A stretch of 64,000 nucleotides of DNA. It comes from Candidatus Absconditabacterales bacterium. Lineage in GTDB: Bacteria; Patescibacteriota; Gracilibacteria; Absconditabacterales; Absconditicoccaceae. The notes beneath the pieces were generated by a model, which saw nothing but the letters and a program-made list of their open reading frames with translations, was not told the DNA's origin and ran no database searches. Positions 1 through 64,000 of the stretch are shown in pieces. Location: the NCBI GenBank assembly GCA_025057375.1, contig JANWWO010000002.1:62001-126000 (forward strand), given 5' to 3'. Positions within the stretch are counted from its first letter, which is position 1; the number at the start of each line of letters is the position of its first letter. Position numbers and translations under genes: made by a program.

Positions 1-100
1 CAATTACAGTTGCAGGTGCTAAAAAAAGGGTATTTGCTCTGATGACTTGACGTGCGGTTGCGTTTGCATCACAGCAGTCGGTGATAATAGTGATATGCAT
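1..100 (-). CDS. Hypothetical protein, N-terminal part only
   Basis: The first 33 codons of a minus-strand gene run off the left edge, beginning MHITIITDCCDANA. The ITD-x-D-A start loosely recalls SAM hydrolase/chlorinase-type (DUF62) proteins, but 33 residues are too few for an assignment. It lies downstream of the pseudouridine synthase gene on the same strand, with about 80 nt between them, so the two could share a transcript. Confidence 0.55.
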   Translation of the reverse strand, partial: MHITIITDCCDANATARQVIRANTLFLAPATVI

Positions 101-183
101 AGGAAAAGGAGAAATAAAAGATACAAACTAAAAATATGATGCAGAAGATTATCATCAATGTGACGTTTGGGGAAAGTTTCATG

Positions 184-858
184 TTATGGAACAAGACGTC
201 GTTGTCATGGAGGAATGTCTCATAGGTTTCGTTTTCCCACACGCCAACGATGGAGTCAGATACATTCGTTGTGTATTGCCAGACACATACGTTTGACTTG
301 GTGGTATTTGCCTTCGGTCAAGGTGAGATTGATGCTGCTGTCACTGAGTCTTTGGACTTGTGCAGGTTTGGTTAGACCATCATCAAGCATGACTCATGCT
401 TCAAGCTGTCTACAATCCTCGTCAGTGATGGTTTTTTTGAGGGTGACAGTATACGTTTTGGGGCAGAGGAATTTGGGGGAGATGATGCGGTGGATGAACT
501 GTCCGTCCGTGCTCGCAATGAGGAGTCCAGTTGTATCAACATCCAGACGTCAGGCACAGCGAAGGTCTTTATGGAGGGGACAATCTTCAATCAAATCACG
601 CCAGCTACGTCGTTGTCCTTCGTGACGATCACTGCAGACATAGCCACTAGGTTTGTGGAGAAGAATTGTTACTGACAGGCGGACGATGTGCTGAGTGATA
701 CCCATGTATGGTCGGTCGATAATATCATTGTGTGAGACAAGAAGAGATGGATCGGTGGTTGAATCTGTATTGATTGTCATGGGATGTTTTTTGAGTATTT
801 TGGTTGCTTGTGTTCTCGACACCCAGCCCATGCGTCCCATGTATTGATCGAGTCTCAT
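184..858 (-). CDS. rsuA: 16S rRNA pseudouridine synthase, RsuA/RluE family
   Basis: A 224-residue protein read through TGA as Gly. The N-terminus (MRLDQYMGRMGWVSRTQA) is the S4 RNA-binding domain. The catalytic motif follows near residue 100 as CAGRLDVDTTGLL, with the nucleophilic Asp in GRLD. The C-terminal EGKYHQVKRM segment is typical of RsuA. The family isomerises a uridine in rRNA to pseudouridine. I chose the ATG at the S4 domain; the frame stays open further upstream, but that stretch is not S4-like. Stop is TAA. The target position is not determinable here. Confidence 0.9.
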
Positions 859-1008
859 ACAGAACAATGAGAAATAAAACAACGTATTGCTGTGGTTGTA
901 TATATAGGAATTGTCTATGATTTTACAAGAGAAAAAACCATCACCACTGATTAGTTTTGTTATTTTTTCTTTTTTGTCAAGATAGTAATCACAATCTGCT
1001 CCCAAAAT

Positions 1009-1036
1009 TTGCAAAAAAAAGATTTTTGACTATACT
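1009..1036 (+). promoter_or_regulatory. Promoter, TTGCAA-N16-TATACT
   Basis: TTGCAA at 1009-1014 and TATACT at 1031-1036 are separated by exactly 16 nt. It points to the gene starting at 1081 and is one of the best matches to the motif that recurs through the window. Confidence 0.75.
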
Positions 1037-1080
1037 CGAAGTAAGAAATTGTACTTTTATTTATTTTTGGGAAAGAAACG

Positions 1081-2628
1081 ATGGCTTTGTGGCAAAATAG
1101 TGCGGCGGAACAGATTTATACAGCGATTGAGGGATATGGTAATAGTATTGTAGATGATGTAAGAAAAAATGCAAAAAATCTAGAAAATCAGATGATCAAT
1201 GAGCAAAGAGAGCATGTCTTTTCTCAATTGAGTACCAATTCTGAAGAATATACGTCTCTCATCAATGCACGCGATGGATTTCTTTCAAGAACATGAAACA
1301 ATACTGACTGACTCAGAGCATTCAACTCGGGAAAGCGAAAACAAAAACAAGGTCACTATGATATTGCTCTACTCCAAGCCGCGATGATTGACTGTGGTTC
1401 CAAACTAAATGAAGTCAAGAGGTGAGCATGAACAGTAGCAAACACGTTAGGGCTTGTTGAACTCAGGGTTCCAGTCGATGGTAAAGTAGGATGGGGAACC
1501 TTGGAATGACTGATAAAGTTGGCAAAAGAGCTTCAGGTTGTAAATGCTTTTGAGAATGGGAAGCCGACGTGGGCATTGATCAAAGCGATTTTTGAGAAAT
1601 GTAATGCGCCTTCTTCATCAAGTAGTACTGATAACTCATCATTTGAGGTTTCTCAATATGAAATAATATGATGAATAATCTTTCAACAACAACCTGATGG
1701 AACAAAACAATGAACGATTGATGGGAAAGACGTCGTTATCGACGCTTCTTGAAAAAAAGGAACTATTGATGGTGTTGTGTTTGAGATAGACTGAGAAAAT
1801 GTAAAACCAGAGCTTACGTCATACGCATGAGAGAATGATGGATGAACGCCAACATCTGATTGGATGGAATCAATGTCTTTGAAAAAACTAGCACAATCAA
1901 CACAGACGATCAAAAGCGTACAAGACTGGATCAGTACCAATAAACTATGAATTAATCAGCAAAAAATAACTCTTGATGATCAATGAAAGATTACATCATT
2001 GACATGGATGACAGTATGAAATACGTTTCCTACATCGCTCATATGACTTCCTCAGTCTCTTTTAGCATCGTCTTTTTCGTTGTATGCAGGATGAACAGAC
2101 AAAGCAGTCGATCTTTCATCATATCAGGGTAAAAAGATATATATCAATGGTAAAGAAGTTGCTATTCCATCATGATTGAATACTGACCTACAACAAAAAC
2201 CTGTTTTGAGATGATCGTTTGGTTTAGTGGTTCAATCACAGCTGCCATGATTGAGTAGCTATACTGATTATTTCACTGGTGAAGTAGCACAAGCGATGAA
2301 TAAGGTAGCTCCTTATCTCACATTTAGTTTTTTAGATGCATCCAACGTTCAACAGTCATCGTTTACTATTAACTCTGCACATAAGCACACAATAAAATGA
2401 TGGAAGATACAACTGATACCCACAGCTCTCGAAAAAAGCAATATGGAAGACGCCAAAATTGCAGTTGCTGAGTTTTTTCAGAAAACGTGAATAGGATGAG
2501 CACAAGGTAATTATGAGGAGCTAGCAAAAGCACTTCTTGGCATTTGATTCCTTGCAAAGCCAAAAGACATTATTATTCCTGAGTCATGATCAAATAATGC
2601 ATATGCTCAATCTAAAAAAAAAGAATAG
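1081..2628 (+). CDS. Hypothetical 515-residue protein
   Basis: A single open frame with many TGA codons ends in TAG. The N-terminal about 150 residues look helical (IVDDVRKNAKNLENQM). The middle and C-terminal parts are rich in Ser, Thr, Asp and Gly, with phrases such as YINGKEVAIPSG and IDGKDVVIDASG that suggest beta structure. No signal peptide or membrane segment is evident and I recognise no family. It has a strong upstream promoter, a T-rich leader and a terminator directly behind it, so it is a stand-alone transcription unit. Its function is unknown. Confidence 0.8.
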
Positions 2629-2650
2629 CCCAACAAGAGGCTATTTTTTT
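2624..2650 (+). terminator. Rho-independent terminator
   Basis: AATAGCC and GGCTATT form a 7-bp stem with an 8-nt loop, followed by a T run. It overlaps the stop codon of the plus-strand gene. The T run also overlaps the end of the convergent minus-strand gene. Confidence 0.75.
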
Positions 2651-4761
2651 AATTTATTTTGTATTTTTGCTTCATATAGCTTCAATGTTTGTTCAATCAT
2701 GCGTGCATTTTTTTGATTAAAGTCATGTGCTTGAATACGTTGACGAATGATGGCTATTGCATTGGTAATTTCCTTAATTTTTTCTGTTTTTACGTTTTTT
2801 GTAGCTTCATCATCTCATGTCATGTTGGCTAGATCATCTAGATTTGATTGTATTGCATCCATGACTCTTACTTCATCAGTACTTAGTCAGAGCTGTGATC
2901 GAGAATAAGGAGTGCTCATGGGTGTAGTTGGTGGATTTTGTACAGAGAAGGTATACCAAAGATCTCCAGCAACACGCATTGCTACTACTCTCGATGTGAG
3001 TCTGAATGGGTTTCACGCTTCCCTCTGTGCTCATGGCAACCATCATTGTGTTCATAGTTGTCATCGGTTATTTACTCCTCAGTCAATGCTCATTCCTTTT
3101 CGATCTGGAAGAAAATATATTCAAGGATAGAATCATCATGATACTTCGTAGTCTCATTCCTCTGGTAGTTTCTTATTGGAACTTGCTCCCAAGATTCTTG
3201 TTATCTTGATTCACCATACAGCATACGGTGCTCCTGATGGATCAGTTATATACAGTCTGTCTTGTCATGCTCATGGTACCAGTTCTCTAAACGTTCTTTG
3301 TCATGATTGTGCTCGTCCTCATCAGATATGTAGTCATATAGTTCGCCATTTTCATGTCCTGAGCGCTACATAAATTCTTCATCAAACAGTTGTGAGGTTA
3401 AACTGTGAAGCTACATACTCATTACGTGTATTGTGCTTTTGTATTCATCATTCTACATTGATTCCATATTGCAATCTTATTCTGTTATCAGCAATTCATT
3501 GTCATACTCCCAACGATATTCATGCGCCTATATTTGATGGTCATAGTGGTCCTGTTGTGTTTCATGAATAAATATGTGGTCATCAGGATATTCATCAATA
3601 TACAAAAGTGTATTTTGTCGTTTTGGATCTGGTCGTTGTATCTTCTGCAACATGAAAATGTTCGTTATCATATCATTGATCTTGTGTTTTGTTGCTTGTT
3701 TCTATGGGAGTTTTTACAAGTCAATCATCATTATTTTTTCTTTGGGTTGCTTCTGTTGGATGTGCTGTCATAAGATTCGCAATCAAAATCACAATTGCTG
3801 CGATGTTGGCAAAAAATCAGAGACTGACTATTTTGGGTGCGTTTTCTTCTCATAGTTCTGCCGCCGCATCTGTGGTTATGAGTTCAGCAATTTTGTTTTC
3901 GATTTGATCTGATAATCTAGCATAATCTTCTGCTTTAATTCCATAGTGTTCCAAAGTTTTACAAATAGCAACAAAATCATCTTGGGAGATTTGATCAAAG
4001 TCAATGATTCCTTTTGTTGTCAAGACTATTGCAATTGCCATGATGATTTTTTCTTGCTCAGAAAAAGAAGGATCGAGTCATTGGACGTATGCTTGTGCTA
4101 GTTGTTGATTAAGCATGTGTATCGCAAATGCGATATCCTCATTCATATGAGACTCTAATACGACGCTTTCCTCTTTTTGAGCATAATTCTCAAGAGCATA
4201 ATGATAAATTGTGGTCGCATGTTCATGACTGAGATGTCATTGGGCGATGAGTGTGTTGAGAAGTATTTGCAATTGGGTATCGTCTTTCGGTTGGTATGTG
4301 TTGAGAAGATAGGTTGTTATTTCTGATAGACTTGGCAGCAAGAGAGGAACGTTGTATCCTTCAAGAATTGTGTGCAAAATTGGAGGACATCCTGTTTTTA
4401 CAGGTCATAGTCATGATGTTATGAGATTGAGAGCTCATTGTAGGTGTCATGGAGTATCAATGAGATGAGGATTGCCTTTTTTTGCACGAACAAAAACTCA
4501 GTTTTTTTGCTCATATTGTTGTCATGGATATTCTTCTCATGGTAATAATAGTGTATATGGTGTCATTGATGTTGTGGTGAGATTGAGAGCTTTTCGCAGG
4601 TCTCATGGAGTATCAATGAGATGAGGATTGCCTATTCGTGCAGGATCAAAAACTCAGTTTGCAGGAACAAAAACTCAGTTTGCAGGAACAAAAACTCAGT
4701 TTGCAGGAACAAAAACTCAGTTTTTTTCCTTATATTGTTGTCATGGTGTATATGGTGTCAT
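2641..4761 (-). CDS. Membrane protein with N-terminal tandem repeats
   Basis: A 706-residue protein, stop TAG. The start is the first ATG after a promoter at 4802-4829. The N-terminal 120 residues contain four copies of a 7-residue unit like NGVFVPA, and then a larger duplication: MTPYT...GQQY..KNGVFV...GNPHLIDTPG occurs twice. The middle is helical. One clear transmembrane segment (SLGFFANIAAIVILIANLM) lies near residue 310. After it comes a Gly-rich, probably beta, region with VYGGISGGPHIYSG and GIGISLGVGQG-like stretches. The C-terminal 80 residues are charged and helical. No family was recognised. A surface or envelope role is inferred from the topology. Confidence 0.8.
4642..4735. repeat. 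In-frame 21-bp tandem repeat
   Basis: AAAACTCAGTTTGCAGGAAC is repeated head to tail about four times with period 21 and encodes the repeated NGVFVPA heptapeptide. It lies wholly inside a reading frame. Confidence 0.9.
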
Positions 4762-4801
4762 TGATGTTGTATACAGATAAAAAATTGCTTTTTGCACTAT
4801 G

Positions 4802-4829
4802 ATGATAAGACTTTTCAAAAAAAAGTCAA
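4802..4829 (-). promoter_or_regulatory. Promoter, TTGACT-N16-TATCAT
   Basis: On the minus strand TTGACT (4824-4829) and TATCAT (4802-4807) are 16 nt apart. The promoter lies about 40 nt upstream of the start of the repeat-containing membrane protein gene. Confidence 0.6.
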
Positions 4830-4933
4830 TAAAAAATTGGAGAAAATTATCATTTTTCTGCTTCCATGGTTGCACAGTATGTGATCAAATGTGATTCTCT
4901 CTGTTTGTTGCTGCGTTGTGATGTCTTCAGCAA

Positions 4934-4956
4934 AGAAAAAGCCTCCGTGGGAGGAG
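4934..4956 (-). terminator. Rho-independent terminator of the CAP-domain gene
   Basis: The inverted repeat CCTCC/GGAGG with a 3-nt loop is followed on the minus strand by CTTTTTC. It lies about 20 nt beyond the TAA of the CAP-domain gene. Confidence 0.65.
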
Positions 4957-4973
4957 ACTCATGAGAGATGATA

Positions 4974-6428
4974 TTACTTTGGCGCTGCAAAGACTTGGAC
5001 TCGATAGTTTCCTGCACGTCCAAATCAAACCTCACAAAAGTTTGGACTGAGAATGTTTGCTCTATGTCAATCACTGTTCATCCGTGATTGCATTGCTTCG
5101 CTCACCGTTGTTTGTCAGTTGGCAATATTTTCCCCGACAAATGACCAGGCATAGCCAGCGTTGGTCACCCTTTGAGACATTGTTCTTCCATCCTGAGATA
5201 TGTGAGAAAAATATCATTGTGCGAGCATGTCTTCTGCGTGAGCCTGTGCGACACGAGAAAGCGTATTATTGAGTGTCAGTGTCGACACTTGGGCTTGAGA
5301 TCTCTGTTCATTGACTGCAGTGAGCATCTCTTGCTGTCGAGATTGGACTGGTGAAGATATTGATTCTTGTCTTTCTTGTGATGTTGTGGATGGTGTAGGG
5401 GTTGATTGAGTACGAGATGTGAGTGATGGATGGATGATTTGAGCATCGAGGATGCGAGAGAGTGTGGGGTCGAGCGTAATGCGCATATTCCAGGATCAGT
5501 TATTTTTGGTGCTATCGATGGCGTCTGGATGGAAACGATAGTTTTGTGCTGTTGATCATGCTGCAAACGGACGAAACCATGATGTAGCCATAATGATAAC
5601 ATTGCCATTTGATTCAAACGATATGGCACTGACGCTTAGCGAGTTTGCTTTTGGGTTGGCGTTGATGTCGCCTTCGGTGGTGCGAGACATGAGGAATGTT
5701 CCTCTAACGATTTTCCCCGTTTCTGGATCAAGTTTGGCAAGGAAGGATCATTTGAATGCTCCTTGTGCTCTCCCAAAGCTTGGGAACACAACGCCATCAA
5801 ATGCTCAGGGCATGACATGCTTCCTGGTGATATATCAGGCGTCATGTGATCACCCATCAAGGGTGAATACAACCCAGGGATTGCCTTGGGCATCAGTCAT
5901 GACGATTTCAGCTCTTGTATCAACTGGTGATGTTTCGTGGACGATTTTCCAAATTTCTTTCCCATCAGGTCAGATCTTGGTTACTCGAGGGTCTTGGTTA
6001 TCGTTGGAAACCTGAGTAAATCATCCATCAAAGCTAAACGATCTGTGGGGTGTGGGTGTGTGAGTTGGTGTAGTTTCAGAGTTTCATCATCACGAAGTTG
6101 TTGTCATGATGGTTGGTTGCTGATGTGTGGATATAAATGTTTGGTGCTCGATAGCTTGTGCTACAGCACGGATAAGAGGTTTGAGGCGGTTTGGTGTACG
6201 AGGACGGTTTGCTAGTTGTCTAAGTCAGGGAGCTAACCCGATAACTTGATCATTCCCCATTTTTGAGGCACGGTTGTTGAGTCTGGTAATAATACGATCA
6301 AACATGATTTGGTCACGAGGTGAGAGGGAAGCACGAATAGATTCGTGGGTAATTGAGTCGCCACTTCATCAGGCAATTGTGAGGAGAGGGATGAGAAGAC
6401 TCAGAAGAAGAACAAATAAAGCGGACAT
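4974..6428 (-). CDS. Secreted protein with C-terminal CAP (SCP/PR-1) domain
   Basis: A 484-residue protein. It opens with a signal peptide (MSALFVLLLSLLIPLLTIAG). The middle is beta-rich with repeated phrases about data and properties (DPETGKIVRGTF, TDAQGNPWVVFT), resembling a propeller or lyase-like fold. A Ser/Thr/Pro linker follows. The C-terminal 130 residues are a CAP domain: NEQRSQ, LNNTLSRVAQAHAEDML, YFSHISQDGRTMSQRV, GYAWSFVGENIANG and MNSDGHRANIL. This domain occurs in many secreted bacterial proteins. Its activity is usually unknown. The T-rich leader and a promoter sit directly upstream. Standard-code reading would break this gene into five pieces. Confidence 0.85.
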
Positions 6429-6479
6429 AGCTAGGTGTAAAGCAAATAAAAAAACATTACCGACGTGTTTGTGTCAGTG

Positions 6480-6507
6480 ACTATAGTGATTTTTGGTTTT
6501 TTTGCAA
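6480..6507 (-). promoter_or_regulatory. Promoter, TTGCAA-N16-TATAGT
   Basis: TTGCAA (6502-6507) and TATAGT (6480-6485) lie 16 nt apart on the minus strand. A 22-bp tandem duplication places a second TTGCAAGAG copy immediately upstream at about 6524. Confidence 0.7.
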
Positions 6508-6540
6508 GAGATTTTTGGTTTTTTTGCAAGAGAGGATTTG

Positions 6541-7692
6541 TTATCCCACAATCTCTTTTCTGATCTGTGTTACCATCTGATGCAAGTAGCAAATATTGTG
6601 CAGACTGAGCAAAATACCTCCCAACATCTCTTTTTCTCTCCATAGGTGATGTAGATATGCTTTGGTATACTGTGCAGGAAGCCAGGAATATTGTGGGGCG
6701 AGTGGAGTGTGGTCATTTTTGAAACATGCATTGGAAATTTTTTGGTAGCCATCGTCAGAAAAAAACACTCCATGACGTCCTAGTCTGGTGGGTAAGACAC
6801 AATCAAACATATCAAATCCTTGCTCAATAGCATAACGAATTCCTTCAGGATTCCCTACTCCCATCAAATATCTGGGTTTGTCCTCAGGAAGATGTTCTCC
6901 ACAAAAGGAGACGACTTTTTGGATTTCGTGGACAGGTTCTCCTACACTCACGCCTCCAACTGCAATCCCATCAGGAGCAAAAGGAGATAATACTTCGATC
7001 GAATGTTTTCTCAGATCGAGATTGGTTCCACCTTGCACGATAGGGAACAAGACCCCACGGCAGTCGGTATATTTTTTTTGGTGATGTTCAAATTGCTCAC
7101 GAGCCCATTGATGCGTGAGGATGAGATGCTGAGCAAATGTACGATCACTGCAGCTAGGTGGAGAACAGACATCAAGCATCATCATGATATCCGATCCCAA
7201 AGCGCATTGGACATCGACACATCCCGCAGGCGAAAAAAAGTGACGAGATCCATCGTGGATACTGCGAAATTTTACTCACTCAGGGAGGATTTTGCAGAGG
7301 GAAGTATTGGACTGACCTCTATTTCTGTTTTTACCTGCGATGGAACTTGCGTCACTTTTCCCAAGTCCGAGCGAAAAAACTTGAAATCCACCACTATCCG
7401 TGAGGATGAGTCAGGGTCGGCGTTCGAAGGTATGGAGTCACCCTGCTTGTTTGACTGTCTCTGTTCAGGGGCGAAGGTAGAGGTGATAGGTATTGGCAAG
7501 GATGAGATTGATAGTGGGGAGGTCGCCAATGTACTGGGGATCACGAAGCATGTCTAAGATGAGTCCTTTGATGGTTGCTTTGGTTCCAACGGGCATAAAA
7601 ACGGGAGTAGGGACCTCAACGCCATTGAGACGGATCGTTCAGGCTCTTGCTTTCCCTTGTGTGGCATGGATAGTGAAGGAGAGTTTGGACAT
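6541..7692 (-). CDS. tgt: tRNA-guanine transglycosylase (queuine/preQ1)
   Basis: A 383-residue protein matching the full length of bacterial Tgt, which exchanges guanine-34 of GUN-anticodon tRNAs for a queuosine precursor. Visible motifs are [37 protein letters not shown], the GGVSVGEP loop and the catalytic Asp region [17 protein letters not shown]. Oddly, the C-terminal zinc site is missing. Where Escherichia coli has CDCYTC before the YSRAYLHHL helix, this protein has YSWLPA before YTKAYLHHL; only the His of LHN remains. The fold is otherwise intact. Confidence 0.95.
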
Positions 7693-7773
7693 AGGAATGA
7701 GAGAGACAAATAAGATTTTTTTCTTTATAAAGATTTTTGGACCAAATGCAAGGGGGAGAGGATTGAGATGCTG

Positions 7774-10700
7774 TTAGTTAGTATTGTGGGACAATAGCCC
7801 GGGGACAGAAGAAGGAGTGGTGTTTGTGTTGCCTACTGGGGGGAGAGCATATGTTTCGTGCTTGGTCACCAGATGCCATTCATGATACAAAGCAAAGTTT
7901 GCTGGATCAGAAAAATCATACTGACTTATGTCTGCGATCTGTTTATCAATATTGGCTCTTGCATATGCAATCTCGTCAGGGGATTTTTTTCACTCTGCAA
8001 TGTCTTTTTTGAGATTTTTGATCGCTGATTTGAGTTGAGATGTTTGGTTCATAAACTGATTGAGATTGCCTTCATACACCTTGTTTCCTGGTCATCATGA
8101 TGCGATTTTTTTGTAATCATCAATCACTGTCTTGAAATGATCGATGAATGCTTGCTTTTCTGGTTTGCGTGTGCCATCAGCTTCTGACACATCTGCTTCC
8201 AAAATGGTGATCATCATCTGTAGTCATTTTGCCGTATTTTTTTTTGCATTGCTCAAAAACTTCTGTAATGCTTCAATGAGCTGCATAAGAATAGTACGTG
8301 AATCTTTTGGTCATTCAATATGCGACAAGGTGTCCATATAATCATCAATTCTTTTTGCGATTTTGAGTTTACTTGTTTTGTCTGGATTGATATCTTTGGC
8401 TAGATCAGCGACAATGAGATCGGTGACATATTTTTTGTATCCATCAGGTGAAAGAAAAGGCACATCGACGCCATTGATGTTCATCATGTGTTGTTTGCTT
8501 ATATCAACTTCAAATCACCCTTTCCCATCTTCCACAAAAATTTCTCTATTCACGCTCATAGAAGTTCCATCTTGATATGTCACTTTGGCATCGTACTCGA
8601 CTCTTATCGTCCCATTATTGATCATAGTGAGTATCTGTGCTTTGGTGTCTGGATTTTTCAAGGCATCTGCATCAAGCTCAAAAAGTACTGTATTTGCATC
8701 AAATTTACTGGTAATTTTTACCTTCCCATCAAGATTCATTGATCATGCTATAAGTTTGGAAATGATTTTGAACATTGCTCCATTTTCTCATTTTCCATCT
8801 TGTTTCACTGCCCAATCCAAATCTCAGGGTACTTTTTGATCTTTGGAAAACGCAAAGCTTGTTTTATTGACCACATCTTGTGGATTGATGCCAGCATCGA
8901 TAAAGAGTTTCATATCATCTACTGCACTTGCTTTGTAGGTCTCAATCGTGCGTTGTTTGAGTGATTTATCAGTAAACTCTGTTTTTCTTATATCTGTTTT
9001 ATCTTTGGTATTTTTCATTATCCATTCTCACTGTTCATTTTTGACGAGATAGTATGATTTCCCGTCTTGATAGTGGATGTATTCGTGATGTCCGTCTTTG
9101 AGCGGAAGTTGTGCTTTATCTGGAGAAAGTTTGGTATTAATATTGTTTTGAAATTTAAGACGCTGTGAGTCTTGGCGTGATGAGAGGGTAGTGAGTGTAT
9201 CATTAAATCGTTTGGTTATGTGTTCGAGAATGTGTTTGGTATGGGGGAATTGTGTGTGGATTTCCAGGAGTGTTGTTTTGATCTTGCTTAATTGCTCTTT
9301 TGTGGGATTGATAAGGCAGTCTTTCATCAGAGAAAAAAGCTCACTGACGTGTTTGTTTGGTCAGGTTTGTACTTCAAGTGCAGTTTGTGCTTTGGTAAGG
9401 TGTGTGTCAATGGTTTTGGCTTGTGCGTCTGACAATGTCATTGATTGTGATGATTGGTTTACATCTTCATTGACTCACGTCTTGTCTGATTGTGTCTGTG
9501 CTGCTTTTCATCATTCCTTTCATCAATCAGTTTTTTGTTTTCCTTCTAGTAGTTTGTTTTTTGCATCTTGTAGTATTTGTTTTTCTGCATCCAATCGTTT
9601 TGTATCTGCGTGTCCATTTTGTTTGGCCCCTTCCGCATCAATTTGTTGTTGAATTCTCTTAAGTTCTTTATCAATTTGTCAGATCAGGTGTTTTTTCTGT
9701 CTATCAATATCTCATAGTTTTCCTTTCAGTGTGGGGATGTCATTGAGTTTCATTGCTGCCATAATTCCCATCAAGGGTCACATTTCGCTGATCATTGCTT
9801 CAAGAGATACTGTTTGTCCTGTCAGCATTTTTTGCCTTTGTTGTTCGACGTAGAGACCGAGTGGCATTTCCATGCCCAAATCACGTCCTGTTTCTGCCAT
9901 TCGTTTGGCGTATTCTTTGTTCATGGTGATGCCCTTGGCGAGATCGTCTGCTTGTGCAAGTATTTTTTGGGATGCAGATCATCATTTGAGAAGATTTTTG
10001 GTTCCTTGACCAAATTTTGCAAATCATGCACTTACTCACTTCCCAATTCCCAAGGTTAGCATCGTCACTCCAGCATCAGCAAGAATTGTTGATCCTGCTT
10101 CCATCCCAAAGTCAGTAATATCCTCAAATCATCTTCCTCTTGCCATTTCATACGCAAGTCAGGCACTTGATCAAGCGAGTGAAGAAATCAACGCACTTCG
10201 TGCAGCAGCCGCTACTCAGGTTCATGCACCGAGAGTTTTGAGAGCAAGAAGAGTCGCCACCATTGCAACGACCATTCATCCACCCATGTCAGCGTATCAC
10301 AAGTTTTTGTGATATTGTGCATCAGATACATCAAACCATCATCCTGTCCCATGCATATCCACAAAGGCTTCATACATCTCTTTGTTCAGTCATTGCAATC
10401 AGGCAGACGACCTTGCTCCCAATGTGTCAGCAAATTGTTGCATCATTTTATCACGAGATTCTGCCATAATTGTTTGCATCATGGTCATATAGTTTTGTAC
10501 TCATTGTTCTGGACCGTGTGCATCAATCATCGTTTGGAGCGATAGGTTTCTTTCTTTGATTGTATGTAAACCATCAAGCAAGGCACGATGTTCAAGGGAG
10601 AGCTGAGAATATTTTTGTGTAAGAGTTTTGTTATACTCTTTACCAAACATCTGCGTTAGTATTGTTTCTTGGACATCAGCGTCTGGCTGTGTGCTCTCAG

Positions 10701-12969
10701 TAAAACCAAGCAGAGAAAAAATATGCTCTGACTTATTGGACGACGTTTCCCATTGTTCTTGTCATTTTCCTTGAGGTAGTTTGTCTTGCATAATCTCTTG
10801 TGCTTTGCCTCACTCAATCATCAATCGATGCATTGTCTTTTGTGCATGCTCAAGATTTTTGAAATCGTTGTGGACATTAATTTCTCATCTATCTCTCATC
10901 ATTTGAACCAAACGAAAGAGCTGGTCAGTGTATGTTTTTTTGTTTCATGCATTCTCCGGATTGAGTATCTCTCATTTGATATGTTCTGTAATTTTTGCAC
11001 CCAACGCATGGATATAGGAGACTGCTTTTTTAAATGAGTCTGATTGACTGAAATTCATCGCAATTGCAAGCATTTTGTTTTTATATAGGTCCACCATTTG
11101 TGTGGGAGACTTTCCATATAATTCTGAATCAATGTTTGCAATTGCATAGTCGAGACGACGATCTGCTTCTCATTCAGCCAGAGCTCCTTCCAGTGTGTCA
11201 GCATCCTTCATCGTTTCGTTTCCTGTTCCTGATATGATTGCCACAAAATCACGATTGAGGGCGTGATATTGCGTCAGAAATGTATTTTTTTCTTTTTGAG
11301 TTGATACCTGTTCAATCTGTGTTTTACAATAGGCAAGGAGTTCGGTGATCAAAAATTCTGTTTTTCTCATTGCCATTTTTTGGGTATTATCAATCCCACC
11401 AAATGCTCCACTTTCATTTGTATACAGTGTTTTCATTTGGTTGGTCAGTGTTGCAATCGGTCATCAGGATGCAAGGAGCTGTGTGAGTGGTTGTTGTTTG
11501 TATGTAGTAAGCTCGGTGTGTCGGTTGTTATTTCCTGATTCTCTGTGTGCTTTGGTCCATGCGATATCAAATTGCTGATTCATCCATGCGACGAGCTTGT
11601 CATTGTTTCAAGATTTTTCGAGTGTTTGTTTGAGGAGTTTTTTTTGGTCCGGAGAGAGTTGGTTTGCTTTTTCGTTGTTGGGATTGAGAAAATCAAAGAC
11701 GTTGATATCGTCCATGGAACCAGTGATATCAAATTCGAGAATATGATCTCCTCCTCGAGCATCGTGAAACGGATTGGCTGATCACGGAGTTGCTCACGAA
11801 GTTTTGAGTTGTTTGATGATGTTTTGGATTTCGCTTTGAATTCGTGATTCCATCACTTCTTTCATCCATTTTTCAGGTCGTATAATATCAAGTGTTTCTT
11901 TTTGTGTTTCTTGCCCTTGTTTGATTTCTTTGCCAGTGATGACGTTTTTTTTTGTTTGTTGGACTTGCTCGATTTTGGCAACATTTGATCATCATTCTGG
12001 ATTGGCTCTTTTGTGACTGATTGTGTCCCAGAGTTTGAGCATGTGTTCATGTGCTCGTTGGAGGAACTGATCTTCTTGACTTGCAAATTTATTTCGTCAG
12101 CCAGTAAATTTTTCATATAGAGATGTCCCTAGTGCATCTTGTGTCAAAAAAGGAATATTTTGTGCGGATCCATCAGATCAAATATATTCAACATCCAGTA
12201 AAACTCATGATCATATTGTTCGGTTTTTGCTGAGTGTTTCTCATATTGGTTTGGTTGCGTTGGTATTGATGAGAAATGATTCAAGTTCTTGCATTCTTAT
12301 ACTCATCACTTGTGCTAATTGTGTCATCTCTTCATTGCTCAATTTTGTCTTCAAGCTGCGATTGAGGCTTGCAAGATCAAGCGATGCATAACGGGCAGTT
12401 AGTGATTCTTGTGCTATTGTTTTTTTTTTGAGGGTTTCACTCGGTGTTGATGACGATTGTTTGTCTGTTGGTGCTCTCGGTGTTGTTTTAATGTTTTGTT
12501 GTTGTGTGAGGAGTGTGTTAATTTTTGCGATTAGTCACTCATGTGGTTTATTGAGTGAATCGTCAAGTTTTTTGGTGACGATCGAGATAATCTCTCATTC
12601 AGAGAGTTCGTTGGTTCATCGTAATTTTCCTTTGGTCTCAAAGATTGATTGTGTATGTGGGTCAGTAAGCTTTTTGATTTCATTGGTGAGCTCTGTGATT
12701 GTTTGTTCTAGTGAATTCCGTGCTTGATGGAGTCAGGTGACACGTCCATCCAGACTCTGACCTATGTGTCCAAATGTTTTGGGATCGTATCAGAGTTTTT
12801 TGAGTTGTGTTGCTATTTTTTGTTCTGCATGTCATGCGATTTGTGTTGCTTGTGCGACAATTTCTTGTGCATCTGATCAAAGATTTCGGTCATCGTCAAA
12901 ATTCTCTAACTCATTTCTGAGTGATTGTTGGTCAAGTTGGAGATCGGTATGTTTCAGTAGTTCAGTCAT
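7774..12969 (-). CDS. Giant 1731-residue hypothetical protein
   Basis: One frame of 5.2 kb with no TAA or TAG. I checked every triplet outside the stretches that are open in all readings. The N-terminal half is helical and Gln/Lys/Glu-rich (coiled-coil-like), with a small Ser/Thr/Pro region near residue 165. Around residues 880-990 there is a Gly/Ala-rich hydrophobic stretch (VATLLALKTLGAG; LADAGVTMLTLGIGKG) that could be membrane-active. A long charged helical region follows and then a C-terminal domain with beta segments (VKITSKFDANTVLFELDADA). No family was recognised. The preceding 112-residue gene ends 34 nt upstream in the same frame. Confidence 0.85.
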
Positions 12970-13002
12970 CTCGTTTACATCACTGATACCGAAATAAAAA
13001 AT

Positions 13003-13341
13003 CTAGAGATCCTGTAGTACATGTTCGACATCATACTCTCATGCACGATCAATAGCTTCATCAAAATAAACCATTCTTACTGCTATAGTGTTGTTGAGCT
13101 GTGCAATGGTCTTTTTGTATGTTGCAATTTTTTTTCTGATTGCTTGCATGTGCTTTATGCGTTGATCATCATCTCGTACAATCAGCCAATTTCGTAGTTC
13201 ATCGATCTGATTTGTAGATATCGCTTCCAATCACTCTGTAGACAGTCAAAAATCTAGTTCTGACTGCAAGAGAGTCAGGATAGTTTTTTTTTGGAGTGGA
13301 TCGAGTGTGAGTGAGCGAAGATACGCTTTGAGTGAATTCAT
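13003..13341 (-). CDS. Hypothetical 112-residue helical protein
   Basis: The frame runs from ATG (MNSLKAYLRSLTLD) to TAG. It is charged and predicted helical, with no membrane segment. It sits directly upstream of the giant gene and in the same frame, separated only by its TAG and 11 codons. The pair are almost certainly co-transcribed. An ancestral single gene split by the TAG is possible, but the T-rich stretch ATTTTTTATTTC before the next ATG argues for a genuine second start. Confidence 0.7.
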
Positions 13342-13490
13342 AGATTGGGAGATTTATTAAAAGACTTTTTGGTGATCAGTAGAAAAAACATGCAGACGAT
13401 CTGCATCATAAGTATACGATTTTTTATTCAAAAAAAAAATCCCCACCGGAGATATAAAGGCATGGTCTTGACAAATAGTTTTTTTTGGTG

Positions 13491-13970
13491 TTAGAAAAAC
13501 TTATAGATCATTTTTATTGGTCATTTGTCATCATCGTTAGTCCTTATCCATCACAGTGATTGATACAATCCGATTGCTTTACTATTTGATGCTTTGACGG
13601 TGAGGTGGAGTGTCTTGATGGGTATGTGGTTGCGTGCGTAATCCATTGCTGTTTGCAAGAGTTTTTTGCCTCGTCATTGTCTTTGATAATCTGGATGCAC
13701 AAACAATCCAAAGATTATTCATTGTGAGTAATCTTTGATCTCATTGGTTTTGAGCCATGGAGTGATATGGACTTTGCCTCGACATTGTCCGTTTTCGTCA
13801 CAGAGGAAAAAGAAATGTTTGTCAGTCATGATTTTTTGTCGTTTGGAGTCTGGATAGCGATGAGGACTGGGTCAGGGGAAAAGGTCTGGATAGAGTTCAT
13901 GCATCATGATCCTGATTGCTTGAAGATACGGTCGGTCGTCATGCGTTCCTTTTATGATTGTCAATGGCAT
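13491..13970 (-). CDS. GNAT-family N-acetyltransferase
   Basis: A 159-residue protein. The acetyl-CoA-binding motif A is visible as IFGLFVHPDYQRQGRGKKLL, the usual V-x-P-x-x-Q/R-x-x-G-x-G/A pattern with one Gly encoded by TGA. It is followed by AMDYARNHIPIKTLHLTV and the motif B segment NSKAIGLYQSLGW. The family transfers acetyl groups to amines; the substrate cannot be told. The start is placed at the ATG following the TTTTTTATTTG leader, because the upstream in-frame sequence does not look like protein. Confidence 0.88.
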
Positions 13971-14046
13971 ACACACAAGACAAATAAAAAATATGTTTGT
14001 TCTGATGCTTAATTTGATGCGAGCTATGAATCTGATACTTTTTTCC

Positions 14047-15816
14047 TTATTTTTTGGGATTTTGTTCGAGTATCTTCTTGGTAATGTTGGTAATGGGATG
14101 ATGTTTGTATGGTCACCAAAACTTTCTTTGATCTTTATTGGCATTATGCATATCATCAAAGGTTTTTTTGCGCAATCACACTTTTTTGAGTATTCTGTCT
14201 CGGATTGCTTCTATCCTTGAGGGATATTTTTTGGTTCATTCCTGGTCTTGGATATCTTGAATGATGCGTCTTGGGAGAAAGGTTGTTGTGAAAATATCGT
14301 CATCATTGATTCACAATTCTTTTTTGATTGCCTCTGTATGAGGAATATCTTTGGGTCAGAGTTTTGCGAAGTTGATCGTATGAAGGAGTTTGTATGCTTC
14401 TTTGATATTTGTGCATTTATTAAACATTGCCGCCACATCTCTGAGTCACCTCGTATACAGGCAGTCTTTTGTACTTGCTCAGGGACGATCGTAGGGAACA
14501 AATCTTTTCCTTCTTGTAACTATATTATGTGCTTCTTCTTCTGGAGTTTTGGTTTTTTTGGTCTGTCATTCTGGTTTTCTTGTGAGTTTATTATAGATTG
14601 TTATAATTTTTACTGCTTCGTCATAGTTACATTGTTCGCAGATAAATGTCGCAAGCATGCCAATCGAGGGTTTCTCCGTGATTGATGGAATATCTGCCAA
14701 TGTTTTGACTTTCCCTTTGACGATCGCTTCAAAGAGTTTGGCAAGTCATTCTTCCAATCATAGGTATCATGCTCCTTTCCGTCCTTTTACAAAAAAATGG
14801 TTTGCATTGTATCAGGATGTTGCATGTTTCCCAATTTCATGCTGATAATTGACCAAGGCACTTTCCAATGAAATTGTTTTTGCATCATCGGGGAGATAGA
14901 TTTTCTCTTTTTCTGAACAAACTGTGACATTTTTTTGGATTTTATCAAGCTCAATCTTTCGTGGTTTCATGGTTCTTTGTGGTTTGGTGTTTATCGGATC
15001 TGACCGTTCTGTCTGCTGTAATATTTCAAATAATTCTTGTTGTTTTTGCCTTGTGATGGTTTTGAGAAGTATAGATTCTGACGCATTATCAGATTTTTCT
15101 TCCTCATCAGAGTCAGTGGTACTTTTTTTCTTTTGTGTGAGTGAATATTTTTGACAACAGGCATCGAGAAATCATTGAAAAAGTGTTTTTTCTTCCTCAG
15201 TGAGCCTGTTTCCGTTTTTGTTGAAATATAAAACCATTTTATCAACGCATTGCTGACTTTCTTCTTTGTTTGACGATACAGATGGTCAAAACGCTGTCCA
15301 CAGTTTGTCTTGTGTATTTTTGATGATATTCTCTCTCTCTGCTGGATCAATGCTATATCATCATTTTTCTGCCTCTATATAGACGCTATAGCTCAGCATA
15401 GTCATATTTTCTTGGATTTCTTCACAGCGGTTGAGAAAAAGTTGTTTTGTGTATGGGGGGAGAGGTGATTTTTTGAGAGAGTCAATATGCACTGTAAGTG
15501 TATTTTGTGCGATTTTAAGGTTTGTGAGAAAAGTATCGATATGTTCTTGTGTGATTGGTCACTTTTTGACATCAGGAAAGAATTGTTGTGCGATTTTGTA
15601 GTTGCCATCAATAATATAGGTGATTTCTCATCATATGAGAGAGGCATACGAGTCATTGATTTTTTCTAGATCATCAATGATGGGTTTGATATCTCATTTG
15701 AGCGTTTCGTAGAGTTTTTTTTGTGTTTTGTTTACTTCCGAAGAAAAAAGCCTAGAAAAAGGCTTGGTCACAAAATTTTTTGTTTTTTCCCGAAGATTGT
15801 TGAGCATAAAGAGCAT
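14047..15816 (-). CDS. DUF1704 / MATCAP-like zinc metallopeptidase
   Basis: A 589-residue protein. Residues near 340 carry ALVNYQHEIGKHATSGYNA, the HExxxH zinc-binding motif of the DUF1704 family. About 20 residues later comes GRKGAGYLGLEEGLAKLFE, matching the EEGLA (QEGLA) signature that names the family. Relatives include eukaryotic tubulin carboxypeptidases of the MATCAP type; bacterial members are uncharacterised. The N-terminal 250 residues are helical and charged. The two conserved motifs are direct observation; the peptidase activity is inferred from the family. Confidence 0.8.
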
Positions 15817-15840
15817 GAGTATCAAAATACTAGCACGATA

Positions 15841-15869
15841 AGTATACTGGATATTGGTTCATAATGCAA
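15841..15869 (-). promoter_or_regulatory. Promoter, TTGCAT-N17-TATACT
   Basis: TTGCAT (15864-15869) and TATACT (15841-15846) lie 17 nt apart on the minus strand, just upstream of the DUF1704 gene start. The -35 element is inside the intergenic space after the ATP-grasp gene. Confidence 0.6.
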
Positions 15870-15874
15870 AAAAA

Positions 15875-16867
15875 TTATTCAAATCTTAATTGTAAAATAT
15901 CTTTTGCACAATTTCTTGCTATTCATGTATGAGGGAAATGATGCATTCTTAATCATGGAGTAGAATTGACTTCAATAATTTTTCCATTGGTTTCTTGTAG
16001 TGGTTTTGTTATGTCTACAGAAATAATATCAATACCTGCTATACATATTCATAATTTTTTTGTTATATCAAGAGCCATTTGTTTGGTTGATGGGTGAACG
16101 ATATCTGTTACATCAAAAGAAATTCATCATGTTGATAGATTTGCATTTTGTCTTAACAAAACTTCTTCATTGACACGAGGAATGGAAGAGATGGTGTATC
16201 ATTGTTTTTCTAAAAATGATATCATTGTAGTGTCGATTTTAATTTTTGTTAGGGGTTTATCATGTCACTCTCACCTCATGGGATTATGGTTTTCTTGATT
16301 AATCAGTTCGTGTATTGTATGTTGCCCATCTCCAATAATATATGGAGGTTTTCTCATCGCAATAGCAGATATTTTATCTCATACAACAAGGATTCTATAG
16401 TCGTTTCATGAAATATATTCTTGTATAATTACTTTTGTACTATATTCAAATGCATAAGCAATTGCCTGTTCCAAATCTTTATAGCTTGATATTCCTATTG
16501 AGATACCTATTCAGTGTGATTTATCTGCTGGTTTTACTACAAGAGGAAACATTTTTGGAAGAGGCCACGTTTTTGATGTTAATCATGACGATATAGATTC
16601 ACTTTTTGTTATGATGGTTGATTGTGGGAATGGATAATCTTTTAGGATGATTTGTGTGAGTTCTTTGTCTTGACATAATTTCATGCTGAGTGCAGTATTG
16701 AGTCAACAATCTATATTTTTCCACAAATATGTTTTTCATTTTCCTGTTATTAAAAAAAGATTTCTTTTCGAATTGATTTTTTCAATAAAGTATCATAGAG
16801 AATGTGCTTCTTTCATAATTAATAATGATGACATAGACCATCATTCATTATGTAATGTATCAAACAT
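15875..16867 (-). CDS. ATP-grasp ligase, cyanophycin synthetase/glutathione synthase-like
   Basis: A 330-residue protein. Motifs in order are FPLVVKPADKSHGIGISIG (ATP-binding lysine and glycine loop), YISGNDYRILVVGDK, QNANLSTGG (substrate-loop motif seen in cyanophycin synthetase and GshAB), GIDIISVDITKPL and KIIEVNSTPGLRMHHFP (metal-binding Glu and Asn). The family joins an acyl-phosphate to an amine using ATP. Its start overlaps the stop of the upstream ATP-grasp gene as TAATG, so translation is probably coupled. The natural substrate is unknown. Confidence 0.87.
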
Positions 16868-17808
16868 TAAGTTGTGAGAAATAAAATAGCAAGATCTTTG
16901 AAATATTGTATTTGATAGGATCTATCTTCTATAGGGAATCGTATTCAGGGAAATGGGTTGAGCTCCAAAATATATCGTCTTTCGTCATTGTGACAATATG
17001 CAAAATCGATAGAGTAAATATCATGTGGTTGTACAGATATGCGTTTTTGAACCTCTGTTGCTATAGTAAACAATTCTAGTGGAACATCTTTTTCTCACAC
17101 ACTATATTGCGTTCATCATTGTGCAATATTTGATTTGAGTGATCATTGTTGTGGCTTTCTTATAATGCAAAAAGAAAATTTTGTTCCAATAAAAACCAAT
17201 CTTATATCATGGTTGCCTGATATAATATTTTGATATCATTGTGAGAAATCTTTGAATGATTGAACGATAAAAAAATTTCTATATTCATACCATTTATGTT
17301 TTTCTTCTAATAAAATATTTAACTCTGAAAAATGTATTCATTTTCATCAATTCCCAATAGTAGGTTTAATTACAACTTTGTTTCATAATAAATGATGGTT
17401 ATTGAAAGATGACGAAAGTACTTCTGATAGCAAGTATGTTGGTGGTTGTAAATCTCAAATAAATAAGGATGTTTCGTATTTATTTGATGTGATTGTTATG
17501 GTTTCAAGCGATGATATGGTTGGAAAAGAATTAGCAATATGGCGGATATATCATAATCATAGTTTTGATTTGACATAGAGTATGTCGGGCTTATATGGTT
17601 CTTCGATCACAACAAAATCTCATTTATTTGTATAATCAACGTATTGAGAAAATGTCTTTGTGTGTGAATCATAGTGATGATACGAGACTGTTACCAAATG
17701 CATTCATTGTTGTAAAAAAATATTATAAAGAACAAATCCTGCATTTTGGTATATTGACTTCCTATGATATGTTTCTTTAAATCATGTAATGATAGCTACT
17801 TTTTTCAT
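16867..17808 (-). CDS. ATP-grasp ligase, glutathione synthetase/RimK-like
   Basis: A 313-residue protein, beginning MKKVAIITGFKETYHR. The N-terminal pre-ATP-grasp domain includes DFVVIEEPYKPDILYVKSK. The ATP-grasp core has KVVIKPTIGNGGKGIHF (Lys and Gly-rich loop), FFIVQSFKDF, GNHDIRLVFIG and YSIDFAYCHND followed by YILELNPFPGIRFP (metal-binding Asp, Glu, Asn). It forms a two-gene unit with the overlapping downstream ATP-grasp gene. Such pairs make small peptides or peptide-like compounds in other bacteria; that role here is inference. Confidence 0.85.
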
Positions 17809-17835
17809 CTTTACTCTCTACAAAAATAAGAAAAG

Positions 17836-18468
17836 TTATTTCCTCCACTCCACCACTTCCTCCTGTCCAAATCTCACTTTGGGGAGCGTAGCATATTTGT
17901 CATCGCTTGCTCTGTAACCAATCGGTATTACAACACTCGCTGTCCACGGATGCTCGAGTCCCAAAATCCTGTTGTATTCTGCAGGTATAAATCCTTCCAT
18001 TGGACAGCTATCAATTTTCATCATCGCACACGCCATCAGCAAAAATCATTGAGCGATATAGACTTGTTTGTGAGCTCGTGTGGCTTTGGTTTGTGAGTCA
18101 ATCGCGTTGTTTCGCTCCATCATCATATCAACATAGCCTTGGATGTGGTCCCTAGTTACGCCACGAGCCTGGCAGATCCTATCAGCAAAATGATTGATAT
18201 CGCGTGGTCCACACTCAGTATTGGCACACAAAACGAGAAGATGCGAACAATCTACGACTTGGCGTTGGTTTCGTGAGTGAGGAAGGAGATCATTTTTAAG
18301 TTTGTTGTTCGTGATCACAAGCAATTTCCATGGTTGGAGCCCAAATGAGGATGGGGTCAGACGAAATACTTCTAGCAATGTGTGGATATCAGTGTCAGAA
18401 ACGATGCGTGTTGGATCAAAGACTTTGGTTGCGTAGCGTCGATTGAGGGAATCGATAAGTGGTGTCAT
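17836..18468 (-). CDS. Nitroreductase-family FMN oxidoreductase
   Basis: A 210-residue protein. The N-terminal LNRRYATKVFD matches the FMN-binding RRSxRxF-type start of the family, followed by FRLTPSSFGLQPWKLLVI. The C-terminal part has GFIPAEYNRILGL and VIPIGYRASDD-type segments typical of NfsB-like enzymes. Members reduce nitro compounds or quinones with NAD(P)H. The start is set at MTPLIDSLNRRYA after a T-rich leader; the in-frame extension upstream is poly-Phe/Leu from the leader itself. A terminator separates it from the gene before. Confidence 0.9.
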
Positions 18469-18483
18469 GAGCAACAAAAAAAA

Positions 18484-18510
18484 GATAAAAAAGATCACTG
18501 ACGATCTTCA
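18484..18510 (-). terminator. Rho-independent terminator
   Basis: AAGATC/GATCTT with a 6-nt loop precedes TTTTTTATC on the minus strand. It ends the unit containing the secreted protein at 18520-19314; its T run then serves as the leader of the nitroreductase gene. Confidence 0.6.
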
Positions 18511-18519
18511 CGGATTGTC

Positions 18520-19314
18520 TTAGGGTTGGACTCTGATGAGATAGTCGTTGCGAACATTCCCATCGGTGAGCGAAATTCTATAGTCCCATGCCTGAGAAAA
18601 GCTTATCGCATTGATGAGTTGTTTGGTCCCAAAATCGTTTCTCTCGATACGGAATGAGTTGGTGATGCCATGGAGCGTATAGAATTGTTGGGAGCGATCT
18701 ACAATTCGTGCCCCATTTGCTGAGGTCCTATATGAGACTGCAAGAGCGAGGCGATTTTCGTAGGTAGGAATGGTTTGGCGCGAACTTGTGGTGGCTCTAA
18801 TGGTCATGGTCATGCGCTCATTGCGACGAGGACTGAGCGGTGATACATCAAGATTTAGCCTTGCTGCACGAGAGGTGACTGGTCAAAGCGTTGGAGATCA
18901 GCTTGTTGATCAGAAGGATGAAAAAGGCGTGCGTTGGGTCGCTTGGGGGAGTCATTCTGTACTATTGCGTCCTAGATAGGTCCAGCGATTATTGACAAGA
19001 TCGTATGTAAAGGTAAAAATTTGATTGTTGGCGGTAGCATAGATGGTGAAGACGCCATTGACGCTTCCTTCGTGCGTAAAGGAATCATTACACGCGCGCA
19101 AAAAATCGATGATAGTGTTTCATTCTGGTGTTCTGATATGACAGTGAAGGGGGATGCTGCGTCATGCAAGAGTGGCACCAAGATCGTATCTTGTCCCTTG
19201 ACGAGTCAGTGAGAGACAGATATCTGATCCATCTATCACAAAACAGTTGCTTTGTGTTTGGGCAAAAAGAAAGAGAGGAGAAAGAGATAAAATGATGATA
19301 ATGATATACTGCAT
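18520..19314 (-). CDS. Secreted hypothetical protein
   Basis: A 264-residue protein with a clear signal peptide (MQYIIIIILSLSPLFLFAQT). The mature part is beta-rich and has Cys pairs (SNCFVIDGSDICL, PLHCH). It includes repeated phrases like GTRYDLGATLAGRSIPL and NGVFTIYATANNQIFTFTYD that suggest an immunoglobulin-like or fibre domain. No family was recognised. It follows the Band-7 gene on the same strand with only a short gap containing a T-rich leader. Confidence 0.75.
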
Positions 19315-19340
19315 CGAGGAGTACGCCAGAATAAAAAATG

Positions 19341-20162
19341 TTATTGATTAGGTGAAAGATTGAGAATAACACCATTTCCATCATCAAGCATTGTTTGGGG
19401 GAGTTTACCATCTCGTTTGTTGATCCATTGGAGCTGGACGTATTCGGCTCCTCATTGCGCTCTGATTGCCTCTGCTTGGATTCTGATTGATTCTGCCTGG
19501 GCTTTTGCTCTTTCGATTGCTTGTTGTGCCTCGTATTTTGTTCTTTCCAAACGATTTTTTTCTGCGAGTGCTTCTTGTTCTGCTTTTACTTTTGCTTCGA
19601 TTGCTTTATTAAATTCTTCCGAAAATGAATAATTGACGATATTCACATCCACAACCTCTATGCCTTGCCTTTCAAGTCTATCTCTCAATGATTTGGAGAT
19701 GGTGTCACTGACTTCTCTTCTTCTGGTAATGAGTTGCTCTGCAGTAAATTGGGCCGTTCATCCTTTGACAGAGTCTTGCATCGCTGGACCGATGATTCTA
19801 AATTCGACAGCTTCATTGAGTCCAATCGTTTGATAGATGGTCCCTACTGCGTTAGGATTGAGACGATAATTGAGAGCGAGTGTAATCAGGACAGTTTGTT
19901 GATCTCTTGAGGCAGCATCTGCATTGATCTCGATTTTTTGTGTTTGGATATTGAGGGTTTTGATTGTATCAAGGAGTGGAAGCTTGAAATGGATGCCTGG
20001 CGTGTAGATCTCATCTTGGAGTTGTCATACACGTAACAAAATACCTCTTTCTCATTCATTGATAACAAAATATGCAGATTTTATAAACAGTAATCCAAGG
20101 AGGACAATCACTGCAATCCCTCCATTTTTTCGTGTGAATAACCTATCGAATCCCATCAGCAT
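19341..20162 (-). CDS. Band 7/SPFH (prohibitin-like) membrane protein
   Basis: A 273-residue protein. One N-terminal membrane anchor (IAVIVLLGLLFIKSAYFVI) is followed by the SPFH domain: GERGILLRVG, YTPGIHFKLPLLDTIKTLNIQTQ, SRDQQTVLITLALNYRLNP, FRIIGPAMQDSVKG and GIEVVDVNIVNYSFSEEF. Then comes the long alanine/glutamate coiled coil (EAKVKAEQEALAEKNRLERTK...). These proteins form ring-like scaffolds in the membrane, often next to FtsH. Two in-frame ATGs lie 6 nt apart; I took the first after the T-rich leader. A palindrome sits between promoter and gene. Confidence 0.93.
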
Positions 20163-20189
20163 AAACAAAAAATAAAAAACTCTGATGAT

Positions 20190-20207
20190 TGACGTCATTG
20201 GACGTCA
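20190..20207. promoter_or_regulatory. Perfect palindrome, operator-like
   Basis: TGACGTC-ATTG-GACGTCA is an 18-nt sequence with perfect 7-bp arms placed at the start site of the Band-7 promoter, overlapping the last base of the -10 element. The position suggests a repressor-binding site. The regulator is not identified. Confidence 0.55.
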
Positions 20208-20234
20208 GTATAGCTATTTTTCTTCCTCTTGCAA
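20207..20234 (-). promoter_or_regulatory. Promoter, TTGCAA-N16-TATACT
   Basis: TTGCAA (20229-20234) with TCTC before it and TATACT (20207-20212) are 16 nt apart on the minus strand, upstream of the Band-7 gene. Confidence 0.75.
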
Positions 20235-20254
20235 GAGAAAGTAATCGCATTGAC

Positions 20255-20282
20255 TTGCATTTTTTTTGTGAAACAATAGTAT
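20255..20282 (+). promoter_or_regulatory. Promoter, TTGCAT-N16-TAGTAT
   Basis: TTGCAT (20255-20260) and TAGTAT (20277-20282) lie 16 nt apart on the plus strand. It points into the decayed secreted-protein block and is divergent from the Band-7 promoter. Confidence 0.55.
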
Positions 20283-20309
20283 TTGCGTGAATAAAAACAA
20301 ACATAATAT

Positions 20310-21078
20310 ATGAATAAGAAAATACTATGTGGATCTCTCTTGATGATGTTTATCATTTGTAGTCTCCAAGCGTAGATATATCGCTTAGATACTCTGCAGG
20401 ATAATCCGTTTACCGTACCAGACACCCACCCACTATGTAGGAGTTTTTTCTTACTACGGTTGTGTGGTTTTTGCTATTCAACTTCATCTCTATGAAGAAA
20501 ATGATTGTTCCTGATGAGGCACGACAACAATTGTATTATATGATACACTGGCTGTTCTTTCATCAGATACATCAGGTGTTGTGCCTGTGGATAGTACGTA
20601 TTTTCAGTGATGATTGAACTCTGCTGCGATTGATTCCACGTCTGTCAATGGTGATAATGTTCCTGAGAGTCGTGCGGAATGAAATCTAGTAGATAGGTCT
20701 TTATGGCAAAGCATCTAAGCAGCTTCAAGAAAAGCCGTATAATAAACCATATAGTCGTGAACAGTAACATGCCTATATGCAAAGATATGCACTGCTTCTT
20801 GAACTCTATAAAGAACAAAAACTTTCCAAACAGCTAGGGATAGTGTGTATAGGGTTTTGAACGATCCTGATTTTCTTGATCAGAAATATCTAATTGTGTT
20901 AGAGGATGTCAAGACAAAGCTTCTAGAATTGTATACAAAAGATCGTCGCCTGCAAACATTTATAGTATGATCCTCTTTGAATCAATGAGAACTTTTGGAA
21001 TTGAGAACAAAGTATGAGAAACTGTCCTGTATTCTTATGTTCTATCTATTATGGTATGCAAATCCTCAGGACAGTTAA
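20310..21078 (+). pseudogene. Decayed gene for a secreted protein
   Basis: Coherent protein-like stretches occur in changing frames. A signal peptide (MNKKILCGSLLMMFIICSLQA) ends at TAG. In the next frame comes THYVGVFSYYGCVVFAIQLH...VDSTYFQGGLNSAAID with several TGA-Gly. Then YGKASKQLQEKPYNKPYSREQ, TAA, and HAYMQRYALLLELYKEQK follow in a third frame. Finally DSVYRVLNDPDFLDQKYLI runs to TAA. At least three frameshifts and two nonsense codons separate them. The ancestral protein was secreted and about 250 residues long; its family is unknown. Confidence 0.65.
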
Positions 21079-21707
21079 TATATCTCGATTGCAGCGTACT
21101 CTGTGTATCTGGGCAGGAGGAATAATTTATCTATCGTATTTTGTGAATGTCGTTATCGCAGATGCTTGTGTTAGATCGTGAAGTGTGAAGAAAATCCTTA
21201 ATGATATTGGTGTTCACGATTCCCCCGTTGTATGATATTTCGGCTGGTAATATTACAGGTATGCAGCATCCTTCTTCCATATCGCAGTCACCTTTTTCTC
21301 GGTTGATCAAAAAAAATATGTCATTATGGGAAGATTATCTGCTAGGATGGTGTGAAAAACATAATGATGTCAATGTGGCTACCCATTTTGCTTTGTATCA
21401 TGATTTGATTCGTTTGATGCCTCATCTTGAATCATCGAAACTCATTCAGGCACAAGACTATCCTGTTATCATTACACTTCCTCCTCAGATCAATTATATG
21501 ATGACTTCTCTTTTCTCCTCATTAATGCTGACCAAAGTGTATATGATTCCTCTTGTGGGTGAGCCATCAGCGTGATCGATCTATCTTTCTGATGATCAGA
21601 AAAAGGTTGTCTCCTTGCATAGTAGCCAATCAACTATTGTTTATCCATGTGTGGTGATTATTCAGGGAAGGCGATATCTTGTCTATGTTTTCGTTGCTAA
21701 ATGATAG
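21056..21707 (+). pseudogene. Frameshifted gene for a secreted protein
   Basis: MQILRTVNISRLQRTLCIWAGGIIYLSYF... begins like a signal anchor and continues to GSVKKILNDIGVHDSPVV, then reaches a stop. The frame shifts near 21230 into DISAGNITGMQHPSS, which stays open to TAG (with TGA as Gly) through PVIITLPPQINYMMTSLF and IVYPCVVIIQGRRYLVYV. One frameshift would restore a protein of about 215 residues. It overlaps the end of the preceding broken gene. No family was recognised. Confidence 0.6.
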
Positions 21708-21859
21708 GTTCCGTTATGGGAGTCAACGCTAGAGTCTCTTATTTTTTGTCCCATATGTAATATGTTATATCTTTCTCCATTTTTTTTCTTGATCTCTGTG
21801 TTTTTGATGACGTAGCATTCGTGCAACGATCTTCTGATTACTGTTGACTGTGTTGTCTG

Positions 21860-22384
21860 TATCTGATGGAGCTGCTCAAGGAACGAGACATTGATCACAT
21901 CAGGTTGCTTCTCCGTTTGGTATTGTGGATAAATGAGCATGGAGACCTCCCTGATATAATGGTGTGAAATAAGACGTATTATGTTGAGATATGCCCTGGT
22001 GGTGTGCAATTTGTTGATAAAAAAAAAACTTGTATAGTTGCGTATACATATATGACACCATTTAGCTTGATATCGTGGCAGGGGCAACCAATGTCTGTCG
22101 ATCGTTATATATGTATGCCTTGAAAAGAACAAAAAGCTTATATGAGGTATCTTTATCAGCTTTTTTCAGCGCAATCTTATCATGATCAATCTCATGATCA
22201 ATATAATATAAAGAAGCAAAGGTATTTGATGCCATGTTGGCGATGTATAAAGGCTCATTAGAAATGCAGGTAATGGGGGGTACACACATTAACGCCATCG
22301 CAGTATAATTCTCGTGCAGTGTATGATCTCACTAAATCTCTTCGTGACCGATATGGCGCTTCACCTAGTCCTATCAATGATTAA
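21860..22384 (+). pseudogene. Broken gene remnants
   Basis: Two overlapping frames both look protein-like. One reads GSHQVASPFGIVDKGAWRPP up to a TAA. The other reads NKTYYVEICPGGVQFVDKKK...YTYMTPFSLISWQGQ and continues to a TAG at about 22260. A third frame gives YNSRAVYDLTKSLRDRYGA up to TAA at 22382. The joins fit a single ancestral protein interrupted by frameshifts. VASPFG and the later MTPF-type segments faintly recall M23 peptidases, but the match is too weak to claim. Confidence 0.45.
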
Positions 22385-22438
22385 TACAACGAGGAGTAGT
22401 ATATGAGTCATATAGTTTTTTTATCATTAATAAAAAAA

Positions 22439-22470
22439 ACCACATCCAATGTGTGGTTGTTTTTTTTATT
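22439..22470. terminator. Bidirectional terminator
   Basis: ACCACA...TGTGGT forms the stem. A T run follows on the plus strand (GTTTTTTTTATT), and an A run precedes it, giving T run on the minus strand. It ends both the broken plus-strand block and the minus-strand surface operon. Confidence 0.7.
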
Positions 22471-24901
22471 GATTGTTGTAGATAGTGAGAATAGTAGAAA
22501 ATTTGTTTGCAAGTGCACGGTTGTCAATACGAAATTTTCTTCGTTGTGATGGGTGTGTGGTAGTAAATAGTTCTATAATCTGCATCATAAAACGTGTTTG
22601 CTGTTCAGGAGTCATAGTAGCGAGACGAGTATTGAGACGAGCCCAAAGACGAAGGTTGTGTGAGTTATTTGCAAGTAATGCTGCATCATCTGTCATACCT
22701 AATAGCGTAGTTGTTAGATAGACAGCATATCCTCTTGTTGCAACCGTTCATGATTGGGTAGGAAGAGATCAGGATCAGATACGAGGGTCTGCAAGTCTGA
22801 TGAATCATACAATGTCACGATCAGTTAGTGGACGATCAATATCAATCGAGAGTCATCTTTTATTCTGTATTTCTCGGTTTTTGAGAAGTCAACGATATGC
22901 AGCTTCAGCGAGGTAAGGTAGTGATCGATGCGTTCTTGGAATATTAATATATCATACAAACGTATGTGGTATTGGAGCAAAGTCAGTTAGACTTTCTTTC
23001 CCTTCACGATTTCTGATTGTGTTGACAAGGATTTTGATGAATTCTCATAGACGAACTGTATCATCGGGACGGAATTTGTTGGGCATATTAGGTGATTTGT
23101 GTGGTCATTGTCCCCATATAGCACATCTTGCTACAAGACTTGCAATGTGTGTTGCATATGGATGTCCTTGTGTATCAGTAAAGATTAAATCAGAAAAATG
23201 AGGGAGTCTCTTATGGCAGGTGCTGCGTGATTGCTTGAGAGATGAGAGTTCATTCGTCATGAGATCGAGGAGAGAGTGTTGTGATCATGATGATCATGAT
23301 GATATTTTGCCAGTCTGTATCATTGATAATGGGAGCGGTGTATTGCTACAGCGACCGTCATAATAGCTTGATGAGGTGTCTCATTGAGGACAGTGATCTT
23401 GTATTAATCCTCCTCCTCATCCTCCTCATCATCATGGTATTGATATCACTGGCGTTGATAGTCAGGAGATGGATGGCGGTGTTGATAGTATCGATGGTGA
23501 TCAGGAAAGTATAAGACCAACTGTTGTTGTATGTGATGCTAAACTCACAAGTTGATTGAGTGTTGTGAGTGCTGTCATATTGAGGGGGAATCAGGGCGAT
23601 GGTTGCGATGATAATGTTACTCATGATCAGACCGTGAGAAGGAGTTCCGCTTGTGTCACAGATCATGGAATTCCATCAAAACTCATACATCCTTGGTCAT
23701 TGACAGTCTTGATTGTTTGGGGATACATCATGATGGGCAGAGGTCATCATCACATGATGGGTCCTAATGTTCCGGTTATGGTGCCTCCTGATCAATGCAT
23801 ACGATAGACACAGATAGTCAGTGTTTTTGTGGATACGGATGTATAATTGATAGATCATATCGGTCATGATGGATGATTGAGGTAGTCAAATGATAGCCCT
23901 CATTGTCCTGGTGTTTCATAGGCAGCGATTACTGTCGCAAGAGGGAATCAGTTATTACAGCTGCCTTGAAATCAAAAGGGATGTGTATTGTCTGTACATC
24001 CATGAGCAAGTTGATTTTCAATGTCATCAACATCAGTGATGCCATCAAAATTAACATCCGTTGCAAGAAGATACGTAGTGCGAGAGCCATTGATAAGAAA
24101 ATATCATTCAATAGTTTCAAAGTCGATTGTTCATAGATCTAGTGCTGGCAATCCACCATTGATCGGTGCTCAGTATCATCAGACTCCATTGACCGTCACA
24201 CTTCCTAGGGAGCCGTTATCGATTACAATCCCATGACGAGCATTGAGAATGCGTGTTGTTCACAAAAATTGAATACCGGTGATGTTTCATCCATTGGTTG
24301 GGACCAAGCGTATTGCAGTACACGAACTATTACAATTGATGATGAGTGAGTCAAAAATAATATTATTGGAGGAAGGACCATTGATTCCCTCACGAGATTG
24401 GATGAAGATAGCTGTGTCCAGATAGTCAATGAATTGGCTATTGATTATCGATATAAACGATGATCATACTATCGTCAGAGCATGAGGTGCAGTCATACTT
24501 GACATCATGATTCCTGACAAGATAATGTTACGACTTGATGATATTCATATAAAAGGAGTTGCTCATGCTCTTGAATCATAAAAATTTATTCATTCAAGAC
24601 GAATTGATTGACGTCATGCTATGTTTACGCCAGTTCATCATCCAACTACTTCGATAATCGTAGCGGGTTCTCCAATTAAGGAAACATTGTCTGCTGCAAT
24701 TATGAGAGAGTCAATAGTATATGATCAGGCAGCAAGAGTATATGTTCCTGGTGTTGTAATTGTAATCGTTCATCATCATGCAAATTGAGCACTAAGATCC
24801 ATTCCATAAATCATGCTTGGAATGAGAGGAATGATAAGAAGAAGAAGAAGGAACATAGATAAGGGATACAAAGTAAAAGACCAACGAATTTTTATGGACA
24901 T
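22466..24901 (-). CDS. Surface protein: beta-helix, EF-hand-like and SLH-type regions
   Basis: An 811-residue protein. A signal peptide (MSIKIRWSFTLYPLSMFLLLLLIIPL) is followed by about 240 residues of repeating N/I/G-rich turns (TIDSLIIAADNVSLIG, SSRNIILSG, RHGIVIDNGSL) typical of a right-handed beta-helix. Around residue 285 DVNFDGITDVDDI looks like a dockerin/EF-hand calcium loop. A run of nine glycines spelled with TGA and GGA lies near residue 495. Next is CPQGDTSSSYYDGRC. The C-terminal region has FSDLIFTDTQGHPYATHIAS and FRPDDTVRLGEFIKIL, the pattern of S-layer homology domains. Its first codons overlap the end of the upstream gene. Confidence 0.8.
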
Positions 24902-27636
24902 GGCGTAGAAATCGGCAACCCTCCACTATGAGATAATGCAGAGATTGTAGTTCCTCATGGACGATTTTTGTATTGAACTCTTATTCTTGGTCGAGATCAC
25001 CCTAATGGTACCCCAGTAATGGTTATGGAGTGGCCTGTTATAAGGTATTCACTTGGTAGGAGATCGACAAATCCTCATCCTGTGTTTTTTTGTATCCTGG
25101 TATAAACGACATAATCTGCTGGATAGTCAAAGACAACACGAAAGTAATTTTCTGGTGTTTTACAGATGGTATGAGTAATTGTGTGAAGTGTAGAAAGTTC
25201 AGCAATCGTTGCTTGTCCTGATACTGAAAATGGCGGTTGTGTAAAATCAGGATTGGTAATGACATTGGTGTTTACGAGACAGCGCTGCGTGGTTGGCGTG
25301 ACTGTGACTGTTTGTATAGGGGCACTGGGTCATTGAGCAAGATCAATAATAGAAAACGTTGTTGCGGTTGGATTTGTTGTTCGGAGAGTGTGTATGTGTC
25401 ATCGTGGTTGATTAAGAAAGGGGTAGTTAAAGACTCTTGCTAGTGAGGAGTCTCCATTGATAGCGGTAAGAATAAATGCACTATTTGGTCTTGAACCGTG
25501 AAGAACAGGTACATAAGACGATGGTTTGTTGCCATCAGTAAGGCGACAACCGTAGAATTGTGTTGGTGTTGGTGGTGCACATAGTCCATTTGCAACATTG
25601 ATAACTCATGATTGGCTGATGCTGAGTCAGTGTGGATCATAGGTATACGTAAGAGATAGGTATGTCGTATATAGGCCATTGCCAAGTGTGTTTGCAGGTT
25701 GTGTTGTTGTAAATGATTCTGTGAGAGATTCTCATACAAATGATGAGGTGCGAGAAAAGAGTATACGTGGTCAAAATCATGCTTGAACACGAACATCTCC
25801 TAGAGGATAGATCGGTCAAGTAGATGGGAATGAAAGAGTAGCTGTTGCATCAAGAATGAGATCGTTACATGAGTCGTGAGGAATAGTAGTCATGAGAGAT
25901 TCGATGCCTCATCAGAGAAGACTAAACGCAACAGTAGGTGATGGCAAAAGGAGTGATCCAACGATATATGTTAATTGAGTTGGAGCGGGGATCAATGTTG
26001 TTGTTTGTGTATAGTTTGTGACAGCTTTTTGTATAGGAGCATGGAGACCTATACGATATTGTGTCGATCATACAAGGTTTGGATCAGTTGTGATACGTCA
26101 TTGTTGGATACATGACGCATTAAATGATTCATATGGTCTCACTGAAAGAGCACACAGATCAGTTAGTCCTGTAAGGATTTGAGATACAGATCCAATGATG
26201 AGATGAGCATTGACTATACTTGTTGTATTATTGACAAGAGTAGTTCATGATCACAGCGTAAGAGATGCTGTTGCGATAATCGCAGATCAATTATTGAGGA
26301 AGACTGAACCATTTGTACGAGTTTGTGGATTTCATGATACGAGTCAGACCGTATTATGAGATATGAGTGAGTTTTGGATGAGTAATTCATGATTGTAGGG
26401 AGCAGGCGCATTGATTCATGTAGTATTGTTTGTCATAACCGAATTTGCAAATGTGACATATCCTTTGTGTCATGGTCTCAATTGATCAGGATGATCATGA
26501 GCAAATGTCAATCACAATCAGTTATTGAAGATCATGCTATTATTGATGACAACTCATGATCCTCCATTGATTTGGATCCCAAATCCATCATGACCAAAAA
26601 TTCTTGTATTAGAGATGGTAATATTCTCTGGTCTTACTGTATCAAATTCTCGTGATTTGAAATGAATTCCTCATCACATTCGATCAGTGATTGTATTATT
26701 GTTATTGTAAATATCCAAATTATGTAAGTTGACGCCATTGATTGCGTCATCGAGCCATATTCCTAGTCGCCTATTTGAATGGGACGCTCATCATGACCAT
26801 ACAATAGTATGTGGTTTTGCATATCGTCCCCAAATTTCAAATCAGACAGTTGAGTGTGATGTGATGACATTGGTGAGTGTTATGGTATGAGAGTCTTGCA
26901 TCTGTATTCAAAATCATCGATTCCATAACATATTTCTTGCATGAACAGATGATCGATATACATTGTTGTTTCCATGATGACGTGATGTCACATTGCGTAT
27001 TGTTCCAAATTTTGTATCATAAAAAAACATTCATGCTAAGAGATTGTTTTCAATGAGGAGATTTTCTGCATGAAAATTACTAACATTTTTGAAGGCAATA
27101 CCAATATGATTTTTTTCTCATCATACAAGTCATTGTATGGTGATTCCATGGATTCAAATACGTTGACTATTTTCTATTTCTATCATTCATCATCTGGTAA
27201 AATAATTGATTCCGTGAGGTCGATCTGGATGTGTTGGGTATCATTGCTGCATAAATGATGTTGTTGTGAGAATCACCTCTCATCATGAGGTATCTCATAC
27301 AAGTCACACACAATTTTTTCCCATGATGGTCATTCCTTTAACCAATGCCCATGTGCCTGCATTGCTGGTGAAGGGGAGAGTATGTGTTCATGCTTCAAAT
27401 ACATAGATTGTATTGGATTCTCATGTTTGGACAACAGGTACATTTGTGATGACACGAACAACGTTCATAGCGTTTTTGTCACAGGAAGCAAGTGCTGGCA
27501 TGCTAGCAATAACGGTATCGATAATCTCGCTATCCGTAGGCGATGTTGATCGGAATGTAGTATCCAGAGTTTGTCCATAGACAAAAGAGCTAAGGAAAAA
27601 TATAAGAAGATATCAATGAAAAAAGAGTTTTTTCAT
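24892..27636 (-). CDS. Secreted right-handed beta-helix protein
   Basis: A 914-residue protein with signal peptide MKKLFFHGYLLIFFLSSFVYG. Most of it consists of imperfect turns rich in N-N-x-I, G-I-x-I and S-N-T-x-I (GIQINGGSGVVINNSMIFNN, DRMGGGIHFKS, WLDDAINGVNLHNLDIY), the pattern of pectate-lyase/NosD-type beta helices. Repeated Gly positions are often TGA. The C-terminal third is more Thr/Pro-rich, like adhesin stalk domains. It overlaps the downstream surface gene by 10 nt, so the two are co-translated. A surface adhesin or polysaccharide-binding role is inferred. Confidence 0.8.
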
Positions 27637-27948
27637 GAAAAGCTAAAGTAAAATAAAAAAGTAGAATTGACGAGACTTGGTGTAAGTATCGATCATTGCA
27701 GATGATGATAATTTTTTTTTTATTTTCAAGAGAAAATTATCTATTGATACTTTTGATCTTTTCCTAATGTATGATGTTGTCATGATGGGGAGGGGGTAGT
27801 GTTGAGGATGATGCATACAAGAAGACATTTTTTATAGAAAGAAATACTGTTCTCCTGTGAGAATTTGGAAAATATATACATTATGGTGCTTGTATGGTTT
27901 GTGTTTGATAAGAGGCAGATTATTTTTTGTAGTGATGGAATGGTGTTT
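27637..27948. other. Intergenic region without a gene
   Basis: This 312-nt stretch separates the beta-helix operon from the anti-sigma-like gene. On the minus strand it holds the T-rich leader of the beta-helix gene and a TCTCTTGAAA -35-like element near 27730, but I could not find a convincing -10 at the usual 16-17 nt. No coding frame is evident. Confidence 0.5.
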
Positions 27949-29106
27949 TTAGTTTTCGTAAGGAATGATGAGAAAGGTGGTATGAGCAGGTTCTGTATTG
28001 CACCACAGACGAATAGCAGGAATAAAATGTGATCAGTTATTTGTGCTGTATACAAATTCTCCCGTGAGTGATGGACATGATCGTGAGATGCTGTTAATTG
28101 CTTGATTGATGCGCTCTTGAGAGGGGATATAGACATAATCTGCTGTTTGTTCAAAGGTTTGTAGATATGTCGTAAAAAAACGCATATTCCCTTGCTCATC
28201 ACGAACTGTTTGCCTTTGATAGGGTACACCACCTTCCCATCGAAGTGGGATCCCTTCGTATGTGGTTGCTTCTTGTCCTGAGAGCGATATCATCCTTTTT
28301 TCTACCAAAAAATCGTAGGTTGGTCATCATACTCATTGCTCATCATTGTGAGCATTCGCTGTAAGATTACCCAAAAAATCGAATTCATACTGTCGTCCTG
28401 ATTCTTGTCGTGCAAGACGAGTCCATTGAGGATGAAGAAATGATGTGATGGTTGGTGGGATGAGAGGGCGACTGATAAGAGTCTGACCACTTGCAGGGAA
28501 TGATGTAAGAAACTTGTGATCTCGTGTGGGCTGTGTGCTTTGTTGATGGTGAGGAGTTTGTGTTTGTCATGTGTCTGAAGGTTGTGTCAGTATTGTCATC
28601 GTTGCTCTTTGAGGAACAGGTTCGGAAATGTCTTTTTTTTCGGATACGTGTAGTGTAATCGGTGACGATTGTGTTCTGGTGGTGGCTGATCAGTCTGCTG
28701 ATACACCATAGGCCATGAGTGTATACAGTTGTTCTACCTCATGAACTCAACGATCTGTATCATGAGACTGTGAGTATGACACTGATCAAGACGTTCAGAG
28801 TATACTCCAACGAGCATCCCATATCAGGACGATGGCAACCCCCAAAGCAAAACTTGCAACATATCTTGCCCATACTGTCCATGATCAACGAACTACAATA
28901 CCTAATCCTCTGTCTGTGAGTTTTTGTTTTTCATCGATAGCACGTTGTGCGTTGAGAAGATGTTGGATTTTTTGTCGTTGCCTCATATTCGTATCTAGGG
29001 GTTGGCGTGGTTGTTTATGGTTTGTAAGTGCATTAAGGACGTTTTCCCATTGTTGATCTGTTCGATTGATGTCAGGGAATTGGTCGCGAAATTCGGCAAT
29101 ATTCAT
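27949..29106 (-). CDS. Membrane-spanning partner of the ECF sigma factor (anti-sigma-like)
   Basis: A 385-residue protein lying 32 nt behind the sigma factor gene. Residues 1-75 are cytoplasmic-type and helical (MNIAEFRDQFPDINRTDQQWENVLNA). One transmembrane segment lies at about 82-101 (VASFALGVAIVLIWDARWSI). A Ser/Thr/Gln-rich extracellular linker follows and then a C-terminal folded region with FDFLGNLTA and WEGGVPYQRQTVRDEQGN. This architecture and position match trans-membrane anti-sigma factors. No ZAS (HxxxCxxC) motif is present, so the anti-sigma role is inferred from context only. Confidence 0.7.
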
Positions 29107-29138
29107 CCAAAGTATAGAAAATAAAAGCGATCGAAGAT

Positions 29139-29714
29139 TTAGAGAATAATCATAATGCACAGGAGCAGAAGATACTGTGTTCGTTGTTTGATTTTTTTGA
29201 TGCCATTATAGATCGTTTGTTTGACTGTGTCACCAGATTTATTCATCAACGATCAGATATCATCAAATGACAATCCATCAATAAGTCTTAATCTTATCAT
29301 TTCTGCAGTGAGGGGAGGGAGTGACTCAATGGCTTTTTGGATAGCATCATGGAGTGTATTTATTTGAGCGATGTGATCAGGTTCTGGATCACGATGGGTG
29401 TGTGTTGCATCACTGATATGGGTATCGAGCCAGGCAATGTCTTTTTTGTACCAATCAATAAGTGTAGTATGAGCAATACGATAGATTCGTGCACGCAATT
29501 CAGCAGCTCAGGCAAATGTTTTTCTCTTGCTATGCGTAACGACTTTTTCGAGGACGCGTGCATAGATATCATCAGCATCGGAAGCAACAGTGCAGCGACG
29601 AACAAGAAAAGGATATACTGACTGACTCATGTCATCATAGAGTTGTTTCCGTGCATGATCGTCTCGTTGGCGAAGCTTGACGAGAAAATCATCAGAGAAA
29701 TAGGAGCAATGCAT
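29139..29714 (-). CDS. ECF-type RNA polymerase sigma factor
   Basis: A 191-residue protein. Region 2 is represented by YDDMSQSVYPFLVRRCTVASDADDIYARVLEKV and the DWYKKDIAWL segment. Region 4 is clear near residues 135-180: IESLPPLTAEMIRLRLIDGLSFDDIGSLMNKSGDTVKQTIYNGIKKI, with one glycine from TGA. Such factors direct RNA polymerase to stress or envelope genes. It is followed by a membrane protein gene that probably restrains it, and it has its own promoter of the common window type, so it does not need autoregulation. Confidence 0.85.
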
Positions 29715-29746
29715 GCCGGAAGGAAAAATAAAACATTGTTCCTGTT

Positions 29747-29774
29747 TCTATAGAGAAACGATTTTTTTTTGCAA
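29747..29774 (-). promoter_or_regulatory. Promoter, TTGCAA-N16-TATAGA
   Basis: TTGCAA (29769-29774), preceded by CTC, and TATAGA (29747-29752) are 16 nt apart on the minus strand, upstream of the sigma factor gene. Confidence 0.72.
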
Positions 29775-29938
29775 GAGGAAAGAGAAAATGTGTTTTGTGC
29801 ACAGAAGATAGAAAATCAAAAATTATATTATTTGTCAATCGATAAGCGTAGGAAGATGATAGTATTTTTGTTTTTTTTGATGTATATGATTATAACTATA
29901 TAGTAGCAATCATGGTTTTATTTTTTTTGCTCTCTACT

Positions 29939-30727
29939 ATGGCTCCCGAGGTAATGCAACAAATGATCAAACGATGATGAGCAATTGTCCTTGTTTTTGC
30001 ATTGGCAGTGTGATGATATTTTGCGTATGATATAATGACAAGCTCATCGTCAGAAGATGTCGTTACCCAGGATTGGGAAGAACGAGATAATCTTGATGAT
30101 TTTTTGGCATCGCAGACATGAGCAGCTACTGTTTCATGATTAACACCATCAGCCTTGCAGACGTGATTAGTGGGAGGAAGTTGAGGGACGATTGCAAGAG
30201 AAGGTGAAGTAGTGTCCAATATTATCGTATGATCGTGAGAAATGAGTGCTGACTCATGAGAGACGATAGGATCATGAGATGAGATAGTGTGATGAACAGG
30301 GGAAGTGACCGTAGAAGATGTTTTTGATCAATTACTTGTAAATGTATCTTTTTCATGACAAGAGAATTTATCATGATCGATGAACGGCATATTATCAGGT
30401 ACGTTAATATCATCAACGTCACCTACTTCATGATCGTGAGTATTGTCATGACAAACTGAATGATGAAATAGCTGATCATGATCGTCTTTGGTATGAGTTT
30501 TTTCTGTTGGGCAGTCAGGATCTCTCATCATCTCATGATTGGAACAGTATCCTTCATGACAGCTGACTGGAATGTCAGGTACAACGACATTGCCGTCTTT
30601 GTTTCGTATTGATTCTCAGTCAGTTACTGGCGTACAGACAAGGTCTACATCTCTTCTTACTACTTTCCCTGTGAGTGATGAGCTTTTGATGGAACATTAT
30701 CGTCAGCGAAAAAATAATAATAGATAA
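29939..30727 (+). CDS. Membrane-anchored Ser/Gly-rich protein
   Basis: A 262-residue protein. An N-terminal signal anchor (GGAIVLVFALAVGGYFAYDIM) is followed by about 220 residues of low-complexity Ser/Gly/Thr sequence (SGSGVLSGQTEGGNSGSGSS and similar), ending with a short charged tail RQRKNNNR. Most glycines are TGA rather than GGN. The start was placed at the ATG after the TTTTATTTTTTTTGC leader; an in-frame ATG 27 nt upstream is possible but lies inside that leader. A surface linker or glycosylation substrate is possible; no family was recognised. Confidence 0.7.
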
Positions 30728-30855
30728 TAATGTCAAATATTTAACGTTCTTTATTGATAAAAATATTTGTGTATTATTTTATAATCTCTATACTTTGTAG
30801 TAAGAGAAATTGGTCAAGTATTTTTGTTTTTTTCTTTACTTTCCTTTTTTTGTGT

Positions 30856-31797
30856 ATGAAACGTTTTATCATTTTTATTCTTGTATTATGTGTTTTGTCT
30901 ACTTGATTGGTGATGGCACAAACAGATATTAATGCATTTTTGCAAGAAATTTTATCATCGATTGGGACATCGTCATCATTTGGCTTTGGTGCAAGTGATA
31001 CAGTAACTGTGGTGAGGCAAACTGATACAAGTGTGGAGATATCATTTCCTGTCGTGATGAGTGGAAGTACTCCAATCACTCGTTATAAAGTAGATGGATA
31101 TAATGTGTCGATGCAGAATGTTGATAATATCGATTTGGTTGATTCTTCATTGACTGTATCTCAAGACTCAACTATTCCGCAGGATCAAGTTACTGCTAGA
31201 GTAGGAAGAATTCTCGTTACAGGACTCAATCCATGAACCACCTATTATTTTACTGTCACGCCTAGATGACCAAATGGTGAAAATGGGACACCATCTCGTG
31301 AAGTGGTGTACAATCCAGCGACAGCAACAACACAAATGCCATCAAATACATGAATTACAAACCAACAATGATCAGCAGCAAATATGAATCTTGCGAATGT
31401 GACATACACAACCAATTGATTAGCAGTCACGATGAGACGAACACCTATTGGTGGAGCAACAAAAATACAATTTTCGTACACAACACCAGGGGTGACTGTG
31501 GCTCAGGTATTGGGTGTTGCCAATATGGCAGACGGGACATTTACGTTTACTGTTCCAAGACCAGACACGTACATTGTTAATCTTCAACCACTCAGGGATG
31601 ATAATGCGCAGGCAGGAACTGCTATTGCTCAGACAATTCGTGTGCTTGCATGATGAGCATCTGTAACTCCGACCAATCCATGAACACCTATTCCTGTCGT
31701 CCCTAATGTTTGACCAAAAGAAGATGTAATGATGCTATTGTTTCTTTCAGTTTTGGTATATGTGGGCTATCAATGATATCGTAAAATCAGAGCATAG
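30856..31797 (+). CDS. Secreted FN3-domain protein with C-terminal membrane anchor
   Basis: A 313-residue protein. The signal peptide MKRFIIFILVLCVLSTGLVMA precedes a fibronectin type III-like domain (SVEISFPVVMSGSTPITRYKVDGYNV ... ILVTGLNPGTTYYFTVTPRGPNGENG). A second beta-rich module (ATKIQFSYTTPG, GTFTFTVPRPDTYIVNLQPL) follows. After a Pro-rich linker a single transmembrane helix (MMLLFLSVLVYVGY) ends in a short basic tail. The layout is that of a wall- or membrane-attached surface protein. It is a stand-alone gene with TAG stop. Confidence 0.8.
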
Positions 31798-31849
31798 CCG
31801 TAGACACACAAGGGTTTCGTCCTTTGTTTTTTAGGATTTCTTTTCTTGT

Positions 31850-32299
31850 ATGATTACGCTGAATACGATTACCAAAGCTCTTCGTTGAGTGTGTTCTCTT
31901 GATGATCGTCGTGGTATTTTTTGTAGTCTGTTTCGTGGTAATCAACTTTTGATTTCTCAAGGGGTTTTATTTACAGACAAACCTATTGGGTCTGTCGCTG
32001 AGACTATGTATGTGTGAGTATGGGAAGATCATGCAAAAATAGCAGATATTGGCTGTATTGATGTAGTGATGGATCGAAAACAGCAACTATCGCTCAATGA
32101 CATTCTTGATATTGATTTAACGCAGTATGGTGTATGTGTTGCAACTTTGGATGGGAAAGCGAGTGCTTGTCTTCTTCCTCAGACTTTGGGTGTGAGTGAT
32201 ATCAAAATTGCTATCAATGCAATGAAAACAAAATATCATACTCTTACATGAGGGATAAATGTCTATACGTTTACAACGACTAGGGTCTTGGTATCATAA
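31850..32299 (+). CDS. Hypothetical protein, possibly AMMECR1-like
   Basis: A 149-residue protein beginning MITLNTITKALRG. The segment GVCVATLDGKASACLLPQTL followed by IKIAINAMKTKY loosely resembles the C-terminal part of AMMECR1 proteins (LLPQ, then a helix). The matching N-terminal RGC(I)G motif is absent, so this is only a suggestion. It follows a T-rich leader (TTTGTTTTTTAGG) and ends in TAA. No membrane segment is seen. Confidence 0.6.
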
Positions 32300-32308
32300 T
32301 ATTTATTA

Positions 32309-32500
32309 TGGAACGTTTTATTTGTAGATGGAGAATGTTTGTTTTATTTTTATGACCTAGTCAAACGAGGTATAAGAAGAAAAGATTATATGATAGCAGT
32401 ATCTATTTTGGTACTTTGTATCATAATCATTTGGTGGGCATGTGTCACGACAACGACAGTTGGCTATGGAGATGTTGTGATTTATCTTAATTTATTTTAA
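32309..32500 (+). pseudogene. Remnant of a potassium-channel pore gene
   Basis: In one frame AVSILVLCIIIIWWACVTTTTVGYGDVV is the pore helix and TVGYGD selectivity filter of a two-TM potassium channel. The frame ends 8 codons later and has no usable upstream ATG; the only ATG near the leader opens a different frame (MERFICRWRMFVLF). The second half of a normal channel is missing. A small intact channel fragment translated from the internal ATG is possible but unlikely. Confidence 0.55.
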
Positions 32501-32501
32501 C

Positions 32502-32889
32502 TTGATTGTGTATGATCTCCTCATTCATGAAATGATCATTGATTATGTAAAATACCACAAAATTTTTCTGAAAAGTTACGCAACAAAACTACTTGACATT
32601 AATACATTTCATTATCAACTTCTCACAAGAAGTATGAGTGATGATGTAGATATTGTGCTTCGTGATCTTTTGTCATATGATGAGGGGAACGAATTATATA
32701 GTTTTCCTTTACAATCATTATGGTATGGTAAGACGTTGGCTGATAAAAAAAAAGTATTTAGGGACAAATGTTTCTATTATTTGTTTGTATCATCAACAGA
32801 CTGCACAGATTTCTTATCATGATATCACAGACATTGACGAACATCATGTGATTTATTATGTTTCTGATGATAAATCTGATCAGCTATAG
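32502..32889 (+). pseudogene. Hypothetical gene with a poly(A) frameshift
   Basis: The frame reads IVYDLLIHEMIIDYVKYH ... LWYGKTLADKKK up to a run of nine A at 32745-32753. The continuation that stays protein-like (GTNVSIICLYHQQTAQISYHD ... YYVSDDKSDQL, TAG) is in another frame. A one- or two-base change in the A run would join them into a protein of about 127 residues. The start is TTG or an internal ATG. No family was recognised. Confidence 0.5.
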
Positions 32890-33384
32890 TCAACGTCGTT
32901 CTCGCATAAAGATAGCTGCTGCTTGTCAGACATTGAGACTTGCTTTGATGCCCTGCATAGGGATATGAACGACGAGATCCATGGCTGCCAGCGTTGACTG
33001 TTCGACGCCCGTCACTTCATTTCCAACCCAGACTGCCAGTCAGTTATATTTTTTTTTATCATACAAAAAAATGCTATCCTGAGATACAAAGCAATCATGA
33101 GATAAGGGACGGCTGGTTTGCGTAATTTCTGCTGCGACACAGAGCAGATGCTTGTCACGAGCTCGCTGGATTGCTGGTTGAGTATCCCATACCATGTCCC
33201 CAAAATCAATAAGAGGGATACTATTTTCTGCTCATAGTGCTGATTTGTGTACTTTGGGTTGCGTGTGGGGGGATGGTGTATAGCCAGAAATGACAACTCC
33301 TCGACCCAAAGCATCAGCAGTACGAATAATATTACCTACATTATAGGCACTACGGATATTTTCGCAAATAATTCGACGAGACAT
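32884..33384 (-). CDS. SpoU/TrmH-family RNA 2'-O-methyltransferase
   Basis: A 166-residue single-domain SPOUT protein without the extra N-terminal RNA-binding domain. Motif 1 is NVGNIIRTADALG, motif 2 is VWVGNEVTGV and motif 3 is IPMQGIKASLNVGQAAAIF. These form the trefoil knot binding S-adenosylmethionine. Members methylate ribose in tRNA or rRNA; the length fits TrmL- or TrmH-like enzymes. The specific target is undetermined. Confidence 0.9.
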
Positions 33385-33437
33385 GATAGTATGAGCAATA
33401 AAATACCATTGCTGTATGAGATATCTGTATTTCTCGA

Positions 33438-34250
33438 TTAGGAAAGATAATGGATGGTTGGTTTGGTAGTGTCACGATGACATCAGGTAACAAATTTCCA
33501 GTGCGGATGGGAAAGAATGCTGTCGTTGCCTAAGATAGCAAGGGTATAGGTGTTTGGGAAGGATTGAGGATGAGAGAATGAAGAGATGATGTTAGTGGCA
33601 ATCGTTATTGGATGAAGACGGTACTGCTTAGATTGGAAAATAGTACGAAATGATCTATGGAAAGAAAAAAATCACCACTGACATGGGATGATGGTATCGA
33701 CTCCCGCATCTTTTAGAGGACGCACATCGTGTTTAATCTGCTTGGTGAGCATCATATCTCTCGTGGGTAGATAACGTAAGAGAGGACATCGATGAGGGAC
33801 GGAGATGGATCGATGCTGTCGTGGATGCGCAAAGCGCTTAGTCTGTTTTTGTTGATCAGTCATAGGGTGAGACAGGAAAGTATTTTGTATGGTATATCTA
33901 GTCCAGAGTTGACTATCTATCGTACTCATTATTCGTCCTATTTTCCCTACCAGAGAATACGTCAATGCATAACGAGTATAGCTATGAAAGAGAGGCATAA
34001 TCGATGCTGCAGTTGATGGATCATATGATTGCCAGATGAGTTCTCGCAGGGGAGGTAGGATGAGATGGGTACATCCCTGATTGATAAGCCATGTGCAATG
34101 CTGATGGAGACGTTGGCCTATAGCATCATAATGATATTCGTCATGGTTACTCATCGTCATATCAAGTAAGGTGATAAGTTGTTTATTGCCATAGCGAAGT
34201 GGAGGAAGGAGTGAAAGCGAATTAATCCCAAGGCTAATAAGTCAGATCAT
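33438..34250 (-). CDS. Glutamate racemase (MurI)-like protein lacking one catalytic Cys
   Basis: A 270-residue protein. The N-terminus IGLISLGINSLSLLPPLRY follows the MurI pattern IGVFDSGVGGLSVLPELR. CTWLINQGCTHLILPP occupies the place of the segment ending in CNTA, but the catalytic Cys is replaced by Pro. The second site, DAGVDTIIPCQW, retains a Cys where MurI has GCTHY. Racemase activity is therefore doubtful. It directly follows the sugar-phosphate transferase gene. No TAA or TAG lies between the two frames, but they are different frames, so there is no fusion. Confidence 0.6.
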
Positions 34251-34330
34251 ACAAAAGAATGATGATAAAGGATCTCAACGTAATGAGACATGGTGATAGA
34301 TGTAAAGACGTTTATTGGATGATTTGAGAA

Positions 34331-35680
34331 TTATTTTCCAATCAAAACGCCCATCGTCTTCATCAAGATAACGATATCAAGCCACAGGGATCGATTGGTA
34401 ATATACCAAATATCATATCTTGCTTCGATAGCAAAATCTTGTGTATCTCTACCATGAATTTGAGCATATCAGGTAATACCAGGCTTGACCGTAAAAAGTT
34501 TTTTTTGCCATTCTTCGTAGCGTGCAACTTCATGAGGCATATGGGGACGTGGTCAAATGAGAGACATATCACCACGGAGTACGCATCGTAGACTAGGAAG
34601 CTCATCTATTGATAATTTTCTTATCCATTTGCCAATCGGTGTCACTCTTGGATCATCCGCGATTTTTTGGAGAATTCATGGTCTGACATTTTTGGCTGAG
34701 TTAATAAGTGATTGTCGCTTTTGCCATGCAGCGCTTCCACCATATGCGTCACCGACACAGTCATCGTAATACATACTTCTAAACTTCACAAACTGAAAAG
34801 GTTTTCATCAGAGTCATATTCTTGTTTGTCGATAGAGGATTGGTCAGGGAGAGGTGCACTTGATTATGATAGCAACAATGAGGAGGAGAGGGCTGAGGAG
34901 GAGGAGTCATAGCAAGGCTCACACAATATCAATGATTCTTTTCATAATCAAACTCCAGCCTTCAATTTTTGTTAGTTGGTATTTTTGGACAGGGAGTCAG
35001 AGAAAATATGAGGGAATGACACGACAGTCAGATAAGAATACTGTTGATGGGATATGATAAAAGCTCATCATTGTTCATCTGCCACGATTGAGTCGTTGTT
35101 CAATCGTTGCGGGAGGGAGATCTCAGAGAAAAATAAGGGATTGACAGGTTGGAGGGATATCATCGTAGTGAGTAACAAACTGTGTATGAGACGGGAGGAG
35201 TGGACGCACATCATCAAGGGAGATATTATCTCCTGTTAGGACTGCAAAGGATAATGATTGAGGGTTTCGTTTACGAATAAAGAGGAGATATAGACGATCA
35301 ATACTAGGAAGAATGATGAGTGTCAAAAAGATTACAACAAGTAGAATAAACCTTGATATTCCATTCCAGAGCCATCATTGACCAAAAAATGCAAGACAGG
35401 TGAGTGAGATAGATCGCAAGGTCCATACTTTACTAAAGATGTGCGCATCATGATCATATGTGTATGGTGATAATTGGTAGAAACCATACATCATCCCTAA
35501 ACTTATAAATCATCCAATCCCTAAGCAAGCAAAAATAACAAGCTCATCAAAATAAACTCCTGTACCTAAAAAAAACCTCTGTCGTCGTCATGATGTAAAC
35601 CTCAAATAACTGACAACAGCAAAAATAAGAATTAACACAATGCTATGAATGATGAGACGAAGAAGAGGACGATGGATCAT
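34331..35680 (-). CDS. Polyprenyl glycosylphosphotransferase (WbaP/WcaJ-type)
   Basis: A 449-residue membrane protein. The N-terminal half has four or five transmembrane segments. A membrane-reentrant segment [16 protein letters not shown] precedes the catalytic domain: [55 protein letters not shown] and [16 protein letters not shown]. These are hallmark motifs of enzymes that load the first sugar-phosphate onto undecaprenyl phosphate for exopolysaccharide or glycan synthesis. The start lies just after a T-rich leader. Stop is TAA. Confidence 0.92.
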
Positions 35681-35842
35681 GAGCAGGAAGAAATAAATGA
35701 TGATGGATGATATATTTTTTTGTATAATGAGAATGGTCCTTGCCTGAAGGATGATATGTATAAATGAGAGAGTTGAGAGTATGGATATGTCTTGTGTATG
35801 ATAGAATGAGAAGTAAGAGATGGCAACGAGTATATTGCCACT

Positions 35843-35870
35843 ATGCTAATGATTTTTTTTGTTGTTGCAA
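35843..35870 (-). promoter_or_regulatory. Promoter, TTGCAA-N16-TAGCAT
   Basis: TTGCAA (35865-35870), preceded by TCTC, and TAGCAT (35843-35848) lie 16 nt apart on the minus strand, about 160 nt before the sugar-phosphate transferase start. Confidence 0.6.
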
Positions 35871-35872
35871 GA

Positions 35873-35898
35873 GAAAAGCCCCACAGATCAGTGGGGAC
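35873..35898 (-). terminator. Rho-independent terminator of rpsA
   Basis: CCCCAC and GTGGGG form the stem around AGATCA, and the T run (AAAA on plus) follows on the minus strand. It abuts the -35 box of the next promoter. Confidence 0.8.
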
Positions 35899-35924
35899 TT
35901 CACTATGATTAAGAAGTATGGTAT

Positions 35925-37097
35925 TTATTCGTTTGCTACTTCAGGAATTACGTGTGTTTCTTGTTGGTCAGATGTTTGTTTGGGTATAAATGGTTTCCTT
36001 GCAGTTTTTTTTTGTTTTCTTGCTTCTGATTCTTCTGGTGTTTCGTACAACGCTCTCATCGAGAGTCCAATTCTTCTATTTTTGATATCTAAGAGAATAA
36101 TTTTTGCTTTGACAATTTGTCAGATTTTTACTGCTTGCGATGGATTATCGATTCCTTTATCAGAGATTTCCCCTAAATGGATTAATCCGTTAATGTCATC
36201 AAAGATTCTCATAAAGACTCAGTAAGGAACATATCTGACGATTTCTCATTCGATAATGTCACCCATTTTGAATGTTTTTGCGATCACTACCCAGGGATCT
36301 TCTTTGAGTTTTTTTGCAGAGAGGGAGATTTTTCCTCCTTCAAGGCCGATGACTTTGACTCTCATGGGGTCACCGATTTTGCCAAGTTCATCAATATTAT
36401 TGACGTGTCCGTAGGTGAGTTCAGAAATATGAACCAATCACTCAACACATCCACCAATTGTTACAAAGAATCAATATGATGAGATGCCACTGATGATACC
36501 ATCATAAACATTATCAACAGCAATTGTTTGCATGATTTTTTCTGTTTCAGGTCTCAATGCTTCTCTTTCAGAAAGGATCACTCTTCTTTCATCTTCATCA
36601 ATTGACACAATCTTGACTTTGAACTCCTTTCCAAGGAGATCGAGAAGTTTTTGGAAGATCATTTCTTGGTCTCCATCTTCCACTCTTGGATAATGAATGG
36701 GTGCAAGTTGTGAGAGGGGAATAAATCATTTGATACCATGCATATCCACCATGAGTCATCCAAGATTTGCTTCAGTAGGGATTACAGTCATCAGTTCTTC
36801 TGATTCTGCTTTTGCAATCAATCAGTTCCAAATATCCACTTGGAGAAGCTTGGTGACAGAGATGATAAAATATCCTTGTGAATGTTTGATATCGGTAGAG
36901 ATGAGTTCTGCTTCGATTTCAGATCCTGGTAGAAGTTCAACACCGTTTTTTTGAAGATCTTTTACCTCTTTGTTGAGAATGATAGCAGTAAATACTCCTC
37001 ATGCACAATCAACAAATGCTCAAATGGATGTATGTTTGCGAACGATACCAGTTATTTTTTGTCACTCACGAATGAGAGGGAGTGCAGTTTGTGTCAT
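35925..37097 (-). CDS. rpsA: 30S ribosomal protein S1 (four S1 domains)
   Basis: A 390-residue protein made of four S1 (OB-fold) repeats: GQKITGIVRKHTSIGAFVD, a second with GGLMVDMHGIKGFIPLSQL, a third with DNVYDGIISGISSY and VGGCVEGLVHISEL, and a fourth with GDIIEGEIVRYVPYGVFM. It is shorter than the six-domain Escherichia coli protein, as in many small genomes. S1 captures mRNAs with pyrimidine-rich leaders, which fits the T-rich leaders seen upstream of nearly every gene here. It has its own T-rich leader and a strong terminator. Confidence 0.9.
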
Positions 37098-37247
37098 AAA
37101 ATAAAATGTTAAGAAATAAAAAAAAAACTATGAAAAATAAAAAAAAGTATGAAAATGTGTGTAGGAGATGACGTGTATATGGTGACAAAATCATATGTAT
37201 ATTGCTCGTCTATGCGCACGACATCACATAAACATTATCATTATTGT

Positions 37248-37565
37248 TTAGACTTTGAGTCCTGTTTCAGCACTGACAATCAGGTATCTCTCAAGGTTAT
37301 TGTTTTTGAGATATTTGAGATGATTTCTTCTCAATGCGACAAGTCTCAACAATCTTCTTTGAGCATCGTAATCTTTTTTATTGCTTGCAAGATGAGTTTG
37401 GAGAGCATTAATTTTTTCTCCAATAATCATAATCTGAAATTCGGGAGATCCTGTGTCTTTTTCGTGTCTTTGGTACCATGAGGATGATGATACTTCTTTT
37501 TTTGCTGCTGGTTTTTTTGCAGTTTTTGGAGCTTTGACGTCTCCTGTTTCTGATGTTTTTGCCAT
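37248..37565 (-). CDS. rpsO: 30S ribosomal protein S15
   Basis: A 105-residue protein. A Lys/Ala/Ser N-terminal extension (about 30 residues) precedes the S15 core: KDTGSPEFQIMIIGEKINALQTHLASNKKDYDAQRRLLRLVALRRNHLKYLKN. This core binds the central domain of 16S rRNA. The start at MAKTSETG follows a double T-rich leader. It lies upstream of rpsA on the same strand and probably heads that transcript. Confidence 0.95.
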   Translation of the reverse strand: MAKTSETGDVKAPKTAKKPAAKKEVSSSSWYQRHEKDTGSPEFQIMIIGEKINALQTHLASNKKDYDAQRRLLRLVALRRNHLKYLKNNNLERYLIVSAETGLKV

Positions 37566-37758
37566 AAAAAATAGAAAGAAAATAAAAAGGGGGTAAATAT
37601 ACCACATTGCCACGAGATACGAAGTGTGGCACACCTCGTATGTGATGGAGAGCGAAAGGAGATCGAGAGACATTATCATCAACCATAGCTATCTCGTAGC
37701 GTTACGAACATGACATACTGACTCATAAACGAGACATATGCGGTCAGTCATTGTTTTT

Positions 37759-37830
37759 TGTCTCCGGTAGGAATCGAACCTACATCTAAGGCTTAGGAGT
37801 CCTTTGTTCTATCCATTGAACTACGGAAAC
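37759..37830 (-). tRNA. tRNA-Arg, anticodon CCT
   Basis: A 72-nt cloverleaf: acceptor GTTTCCG/CGGAGAC, D arm GTTC/GAAC, anticodon loop CTCCTAA giving CCT, T arm GTAGG-TTCGATT-CCTAC. The CCA end is not encoded. It reads AGG codons. The 31-39 pair in the anticodon stem is a mismatch. Confidence 0.93.
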
Positions 37831-37955
37831 AGACCAAAACAACGACTACATTATATAGTCACTTTCTCTTAAAAAGCAAGGACAAATTTGTATTTTCTTT
37901 TGACATTTATACATTGACTGTTTTTCATTATTCCTTTTGTTGTCTGTATTTTCTC

Positions 37956-37983
37956 TTGCATTTTTGCTTTGGATACATAAGGT
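37956..37983 (+). promoter_or_regulatory. Promoter, TTGCAT-N16-TAAGGT
   Basis: TCTC-TTGCAT (37956-37961) and TAAGGT (37978-37983) lie 16 nt apart. The -35 is strong and the -10 weak. It precedes the TMEM43-family gene. Confidence 0.5.
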
Positions 37984-38029
37984 AGTGTTGACGGTCAGAG
38001 ATGGTTCATGTGTTTATTTTTTTTGTGTT

Positions 38030-39244
38030 ATGGTGTATACAGAAACAAAAACCATTGCCTGGTTTGATAGGATAAAGGCGAGTATTAAACAAATTTGATG
38101 ATGATTTTTTCTTATTGGGGCATCATTGGTTGCCCTTCGATGGAATGAAGCAAACTATATCCAAACAAAAGAATCTCTTGAAGAGCTCGGTAGCAATATT
38201 GTTGCTGTATCTGCTGATGCTGTGGATGTTGCAAACAATGGGTTGCCTATTCATATCCAAGGTTCTGTCCAAACGACAGAAATCATAGGAGATGAGCAAT
38301 TTTTTCTTATGGCGCCCACAGGTGCATTGCGTGTGATGAGAACAGTTGAGATGTACCAACGAGTAGAAACCACAAAAACAGAAACTACAGATAATGCTGG
38401 TGGATCACAGACAGAAAAGATGACCTATGAGTATACCAAAGAATGGAGGAGTGATGTGATTGATTCGTCTTCTTTCAAACAACCTCAAACACCATCAAAT
38501 CCATGATCAATGCCGTATGCTGCTTTTGAGAAAACAGTTTCGTCTGCGACGGTAGGAGCATTTGTTCTTTCTCCTGACCAAATCCAGCAAGTGCCGTGAT
38601 GAGTAAAACTTATGCCAACTGATGATGTGTTGGTTGCTCTTGACTTTGTAACCCAAAATCGTGCGATTGTTCGTGATGGCTACCTGATGATTGGACAAAC
38701 AAGCAAGCCATGATTGACACCGACTATTTGAGATATCCGTATTTCGTGGGAATATGTCCCTGCTACTGATGTTTCTATTATTGCTCAGCAGAATAACGAT
38801 AGACTCCAAGAGTTCCAAACCAATCATGGTAAGTCGTTTTTTCTTTTGCACGAAGGACGCAAATCTGCTGACGTCATGATTGCTGACGAACAAAGTAGTA
38901 ATACCATGATTGCGTGGCTAATCAGAATTGTGGGAATTGTGTTTTGTATCATCTGATTCAACATGATCTTTTCTATCCTTCCTACCATTGCCTCTATCCT
39001 TCCTCTTTTTGGACGAATTGTCGGTGCAGGGATAAGTCTTGTTGCCTGAGTCTTATGATTCTCACTTTCATTTATCATGATTGCGATTGCGTGGGTGAGA
39101 TTTAGGCCACTGATCGGGATTGGATTATTGATTGTGTGAGTGTGAGCTGGTGCCTGGTTGTGGTGGCACAAAAAAAATGCCCCAGGCATCACCAAGGACG
39201 AAGAACCTAAACAAGCAGATGAAGAAGTTGTGGAGACCAAATAA
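38030..39244 (+). CDS. TMEM43 (LUMA)-family membrane protein
   Basis: A 404-residue protein following the TMEM43 pattern closely: AWFDRIKASIKQIGGGFFLIGASLVALRWNEANY at the N-terminus (transmembrane helix then WNE), SLEELGSNIVAVSADAVD, VMRTVEMYQRVE, TYEYTKEWRSDVIDSSSFKQP and a C-terminal cluster of three or four membrane helices. TMEM43 relatives occur in eukaryotic nuclear envelope and in scattered bacteria; the bacterial function is unknown. Several Gly residues are TGA. It is a stand-alone gene with its own terminator. Confidence 0.93.
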
Positions 39245-39268
39245 TCTGTGTTTCCCTAAAAAAAAGAG

Positions 39269-39306
39269 ACCACTGACGCGATGTGATGATGTCAGTGGTT
39301 ATTTTA
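39269..39306 (+). terminator. Rho-independent terminator
   Basis: ACCACTGAC and GTCAGTGGT form a perfect 9-bp stem with a 13-nt loop, followed by TATTTTAGCTTTTTT. It ends the TMEM43 gene; the convergent minus-strand gene stops at the same place. Confidence 0.8.
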
Positions 39307-40905
39307 GCTTTTTTGTTTTTTTCGTGCTAGTGTTTTCCCATCTCAGCTTGGTACGAGTGCGATGAGAGTGTTTTCGTCTGTACGAATTTGTCCATACTGT
39401 GCTAAATCATCAGGTGATGGGTTTCGTTCCTGTCAATGTCATCATGATTGGACGATGGTTTTATATTGCAAATTTTGTCCTTGTAGGATGTCTCCATTGG
39501 GGGCCATGAGAAGTGTTGTAGTGAGTTCTGCGTCTTTGTTATTGATGGTTTGATTGCTTGCAATGTGTCTTAGTGTGACTGTGATGGGTGTGTAGTTTTT
39601 CCCATCTATGGAGATTTGTTTGTAGATTGTTGGTGTTTTGCTTATGTCAATCCCAATTCATAGGCTTGATACACCACGAAGGGTTGGATCAGTTCGGTAT
39701 GACTTATTTTTTCCAACTTCTCTTACTCAATCTCATTTGGTTCGTGTATCATCTGGAATAATCATTGTTTGTTTCAGGGAGGGAGATCTGTTAATATCAT
39801 CAATTTTTTCCAATGGATTGTTATGATTTTCTATTTCTTGTTCCGTTCTTCGCTTGATTCAAGCAATATTATCATATTTTAGTCGAGCGTATCATCATTG
39901 TCATTGAAATTGTGAAAGTGTGGTTTTTGTGTTGGGAAAATTGGAAGTATTAGATAGATGATAGTTTTCTTGATAATATGATACAAATTTTTCTCCTGTC
40001 CACACAAATTCTTTATTTCCAATTTTGACATATTGGCTCGGAATGGACCCGAATTTTGCACTATTGTCATCAAGTTTAAGAGAAATGGTGTATGAAGAAT
40101 TGTTTTGGCTTGGGTCGGTGATGAGAATGCGAACGATCTTGTTTTTTTCATCAAAAATAGTTTTGGACATATCTGATGGTTTGATGTAGGGGAGTCATCA
40201 TCATCGTGTTGGTCCACGCATTGCATTGAGTCATTGTTTTATCTTTTCGTCAAATGATAGTTCGTTTTTGACCTCTTCTGTGACGTTTGTCTCAGTTGTT
40301 TGATTTACTTCTTTCTTTGCTGGTTGTGCTGGCAATGTTCCTTCCAATCGTTGAAGAATTGTTTTGTGTGGCTCGTTAGATCATCGCAATGTAAGATTTT
40401 GTTTGACGGCTGGTGTGGAGAAGTGTTTTTTGAGACGGTCAGAAAGTCATGATCATCACAAAATATCAAGATTGGCGAGGCTCTCTATTCCAATACTTTT
40501 GATGAGGTAGATAAAATCTGTTATTGATGGATTGGCGTATGTAAGAAAATCCTTGATGCACTCTTGTTTGAATGCGTTCGTTTGCATATAGGTATCAATT
40601 TTGGTAAGCAGCAGATTTGGTGTTTTGGGATTTTTGGTATCTGCCCAAATCTTGACGATTTCTGCTGGTATTCATCCTCGTGGATTTCATGGTGTTGCTT
40701 TTCTTTTTTGCTGTGCAAGGGTTTTGATGAAGTCTGGGTATGATCAATCTTCTCCCAATAGATCATTTTTGAGTTCTTTGAGTTTTGTAATAATTTGTTG
40801 TTTTTCTGCATCGATTCTTTCGCTCATGTCTTTGAGATTTTTTGTGTCTTGATCTTCTTTCCCATCAAATAATGTGTGGGCGTTATCGTTGGTCAGTTCT
40901 TGCAT
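39304..40905 (-). CDS. Hypothetical 533-residue protein
   Basis: The frame is free of TAA and TAG throughout. The N-terminal 250 residues are helical (DTKNLKDMSERIDAEKQQIITKLKELK), with Pro/Asn-rich turns. The C-terminal part has beta stretches such as KNKIVRILITDPSQNNSSYTISL and KIGNKEFVWTGEKFV. No signal peptide or membrane segment is visible. The start is the ATG right after an in-frame TAA. The first 145 bp are duplicated upstream at 41087-41232. No family was recognised. Confidence 0.78.
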
Positions 40906-40917
40906 TTATATCTTCTC

Positions 40918-40945
40918 TTGTAAAAGAATAAAAAGCTGGTATACT
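40918..40945 (+). promoter_or_regulatory. Promoter, TTGTAA-N16-TATACT (copy 1)
   Basis: TTGTAA (40918-40923), preceded by TCTC, and TATACT (40940-40945) are 16 nt apart on the plus strand. It faces the minus-strand promoter at 40956-40984. An identical copy lies at 41243-41270. Confidence 0.65.
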
Positions 40946-40955
40946 GCATGCTACT

Positions 40956-40984
40956 AGTATAGTTAATGTTATTTTATTTTGCAA
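40956..40984 (-). promoter_or_regulatory. Promoter, TTGCAA-N17-TATACT
   Basis: TTGCAA (40979-40984) and TATACT (40956-40961) are 17 nt apart on the minus strand. It drives the 533-residue protein gene and overlaps the divergent plus-strand promoter region. Confidence 0.6.
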
Positions 40985-41086
40985 ATTTTTGATGGATATT
41001 ATTCTATTTTGCAAATTTTTGATCGATGCGTCGTGATCCACGATGATTTTACCGTGTGATGGGCTACCCGTTGCCTTCTAGTGATC

Positions 41087-41232
41087 CTTATCTTTGAGTT
41101 TTTTGAGTTCTGTAATAATTTGTTGTTTTTCTGCATCGATTCTTTCGCTCATGTCTTTGAGATTTTTTGTGTCTTGATCTTCTTTCCCATCAAATAATGT
41201 GTGGGCGTTATCGTTGGTCAGTTCTTGCATCC
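41087..41232 (-). pseudogene. Duplicated 5' fragment of the 533-residue protein gene
   Basis: About 145 bp identical apart from a few substitutions to the start of the gene at 39304-40905, including MQELTNDNAHTLFDG. It is truncated by the joint of the tandem duplication and has no C-terminal part. Confidence 0.8.
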
Positions 41233-41242
41233 ACATCTTCTC

Positions 41243-41270
41243 TTGTAAAAGAATAAAAAGTCGGTATACT
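41243..41270 (+). promoter_or_regulatory. Promoter, TTGTAA-N16-TATACT (copy 2)
   Basis: The second copy of the duplicated promoter lies about 110 nt upstream of the nucleotidyltransferase-like gene and is the one that can drive it. Confidence 0.65.
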
Positions 41271-41353
41271 GCATACTACTAGTATAGTTAATGTTATTTT
41301 ATTTTGCAAATTTTTGATCGATGCGTCGTGATCCACGATGATTTTACCGTGTG

Positions 41354-42145
41354 ATGGGCTACCCGTTGCCTTCTAGTGATCCTCATCGTTTCGCTCGATG
41401 TGGTGATCAAGCAGAGCCTCAACCATCAGATTATCCATCCATCAATAAGGATGTGATGGCTACTCATTGTGCTCGTATCGAAAAGCTCAAACTCTATTGT
41501 GCATCAACGCCTTTTCTCCGTGCGGTGTATGTATGCAATTCATTGTCGTTTGAAGCTGGGAAAGAGACGAGTGATATTGATGTTGTCTGTGTTGTGGATC
41601 CGTGATACTTATGGGTCGCGAGAGCATGGTTGACGATAATACTATTGGTTACAGGGCAAAAAAGGATGTTTGGATGATCAAGTGCAGGTAAGGTCTGTTT
41701 GAGTTTTTGGCTTGATAGTTCTTCGCTTAACTTGTTTCCGCTCTCTCTTTCTCCCTTGGATTATTATTTGATCTACTGGATTGCTCATTGTGTCCCGATC
41801 TATCTGCGTGATGGTGAGCAGGATGTCTGATTGCTGAGACGTGCAAATAGTTGGATTGATCGTTGGCTTCCCTGAACGGTATGATATGTTCATACAATCC
41901 CAAACCTTTTGCCTCGTATTGGGTCAGTTCGTTTTTTTGCTTTCCTTCCCAAACTTTTTGGTTCCAAACGATTGGGACCTCTCCGTTGGTTTCTTCGTAT
42001 CTCCCAAATCTTTTTGATGATAGTTAAACGTTGGTTCAGAAAAGAAAAATATACCATTGTGTCTGACACTGTTGTGAGAACCTATCGTGATCAGAGACAG
42101 GTCTATAATACAGCCTTGGGACTGCATTTTCGCAAAGATTTCTAA
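41354..42145 (+). CDS. Nucleotidyltransferase-superfamily protein
   Basis: A 263-residue protein. CNSLSFEAGKETSDIDVVCVVDPG is the NTase core (G-S-x9-S-D-x-D) that binds metal and NTP in this superfamily, although the first motif residue is Asn-Ser. LWVARAWLTIILLVTG and a second hydrophobic stretch near the C-terminus suggest membrane association. A very similar arrangement (NTase core plus hydrophobic helices) occurs in uncharacterised proteins of candidate-phylum bacteria. The start codon context is part of the tandem duplication, which also carries a truncated 12-codon copy of this N-terminus at 41057. Confidence 0.7.
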
Positions 42146-42279
42146 CTAATTGTTATCACAAAGATAGTCTGAACGCTTCCTTTTTGTTCGAAAAATCTTA
42201 CAACCAATCATGCTGTGTTTTGCCGTTCAAAGACAAACACGTATTTCGTTTTGTGTTCGTTTTAATTTATTGAGAGTCA

Positions 42280-43470
42280 ATGCAAGATATAAAAGCAGTG
42301 TTTGATATTGGGAATGGCTACATCAAAGGTGCTGTTTTTGTTCAAGAAGATGATAATGTTTCTGTCCTTGCCAAAGATATTGTCAAAATTGATGGTATGC
42401 GCAAATCAAAAATTCTCGATATTGCAAAATTTGCAAAAAATATAGGTGATGTGATGGAAAAATTTGTTAGAAAAATGGGTGGCGATTTTGTGGATGAGGT
42501 GATCGTGGGTATTTCTCATCCTGAGATGCAAATTGAACGTATTACTGAACACAAAAGAGTGCTCAATCCTACTATCACTAATGCTGATGTCAATCATCTT
42601 AGCAAGCTCATGACAGAGATATCACATTCCGAAAACTACGAAACTGTCAAAATTCTTCCTATCTACCGAATTATTGATGAAACAAGAAAAGAAAAAGATC
42701 CTATCTGATTGCAAGCGAAGAGATTGTGACTGATGGCGGATGTTTTTAGAATTCCGAAAAATTTTTATAATCAAATTCTTGAAACATTCCAAAAACTTCA
42801 TATCAAAGTTGTTGATATCGTCCCCAATATCCTTGCCACAGCAGAAGCAGCTCTTGATTTTGATCAAAAAGATCTTGGATCGCTCGTTATCGATATCGGG
42901 ACCAATCAAACAAGTTATGTTGTCTTTGAAGATGGCTATCCCCTCGAATTTGGATTGTTCCCATATGGATGAGAGGATGTGACCAAAGATATTTCTATTG
43001 GGATGAAAGTCGATATTATTGAAGCAGAGGATCTCAAAGTTTCTCATGCAATAGTAAGCGATGATCCTGATAATCCTGTGTCTCATACAGACGATTCGCC
43101 GGTGGATTCACTTTTTCTTACACAAATCGTCAGTGCGAGGTATGCAGAAATCTTTGAGCTAATCCAACAACGTCTTGTTGCTCTCGATCGTGATGGAAGA
43201 TTGGCGTGATGAGTGTATATCACCTGATGAGCAACTAAGATTCCGTGAATCCTCGATCTAGCCAAAAAAGTCTTTACCCTCGCATGCTTTGAAGCTAAAG
43301 AAAAAAGACTCCATGTTCCAGATCTCTCGAAAAATAAGCAATTTCTAAACTGTTTGTGACTGTATCTCTGGTATACGACATATGGAGCAAGCAGGGGAGG
43401 CGGACTTGGATTTGGCCTTAGTATGGGATGGATGAACAAAATTTGGTGATTTTTTAAGGATTTGTTTTAG
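42280..43470 (+). CDS. ftsA: Cell division protein FtsA
   Basis: A 396-residue actin-fold protein. Phosphate 1 is AVFDIGNGYIKGAVF, phosphate 2 is LVIDIGTNQTSYVVFE, and the adenosine motif is YITGGATKIPG. The 1C domain segment DEVIVGISHPEMQIE lies between. The C-terminal MNKIWGFFKDLF is the amphipathic helix that tethers FtsA to the membrane. FtsA links FtsZ to the membrane at the division site. Two small genes separate it from ftsZ. Stop is TAG. Confidence 0.93.
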
Positions 43471-43574
43471 AAGAAGTGTTTTATTCTGTTGGGCTTTGCT
43501 GCGCATGGTCAAACATGTTATACATTGTGATTTATAATGTAGTGTAATATTTTATATTTTATATTTTTTTTCTA

Positions 43575-43895
43575 ATGACTAATAAACTTAACACTGGTTC
43601 GGAGAAGAATAATTCGGCATTAGCACGTGCTCAGGAAAAATTTAGGATTGCTGTTGAAGAACGAAACAACATACTCAGTGATGCTTATCTCTTTATGAAC
43701 AAAATGAAGGCAGTAGCAGAAGCTCCCTCACTTAAGGAACAGATGGAAATGCTCAACAGACTTACTACGCAAAACAATAAACACAATCCTGAAGAGAATT
43801 CTGGAGAGGCACACAATCCTGAAGAGAATCCTGAAGAGGAACACAATCCTGAAGAGAATCCTAAAGAGAAACACAATCCTGAAGAGGAAATGTAA
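43575..43895 (+). CDS. Small protein with HNPEEN repeats
   Basis: A 106-residue acidic protein. The N-terminal 65 residues are helical (LARAQEKFRIAVEERNNILSDA). The C-terminus is four imperfect copies of a 9-residue unit (HNPEENPEE), encoded by a 27-bp tandem repeat at 43778-43890. It has no TGA codon and no signal peptide. The leader consists of three ATATTTT units. It lies between ftsA and ftsZ and could be a division-linked accessory protein; that is inference. Confidence 0.75.
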   Translation: MTNKLNTGSEKNNSALARAQEKFRIAVEERNNILSDAYLFMNKMKAVAEAPSLKEQMEMLNRLTTQNNKHNPEENSGEAHNPEENPEEEHNPEENPKEKHNPEEEM

Positions 43896-43923
43896 GCCTA
43901 TTTTATATCTCTTTATTGATCGT

Positions 43924-44094
43924 ATGTCTTTTCTTTCCAATCCCTGAAAAAAGTCCCTTTTGTCTTTTGGTACAGGTGTTGTATCGTGATTGGTATGATT
44001 GCCTGCCGTGATATGACAAGCATGTTCCGCATTGAGTGTTGTGTTTGGGGCATGGTGGGTACTAAACAAAACTATTGGCCGCGTTCGTCAATAA
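43924..44094 (+). CDS. Small membrane protein between ftsA and ftsZ
   Basis: A 56-residue frame: MSFLSNPGKKSLLSFGTGVV, then a hydrophobic segment rich in Gly/Ala/Val (GLVGLPAVIGQACSALSVVF) and AWWVLNKTIGRVRQ. Four of the glycines are TGA, so the standard code shows nothing. It follows a T-rich leader (CTATTTTATATCTCTTTATTG). It may be a membrane-embedded division accessory. Confidence 0.6.
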
Positions 44095-44154
44095 ACGGTG
44101 TAGTCCGTGATTTTAGTCCGTCATTATTCTTTTTTTATCTTTTTTGTTATTATT

Positions 44155-45303
44155 ATGCCTGTTGTTGATATGACTCCTGAGTTTGTAATTGGTGCCAAAA
44201 TCAAAATTATTGGTGTGGGTGGTGCTGGAAATAAAGCCATTAATAGAATGATTGTCGAATGACTTGATGGTGTTGATTTTATCGCTATCAATACCGATGC
44301 TCAAGATCTTGCAAGTAATATGGCAGGAAAAAAACTCAATATCTGACTTAATTCGACGAAAGGGTTGGGTGCTGGAGCTGAGCCTGAAGTAGGTCGTAAA
44401 GCCGCTGAGGAAAGTGCGGAAGATATCAAAAAAATGCTCCAAAATACAGATATGGTTTTTGTGACAGCTGGAATGGGGTGAGGAACAGGAACAGGTGCTG
44501 CACCGGTTGTTGCTTCAATTGCTCGTGAGATGGGTATTTTGACAGTAGGTATTGTGACGAAACCGTTTAGCTTTGAAGGAAAAAAGAGAGAGGCAAATGC
44601 AGCAGAATGACTCAAAAGAATGAAAGATGCAGTTGATACCCTCATCGTCATCCCCAATGACAAAATTTTTACGATTGCAGATAAAAAAACGACCTTCAAG
44701 CAAGCATTTATCATGATTGATAAAATTTTGTATCTTGGCGTCTCAGGAATGACAGAATTGCTTGTCAATAATTCTGATATCAATATCGACTTTGCCGATG
44801 TCAAAGCCATCATGAAAAATAGTGGTAATGCATTGCTTGGAATTGGGTATGGAAAATGAGAAAAAAGAGCAATTGATGCCGCTCGTAAAGCAATCGAAAA
44901 CCCACTCCTTGAAACTAATCTTGACGGTGCAAAAGGTGTTATTTTTGCTGTGACATGATGAGATGATCTTACACCGATCGAAGTCCAAGAAGCTGCCGAT
45001 GTGGTCCGTGAAATTCTTGATGAAAATGTTAATATGATTTGGGGACTCAAAATTGATCCAAGTTATGAAGATGAGGTCAAAGTGACCATTATTGCAACCT
45101 GATTTGAACAGCAAAGTTCAGAACCAGTTCTCAAACAGATTGATAGAGACATCCTTGGAAGAAGAAGAGATGAGGCAAGGGACTCTTCATGATTTACCAA
45201 AAGAGACTTTAGTAAGGAATCACAGGATGATTTCCTCGATCGTATCAAAGATGAACCAGATAGAGATAGACCAGCGTTTGAAAGAAGATCACTACAGAGA
45301 TAA
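44155..45303 (+). CDS. ftsZ: Cell division GTPase FtsZ
   Basis: A 382-residue protein. [13 protein letters not shown] starts the GTPase domain. The tubulin signature is [12 protein letters not shown], whose second Gly is TGA. NTDAQDL and [20 protein letters not shown] are typical of FtsZ. The C-terminal tail is acidic and basic ([20 protein letters not shown]) but lacks the usual LDIPxFLR-type FtsA-binding peptide. FtsZ polymerises into the division ring. TGA supplies several conserved glycines, which is among the clearest support for the code. Confidence 0.96.
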
Positions 45304-45414
45304 TCATCTGATTGTTTTTGCCCGTTTGATCTGTTCGTATTCGTTGAATATACTAGTTCATTTATCGTGTGTTGTCTATTTTAGCGTTTATTGTGCTGCT
45401 CTCATACATAAGAA

Positions 45415-45445
45415 AAACGTCATCCGTAATGGTGACGTTTTTTTT
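45415..45445. terminator. Bidirectional terminator after ftsZ
   Basis: ACGTCA and TGACGT flank a 10-nt loop. The plus strand continues with a T run; AAAAACG before the stem gives T run in the other direction. It serves ftsZ and the convergent minus-strand gene. Confidence 0.75.
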
Positions 45446-45466
45446 GGGATTTGTATGTTTAGATCG

Positions 45467-46462
45467 TTAGAATGCTCTGAGACGGTTGAGAAGTTCTTGT
45501 TGTTTGGTACGTTGTGATTGAGCTTGTTGTTCATGATAACGCCTTTCTGATTCTTGGAGAAAGATATCACGGATCAAACGAAGTTTTTCTGTCAATAATG
45601 TTCTGACTTCTGAGCCTTCTTCCTCTGTTCCCATGATCTCATTGTCATCAGTCATCTCTCCCAAATAATAATAATAACGTGTATCTATGTAAGTGATAAT
45701 CAGTTGTTCGATCATACCATCATCATGTACTTTGGCCAGTCTGATTGTGGTATCATCATCTTTGAATCTGATATAGCGTATGCCTGTCATCATATCAGTT
45801 ACATCGTCAATATCAGTTACGAAGAGATCTCTCACAATTGTATCTAGATCATCAGTATTTTGTGGGAATGGTTCTTCAGTATAAAAATCTGTTGGCTGTG
45901 AGGATTGGTAGGGGGTGTATGTTTCATCATATGTCGATGCATTTTCTTGTTGTTCCTCGGTTTGTACGGGTTCAAGTTGGGTATATGATTGTTCTTGATA
46001 TGAGTGTTGGTCGACTGTTGGTTCGGTATAAGCTGGTTGAGGGATAGGATCAAAGGAGATATCGAGCTGAGGCTGTGTAGGCTGTGGTTGTTGGATAGGT
46101 GGTTGTTGAGTTGTGGGTTGAGGGATAGGATCAAAGGAGATATCGAGCTGAGGCTGTATTGGTTCGGGTTGGGGATATGATTGATTTTGATATGGTTGTT
46201 GTACTGTTGGTTGTGTATAGGTTGGTTGTTGTGTTTGGATTGGTGCTTGTGATGCGGGTTGCTGTCCCTGTGGTTGTGGAGCAGATCATGGAAACAGGGG
46301 CATTGTTACCATTGTATCCAATGATGGTGCAATACTAGGATCAAATCATGATGGATCTCAAAAATTGATGTCCAATGTAGGAATAACAATTTTATTACTT
46401 GTGATTTGTTGTCCTTGTGTTCATGATTGTGCCTGAGTAGGGTCTGTTTGGAAAAATGCCAT
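45467..46462 (-). CDS. Gln/Pro-rich hypothetical protein
   Basis: A 331-residue protein. The N-terminus MAFFQTDPTQAQSGTQGQQ is followed by a Gln/Pro/Tyr-rich low-complexity region (QQPTYTQPTVQQPYQNQSYPQPE) in which PQLDISFDPIPQP occurs twice. The C-terminal 130 residues are a charged, folded-looking domain (RDLFVTDIDDVTDMMTGIRYIRFKDDDTTIRL, YYYYLGEMTDDNE, LLTEKLRLIRDIFLQESERRYHEQQ). No signal peptide. I do not recognise it. It is transcribed towards ftsZ. Confidence 0.75.
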
Positions 46463-46493
46463 TGATAGATACGAGAAATAAAAGAGTATCTCT

Positions 46494-46522
46494 AGTATAA
46501 TGATGAGGTGAGTTGAATGCAA
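46494..46522 (-). promoter_or_regulatory. Promoter, TTGCAT-N17-TATACT
   Basis: TTGCAT (46517-46522) and TATACT (46494-46499) are 17 nt apart on the minus strand, upstream of the Gln/Pro-rich protein gene. Confidence 0.6.
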
Positions 46523-46561
46523 ATTTTTTTTTATCTCATCCTTACTATTTCTCTTGACAAA

Positions 46562-46593
46562 AATAAAAAACCAGTTTCACGAAGAAACTGGTT
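46562..46593 (-). terminator. Rho-independent terminator of dnaK
   Basis: AACCAGTTTC and GAAACTGGTT form a 10-bp stem. TTTTTTATTTTTG follows on the minus strand. Confidence 0.85.
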
Positions 46594-46615
46594 CGTGTGT
46601 CATGTATGGCGATGG

Positions 46616-48487
<1,872 letters not shown>

Positions 48488-48558
48488 AACATAAAAAATA
48501 AAAGAAATATCTTCACTGACAAGGGTTGACTGTTTTGTTTGTCATTGATAGCACCTAG

Positions 48559-48586
48559 AGTATATTGATGCCATCAAAAAAAGCAA
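48559..48586 (-). promoter_or_regulatory. dnaK promoter, TTGCTT-N16-TATACT
   Basis: TTGCTT (48581-48586), preceded by TCTC, and TATACT (48559-48564) are 16 nt apart on the minus strand. No CIRCE-type inverted repeat was seen between it and the start. Confidence 0.7.
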
Positions 48587-48657
48587 GAGATTTTTTGACC
48601 TTTTTGGTCATTTAGAGGAAGAGTGTGTTATTGTCGTGTGGTAATGTGCTTTCTTAT

Positions 48658-48984
48658 ATGTCTTGTTGTGTTGGATTATTTACAATTCTAATCACAATGT
48701 CATGTGCATGAGAATTGTGTGTTCGGTCTCATGTATGAGGTCCTACCCTCAATCCGTATAGATACAACTCAAAAAACGATCTATTCAATGACACGGTTTG
48801 TGTTGACTGTAGGGCAGGCTGGTTCGGTGTCGTGTGGGATAGATGAGGGATTTTTACAAAGAGGATGTCTTTTATAAACATGGAGTCCCTACGCGATAAA
48901 TCGGAATCGCCACAGCATAGTGTAAGGTTTGTAGAAAAATATTTGTCCAAAGTTTCGTTGTCTCGTAAGGGACTAAATGTTTAG
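48658..48984 (+). CDS. Possible small secreted Cys-rich protein
   Basis: A 108-codon frame with TGA as Gly: MSCCVGLFTILITMSCAGEL looks like a signal peptide, and the mature part has LCVRSHVGGPTLNPY and DTVCVDCRAGW. It lacks a promoter and a leader of the usual type. On the opposite strand a broken frame overlaps its second half, so one of the two is spurious. Code bias towards long frames (only two stops) makes chance frames of this length common. Confidence 0.3.
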
Positions 48985-49190
48985 TAGTCATCAAAATGGA
49001 AAATATATTTTTATAATCAATACCAAATTTTTCGAGTAATTCTTTGTAGTTATTGTGAAAATCAGCAATTTTATGATGTTCTTGTTGGTTGGCAAGCTAC
49101 TTGCATAGAGTATCAACTTGTGATTTTGCATATGAAAATGCACCGTATCATGATTATCAGACAAATTTTTCAGCCCAAAAATACTTGTTT
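48874..49190 (-). pseudogene. Broken hypothetical gene
   Basis: A minus-strand frame reads GAFSYAKSQVDTLCK, a TAG, then LANQQEHHKIADFHNNYKELLEKFGIDYKNIF, MTTKHLVPYETTKLWTNIF and AIPIYRVGTPCL up to TAA. The stretch after the TAG is the most protein-like reading of this interval. Upstream the frame is closed. The remaining 230 nt up to 49420 hold no gene I can support; a weak TTGACT element lies at 49335. Confidence 0.4.
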
Positions 49191-49431
49191 ATTAATCTGT
49201 CTTGTAGAAAATTATTTGATATCTTTGACCAAATCGGAAACCAAAGACACAGCTGATGCAATTCAAATAAAAATCTCATTTGATTAGTATAACTTTATTT
49301 GTGAGAATTTTATTCACAAAAACACAAAAAAGACTTGACTTTTTTATTCGTACTCTTACAAGTTATGGTGTAGATTGTATATAACAGTCTATTTCATCTA
49401 AAATCAAATAAAAATGTAAGTCGATAGGAGA

Positions 49432-49894
49432 TGTATAGATAATCCGTTTTATAATGAAGTATATCCATTTAGAAAATTTAGGCCCGCAGCAACAATAGTT
49501 GTTGTCGCAAAAGACAAAAGATGAAAACCTTTATGTTGCTATGGTTAAAAACCAATGACCAAATTGAATGAGATTGTTTCCAAATGGGAAAGTAGAAGAT
49601 ACTGATGCTACGATTGTTGACGCATGTATGAGAGAATGTACCGAAGAAACATGATGATTGACGGAATGAAAAATCAAACATATCATGACAATTGGAGATT
49701 TTTATAGGAAATCATGACTTATTGCAAGAGATGATGAAGAGAAAGAACAATTAGATAGCATCACTGATAAAGATCAAAAGTTTCTCTTGATCAAAAAACA
49801 ATTATATGAGCTGTTTGTAGTTACTCAATCACAGACTTTGCCGAATTTTACCAATGCTCCAAGAGATAAAGTAATAGAATCAGCAAAATGGTAA
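49432..49894 (+). pseudogene. Frameshifted Nudix hydrolase gene
   Basis: FYNEVYPFRKFRPAATIVVVAKDK in one frame continues as DENLYVAMVKNQGPNGMRLFPNGKVEDTDATIVDACMRECTEETGG in another, with the switch in an A-rich stretch at about 49510-49522. The second part contains the Nudix box (RECTEETG) with the preceding G-x5-E, and stays open to TAA. No ATG precedes the first part. It is a paralogue of the intact Nudix gene 0.7 kb downstream. Confidence 0.6.
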
Positions 49895-50100
49895 AAATAT
49901 TTGATACCAATACACAGGAATTTCTTCATAATGTCTTAAATTATTTTGACATAGAAACAGATAAAATCGTTTTACAACAGCTATTAGATTATACCACACA
50001 TAAACTTTTTCTTGAAATGATAGAGTGAAAAGAAAAAACTTCAATTACATGATTACAAGAAAAGATCATTTCTATTGCAAGCGGACAGTTATTTAATTAG
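49888..50100 (+). CDS. Small hypothetical protein
   Basis: A 70-residue, probably helical protein: MVKIFDTNTQEFLHNVLNYFDIE ... LQQLLDYTTHKLFLEMIEG. Its ATG overlaps the stop of the broken Nudix gene (ATGGTAA), which implies coupled translation. It ends in TAG. No family was recognised. The C-terminal part of the intact Nudix protein nearby also carries a helical tail, so this may be a detached tail of the broken paralogue. Confidence 0.6.
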
Positions 50101-50157
50101 GTATTGTGTTGTATATTTAATTTAGGTATTGTGTTGTACTACAACTTTATTTTTTTT

Positions 50158-50901
50158 ATGTCTATGTCTAGATTGCTTGTAGATCCTTTTGCTAATAAAA
50201 ATTTTCCGTGATATAGTACAAGAATGTCTCCAACAGCAATTGTGCTCTGTATCACAGTCAGTGGTGATATTTTTGTATCTTTGGTCACGAATGCTTGACC
50301 CTGAGGAAAAAGATTATTTCCAAATGGGAAAAGAGAAGAAACAGACGGTCCTTTACACGACAATAATTCAATTATATCGTGAGCAATAAGAGAATGGGAA
50401 GAAGAAACATGATGAGTCCAATGATCATCTCTTATGCATATTGCATCATTGTGAGACTTGTATAGAAAATCTTGAACAACTGCTATTCATGATAATGAGC
50501 AAGCATATCTTGATAGCATTGTGGATACAAACAACAAATTTCTCTTTGTAAAAAAACAACTATATGAATTGTTCCTTTTACAAGTAGCAAATAGCATTAC
50601 ACAACCGCCATTTTTTGGCGAAAAAGATCATGATATTCTTGCTGCTGAATGGATAAAGATTTATGATTGACAGACACAAAAAGCAGTGAAAGATATTATA
50701 GATTATATAGAAATACCAACAGATAAACTTATTACAGAGTTACTCCTTACACATCTGCAGAATAAAGATTTTATATCTGCATTAATTTCACTAGATAAAA
50801 AAAAAATAATGGAATTATTATCTAAACCAGTCTATAAAAATAATGGGAAAGATCAAAATATATTTCAGTATATAAAAACATTTAGTGAGAAGTTATTTTA
50901 A
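50158..50901 (+). CDS. Nudix hydrolase with C-terminal helical extension
   Basis: A 247-residue protein. FPNGKREETDGPLHDNNSIISG leads into the Nudix box AIREWEEETGG, the REUxEExGU motif that binds the metal ions for cleavage of nucleoside diphosphate derivatives. The family C-terminal half (FLFVKKQLYELFLL) is followed by about 90 helical residues of unknown function (KAVKDIIDYIEIPTDKLITELL). The start is right after an ACTTTATTTTTTTT leader. The substrate cannot be told. Confidence 0.8.
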
Positions 50902-50996
50902 TTTTTTTCCATACACGTACACTGCATAAAGAAAAAGAATTTACAACAAACGAAAACGCAATAAATACACCTAATAATCTATATGATCAAAGCAAT

Positions 50997-51866
50997 ATGA
51001 TTGAAATACCAGAAAAAACAAGAAAATTTTATTTATCAGAACCAACAACAAATAGAAAGTTACGTCAATTATGATACGAGCTTTCTATAGCACTTACAGA
51101 TAGTATATACTGAATCCAATGAATATACGGAGTATAATTTCCATACTATTATCCTTTATCAGATACTGCATTTTATTCACCAGAAATTGATACTTTTATT
51201 ACCTGAATAAAAGATAAAATCACGAATATGTTAACTGGTAACATACGACCTTGTTTATCCTGCGAGCCACATCTACCTACATGAGAAAACATAAAAACTA
51301 TCTGTGGATCTTGCAATGTAAATACCATAAAACCAAGAATTTTTTTTGAAGCACTTCCTGATATGGATATTATTATTGTCGCTGACAATACTACAGAACA
51401 AATCGAAAAACAAATATTAGATACTATCTGAAATCAATGATATTATACAACAGATAGAGACTTTGCATCAAAGGTCAGGAAAATAAACGATTTTTTGAAT
51501 GGAAATGGAAAGCCACCTCTAGATATTCATCTTATTTCTAGTAATCAGTACTATGAATATACAAATGCTATGCAGAAACTATGATGACTAAATCCGGAAA
51601 AAAAGCGTATTCGTTCTCTTCATGCTAATCAAGAAAATCACCACCTACCTTTTGCCTTTGATTTTCTTTTCTCTATGTCAGCAATTTTAGAAACACCAAA
51701 AATTATGGAACAAAGAATATTAACTCAGCAATCATTACGAAAAAACTATTGAGAAGGAGGATTGACGCATTTTATTATAAAGAATTCACAGAGGTGAGCA
51801 AGATTACTAAATACCGATAAAATGGCTCAAAAAGCTCGAAGGGAAAGAATACAATCACGATCATAA
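50997..51866 (+). pseudogene. Zinc-ribbon protein gene interrupted by TAA
   Basis: One frame of 290 codons is open except for a single TAA at 51135-51137: MIEIPEKTRKFYLSEPTTNRKLRQL...YGV, stop, FPYYYPLSDTAFYSPEIDTF. Downstream is a four-Cys zinc ribbon (PCLSCEP ... ICGSCN), then DMDIIIVADNTTEQIEKQIL and the C-terminal ENHHLPFAFDFLFSMSAIL. The second part is long enough to be a gene of its own, but no start or leader precedes it. No family was recognised. Confidence 0.55.
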
Positions 51867-51886
51867 ATTTTATTTATACAAAGATC

Positions 51887-52816
51887 ATGTATGGAGATTT
51901 TCATTGTCACACTACAATGTCTGATGGAGCATTGACTCCATATGAGCTATTGGAAGTAGCAAAAAAAAACAAAGTATCACATCTTTCTATCACTGATCAT
52001 GATACTCTTGCTGCATATAATGATAATCTAATATTTTCGTATGCAAAGAATTTATGAATTACACTTCTTCCATGAGTAGAATTTTCTACTATGGATACAC
52101 AAAATAGGAGATATCATATCTTGTGATATAGTGAAAATTTCCATCAAGATCCCAGGATAATTGCTGCGTGTGAACGTATGAAGCATGCAAGGATAGATTT
52201 TGCAACAAAAACAGCAGATCTCTTAAGGGAATATTGATGGGTAGTAAATACAGATAGTATTCTAAGACATACAGTAATTACCAAATTGATTATTGCAAAA
52301 ACCATTATTGACGATGATCGCAATACATCTATGATTGCAAAACATCTTACCAACACAAACAAACCACTCATCTCACAATTCATAGAAGATTGGATTATCC
52401 CATGAAAACCATGTGGAAATGTAAATATTGATATTCCGACCCCAGCAGAAATTATTCAAACAATCCATGCATGATGAGGGGTTGCAGTACTTGCACATCC
52501 AAGTGAATATATTGCGATGAATGGGGACAATTTAGATGAACTTGTAAAGAGAATGGTCTGATATGGCATTGATTAACTCGAGACGATATCATGTGTCCCA
52601 CATAAATGATGAGGATTTTTCGTAAACCATAAAATGGAATTAGAGGCACTCGCAAAAACATATAATTTGTTGAGTACCTGATGATCAGACTTTCATGATT
52701 ATTATATTGGAAAACAAGAAATGATTCAGCTATGATTTGCAAACCATGATCGAAAAATATCTCCTGAAGTTGCAACGATGATCATTGAAAAAAGTAAGTC
52801 CTATCAAAAGGCGTAA
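51887..52816 (+). pseudogene. PHP-domain phosphoesterase gene interrupted by TAA
   Basis: The frame is colinear with a whole PHP-domain protein of about 309 residues: YGDFHCHTTMSDGALTP, LSITDHDTLAAY, LLPGVEFSTM, VAVLAHPSEY and STGGSDFHDYYIG supply the metal ligands of this phosphoesterase family (relatives of RNase AM and 3',5'-nucleotidases). A single TAA at 52574-52576 splits it (YGID, stop, LETISCV). The truncated product would lack the GSDFH ligands. Recent inactivation or a sequence error are both possible. Confidence 0.75.
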
Positions 52817-52899
52817 TAGCATACAGATCCAACCATATATCATGCAACCATATGAGACCCTTAATTTTCTTCTGTAAGGGATAAGTTTGCACAAGATAT

Positions 52900-53211
52900 T
52901 TATTGTTTCATTATCGCAACAAGCTTTGCATTCATATCATTTTCTCGTATTGGTGGAAGATTTTTCGATGTATCAAGGGTGAGTGTTTCCACAATTTCTG
53001 CAATAGTATGTTCCACAGATTTCCTATTTTTATGAGTCAACGATATTCCAAATGTAAAAATAATTTCATTATTCGGGTTTTTATAGAAATACTTTTTTTA
53101 CCAAAAAAATCTACAGTATATGAGGATGGATTCAAATCTGCAGCACTTGGTCGATCATCAGATCAAGAAACACACAATATAAGAAAAGAAAAAACAAAAA
53201 CGTATGCAACA
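52900..53211 (-). pseudogene. Broken small lipoprotein-like gene
   Basis: The N-terminal part reads VAYVFVFSFLILCVSGSDDRPSAADLNPSSYTVDFFGKK, like a signal peptide with a lipobox. A run of seven A at about 53100 separates it from NPNNEIIFTFGISLTHKNRKSVEHTIAEIVETLTLDTSKNLPPIREND in another frame, which ends at TAA. The second part resembles a second broken gene at 55.2-55.6 kb. No start in frame is visible. Confidence 0.5.
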
Positions 53212-53245
53212 TCTTTACCATTTTCTTTTTATTTATTTATCAAGC

Positions 53246-53276
53246 AAAAAAAAATCACTGACACATCTGCCAGTGA
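53246..53276 (-). terminator. Terminator of the S-layer-like pseudogene
   Basis: TCACTG and CAGTGA flank a 10-nt loop. TTTTTTTTTGC follows on the minus strand. Confidence 0.65.
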
Positions 53277-53302
53277 AAATATTTGTAATTTCTAACAAAA
53301 TA

Positions 53303-54540
53303 CTATTGCATGGAAGGATATTTCTCTGCACTTCTTTGCATTATAATCATTACATACTCTCTTTTCTCTACACGATGTGGTCGATTGCCAGAAATCTGCG
53401 TCATCACGCCATCACGTGCAAGTGCAGCAAGATGTTTTTCAAAGTATTTTGTTTTTTCCCTACTCTCAAGATTGTTTGCATCTCCATACAATAATCTAGA
53501 AAAAGCAGTCCCAAATTGTGCTCTCGTTACAGTTCCACGTGTGTTAAAACGAGTAGTAGGTTTCCCTATCGCATCCAATCCCATAAGTCATATACGACAT
53601 GCTTTCATAATAAAATATTACATTTCTTCATTTTCACGAGAAATATCAGTAAATGCACATCATTGTACAGGCTCTGCAGTACGTCAGAGAACTTTCGTCG
53701 CATATTCTACGAGCATTTTGCACGATGCATCCTAATCAAATCACCTTTTATGTTTGCTCATAAAATAGTTGGTATGGTAGTAATACCATTTTCATAAGCC
53801 CACAGATATGCATTATTTGTTTCTGTTCCATACGGAGATTGAGAAATATCTCATTGTTTTGTCGATCACGTTGCTGGAGGTGTATCAGCAGATCAATGGT
53901 ATACAGGAACAGGTTGTGTTGGGATCACACATTTGCCATCTATCAACACTTAGACTGTACACACAATTGGCGTCGGTACAGGTGTCGGTGCAGGCGGATT
54001 ATAATTCACGACAAACAAAGGAATAGGAAGAATATCACTTTTATTTCCAACCAAATCGACAATCATTACGGAACAGTCATTGTAGGTTGCATTTGCAAGA
54101 TTCAAATATTTCAAACGAAGCAGATTTGGGGTAATCATCATCCCACTCGCCTGCCCACATGCTCACGAATATGCAATTGACCCAAATTTATTGAGAACCA
54201 CATCATACTGTGCTACATTTCCGTTTACGATCACAATCCCACTTCCCGTAATATTTGGATTGGTATTATCGATACGAAACATCACCATCGATTCTGCACC
54301 CATGTCATTGAATATCTTCAAAACATATTGTCCATTCCCCGTCAATATATATCCGTATCATCTGCCATCGTTTGAAAATCCATTTGTTCATACGGTAATG
54401 TATTCTGATGCTCAATATTGTTTCCTCTAAAATTTCGTCACAAAAACGCAATACCATTATCTGTCATGGCGTACTTGGTTTGTGATAATTTGGTGCCTGA
54501 CGTCCTCGCTGGACTTGAATCCATGGACATACAAACAGGT
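53303..54540 (-). pseudogene. Decayed S-layer (SLH-like) surface protein gene
   Basis: Minus-strand fragments in two frames join into a recognisable surface protein. TKYAMTDNGIAFLGRNF shifts into YITVGTNGFSNDG, YVLKIFNDMGAESMVMFRIDNTNP and LRLKYLNLANATYNDCSVMIVDL. An in-frame TAA follows, then CVIPTQPVPVY and NAYLWAYENGITTIPTI, with frameshift and TAG near 53735. Next is MLVEYATKVLGRTAEPVQGCAFTD, another TAA, then GTVTRAQFGTAFSRLLYG. The last two blocks match the C-terminal SLH-like region of surface proteins in these phyla. Only the last 93 residues are an open frame. Confidence 0.65.
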
Positions 54541-55199
54541 CAGTCAGTTTCGATTTTTTTGGTTTTTCGTAGATGTATTCTAGGATTGATTATTTGGTAA
54601 GCTAAGGAGTGATGATGCCATAGGATATAGATAATGAGATAAAAGTAAGTCAATTGGTTTAGGTAACTGTTCGAGAAGATGATAGGATGATAAAATAGGG
54701 ATAGATCATTTAGTAATTGATGTATACAATGTCTTAATGTCTTACGAAGAGATGAAGGAGGTGTCATTGTTTCTACAGAAATGTCTGGGTGATAGGTAGG
54801 ATCAGCGACAAAAAGATCCGATTCTCTAATACGGATATATGGGTGACATCGCTGGCAGATTTTTTTTGTTTGATAGTCTTTTTCTCCAGCAAGGGCAAGG
54901 CATCCGACGTCTTCATGATGGCGATTTTTCTCTGTCGATAACACAAAGGAAGGGCGTGAGAGATAAGTCTTTGTTGAGGTTGTCTTGGATATAATGTAAG
55001 AGTTGGGTACACATTGCGTATGTGTTTATGTTGCCTCATACGTTGGCTTCAAATCGGATTTTTTGGTGTGGATATCGATGAGATTGAGACTGTGTCTTTG
55101 AGTCCGAGGGCTTTGATGGAGGTGTTTTTGACATTTTCTTTGGTGCGGGCAGATTGGAGGATGAGGTAGAGGGACATAGTGGTTGGGGGAATAAATGCT
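54541..55199 (-). other. Probably decayed upstream part of the surface gene
   Basis: Three minus-strand frames are partly open and none is clearly coding. Candidate stretches are NINTYAMCTQLLHYIQDNLNKDLSLTPFL and GEKDYQTKKICQRCHPYIRI, in different frames. Continuity of one frame with the surface-protein fragment below suggests that this is its N-terminal side, but I cannot assign a protein. Confidence 0.3.
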
Positions 55200-55600
55200 G
55201 TAGTTGTATATATGAGACCGTATGTAATGACTATGTATATATGCGACCGAAAAATATGCGATCACATGGTGTTGCTCGTTGGGAAATTGCACGATGTATC
55301 ATATCGTATGATTTTCTTTTCATTACAGCATTGCGTTGTGCTTTTGTATACCCATTCCATGTTGGTGGAAGTTTTTTGTCGGATCAAGGTTGAGTGCTAA
55401 TACAATCTTTGCTAGTGCCTTTTTAACTGCTCATCGTTGTGGATGATTGTGTTTGCATATGAAAGCAAAACATGGTATCTCGTTTGGATCAATAATTGCC
55501 AATGTATCATCCTAGAGAGTACACGTATATTGTTTCTGATATGCTAGATCTTTTAGTGTTAGTTGTTCTGTTATTTCTATCGTACAAAATACACAATAAA
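55200..55600 (-). pseudogene. Broken paralogue of the lipoprotein-like gene
   Basis: TEQLTLKDLAYQKQYTCTL, a TAG, then DDTLAIIDPNEIPCFAFICKH and AVKKALAKIVLALNLDPTKN in one frame; the adjoining frame continues LPPTWNGYTKAQRNAVMKRKSYDMI. The order matches the fragment at 52900-53211 (LTLDTSKNLPPIREND). One TAG and one frameshift interrupt it. Confidence 0.45.
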
Positions 55601-55608
55601 AACAATTC

Positions 55609-57114
55609 CTACCTCATCATCTCCGTCGTACCACCTTTGGTATAGACGAGAACGTGGAGAGGATTGGTATAGGGTCCATGAATAAGCAAGAGATCACCAA
55701 TCTGGACACCCGCACGGTCGCACGCGTTTAGTCGCCCTTCTTTTTCTGCTACTGTCCAAAACCACTGTACTCCTTGGTCACGATCTCGCATCGTCATCGC
55801 AACGACTCTTGCTAGGTCGTCATCAGCACAGTGCCAGAGTGTCTTTCCTTCAGGGAGTGCATAGCCAAGCTGACGCAGTTCAGTCACAGCATCTCAGGTT
55901 GCGCGTTGGATATCAAGTGATGGACGACGCGAACGGGAAGAATTGTTATGATTTACTGTTTTTTGAGTGTTGGGAGATATGTCCTCAGGAAGACGAGGCT
56001 GTTGGAGGAGGGTCTGCCATCTGTCGAGGAGGGGAGTTATCCCGTCATTGGTCCCACACGAGAAAGAGTATACAGACTGGAGTCGGGTGGATTGTGGAAT
56101 AGGAGTAGGGATGAAGAGTGCGAGTTTTTTTTGCAAACGTTTGATGAGGAGCATACGGATCTCTGCGATAATCTCCTGATCGACAACGAGATCTGTTTTA
56201 CTTACCCCAAAACACAGGATTTTGGGTCCAATATGAGGATTTCCATGATTCCATACAAGCTGTCCGTCACGTTCGGTCAGTGTGGATTTTTGTTTTGGTG
56301 GAAAGCGATCTGTCAGATATGTTATTATTTCATCCCAGATCGTTATCAATTCCTCTACGCCGTACTCATATCTTGATGCATCAGTAATCAGCATCATTAT
56401 GGACGTTTTGCATACATGTCTGAGAAAAGCATTTCCGAGTCATTTTCCTTGACTTGCCCCCTGGATCAATCAGGGAATATCTACAACCGTAAACGAACTT
56501 CCACCATGACGAACCACACCAAGGTTGGGTACCAAGGTCGTAAAAGGATAATCTGCTACTTTTGCTTTGGCGTTTGAAATTGTATTGATGAGTGTGGTCT
56601 TCCCGACACTCGGTGCACCGATAAGTCACACATCAGCGAGCAGCTGGACTTCAAGAATAAGATGTTTGGTTCTGGATGGTTCGCCATTGAGAGCAAAATG
56701 AGGATATTGCATCACTGCATTGGCAAAATGCATATTCCCTTGTCCTCCATGTCCTCCTTGACATGCAAGCCATTGATCTTGATGGTGGATGAGCTCTGCA
56801 TAGATCTCCATTGTGTGCGCATCACGGATAATTGTTCCACAAGGGACACTGAGAATTAAATCGCTCCCATTGGCTCCATATTGATCTTTGCCTCTTCCAT
56901 GTTCGCCGTCTTGGGCTGTATAGTGATTTTTGAGTGTAAAGTTTTGGAGTGTGGAGATATTATGATTTGCTTCAAAAATCACTGATCCACCATTCCCTCC
57001 ATTGCCACCGTTGGGTCATCCATAAGGGATTCCTTTTTCTCTTCTTGCACTGACACAGCCATTTCCTCCTTTTCCTGAGGTGACACTGATGCTTACTTCA
57101 TCAAAAAAATGCAT
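55609..57114 (-). CDS. obgE: GTPase ObgE/CgtA
   Basis: A 501-residue protein. The Gly-rich Obg domain is [25 protein letters not shown] ... [17 protein letters not shown]. The GTPase domain has [13 protein letters not shown] (P-loop, with the usual Ser/Thr) and [18 protein letters not shown] (G3). The C-terminal OCT domain follows a linker ([25 protein letters not shown]). It is longer than many ObgE proteins because of this tail. Obg proteins act in late 50S assembly and stress control. Many Gly codons in the Obg domain are TGA. Confidence 0.95.
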
Positions 57115-57224
57115 AATCGTTGCTAACAAACTAAAATAAAAAAAAAGATATCTGACTACGTGTATAGTTTTTTTTTGTTATTGCAATCAATTTTTTGTTT
57201 ATAACACATTTTTATTATTTTCTC

Positions 57225-57252
57225 TTGCAATCCAAAAAATAATTCCTATACA
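57225..57252 (+). promoter_or_regulatory. rplJ promoter, TTGCAA-N16-TATACA
   Basis: TCTC-TTGCAA (57225-57230) and TATACA (57247-57252) are 16 nt apart on the plus strand, about 315 nt upstream of rplJ. Confidence 0.72.
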
Positions 57253-57567
57253 ATCCATGTCTTTTGTTTAAGACAGTAGGGTGTCGAGCAATTTGCATGA
57301 CGTAACAATTTGTTTGTTGGTGTATCATTGGTATATGTCGCATTAACTTGTAATTGGGTAATGTTATCAGTGGTCCATGGTAGTATCATCAACCAATTCC
57401 CTACCGAAACGCACGCAAATGTTTGTGTATGATATAACAAAAAAATACTAGACGAGATTGGTTAATGTCAAATTCCTAATCTTGGATACTGAATATTTTA
57501 TTGTGTATCATGTGTCGTTTCTTGCTAACAAACAAGAGCACTTTTTTTATTTTTTTGTCATGATGCT
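57253..57567 (+). promoter_or_regulatory. Long untranslated leader of rplJ-rplL
   Basis: No credible coding frame lies between the promoter and rplJ. In many bacteria this leader holds the L10-L12 autoregulatory site. I can see an inverted repeat GTCTTTTG-TTTAAGAC near its start, but I could not identify the conserved L10-binding bulge. The last 30 nt are the T-rich CACTTTTTTTATTTTTTTGTC. No tRNA or other RNA gene was found in it. Confidence 0.45.
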
Positions 57568-58089
57568 ATGGTTCTCACAAGAAAACAGAAAGAAGATGTG
57601 ATAGCACAGTATCAAGACTCGTTGTCTCAGGCGTCAAGTGTTTGTCTCTTTGTCGAAAAGTGATGTACGGGAGAAGACATTGTCTTATTGAGAAAAAAAA
57701 TTCGTGCTGCGTGAATTCTGATGAAGGTTGTTAGAAAAAGAATTTTTTTGATGGCCGCGTCGCAAGTAGGATTTTCTCAAACAACGTGACTTGAAACTGT
57801 ATTAGGTAATATCTATGTTTTGTATGGTACACCAGATAATGAATATTCGTATCTCAAACACATTATTGATTTTACTAAAGAATTGAAAAAATCTGGAAGT
57901 GAAGCGCATGTGTCATTTTTGGGTTGATGGTTCAATAAGCAGCGACAAGATGCTGCATATGTCACGGAGTTGGCAACAATCCCATCAAGAGAGGTCTTGC
58001 TTGGCAAATTTCTTTTTATGGTTCAATATCCACTCAAATGACTTGCGATGGTTTTGGATCAGTATGCAAAACAAAAAGAACAAGCTTAA
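57568..58089 (+). CDS. rplJ: 50S ribosomal protein L10
   Basis: A 173-residue protein: MVLTRKQKEDVIAQYQDSL ... VCLFVEKG, LLRKKIRAAGILMKVVRKRIF, ATIPSREVLLGKFLFMVQYPLKGLAMVLDQYAK. The last helix carries the binding sites for L7/L12 dimers. It forms the base of the ribosomal stalk. Six TGA codons are read as Gly. It is the first gene of the rplJL pair. Confidence 0.93.
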
Positions 58090-58148
58090 TATTCCTGTCT
58101 GGGTGGTATATGTACTATAAGCTCTCATGTTTTCATTTCCTTTCATTA

Positions 58149-58192
58149 TTCTTTTTTATTTTTTTCTTCTTATTTTTATTTTTTTCTTCTTA
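58149..58192 (+). repeat. Duplicated T-rich leader element before rplL
   Basis: TTTTTATTTTTTTCTTCTTA occurs twice head to tail, ending 6-8 nt before the rplL ATG. It is the same element that precedes most starts in the window in single copy. Confidence 0.85.
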
Positions 58193-58197
58193 TTCTC

Positions 58198-58581
58198 ATG
58201 GATTTGTCTACTAATGCTCAAAAAGTATTTGATCTTATTAAGGAACTTTCTGCAATCGAACTTGTAGCTCTCGTAAAAAAAATGGAAGAAGAGTTTGGTG
58301 TTTCCGCTGCTGCTGTCGCTGTAGCATGAGTTGCTCCTTCTGGAGATGATGTTGGTGCTACTGTTGCTGATGATTCTGTTACTGTTGAATTGACTGATGC
58401 TGGTCAGCAAAAAATTGCTGTTATCAAAGTTGTTAAGGAATTGCTTAATCTTGGTCTTAAAGAAGCAAAAGAAAAAGTTGAAACTGCTCCTTGCATTATC
58501 AAAGAAAAAATCAAACAAGAAGAAGCTGATGCAATCAAAGCAAAATTGGAAGAAGCAGGAGCTACTGTGTCTTTCAAATAA
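58198..58581 (+). CDS. rplL: 50S ribosomal protein L7/L12
   Basis: A 127-residue protein. The N-terminal dimer domain is [28 protein letters not shown], followed by an Ala-rich hinge ([14 protein letters not shown]). The C-terminal domain [33 protein letters not shown] and [26 protein letters not shown] contacts elongation factors. The leader contains two consecutive copies of the T-rich TTTTTATTTTTTTCTTCTTA motif. Confidence 0.95.
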
Positions 58582-58596
58582 TAGTGATGCGTTTTT

Positions 58597-58628
58597 CAGG
58601 ATAAGCGATATGTGTATCCTGCTTTTTT
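58597..58628 (+). terminator. Terminator after rplL
   Basis: CAGGATA and TATCCTG flank an 11-nt loop, followed by CTTTTTT. Confidence 0.8.
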
Positions 58629-58716
58629 ATTTCTTATTATTGTCTGACCAAAAAAAAACAACACATGTTTGTCAGATAGGCATATCATTGCGTTTTATTC
58701 TCATTTATTTTTTGTT

Positions 58717-59379
58717 ATGACGCTCGACACTCAATCATTGATCAAGCATCATGTTTGTGTTTGATCATTATCAAATGTCCTGAAACCAGCAACAAGAAAA
58801 TACTGGTCTGATGTATCCGGTTCGTTTATTACTTTTGATCCAGAACTTGTGGTACAACAAATCAGTGCTGCACGCCAAAAAATCAAAAAATATCTCGATG
58901 AAAAAAAGAATATTTTGATCATCTCCCAAAAAGATATGATCAGAGAAGAAGTCGTTTCGTTATGTGAGTCTCGTGGTCTTCACTACATGGTTCATAAAAC
59001 ACCTGGTGGTTTTTTGACAAATTTCAATACCTTGATCAAAAAAATTCAAGTCATGAACGAAAAAAAAATGTTTCTTCAGTCGGAGAATTTTGCTTCTATT
59101 ACCAAAAAAGAACAAGAACAGGCAAGGAGAGTGTTTAGTAAAGTTGAAAGAGTTTATGCATGAGTTGCAAAATTGGAAAGTAAGCCAGATTTGGTAATTG
59201 TGATTGATGGAGCACAAATGCACTCAGTAGTAAAGGAATTAGCACTGACTGGTATTGATAATATCGTGATGGCAAGTTCTGATTTCTCACAACGACGACC
59301 TGCCAATAACTTGATTACCATGAACGTCTCTTCTTACGATGCATTGACATATGTTTTGCGTGTGCTTTTTGCATCATAG
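58717..59379 (+). CDS. rpsB: 30S ribosomal protein S2
   Basis: A 220-residue protein. LIKHHVCVGSLSNVLKPATRKYW is the start, with the N-terminal H-x-G. KKYLDEKKNILIISQKD, GGFLTNFNTLIKKIQVM and PDLVIVIDGAQMHSVVKELALTGI follow the S2 pattern, the last corresponding to the PDLLVVVDPxxExxAxxEA segment. It is somewhat divergent; the inserted coiled-coil domain is short. It precedes tsf with a membrane-protein gene between them. Stop is TAG. Confidence 0.88.
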
Positions 59380-59443
59380 TGGAATAGTAGAGATGTCGTG
59401 GTCTACGGATTGTCATGATAGAGATTACGACCCATAGACAATT

Positions 59444-59998
59444 ATGGTGCATAAATGTATATTTTTTATATACACTATTTGTGTAATCTCATGTCATTCT
59501 ATTCCTCTTTTCATTTTGTATGATTGGCATATGGTATTGTTTTATGAAAAATCAACATATGATGATGCAAGTAATATAAAAAATATTGTGTCTTGTGACG
59601 ATTATATTCCTGCTGATACGGAAAAAAAACAAGCAATTCTTGGATATTTGTTTATCTGACTTTTATTGGCAGTTCGTCTTCATGATACGGGAAAGAAAAC
59701 ACCTTTTTTGGCATTCCATTTACCGTATGCATTGTGATGGTGGACAATATTTTTTCTTGTTTTTGTCTTTTGTGCTCCTCTCCTTTTTCTGCCTTTTTTG
59801 TGGATTTTCCCCTCACTATTGTATTGTGTGCATCTTTTTTTGTATGGCCGATGAGTTTTTAATGCCTATCAATGACGTGGTGTATGATCAAATCCTATAA
59901 CTGATTTTATTCATTGATTGGGAAGGTGGATTTTTTCATTGTTTGGTGTTGATTTTTCTCTTGATGTGAGTGACGATGCTCTGGTTGAGAGAGAATAA
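59444..59998 (+). CDS. Multi-spanning membrane protein (DUF4870-like)
   Basis: A 184-residue frame. Four hydrophobic segments occur: ILGYLFIGLLLAVRLH, PYALGWWTIFFLVFVFCAPLLF, PFLWIFPSLLYCVHLFLYG and LGRWIFSLFGV. The pattern of short helices with R-x-H-D after the first and FNAYQGR-type basic loop fits DUF4870/Tic20-like proteins, but this is a weak assignment. The true start may be the internal ATG (MVLFYEKSTYDD) because the first 28 codons contain a T-rich stretch resembling the usual leader. It sits between rpsB and tsf. Confidence 0.65.
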
Positions 59999-60116
59999 GT
60001 GACAAGCAATTACCATGTATGATTTCATAATATGAGTGATGTAGATATTGTTATTCTGTTTTTTGGGTAGTCACATTTCCTTTACAATTCTTATCTTTTA
60101 TTTTTATCTGATTCCT

Positions 60117-60911
60117 ATGAGTATTTCTATTGATATCATTAAACAATTGAGAGAAATAACAATGGCTCCTTTGTGAGATTGCAAAAAAGTTCTCGAAGAA
60201 ACACATGGAGATATTGAACAAGCAAAAGAACTCTTAAGGCAAAGATGAATTGCCAAAGCATCAAAAAAAGGAGATAGAGAAACACACAATGGTATTGTTC
60301 TCTTCTCTCAGCACAATGGCTCAATCGTCGGTATTAAAGTATTGTGTGAAACTGATTTTGTTGCAAAAAATGAAACATTTATTGCTTTGGTTCGTTCATT
60401 GCTTGAGATGATCAAGCAATCTTCGATTGAAGGCGTTTATACTGACAACACAATCGATCTTTTTGCTTACCTTCAAACCAAACTTGATGAAAATGTAGCA
60501 ACTATTGGAGAAAGGCTTGTCTTGTGACTTGTGTATAAAAAAACTGGTCAGTGATATGCGTATAATCATATGGGGAATTTGCTTTCATCAGTCGTTTTTT
60601 ATGAAGGATGAAATGAAGAATTGGCAAAAGCAGTTGCATTGCAAGTTGCAGCAATGAATCCAAGTTATCGTGATTTCGCTTCTATCCCCTCACATCTTGT
60701 AGAGCAAAGAAAACAACAATTTCTTGAGGAACTTGTAAACGATCCCAAGCCTCTTGATATCAAAGAAAAGATCATTCAAGGAAAATTGCGTAAATTCTTC
60801 CAAGACGATGTTCTTCTTGATCAACTTTCCATCAAAGACCAAACAAAAACAGTTGCTGAACTTATCTGATGAATGAAAGTTATTTCATACGAAAGGTTTT
60901 CGATTGGATAA
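60117..60911 (+). CDS. tsf: Elongation factor Ts
   Basis: A 264-residue protein. The N-terminal UBA-type domain is IKQLREITMAPLGDCKKVLEETHGDIEQAKELLRQRGI. The core includes SIVGIKVLCETDFVAKNETFIAL, the conserved E-T-D-F-V-A-(K/R)-N motif. AVALQVAAMNPSYRDFASIP matches the second subdomain. It exchanges GDP on EF-Tu. TGA encodes the conserved Gly before the DCKKVL helix (PLGDC). The C-terminus ends GGMKVISYERFSIG, TAA. Confidence 0.94.
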
Positions 60912-60952
60912 TCACCATTTTTCGTTTTTCTTTTTATTTTCCTTTGTACTCA

Positions 60953-61336
60953 ATGCCTACTGTTCATAATCGTTTTTATGAATGTGTTTTTGTTTTTGAT
61001 CCCAGATCAACGACAGAAGCAAGACTTGCTATTTTGAATCGTATCGAAACAGTTATTGGAGCTGATAATATTCGTCAAAAAGATGATATAGGGCTTCTTA
61101 CTACATATTATCCTTTGAAAAAGAAATCAAAAGATTTGCAAGCATATTTCGTGTCTTACTATATTAATGTCCCCCCTTCAAAAATTGCTTCAATTAAACA
61201 AGAGATTCAATTCGATACCGAACTGCTTAGAAAATCATTTTTCCAAATGGCGGCCACTGACAAATTTTATACGTATGCGGAAACAAAAAAATATCTTGAT
61301 TCGTATTTTGCGAACGAAAAAATTACTCATATTTAG
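60953..61336 (+). CDS. rpsF: 30S ribosomal protein S6
   Basis: A 127-residue protein: NRFYECVFVFDPRSTTEARLAILNRIETVIGADN, AYFVSYYINVPPSKIASIKQEIQFDTELLRKSFFQM. This is the two-strand-helix repeat of S6, whose C-terminus contacts S18. The start is at MPTVHNRF, after a TTTTTCTTTTTATTTTCC leader; the frame is open upstream but not protein-like. It pairs with rpsR directly behind. No TGA is needed in this gene. Confidence 0.92.
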   Translation: MPTVHNRFYECVFVFDPRSTTEARLAILNRIETVIGADNIRQKDDIGLLTTYYPLKKKSKDLQAYFVSYYINVPPSKIASIKQEIQFDTELLRKSFFQMAATDKFYTYAETKKYLDSYFANEKITHI

Positions 61337-61361
61337 TTTTTTTTATTTTTCTTTGTTGATT

Positions 61362-61571
61362 ATGATCAAAAAAAAATCTGATCTTTTACTTGATGATCAG
61401 CTCTATTCCTATTTATCATGGAAGGCTGGTATATTGCTCAAAAAATTTGTTTCAAGGTTCGATTTTATTAAACCAAGAAAATACGCAAAACATTCTGTCA
61501 AAATTCAAAAATCTCTCAGACGTCATATTATTAGAGCAAGAGAATTGTGACTTCTTCCTTTTGCAAGATAG
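61362..61571 (+). CDS. rpsR: 30S ribosomal protein S18
   Basis: A 69-residue protein. LSWKAGILLKKFVSRFDFIKPRKYAKHSVKIQKSLRRHIIRARELGLLPF covers the S18 core; the Gly in RELGLLPF is TGA, so the standard code would end the protein early. It follows rpsF by 25 nt with a T-rich leader between. It lies next to S6 in the 30S platform. Stop TAG overlaps the start of a hairpin. Confidence 0.93.
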
Positions 61572-61578
61572 ATAAAGA

Positions 61579-61640
61579 GGATAGATGAAAAGGAGTAATG
61601 TTGACGTTTCTTTCATCTTTATCCCATTGTTTCTTTTTAT
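61579..61640 (+). terminator. Hairpin after rpsR, probable terminator
   Basis: GGATAGATGAAA (61579-61590) pairs with TTTCATC-TT-TATCC (61610-61623), with one bulge, and is followed by a T-rich stretch that is also the rpmH leader. Confidence 0.55.
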
Positions 61641-61656
61641 TTTTCTCTATTTTATC

Positions 61657-61839
61657 ATGGCATCAAAATTGCGTAGAGTAAGACAATATCAACGAGTCAC
61701 ATGAAAAAGACTCAGAAAACATTGATTTTTTGAAAGAATGCAGACAGTAACATGAAGACGTGTATTGTCTCGTAGGAGATTAAAGTGAAGACATGTTCTT
61801 ACACCACAAAGGCCACAGAAAAAAAGTATTAGACCATAA
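61657..61839 (+). CDS. rpmH: 50S ribosomal protein L34
   Basis: A 60-residue protein: [32 protein letters not shown] is the L34 signature, with the G of HGF, the G of TGRR and the G of KGR all TGA. Under the standard code no frame longer than 16 codons exists here. It normally lies near dnaA and rnpA; here it sits between rpsR and rpoB, an unusual place. The C-terminal 20 residues are a basic extension. Confidence 0.93.
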
Positions 61840-61877
61840 TTGTTTGTCCTTACTTTTACTTCATAGTTATCATCCCT

Positions 61878-64000
<2,123 letters not shown>

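Follow-up and report, generated by a model that had tools for sequence, protein, structure and literature searches.

We analysed a 64,000-nucleotide stretch of DNA (the window) from a genome of 1.13 Mb in which UGA encodes glycine. Read with translation table 11, the coding strand of the region described here contains no ORF of 80 amino acids or more; read with table 25 (UGA=Gly), it contains two full-length ORFs, both on the minus strand, each with 16 in-frame TGA codons read as glycine. The first, P0002 (16867..17808, minus strand; 313 amino acids), encodes a divergent LysX/ArgX/RimK-like ATP-grasp ligase, as judged from profile matches and an AlphaFold model. The second, P0001 (15875..16867, minus strand; 330 amino acids), encodes a standalone ATP-grasp ligase of the CphA1 type without a Mur-ligase domain, as judged from profiles, active-site mapping and a phylogenetic tree. 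A preliminary description, made from the sequence alone, had placed two different ATP-grasp ligases at 15875-17808; these coordinates are right, and both genes are intact under table 25 and match ATP-grasp profiles. The TAATG stop/start overlap it reported (16865..16869, minus strand) is also there and amounts to one shared base, 16867, from which we infer translational coupling of the two genes.

The pair is followed on the same strand by ORF3 (14047..15816; ATG at 15816 or alternatively at 15807), 58 nt downstream of P0001, which encodes a metallopeptidase of the MATCAP/TMCP (DUF1704/QEGLA) type with a long helical N-terminal part, recognized by its motifs and by profile-profile comparison. 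Profile search identified a GNAT acetyltransferase gene 76 nt further downstream (13491..13970, minus strand), possibly the last gene of the operon, its membership being uncertain; a terminator-like hairpin lies 3' of it (13439..13453, minus strand), and sites of this kind occur about as often as expected by chance. On the other side, a nitroreductase-family gene (17836..18498, minus strand; profile search and gene maps) ends 27 nt upstream of P0002 and is possibly the first gene of the transcript; its adjacency to the ligase pair is not conserved in the gene maps of relatives. Positions 7774-12969 of the window, also on the minus strand, encode a 1731-amino-acid protein.

We compared P0001 with characterized ATP-grasp enzymes. 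Its profile matches are to cyanophycin synthetase (TIGR02068, 2e-94), GshAB (4e-70), the N-acetylglutaminylglutamine synthetase Ngg (TIGR03103, 3.5e-48) and RimK (PF08443, 2e-12), and its matches in the PDB are CphA1 structures, with 43% identity over the aligned part. P0001 covers only positions 158-471 of the 862 of TIGR02068, i.e. the ATP-grasp part, and contains both the QNANLSTGG and the IIEVNSTPGLRMH motifs. With the active-site residues of TeCphA1 as defined in PMC9427784 taken as reference, P0001 keeps 11 of 11 mapped catalytic and aspartate-pocket residues of the CphA1 ATP-grasp/G domain (K220, K261, H267, R309, R323, N394, S396, D431, E450, G456 and R458). In TeCphA1, R458 binds the alpha-carboxylate of the incoming aspartate and E215 makes contact with the side chain of arginine in the cyanophycin acceptor (PMC9427784); the position of E215 is occupied by Lys63 in P0001. 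All 15 members of the core of the P0001 clade (P0001 and 14 close standalone relatives) have Lys at position 215 and His at position 267. Two annotated CphA1 proteins also have no Glu at 215 (Asn in Chryseobacterium, Thr in Sphingobium). Position 267, His118 in P0001, is Tyr or Phe in GshAB and Gln in Ngg.

Since GshAB shares R323, N394 and S396, R458 alone is left to indicate an acidic substrate. Arg is found at this position in P0001 and its homologues at two other loci (L145 and L154), with Gly, Ala or Ser in most other members of the clade and Ile in one, suggesting that the amino acid added varies among them. P0001, thus, looks able to extend an acceptor that is not cyanophycin with aspartate or a comparable acidic residue, and its relatives probably add other residues.

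A maximum-likelihood tree built from 33 sequences placed P0001 in one clade with 16 standalone proteins from the class (support 100/97), and grouping P0001 with CphA1 or with GshAB was rejected (p-AU 3.9e-12 and 0.010, respectively). P0001 has no N-terminal GshA domain, and a profile search of the window genome for PF18921 (Cyanophycin_syn) found none. The preliminary description saw here the two activities of cyanophycin synthetase or GshAB split between two proteins. This idea fails, as P0001 is the ATP-grasp module only, P0002 is homologous to neither of the missing halves (the Mur-ligase and GshA domains), and the trees reject both groupings. Nor did either ligase prove to belong to a known family, D-Ala-D-Ala ligase for example, the outcome that had been named as a refutation: P0001 groups with CphA1/GshAB-type enzymes, scores 46 bits on the Ddl model TIGR01205 (cut-off 246) and has a CphA1-like substrate pocket. 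The pair is neither a split cyanophycin synthetase, nor GshAB, nor a D-Ala ligase; its kin are the RimK/RimB, RloABC and tubulin tyrosine ligase/MATCAP systems. Standalone proteins that score best as 'cyanophycin synthetase' in these genomes are probably something else.

P0002 matched MptN (1e-12), the RimK family (2e-8) and GSH-S_ATP (2.7e-6), of which GSH-S_ATP alone was above its cut-off, and just over it, the other two being far under; for the RimK family, P0002 missed both TIGR00768 (34 bits, cut-off 143) and PF08443 (18.7 bits, cut-off 21). Its AlphaFold model (pLDDT 81, pTM 0.80) found ArgX as the best PDB fold (3vpb, E=7e-13), then LysX, RimK and Ddl, and also glutathione synthetase; as modelled, P0002 has the ATP-grasp fold of the RimK/LysX/Ddl/GshB type. 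K110, K148, N227, GG231-232, D268, E282 and N284 are invariant in the P0002 family, and the ATP/Mg ligands are invariant in the families of both ligases. In its own tree, P0002 is sister (96/93) to a clade whose genes lie beside those for glutaminase, M32 carboxypeptidase and glutamate synthase and, by sequence reading, glutamine synthetase and glutamate dehydrogenase. Because relatives of P0002 adjoin these glutamate-metabolism and M32 carboxypeptidase genes, its substrate would appear to be glutamate. One such locus (L034, 4470-10644 of G025:C16), with the order glutaminase, M32 carboxypeptidase, P0002 homologue (opposite strand) and glutamate synthase, represents a second context for P0002-type ligases. 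At the locus of a further P0002 homologue (L036, 7848-9299 of G008:C41), a 483-amino-acid protein without a Pfam or NCBIfam match is encoded beside that homologue; its HG...SCWSG motifs resemble those of clan CD cysteine peptidases.

ORF3 carries the motifs HEIGKH, LEEGLA, RRKRF and KDCLYTRG. The combination of HExxxH and EEG is the signature of the tubulin metallocarboxypeptidases, TMCP/MATCAP (PMC10499314), and is present in 32 of 36 ORF3-type homologues and in 27 of 28 homologues fused to another domain. Taken alone, the window ORF3 matched PF08014 below the cut-off of 27 (19.2 bits, E=6.7e-4); two close homologues exceeded it (29.5 and 29.2 bits), and fused MATCAP domains of relatives gave 62 and 195 bits on the same Pfam model. 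When the ORF3 family was compared with the fused MATCAP domains profile to profile, the probability was 99.9% (E=8e-37); ATP-grasp controls reached 0.3%. An AlphaFold model of ORF3, built from 3 sequences, had low confidence (pLDDT 48), so that the fold assignment rests on the profile comparison and the motifs; ORF3 is a predicted carboxypeptidase-type enzyme of the MATCAP/TMCP family.

To see how these genes are arranged elsewhere, we surveyed 242 genomes of the class, counting strong matches lying within 5 kb of each other in genomes that hold both genes. P0001- and ORF3-type genes were neighbours at 10 of 11 loci in such genomes (binomial p=7e-19), P0002 and ORF3 types at 6 of 11 (p=1e-9), and P0001 and P0002 types at 6 of 6, in all 6 genomes with both (p=3e-12), where about 1% is expected at random and shared ancestry is ignored. 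The three types of gene, thus, occur together far more often than chance, and the preliminary description was right to treat the two ligases as a unit to be sought in related genomes. Gene order is the same in G018 and G197 and reversed in G193, and in several f14 genomes ligase and peptidase are convergent; this variation in order and orientation between families makes repeated re-association more likely than one frozen block. Recurrence of the same parts across related bacteria suggests a previously unassembled system for adding and removing amino acids.

The preliminary description mentioned neither the adjacent MATCAP-type gene nor the larger operon of relatives. In Absconditabacterales (SR1) relatives, operons additionally encode an RloB-type 7TM protein (PF14402) and a fusion protein in which an RloC-type ATP-grasp (TIGR02291, 8e-49) is joined to a MATCAP/QEGLA domain. 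Multi-ATP-grasp operons with the fusion, ORF3 and RloB were found at five loci (L035, L146, L148, L149 and L179). Their order is fusion-P0002-P0001-ORF3-RloB in L035 (G018), fusion-P0001-P0001'-RimK-like-ORF3-RloB in L146 (G196), fusion-P0002-ORF3-RloB with ORF3 on the opposite strand in L148 (G178), and fusion-P0002-ATP-grasp_4-ATP-grasp_3-RimK-ORF3-RloB, with five ATP-grasps, in L149 (G175); a further locus, L145 (G193), reads MATCAP-P0001-P0002. The P0001 homologue of L035 (8376-9345 of G018:C39) is frameshifted inside an otherwise intact operon, and may be dispensable there or reflect an assembly error.

In many families of the class without recoding, RloB and the fusion occur alone (L161-L164, L166, L200 and L201), and RloB is present in 19 of the 28 fusion loci, some of which lie on contigs that end early. 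Possibly, the RloC-MATCAP fusion and RloB are the core of the system and the genes of the window its accessories. The window genome has its own RloC-MATCAP fusion (779 amino acids, with the motif HELDVH), unlinked to the ligase pair on contig 16 (G000:C16). A search of this genome for RloB (PF14402) gave no match, 14 controls being equally silent, and searches of plasmids with the fusion returned separate RloC or QEGLA matches only.

In the reactions of CphA1, LysX/ArgX and RimK, a carboxylate on the acceptor (the C-terminal one in the case of CphA1 and RimK) is activated and an amino acid then attached to it; MATCAP enzymes cleave off residues at the C-terminus. The simplest reading, and the one we favour with moderate confidence, is a module for non-ribosomal extension and removal of peptides, in which ligases in turn lengthen an acceptor at its C-terminus and a carboxypeptidase-type enzyme trims it. 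P0002 and P0001 would work one after the other as carboxylate-amine ligases. The acceptor would be a small peptide or the tail of a protein, whose C-terminal carboxylate each ligase would convert to an acylphosphate and couple to one amino acid. For P0002 this amino acid would probably be glutamate or a relative, for P0001 probably aspartate or another acidic residue like it. ORF3 would act on the product of the ligases, removing or trimming the added residues much as RimB reverses the work of RimK, and MATCAP that of tubulin tyrosine ligase. The fusion, the further ATP-grasps and the RloB-type membrane protein of relatives suggest a link to the cell envelope or to export. Counting against this reading are the convergent ligase and peptidase genes of the f14 genomes and the unlinked fusion of the window genome.

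Precedents for such ligase/protease pairs are RimK/RimB (PMC11957791) and RloABC (PMC12239564). In the former, which polyglutamylates ribosomal protein S6, the ATP-grasp adds amino acids to a C-terminus, a retropepsin-like protease removes them, and the genes are either separate or fused, all of which resembles the proposed module; here, however, the ligases number at least two and differ in type, and the place of the aspartic protease is taken by a metalloenzyme of the MATCAP type. With the RloABC operon of Pseudomonas the operons of relatives share an RloC-type ATP-grasp (TIGR02291) and an RloB-type 7TM protein, but the RloC-type ligase carries a fused MATCAP domain, extra ATP-grasps are present, no RloA-like retropepsin-like protease was noticed in the gene maps, and the window has the accessory ligases and peptidase only. 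The tubulin tyrosine ligase/MATCAP (TMCP) cycle of eukaryotes (PMC10499314) likewise combines a writer of ATP-grasp fold with an HExxxH and EEG carboxypeptidase as eraser; the window system differs in being bacterial, in its ATP-grasp subfamilies and in having no known tubulin target. We think unlikely a bolder version, in which a cellular protein carries a defined amino-acid series, written at its C-terminus by several ATP-grasp ligases and erased by carboxypeptidases of the MATCAP type; it would be a prokaryotic counterpart of, and perhaps the source for, the tubulin tyrosination/detyrosination cycle.

Among single enzymes, P0001 equals the ATP-grasp module of CphA1 (PMC9427784), including the aspartate pocket, but lacks the Mur-ligase domain, has Lys in place of E215 and belongs to a separate clade. 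It is also homologous to the ATP-grasp modules of GshAB and Ngg, from which it differs in residues 267 and 458, in the absence of a GshA or GNAT domain and, again, in its clade. The closest solved fold to P0002 is that of the LysW glutamate/aminoadipate ligases LysX/ArgX, whose ligation chemistry is of the Glu type; P0002, however, has only about 15% identity to them, falls under the family cut-offs and has no noticed LysW-type carrier protein.

A narrower form of the extension and removal module, which we hold possible rather than probable, is that both ligases make a free small peptide (an osmolyte, storage or redox compound, likened to N-acetylglutaminylglutamine amide or glutathione), recycled by the peptidase, with no protein being modified. 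N-acetylglutaminylglutamine (NAGGN) is synthesized by a GNAT and ATP-grasp system with its own peptidase. The kinship of P0001 to Ngg, seen in the profile match and the tree, and the glutamate-metabolism genes beside P0002 relatives keep this small-metabolite reading strong, and GNAT genes lie near or inside some loci; furthermore, the RloABC operon affects osmotic tolerance (PMC12239564). However, the window GNAT is, by sequence comparison, not orthologous to the GNATs of the G033 and G014 operons, which themselves come from a single genus; the gene maps show no NAGGN amidotransferase, and at positions 396 and 458 P0001 does not have the His and Ala of Ngg. A candidate for the peptidase of a NAGGN 'trio', an M42 peptidase near P0001 in G001, was rejected as a general aminopeptidase (192 bits on the lysyl aminopeptidase model, versus 47 bits of 398 on the NAGGN model).

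It is improbable that the ligases build or edit cell-wall or envelope peptides, for instance in place of a missing D-Ala-D-Ala ligase. RloB and RloC do act in envelope phenotypes (PMC12239564), and the window genome (L222-L226) has Mur ligases (4 matches) without a canonical Ddl, its sole match to PF07478 being P0001. Yet many members of the family have neither Ddl nor P0001 (e.g. the single-contig genomes G005, G009 and G026), G001 and G048 have both, and the low Ddl score, CphA1/GshAB-type grouping and CphA1-like pocket of P0001 argue in the same direction. Replacement of Ddl by P0001 was rejected, as the presence of Ddl in relatives does not track P0001. Ddl itself is patchy across the family of the window genome.

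Some graspetide clusters pair two ATP-grasps, and the ligases might accordingly cyclise a ribosomal precursor. We consider such a RiPP cluster very improbable: the preliminary description saw no precursor peptide gene nearby, and we likewise noticed no precursor-like small ORF in the window operon or in related ones; the two ligases are of CphA and LysX/RimK type and matched no graspetide model in Pfam or NCBIfam; and their partner is an HExxxH carboxypeptidase-type enzyme, with no leader-peptidase or ABC transporter gene in the maps. Least credible of all is the idea that P0001, as a cyanophycin synthetase in degenerate or split form, makes a storage polymer of Asp and Arg. CphA is the best database match of P0001 and the aspartate pocket is intact, but neither P0001 nor an adjacent gene supplies a Mur-ligase domain for Arg addition, Lys replaces E215 in P0001 and its 14 close relatives, the tree rejects a clade with CphA1 (p-AU 4e-12), and there is no cyanophycinase or isoaspartyl peptidase neighbour, unlike in plasmid cphA loci.

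Ligase/protease pairs such as RimK/RimB are already known. What is added by the extension and removal module is that, in the Candidate Phyla Radiation, both gene order and domain fusion tie the MATCAP family, the eukaryotic eraser of C-terminal residues of tubulin, to ATP-grasp ligases. Iyer et al. 2009 reportedly surveyed ATP-grasp/peptidase neighbourhoods and would be the likeliest place of an earlier prediction. The open literature, a scope outside which that survey fell, yielded no link of MATCAP/DUF1704 with bacterial ATP-grasps, and priority is uncertain. Should the activities be confirmed, the system would offer a bacterial context in which the tubulin writer/eraser pair could have originated, together with a peptide pathway of several ligases working in order, in organisms whose genomes measure ~1 Mb. 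That genomes of this size keep up to five ligases in one operon needs explanation. The operon in question (L149, 226-10559 of G175:C59), whose five ATP-grasp genes belong to different Pfam families and which also encodes two MATCAP-type domains and a membrane protein of the RloB type, is a candidate multi-step peptide assembly line.
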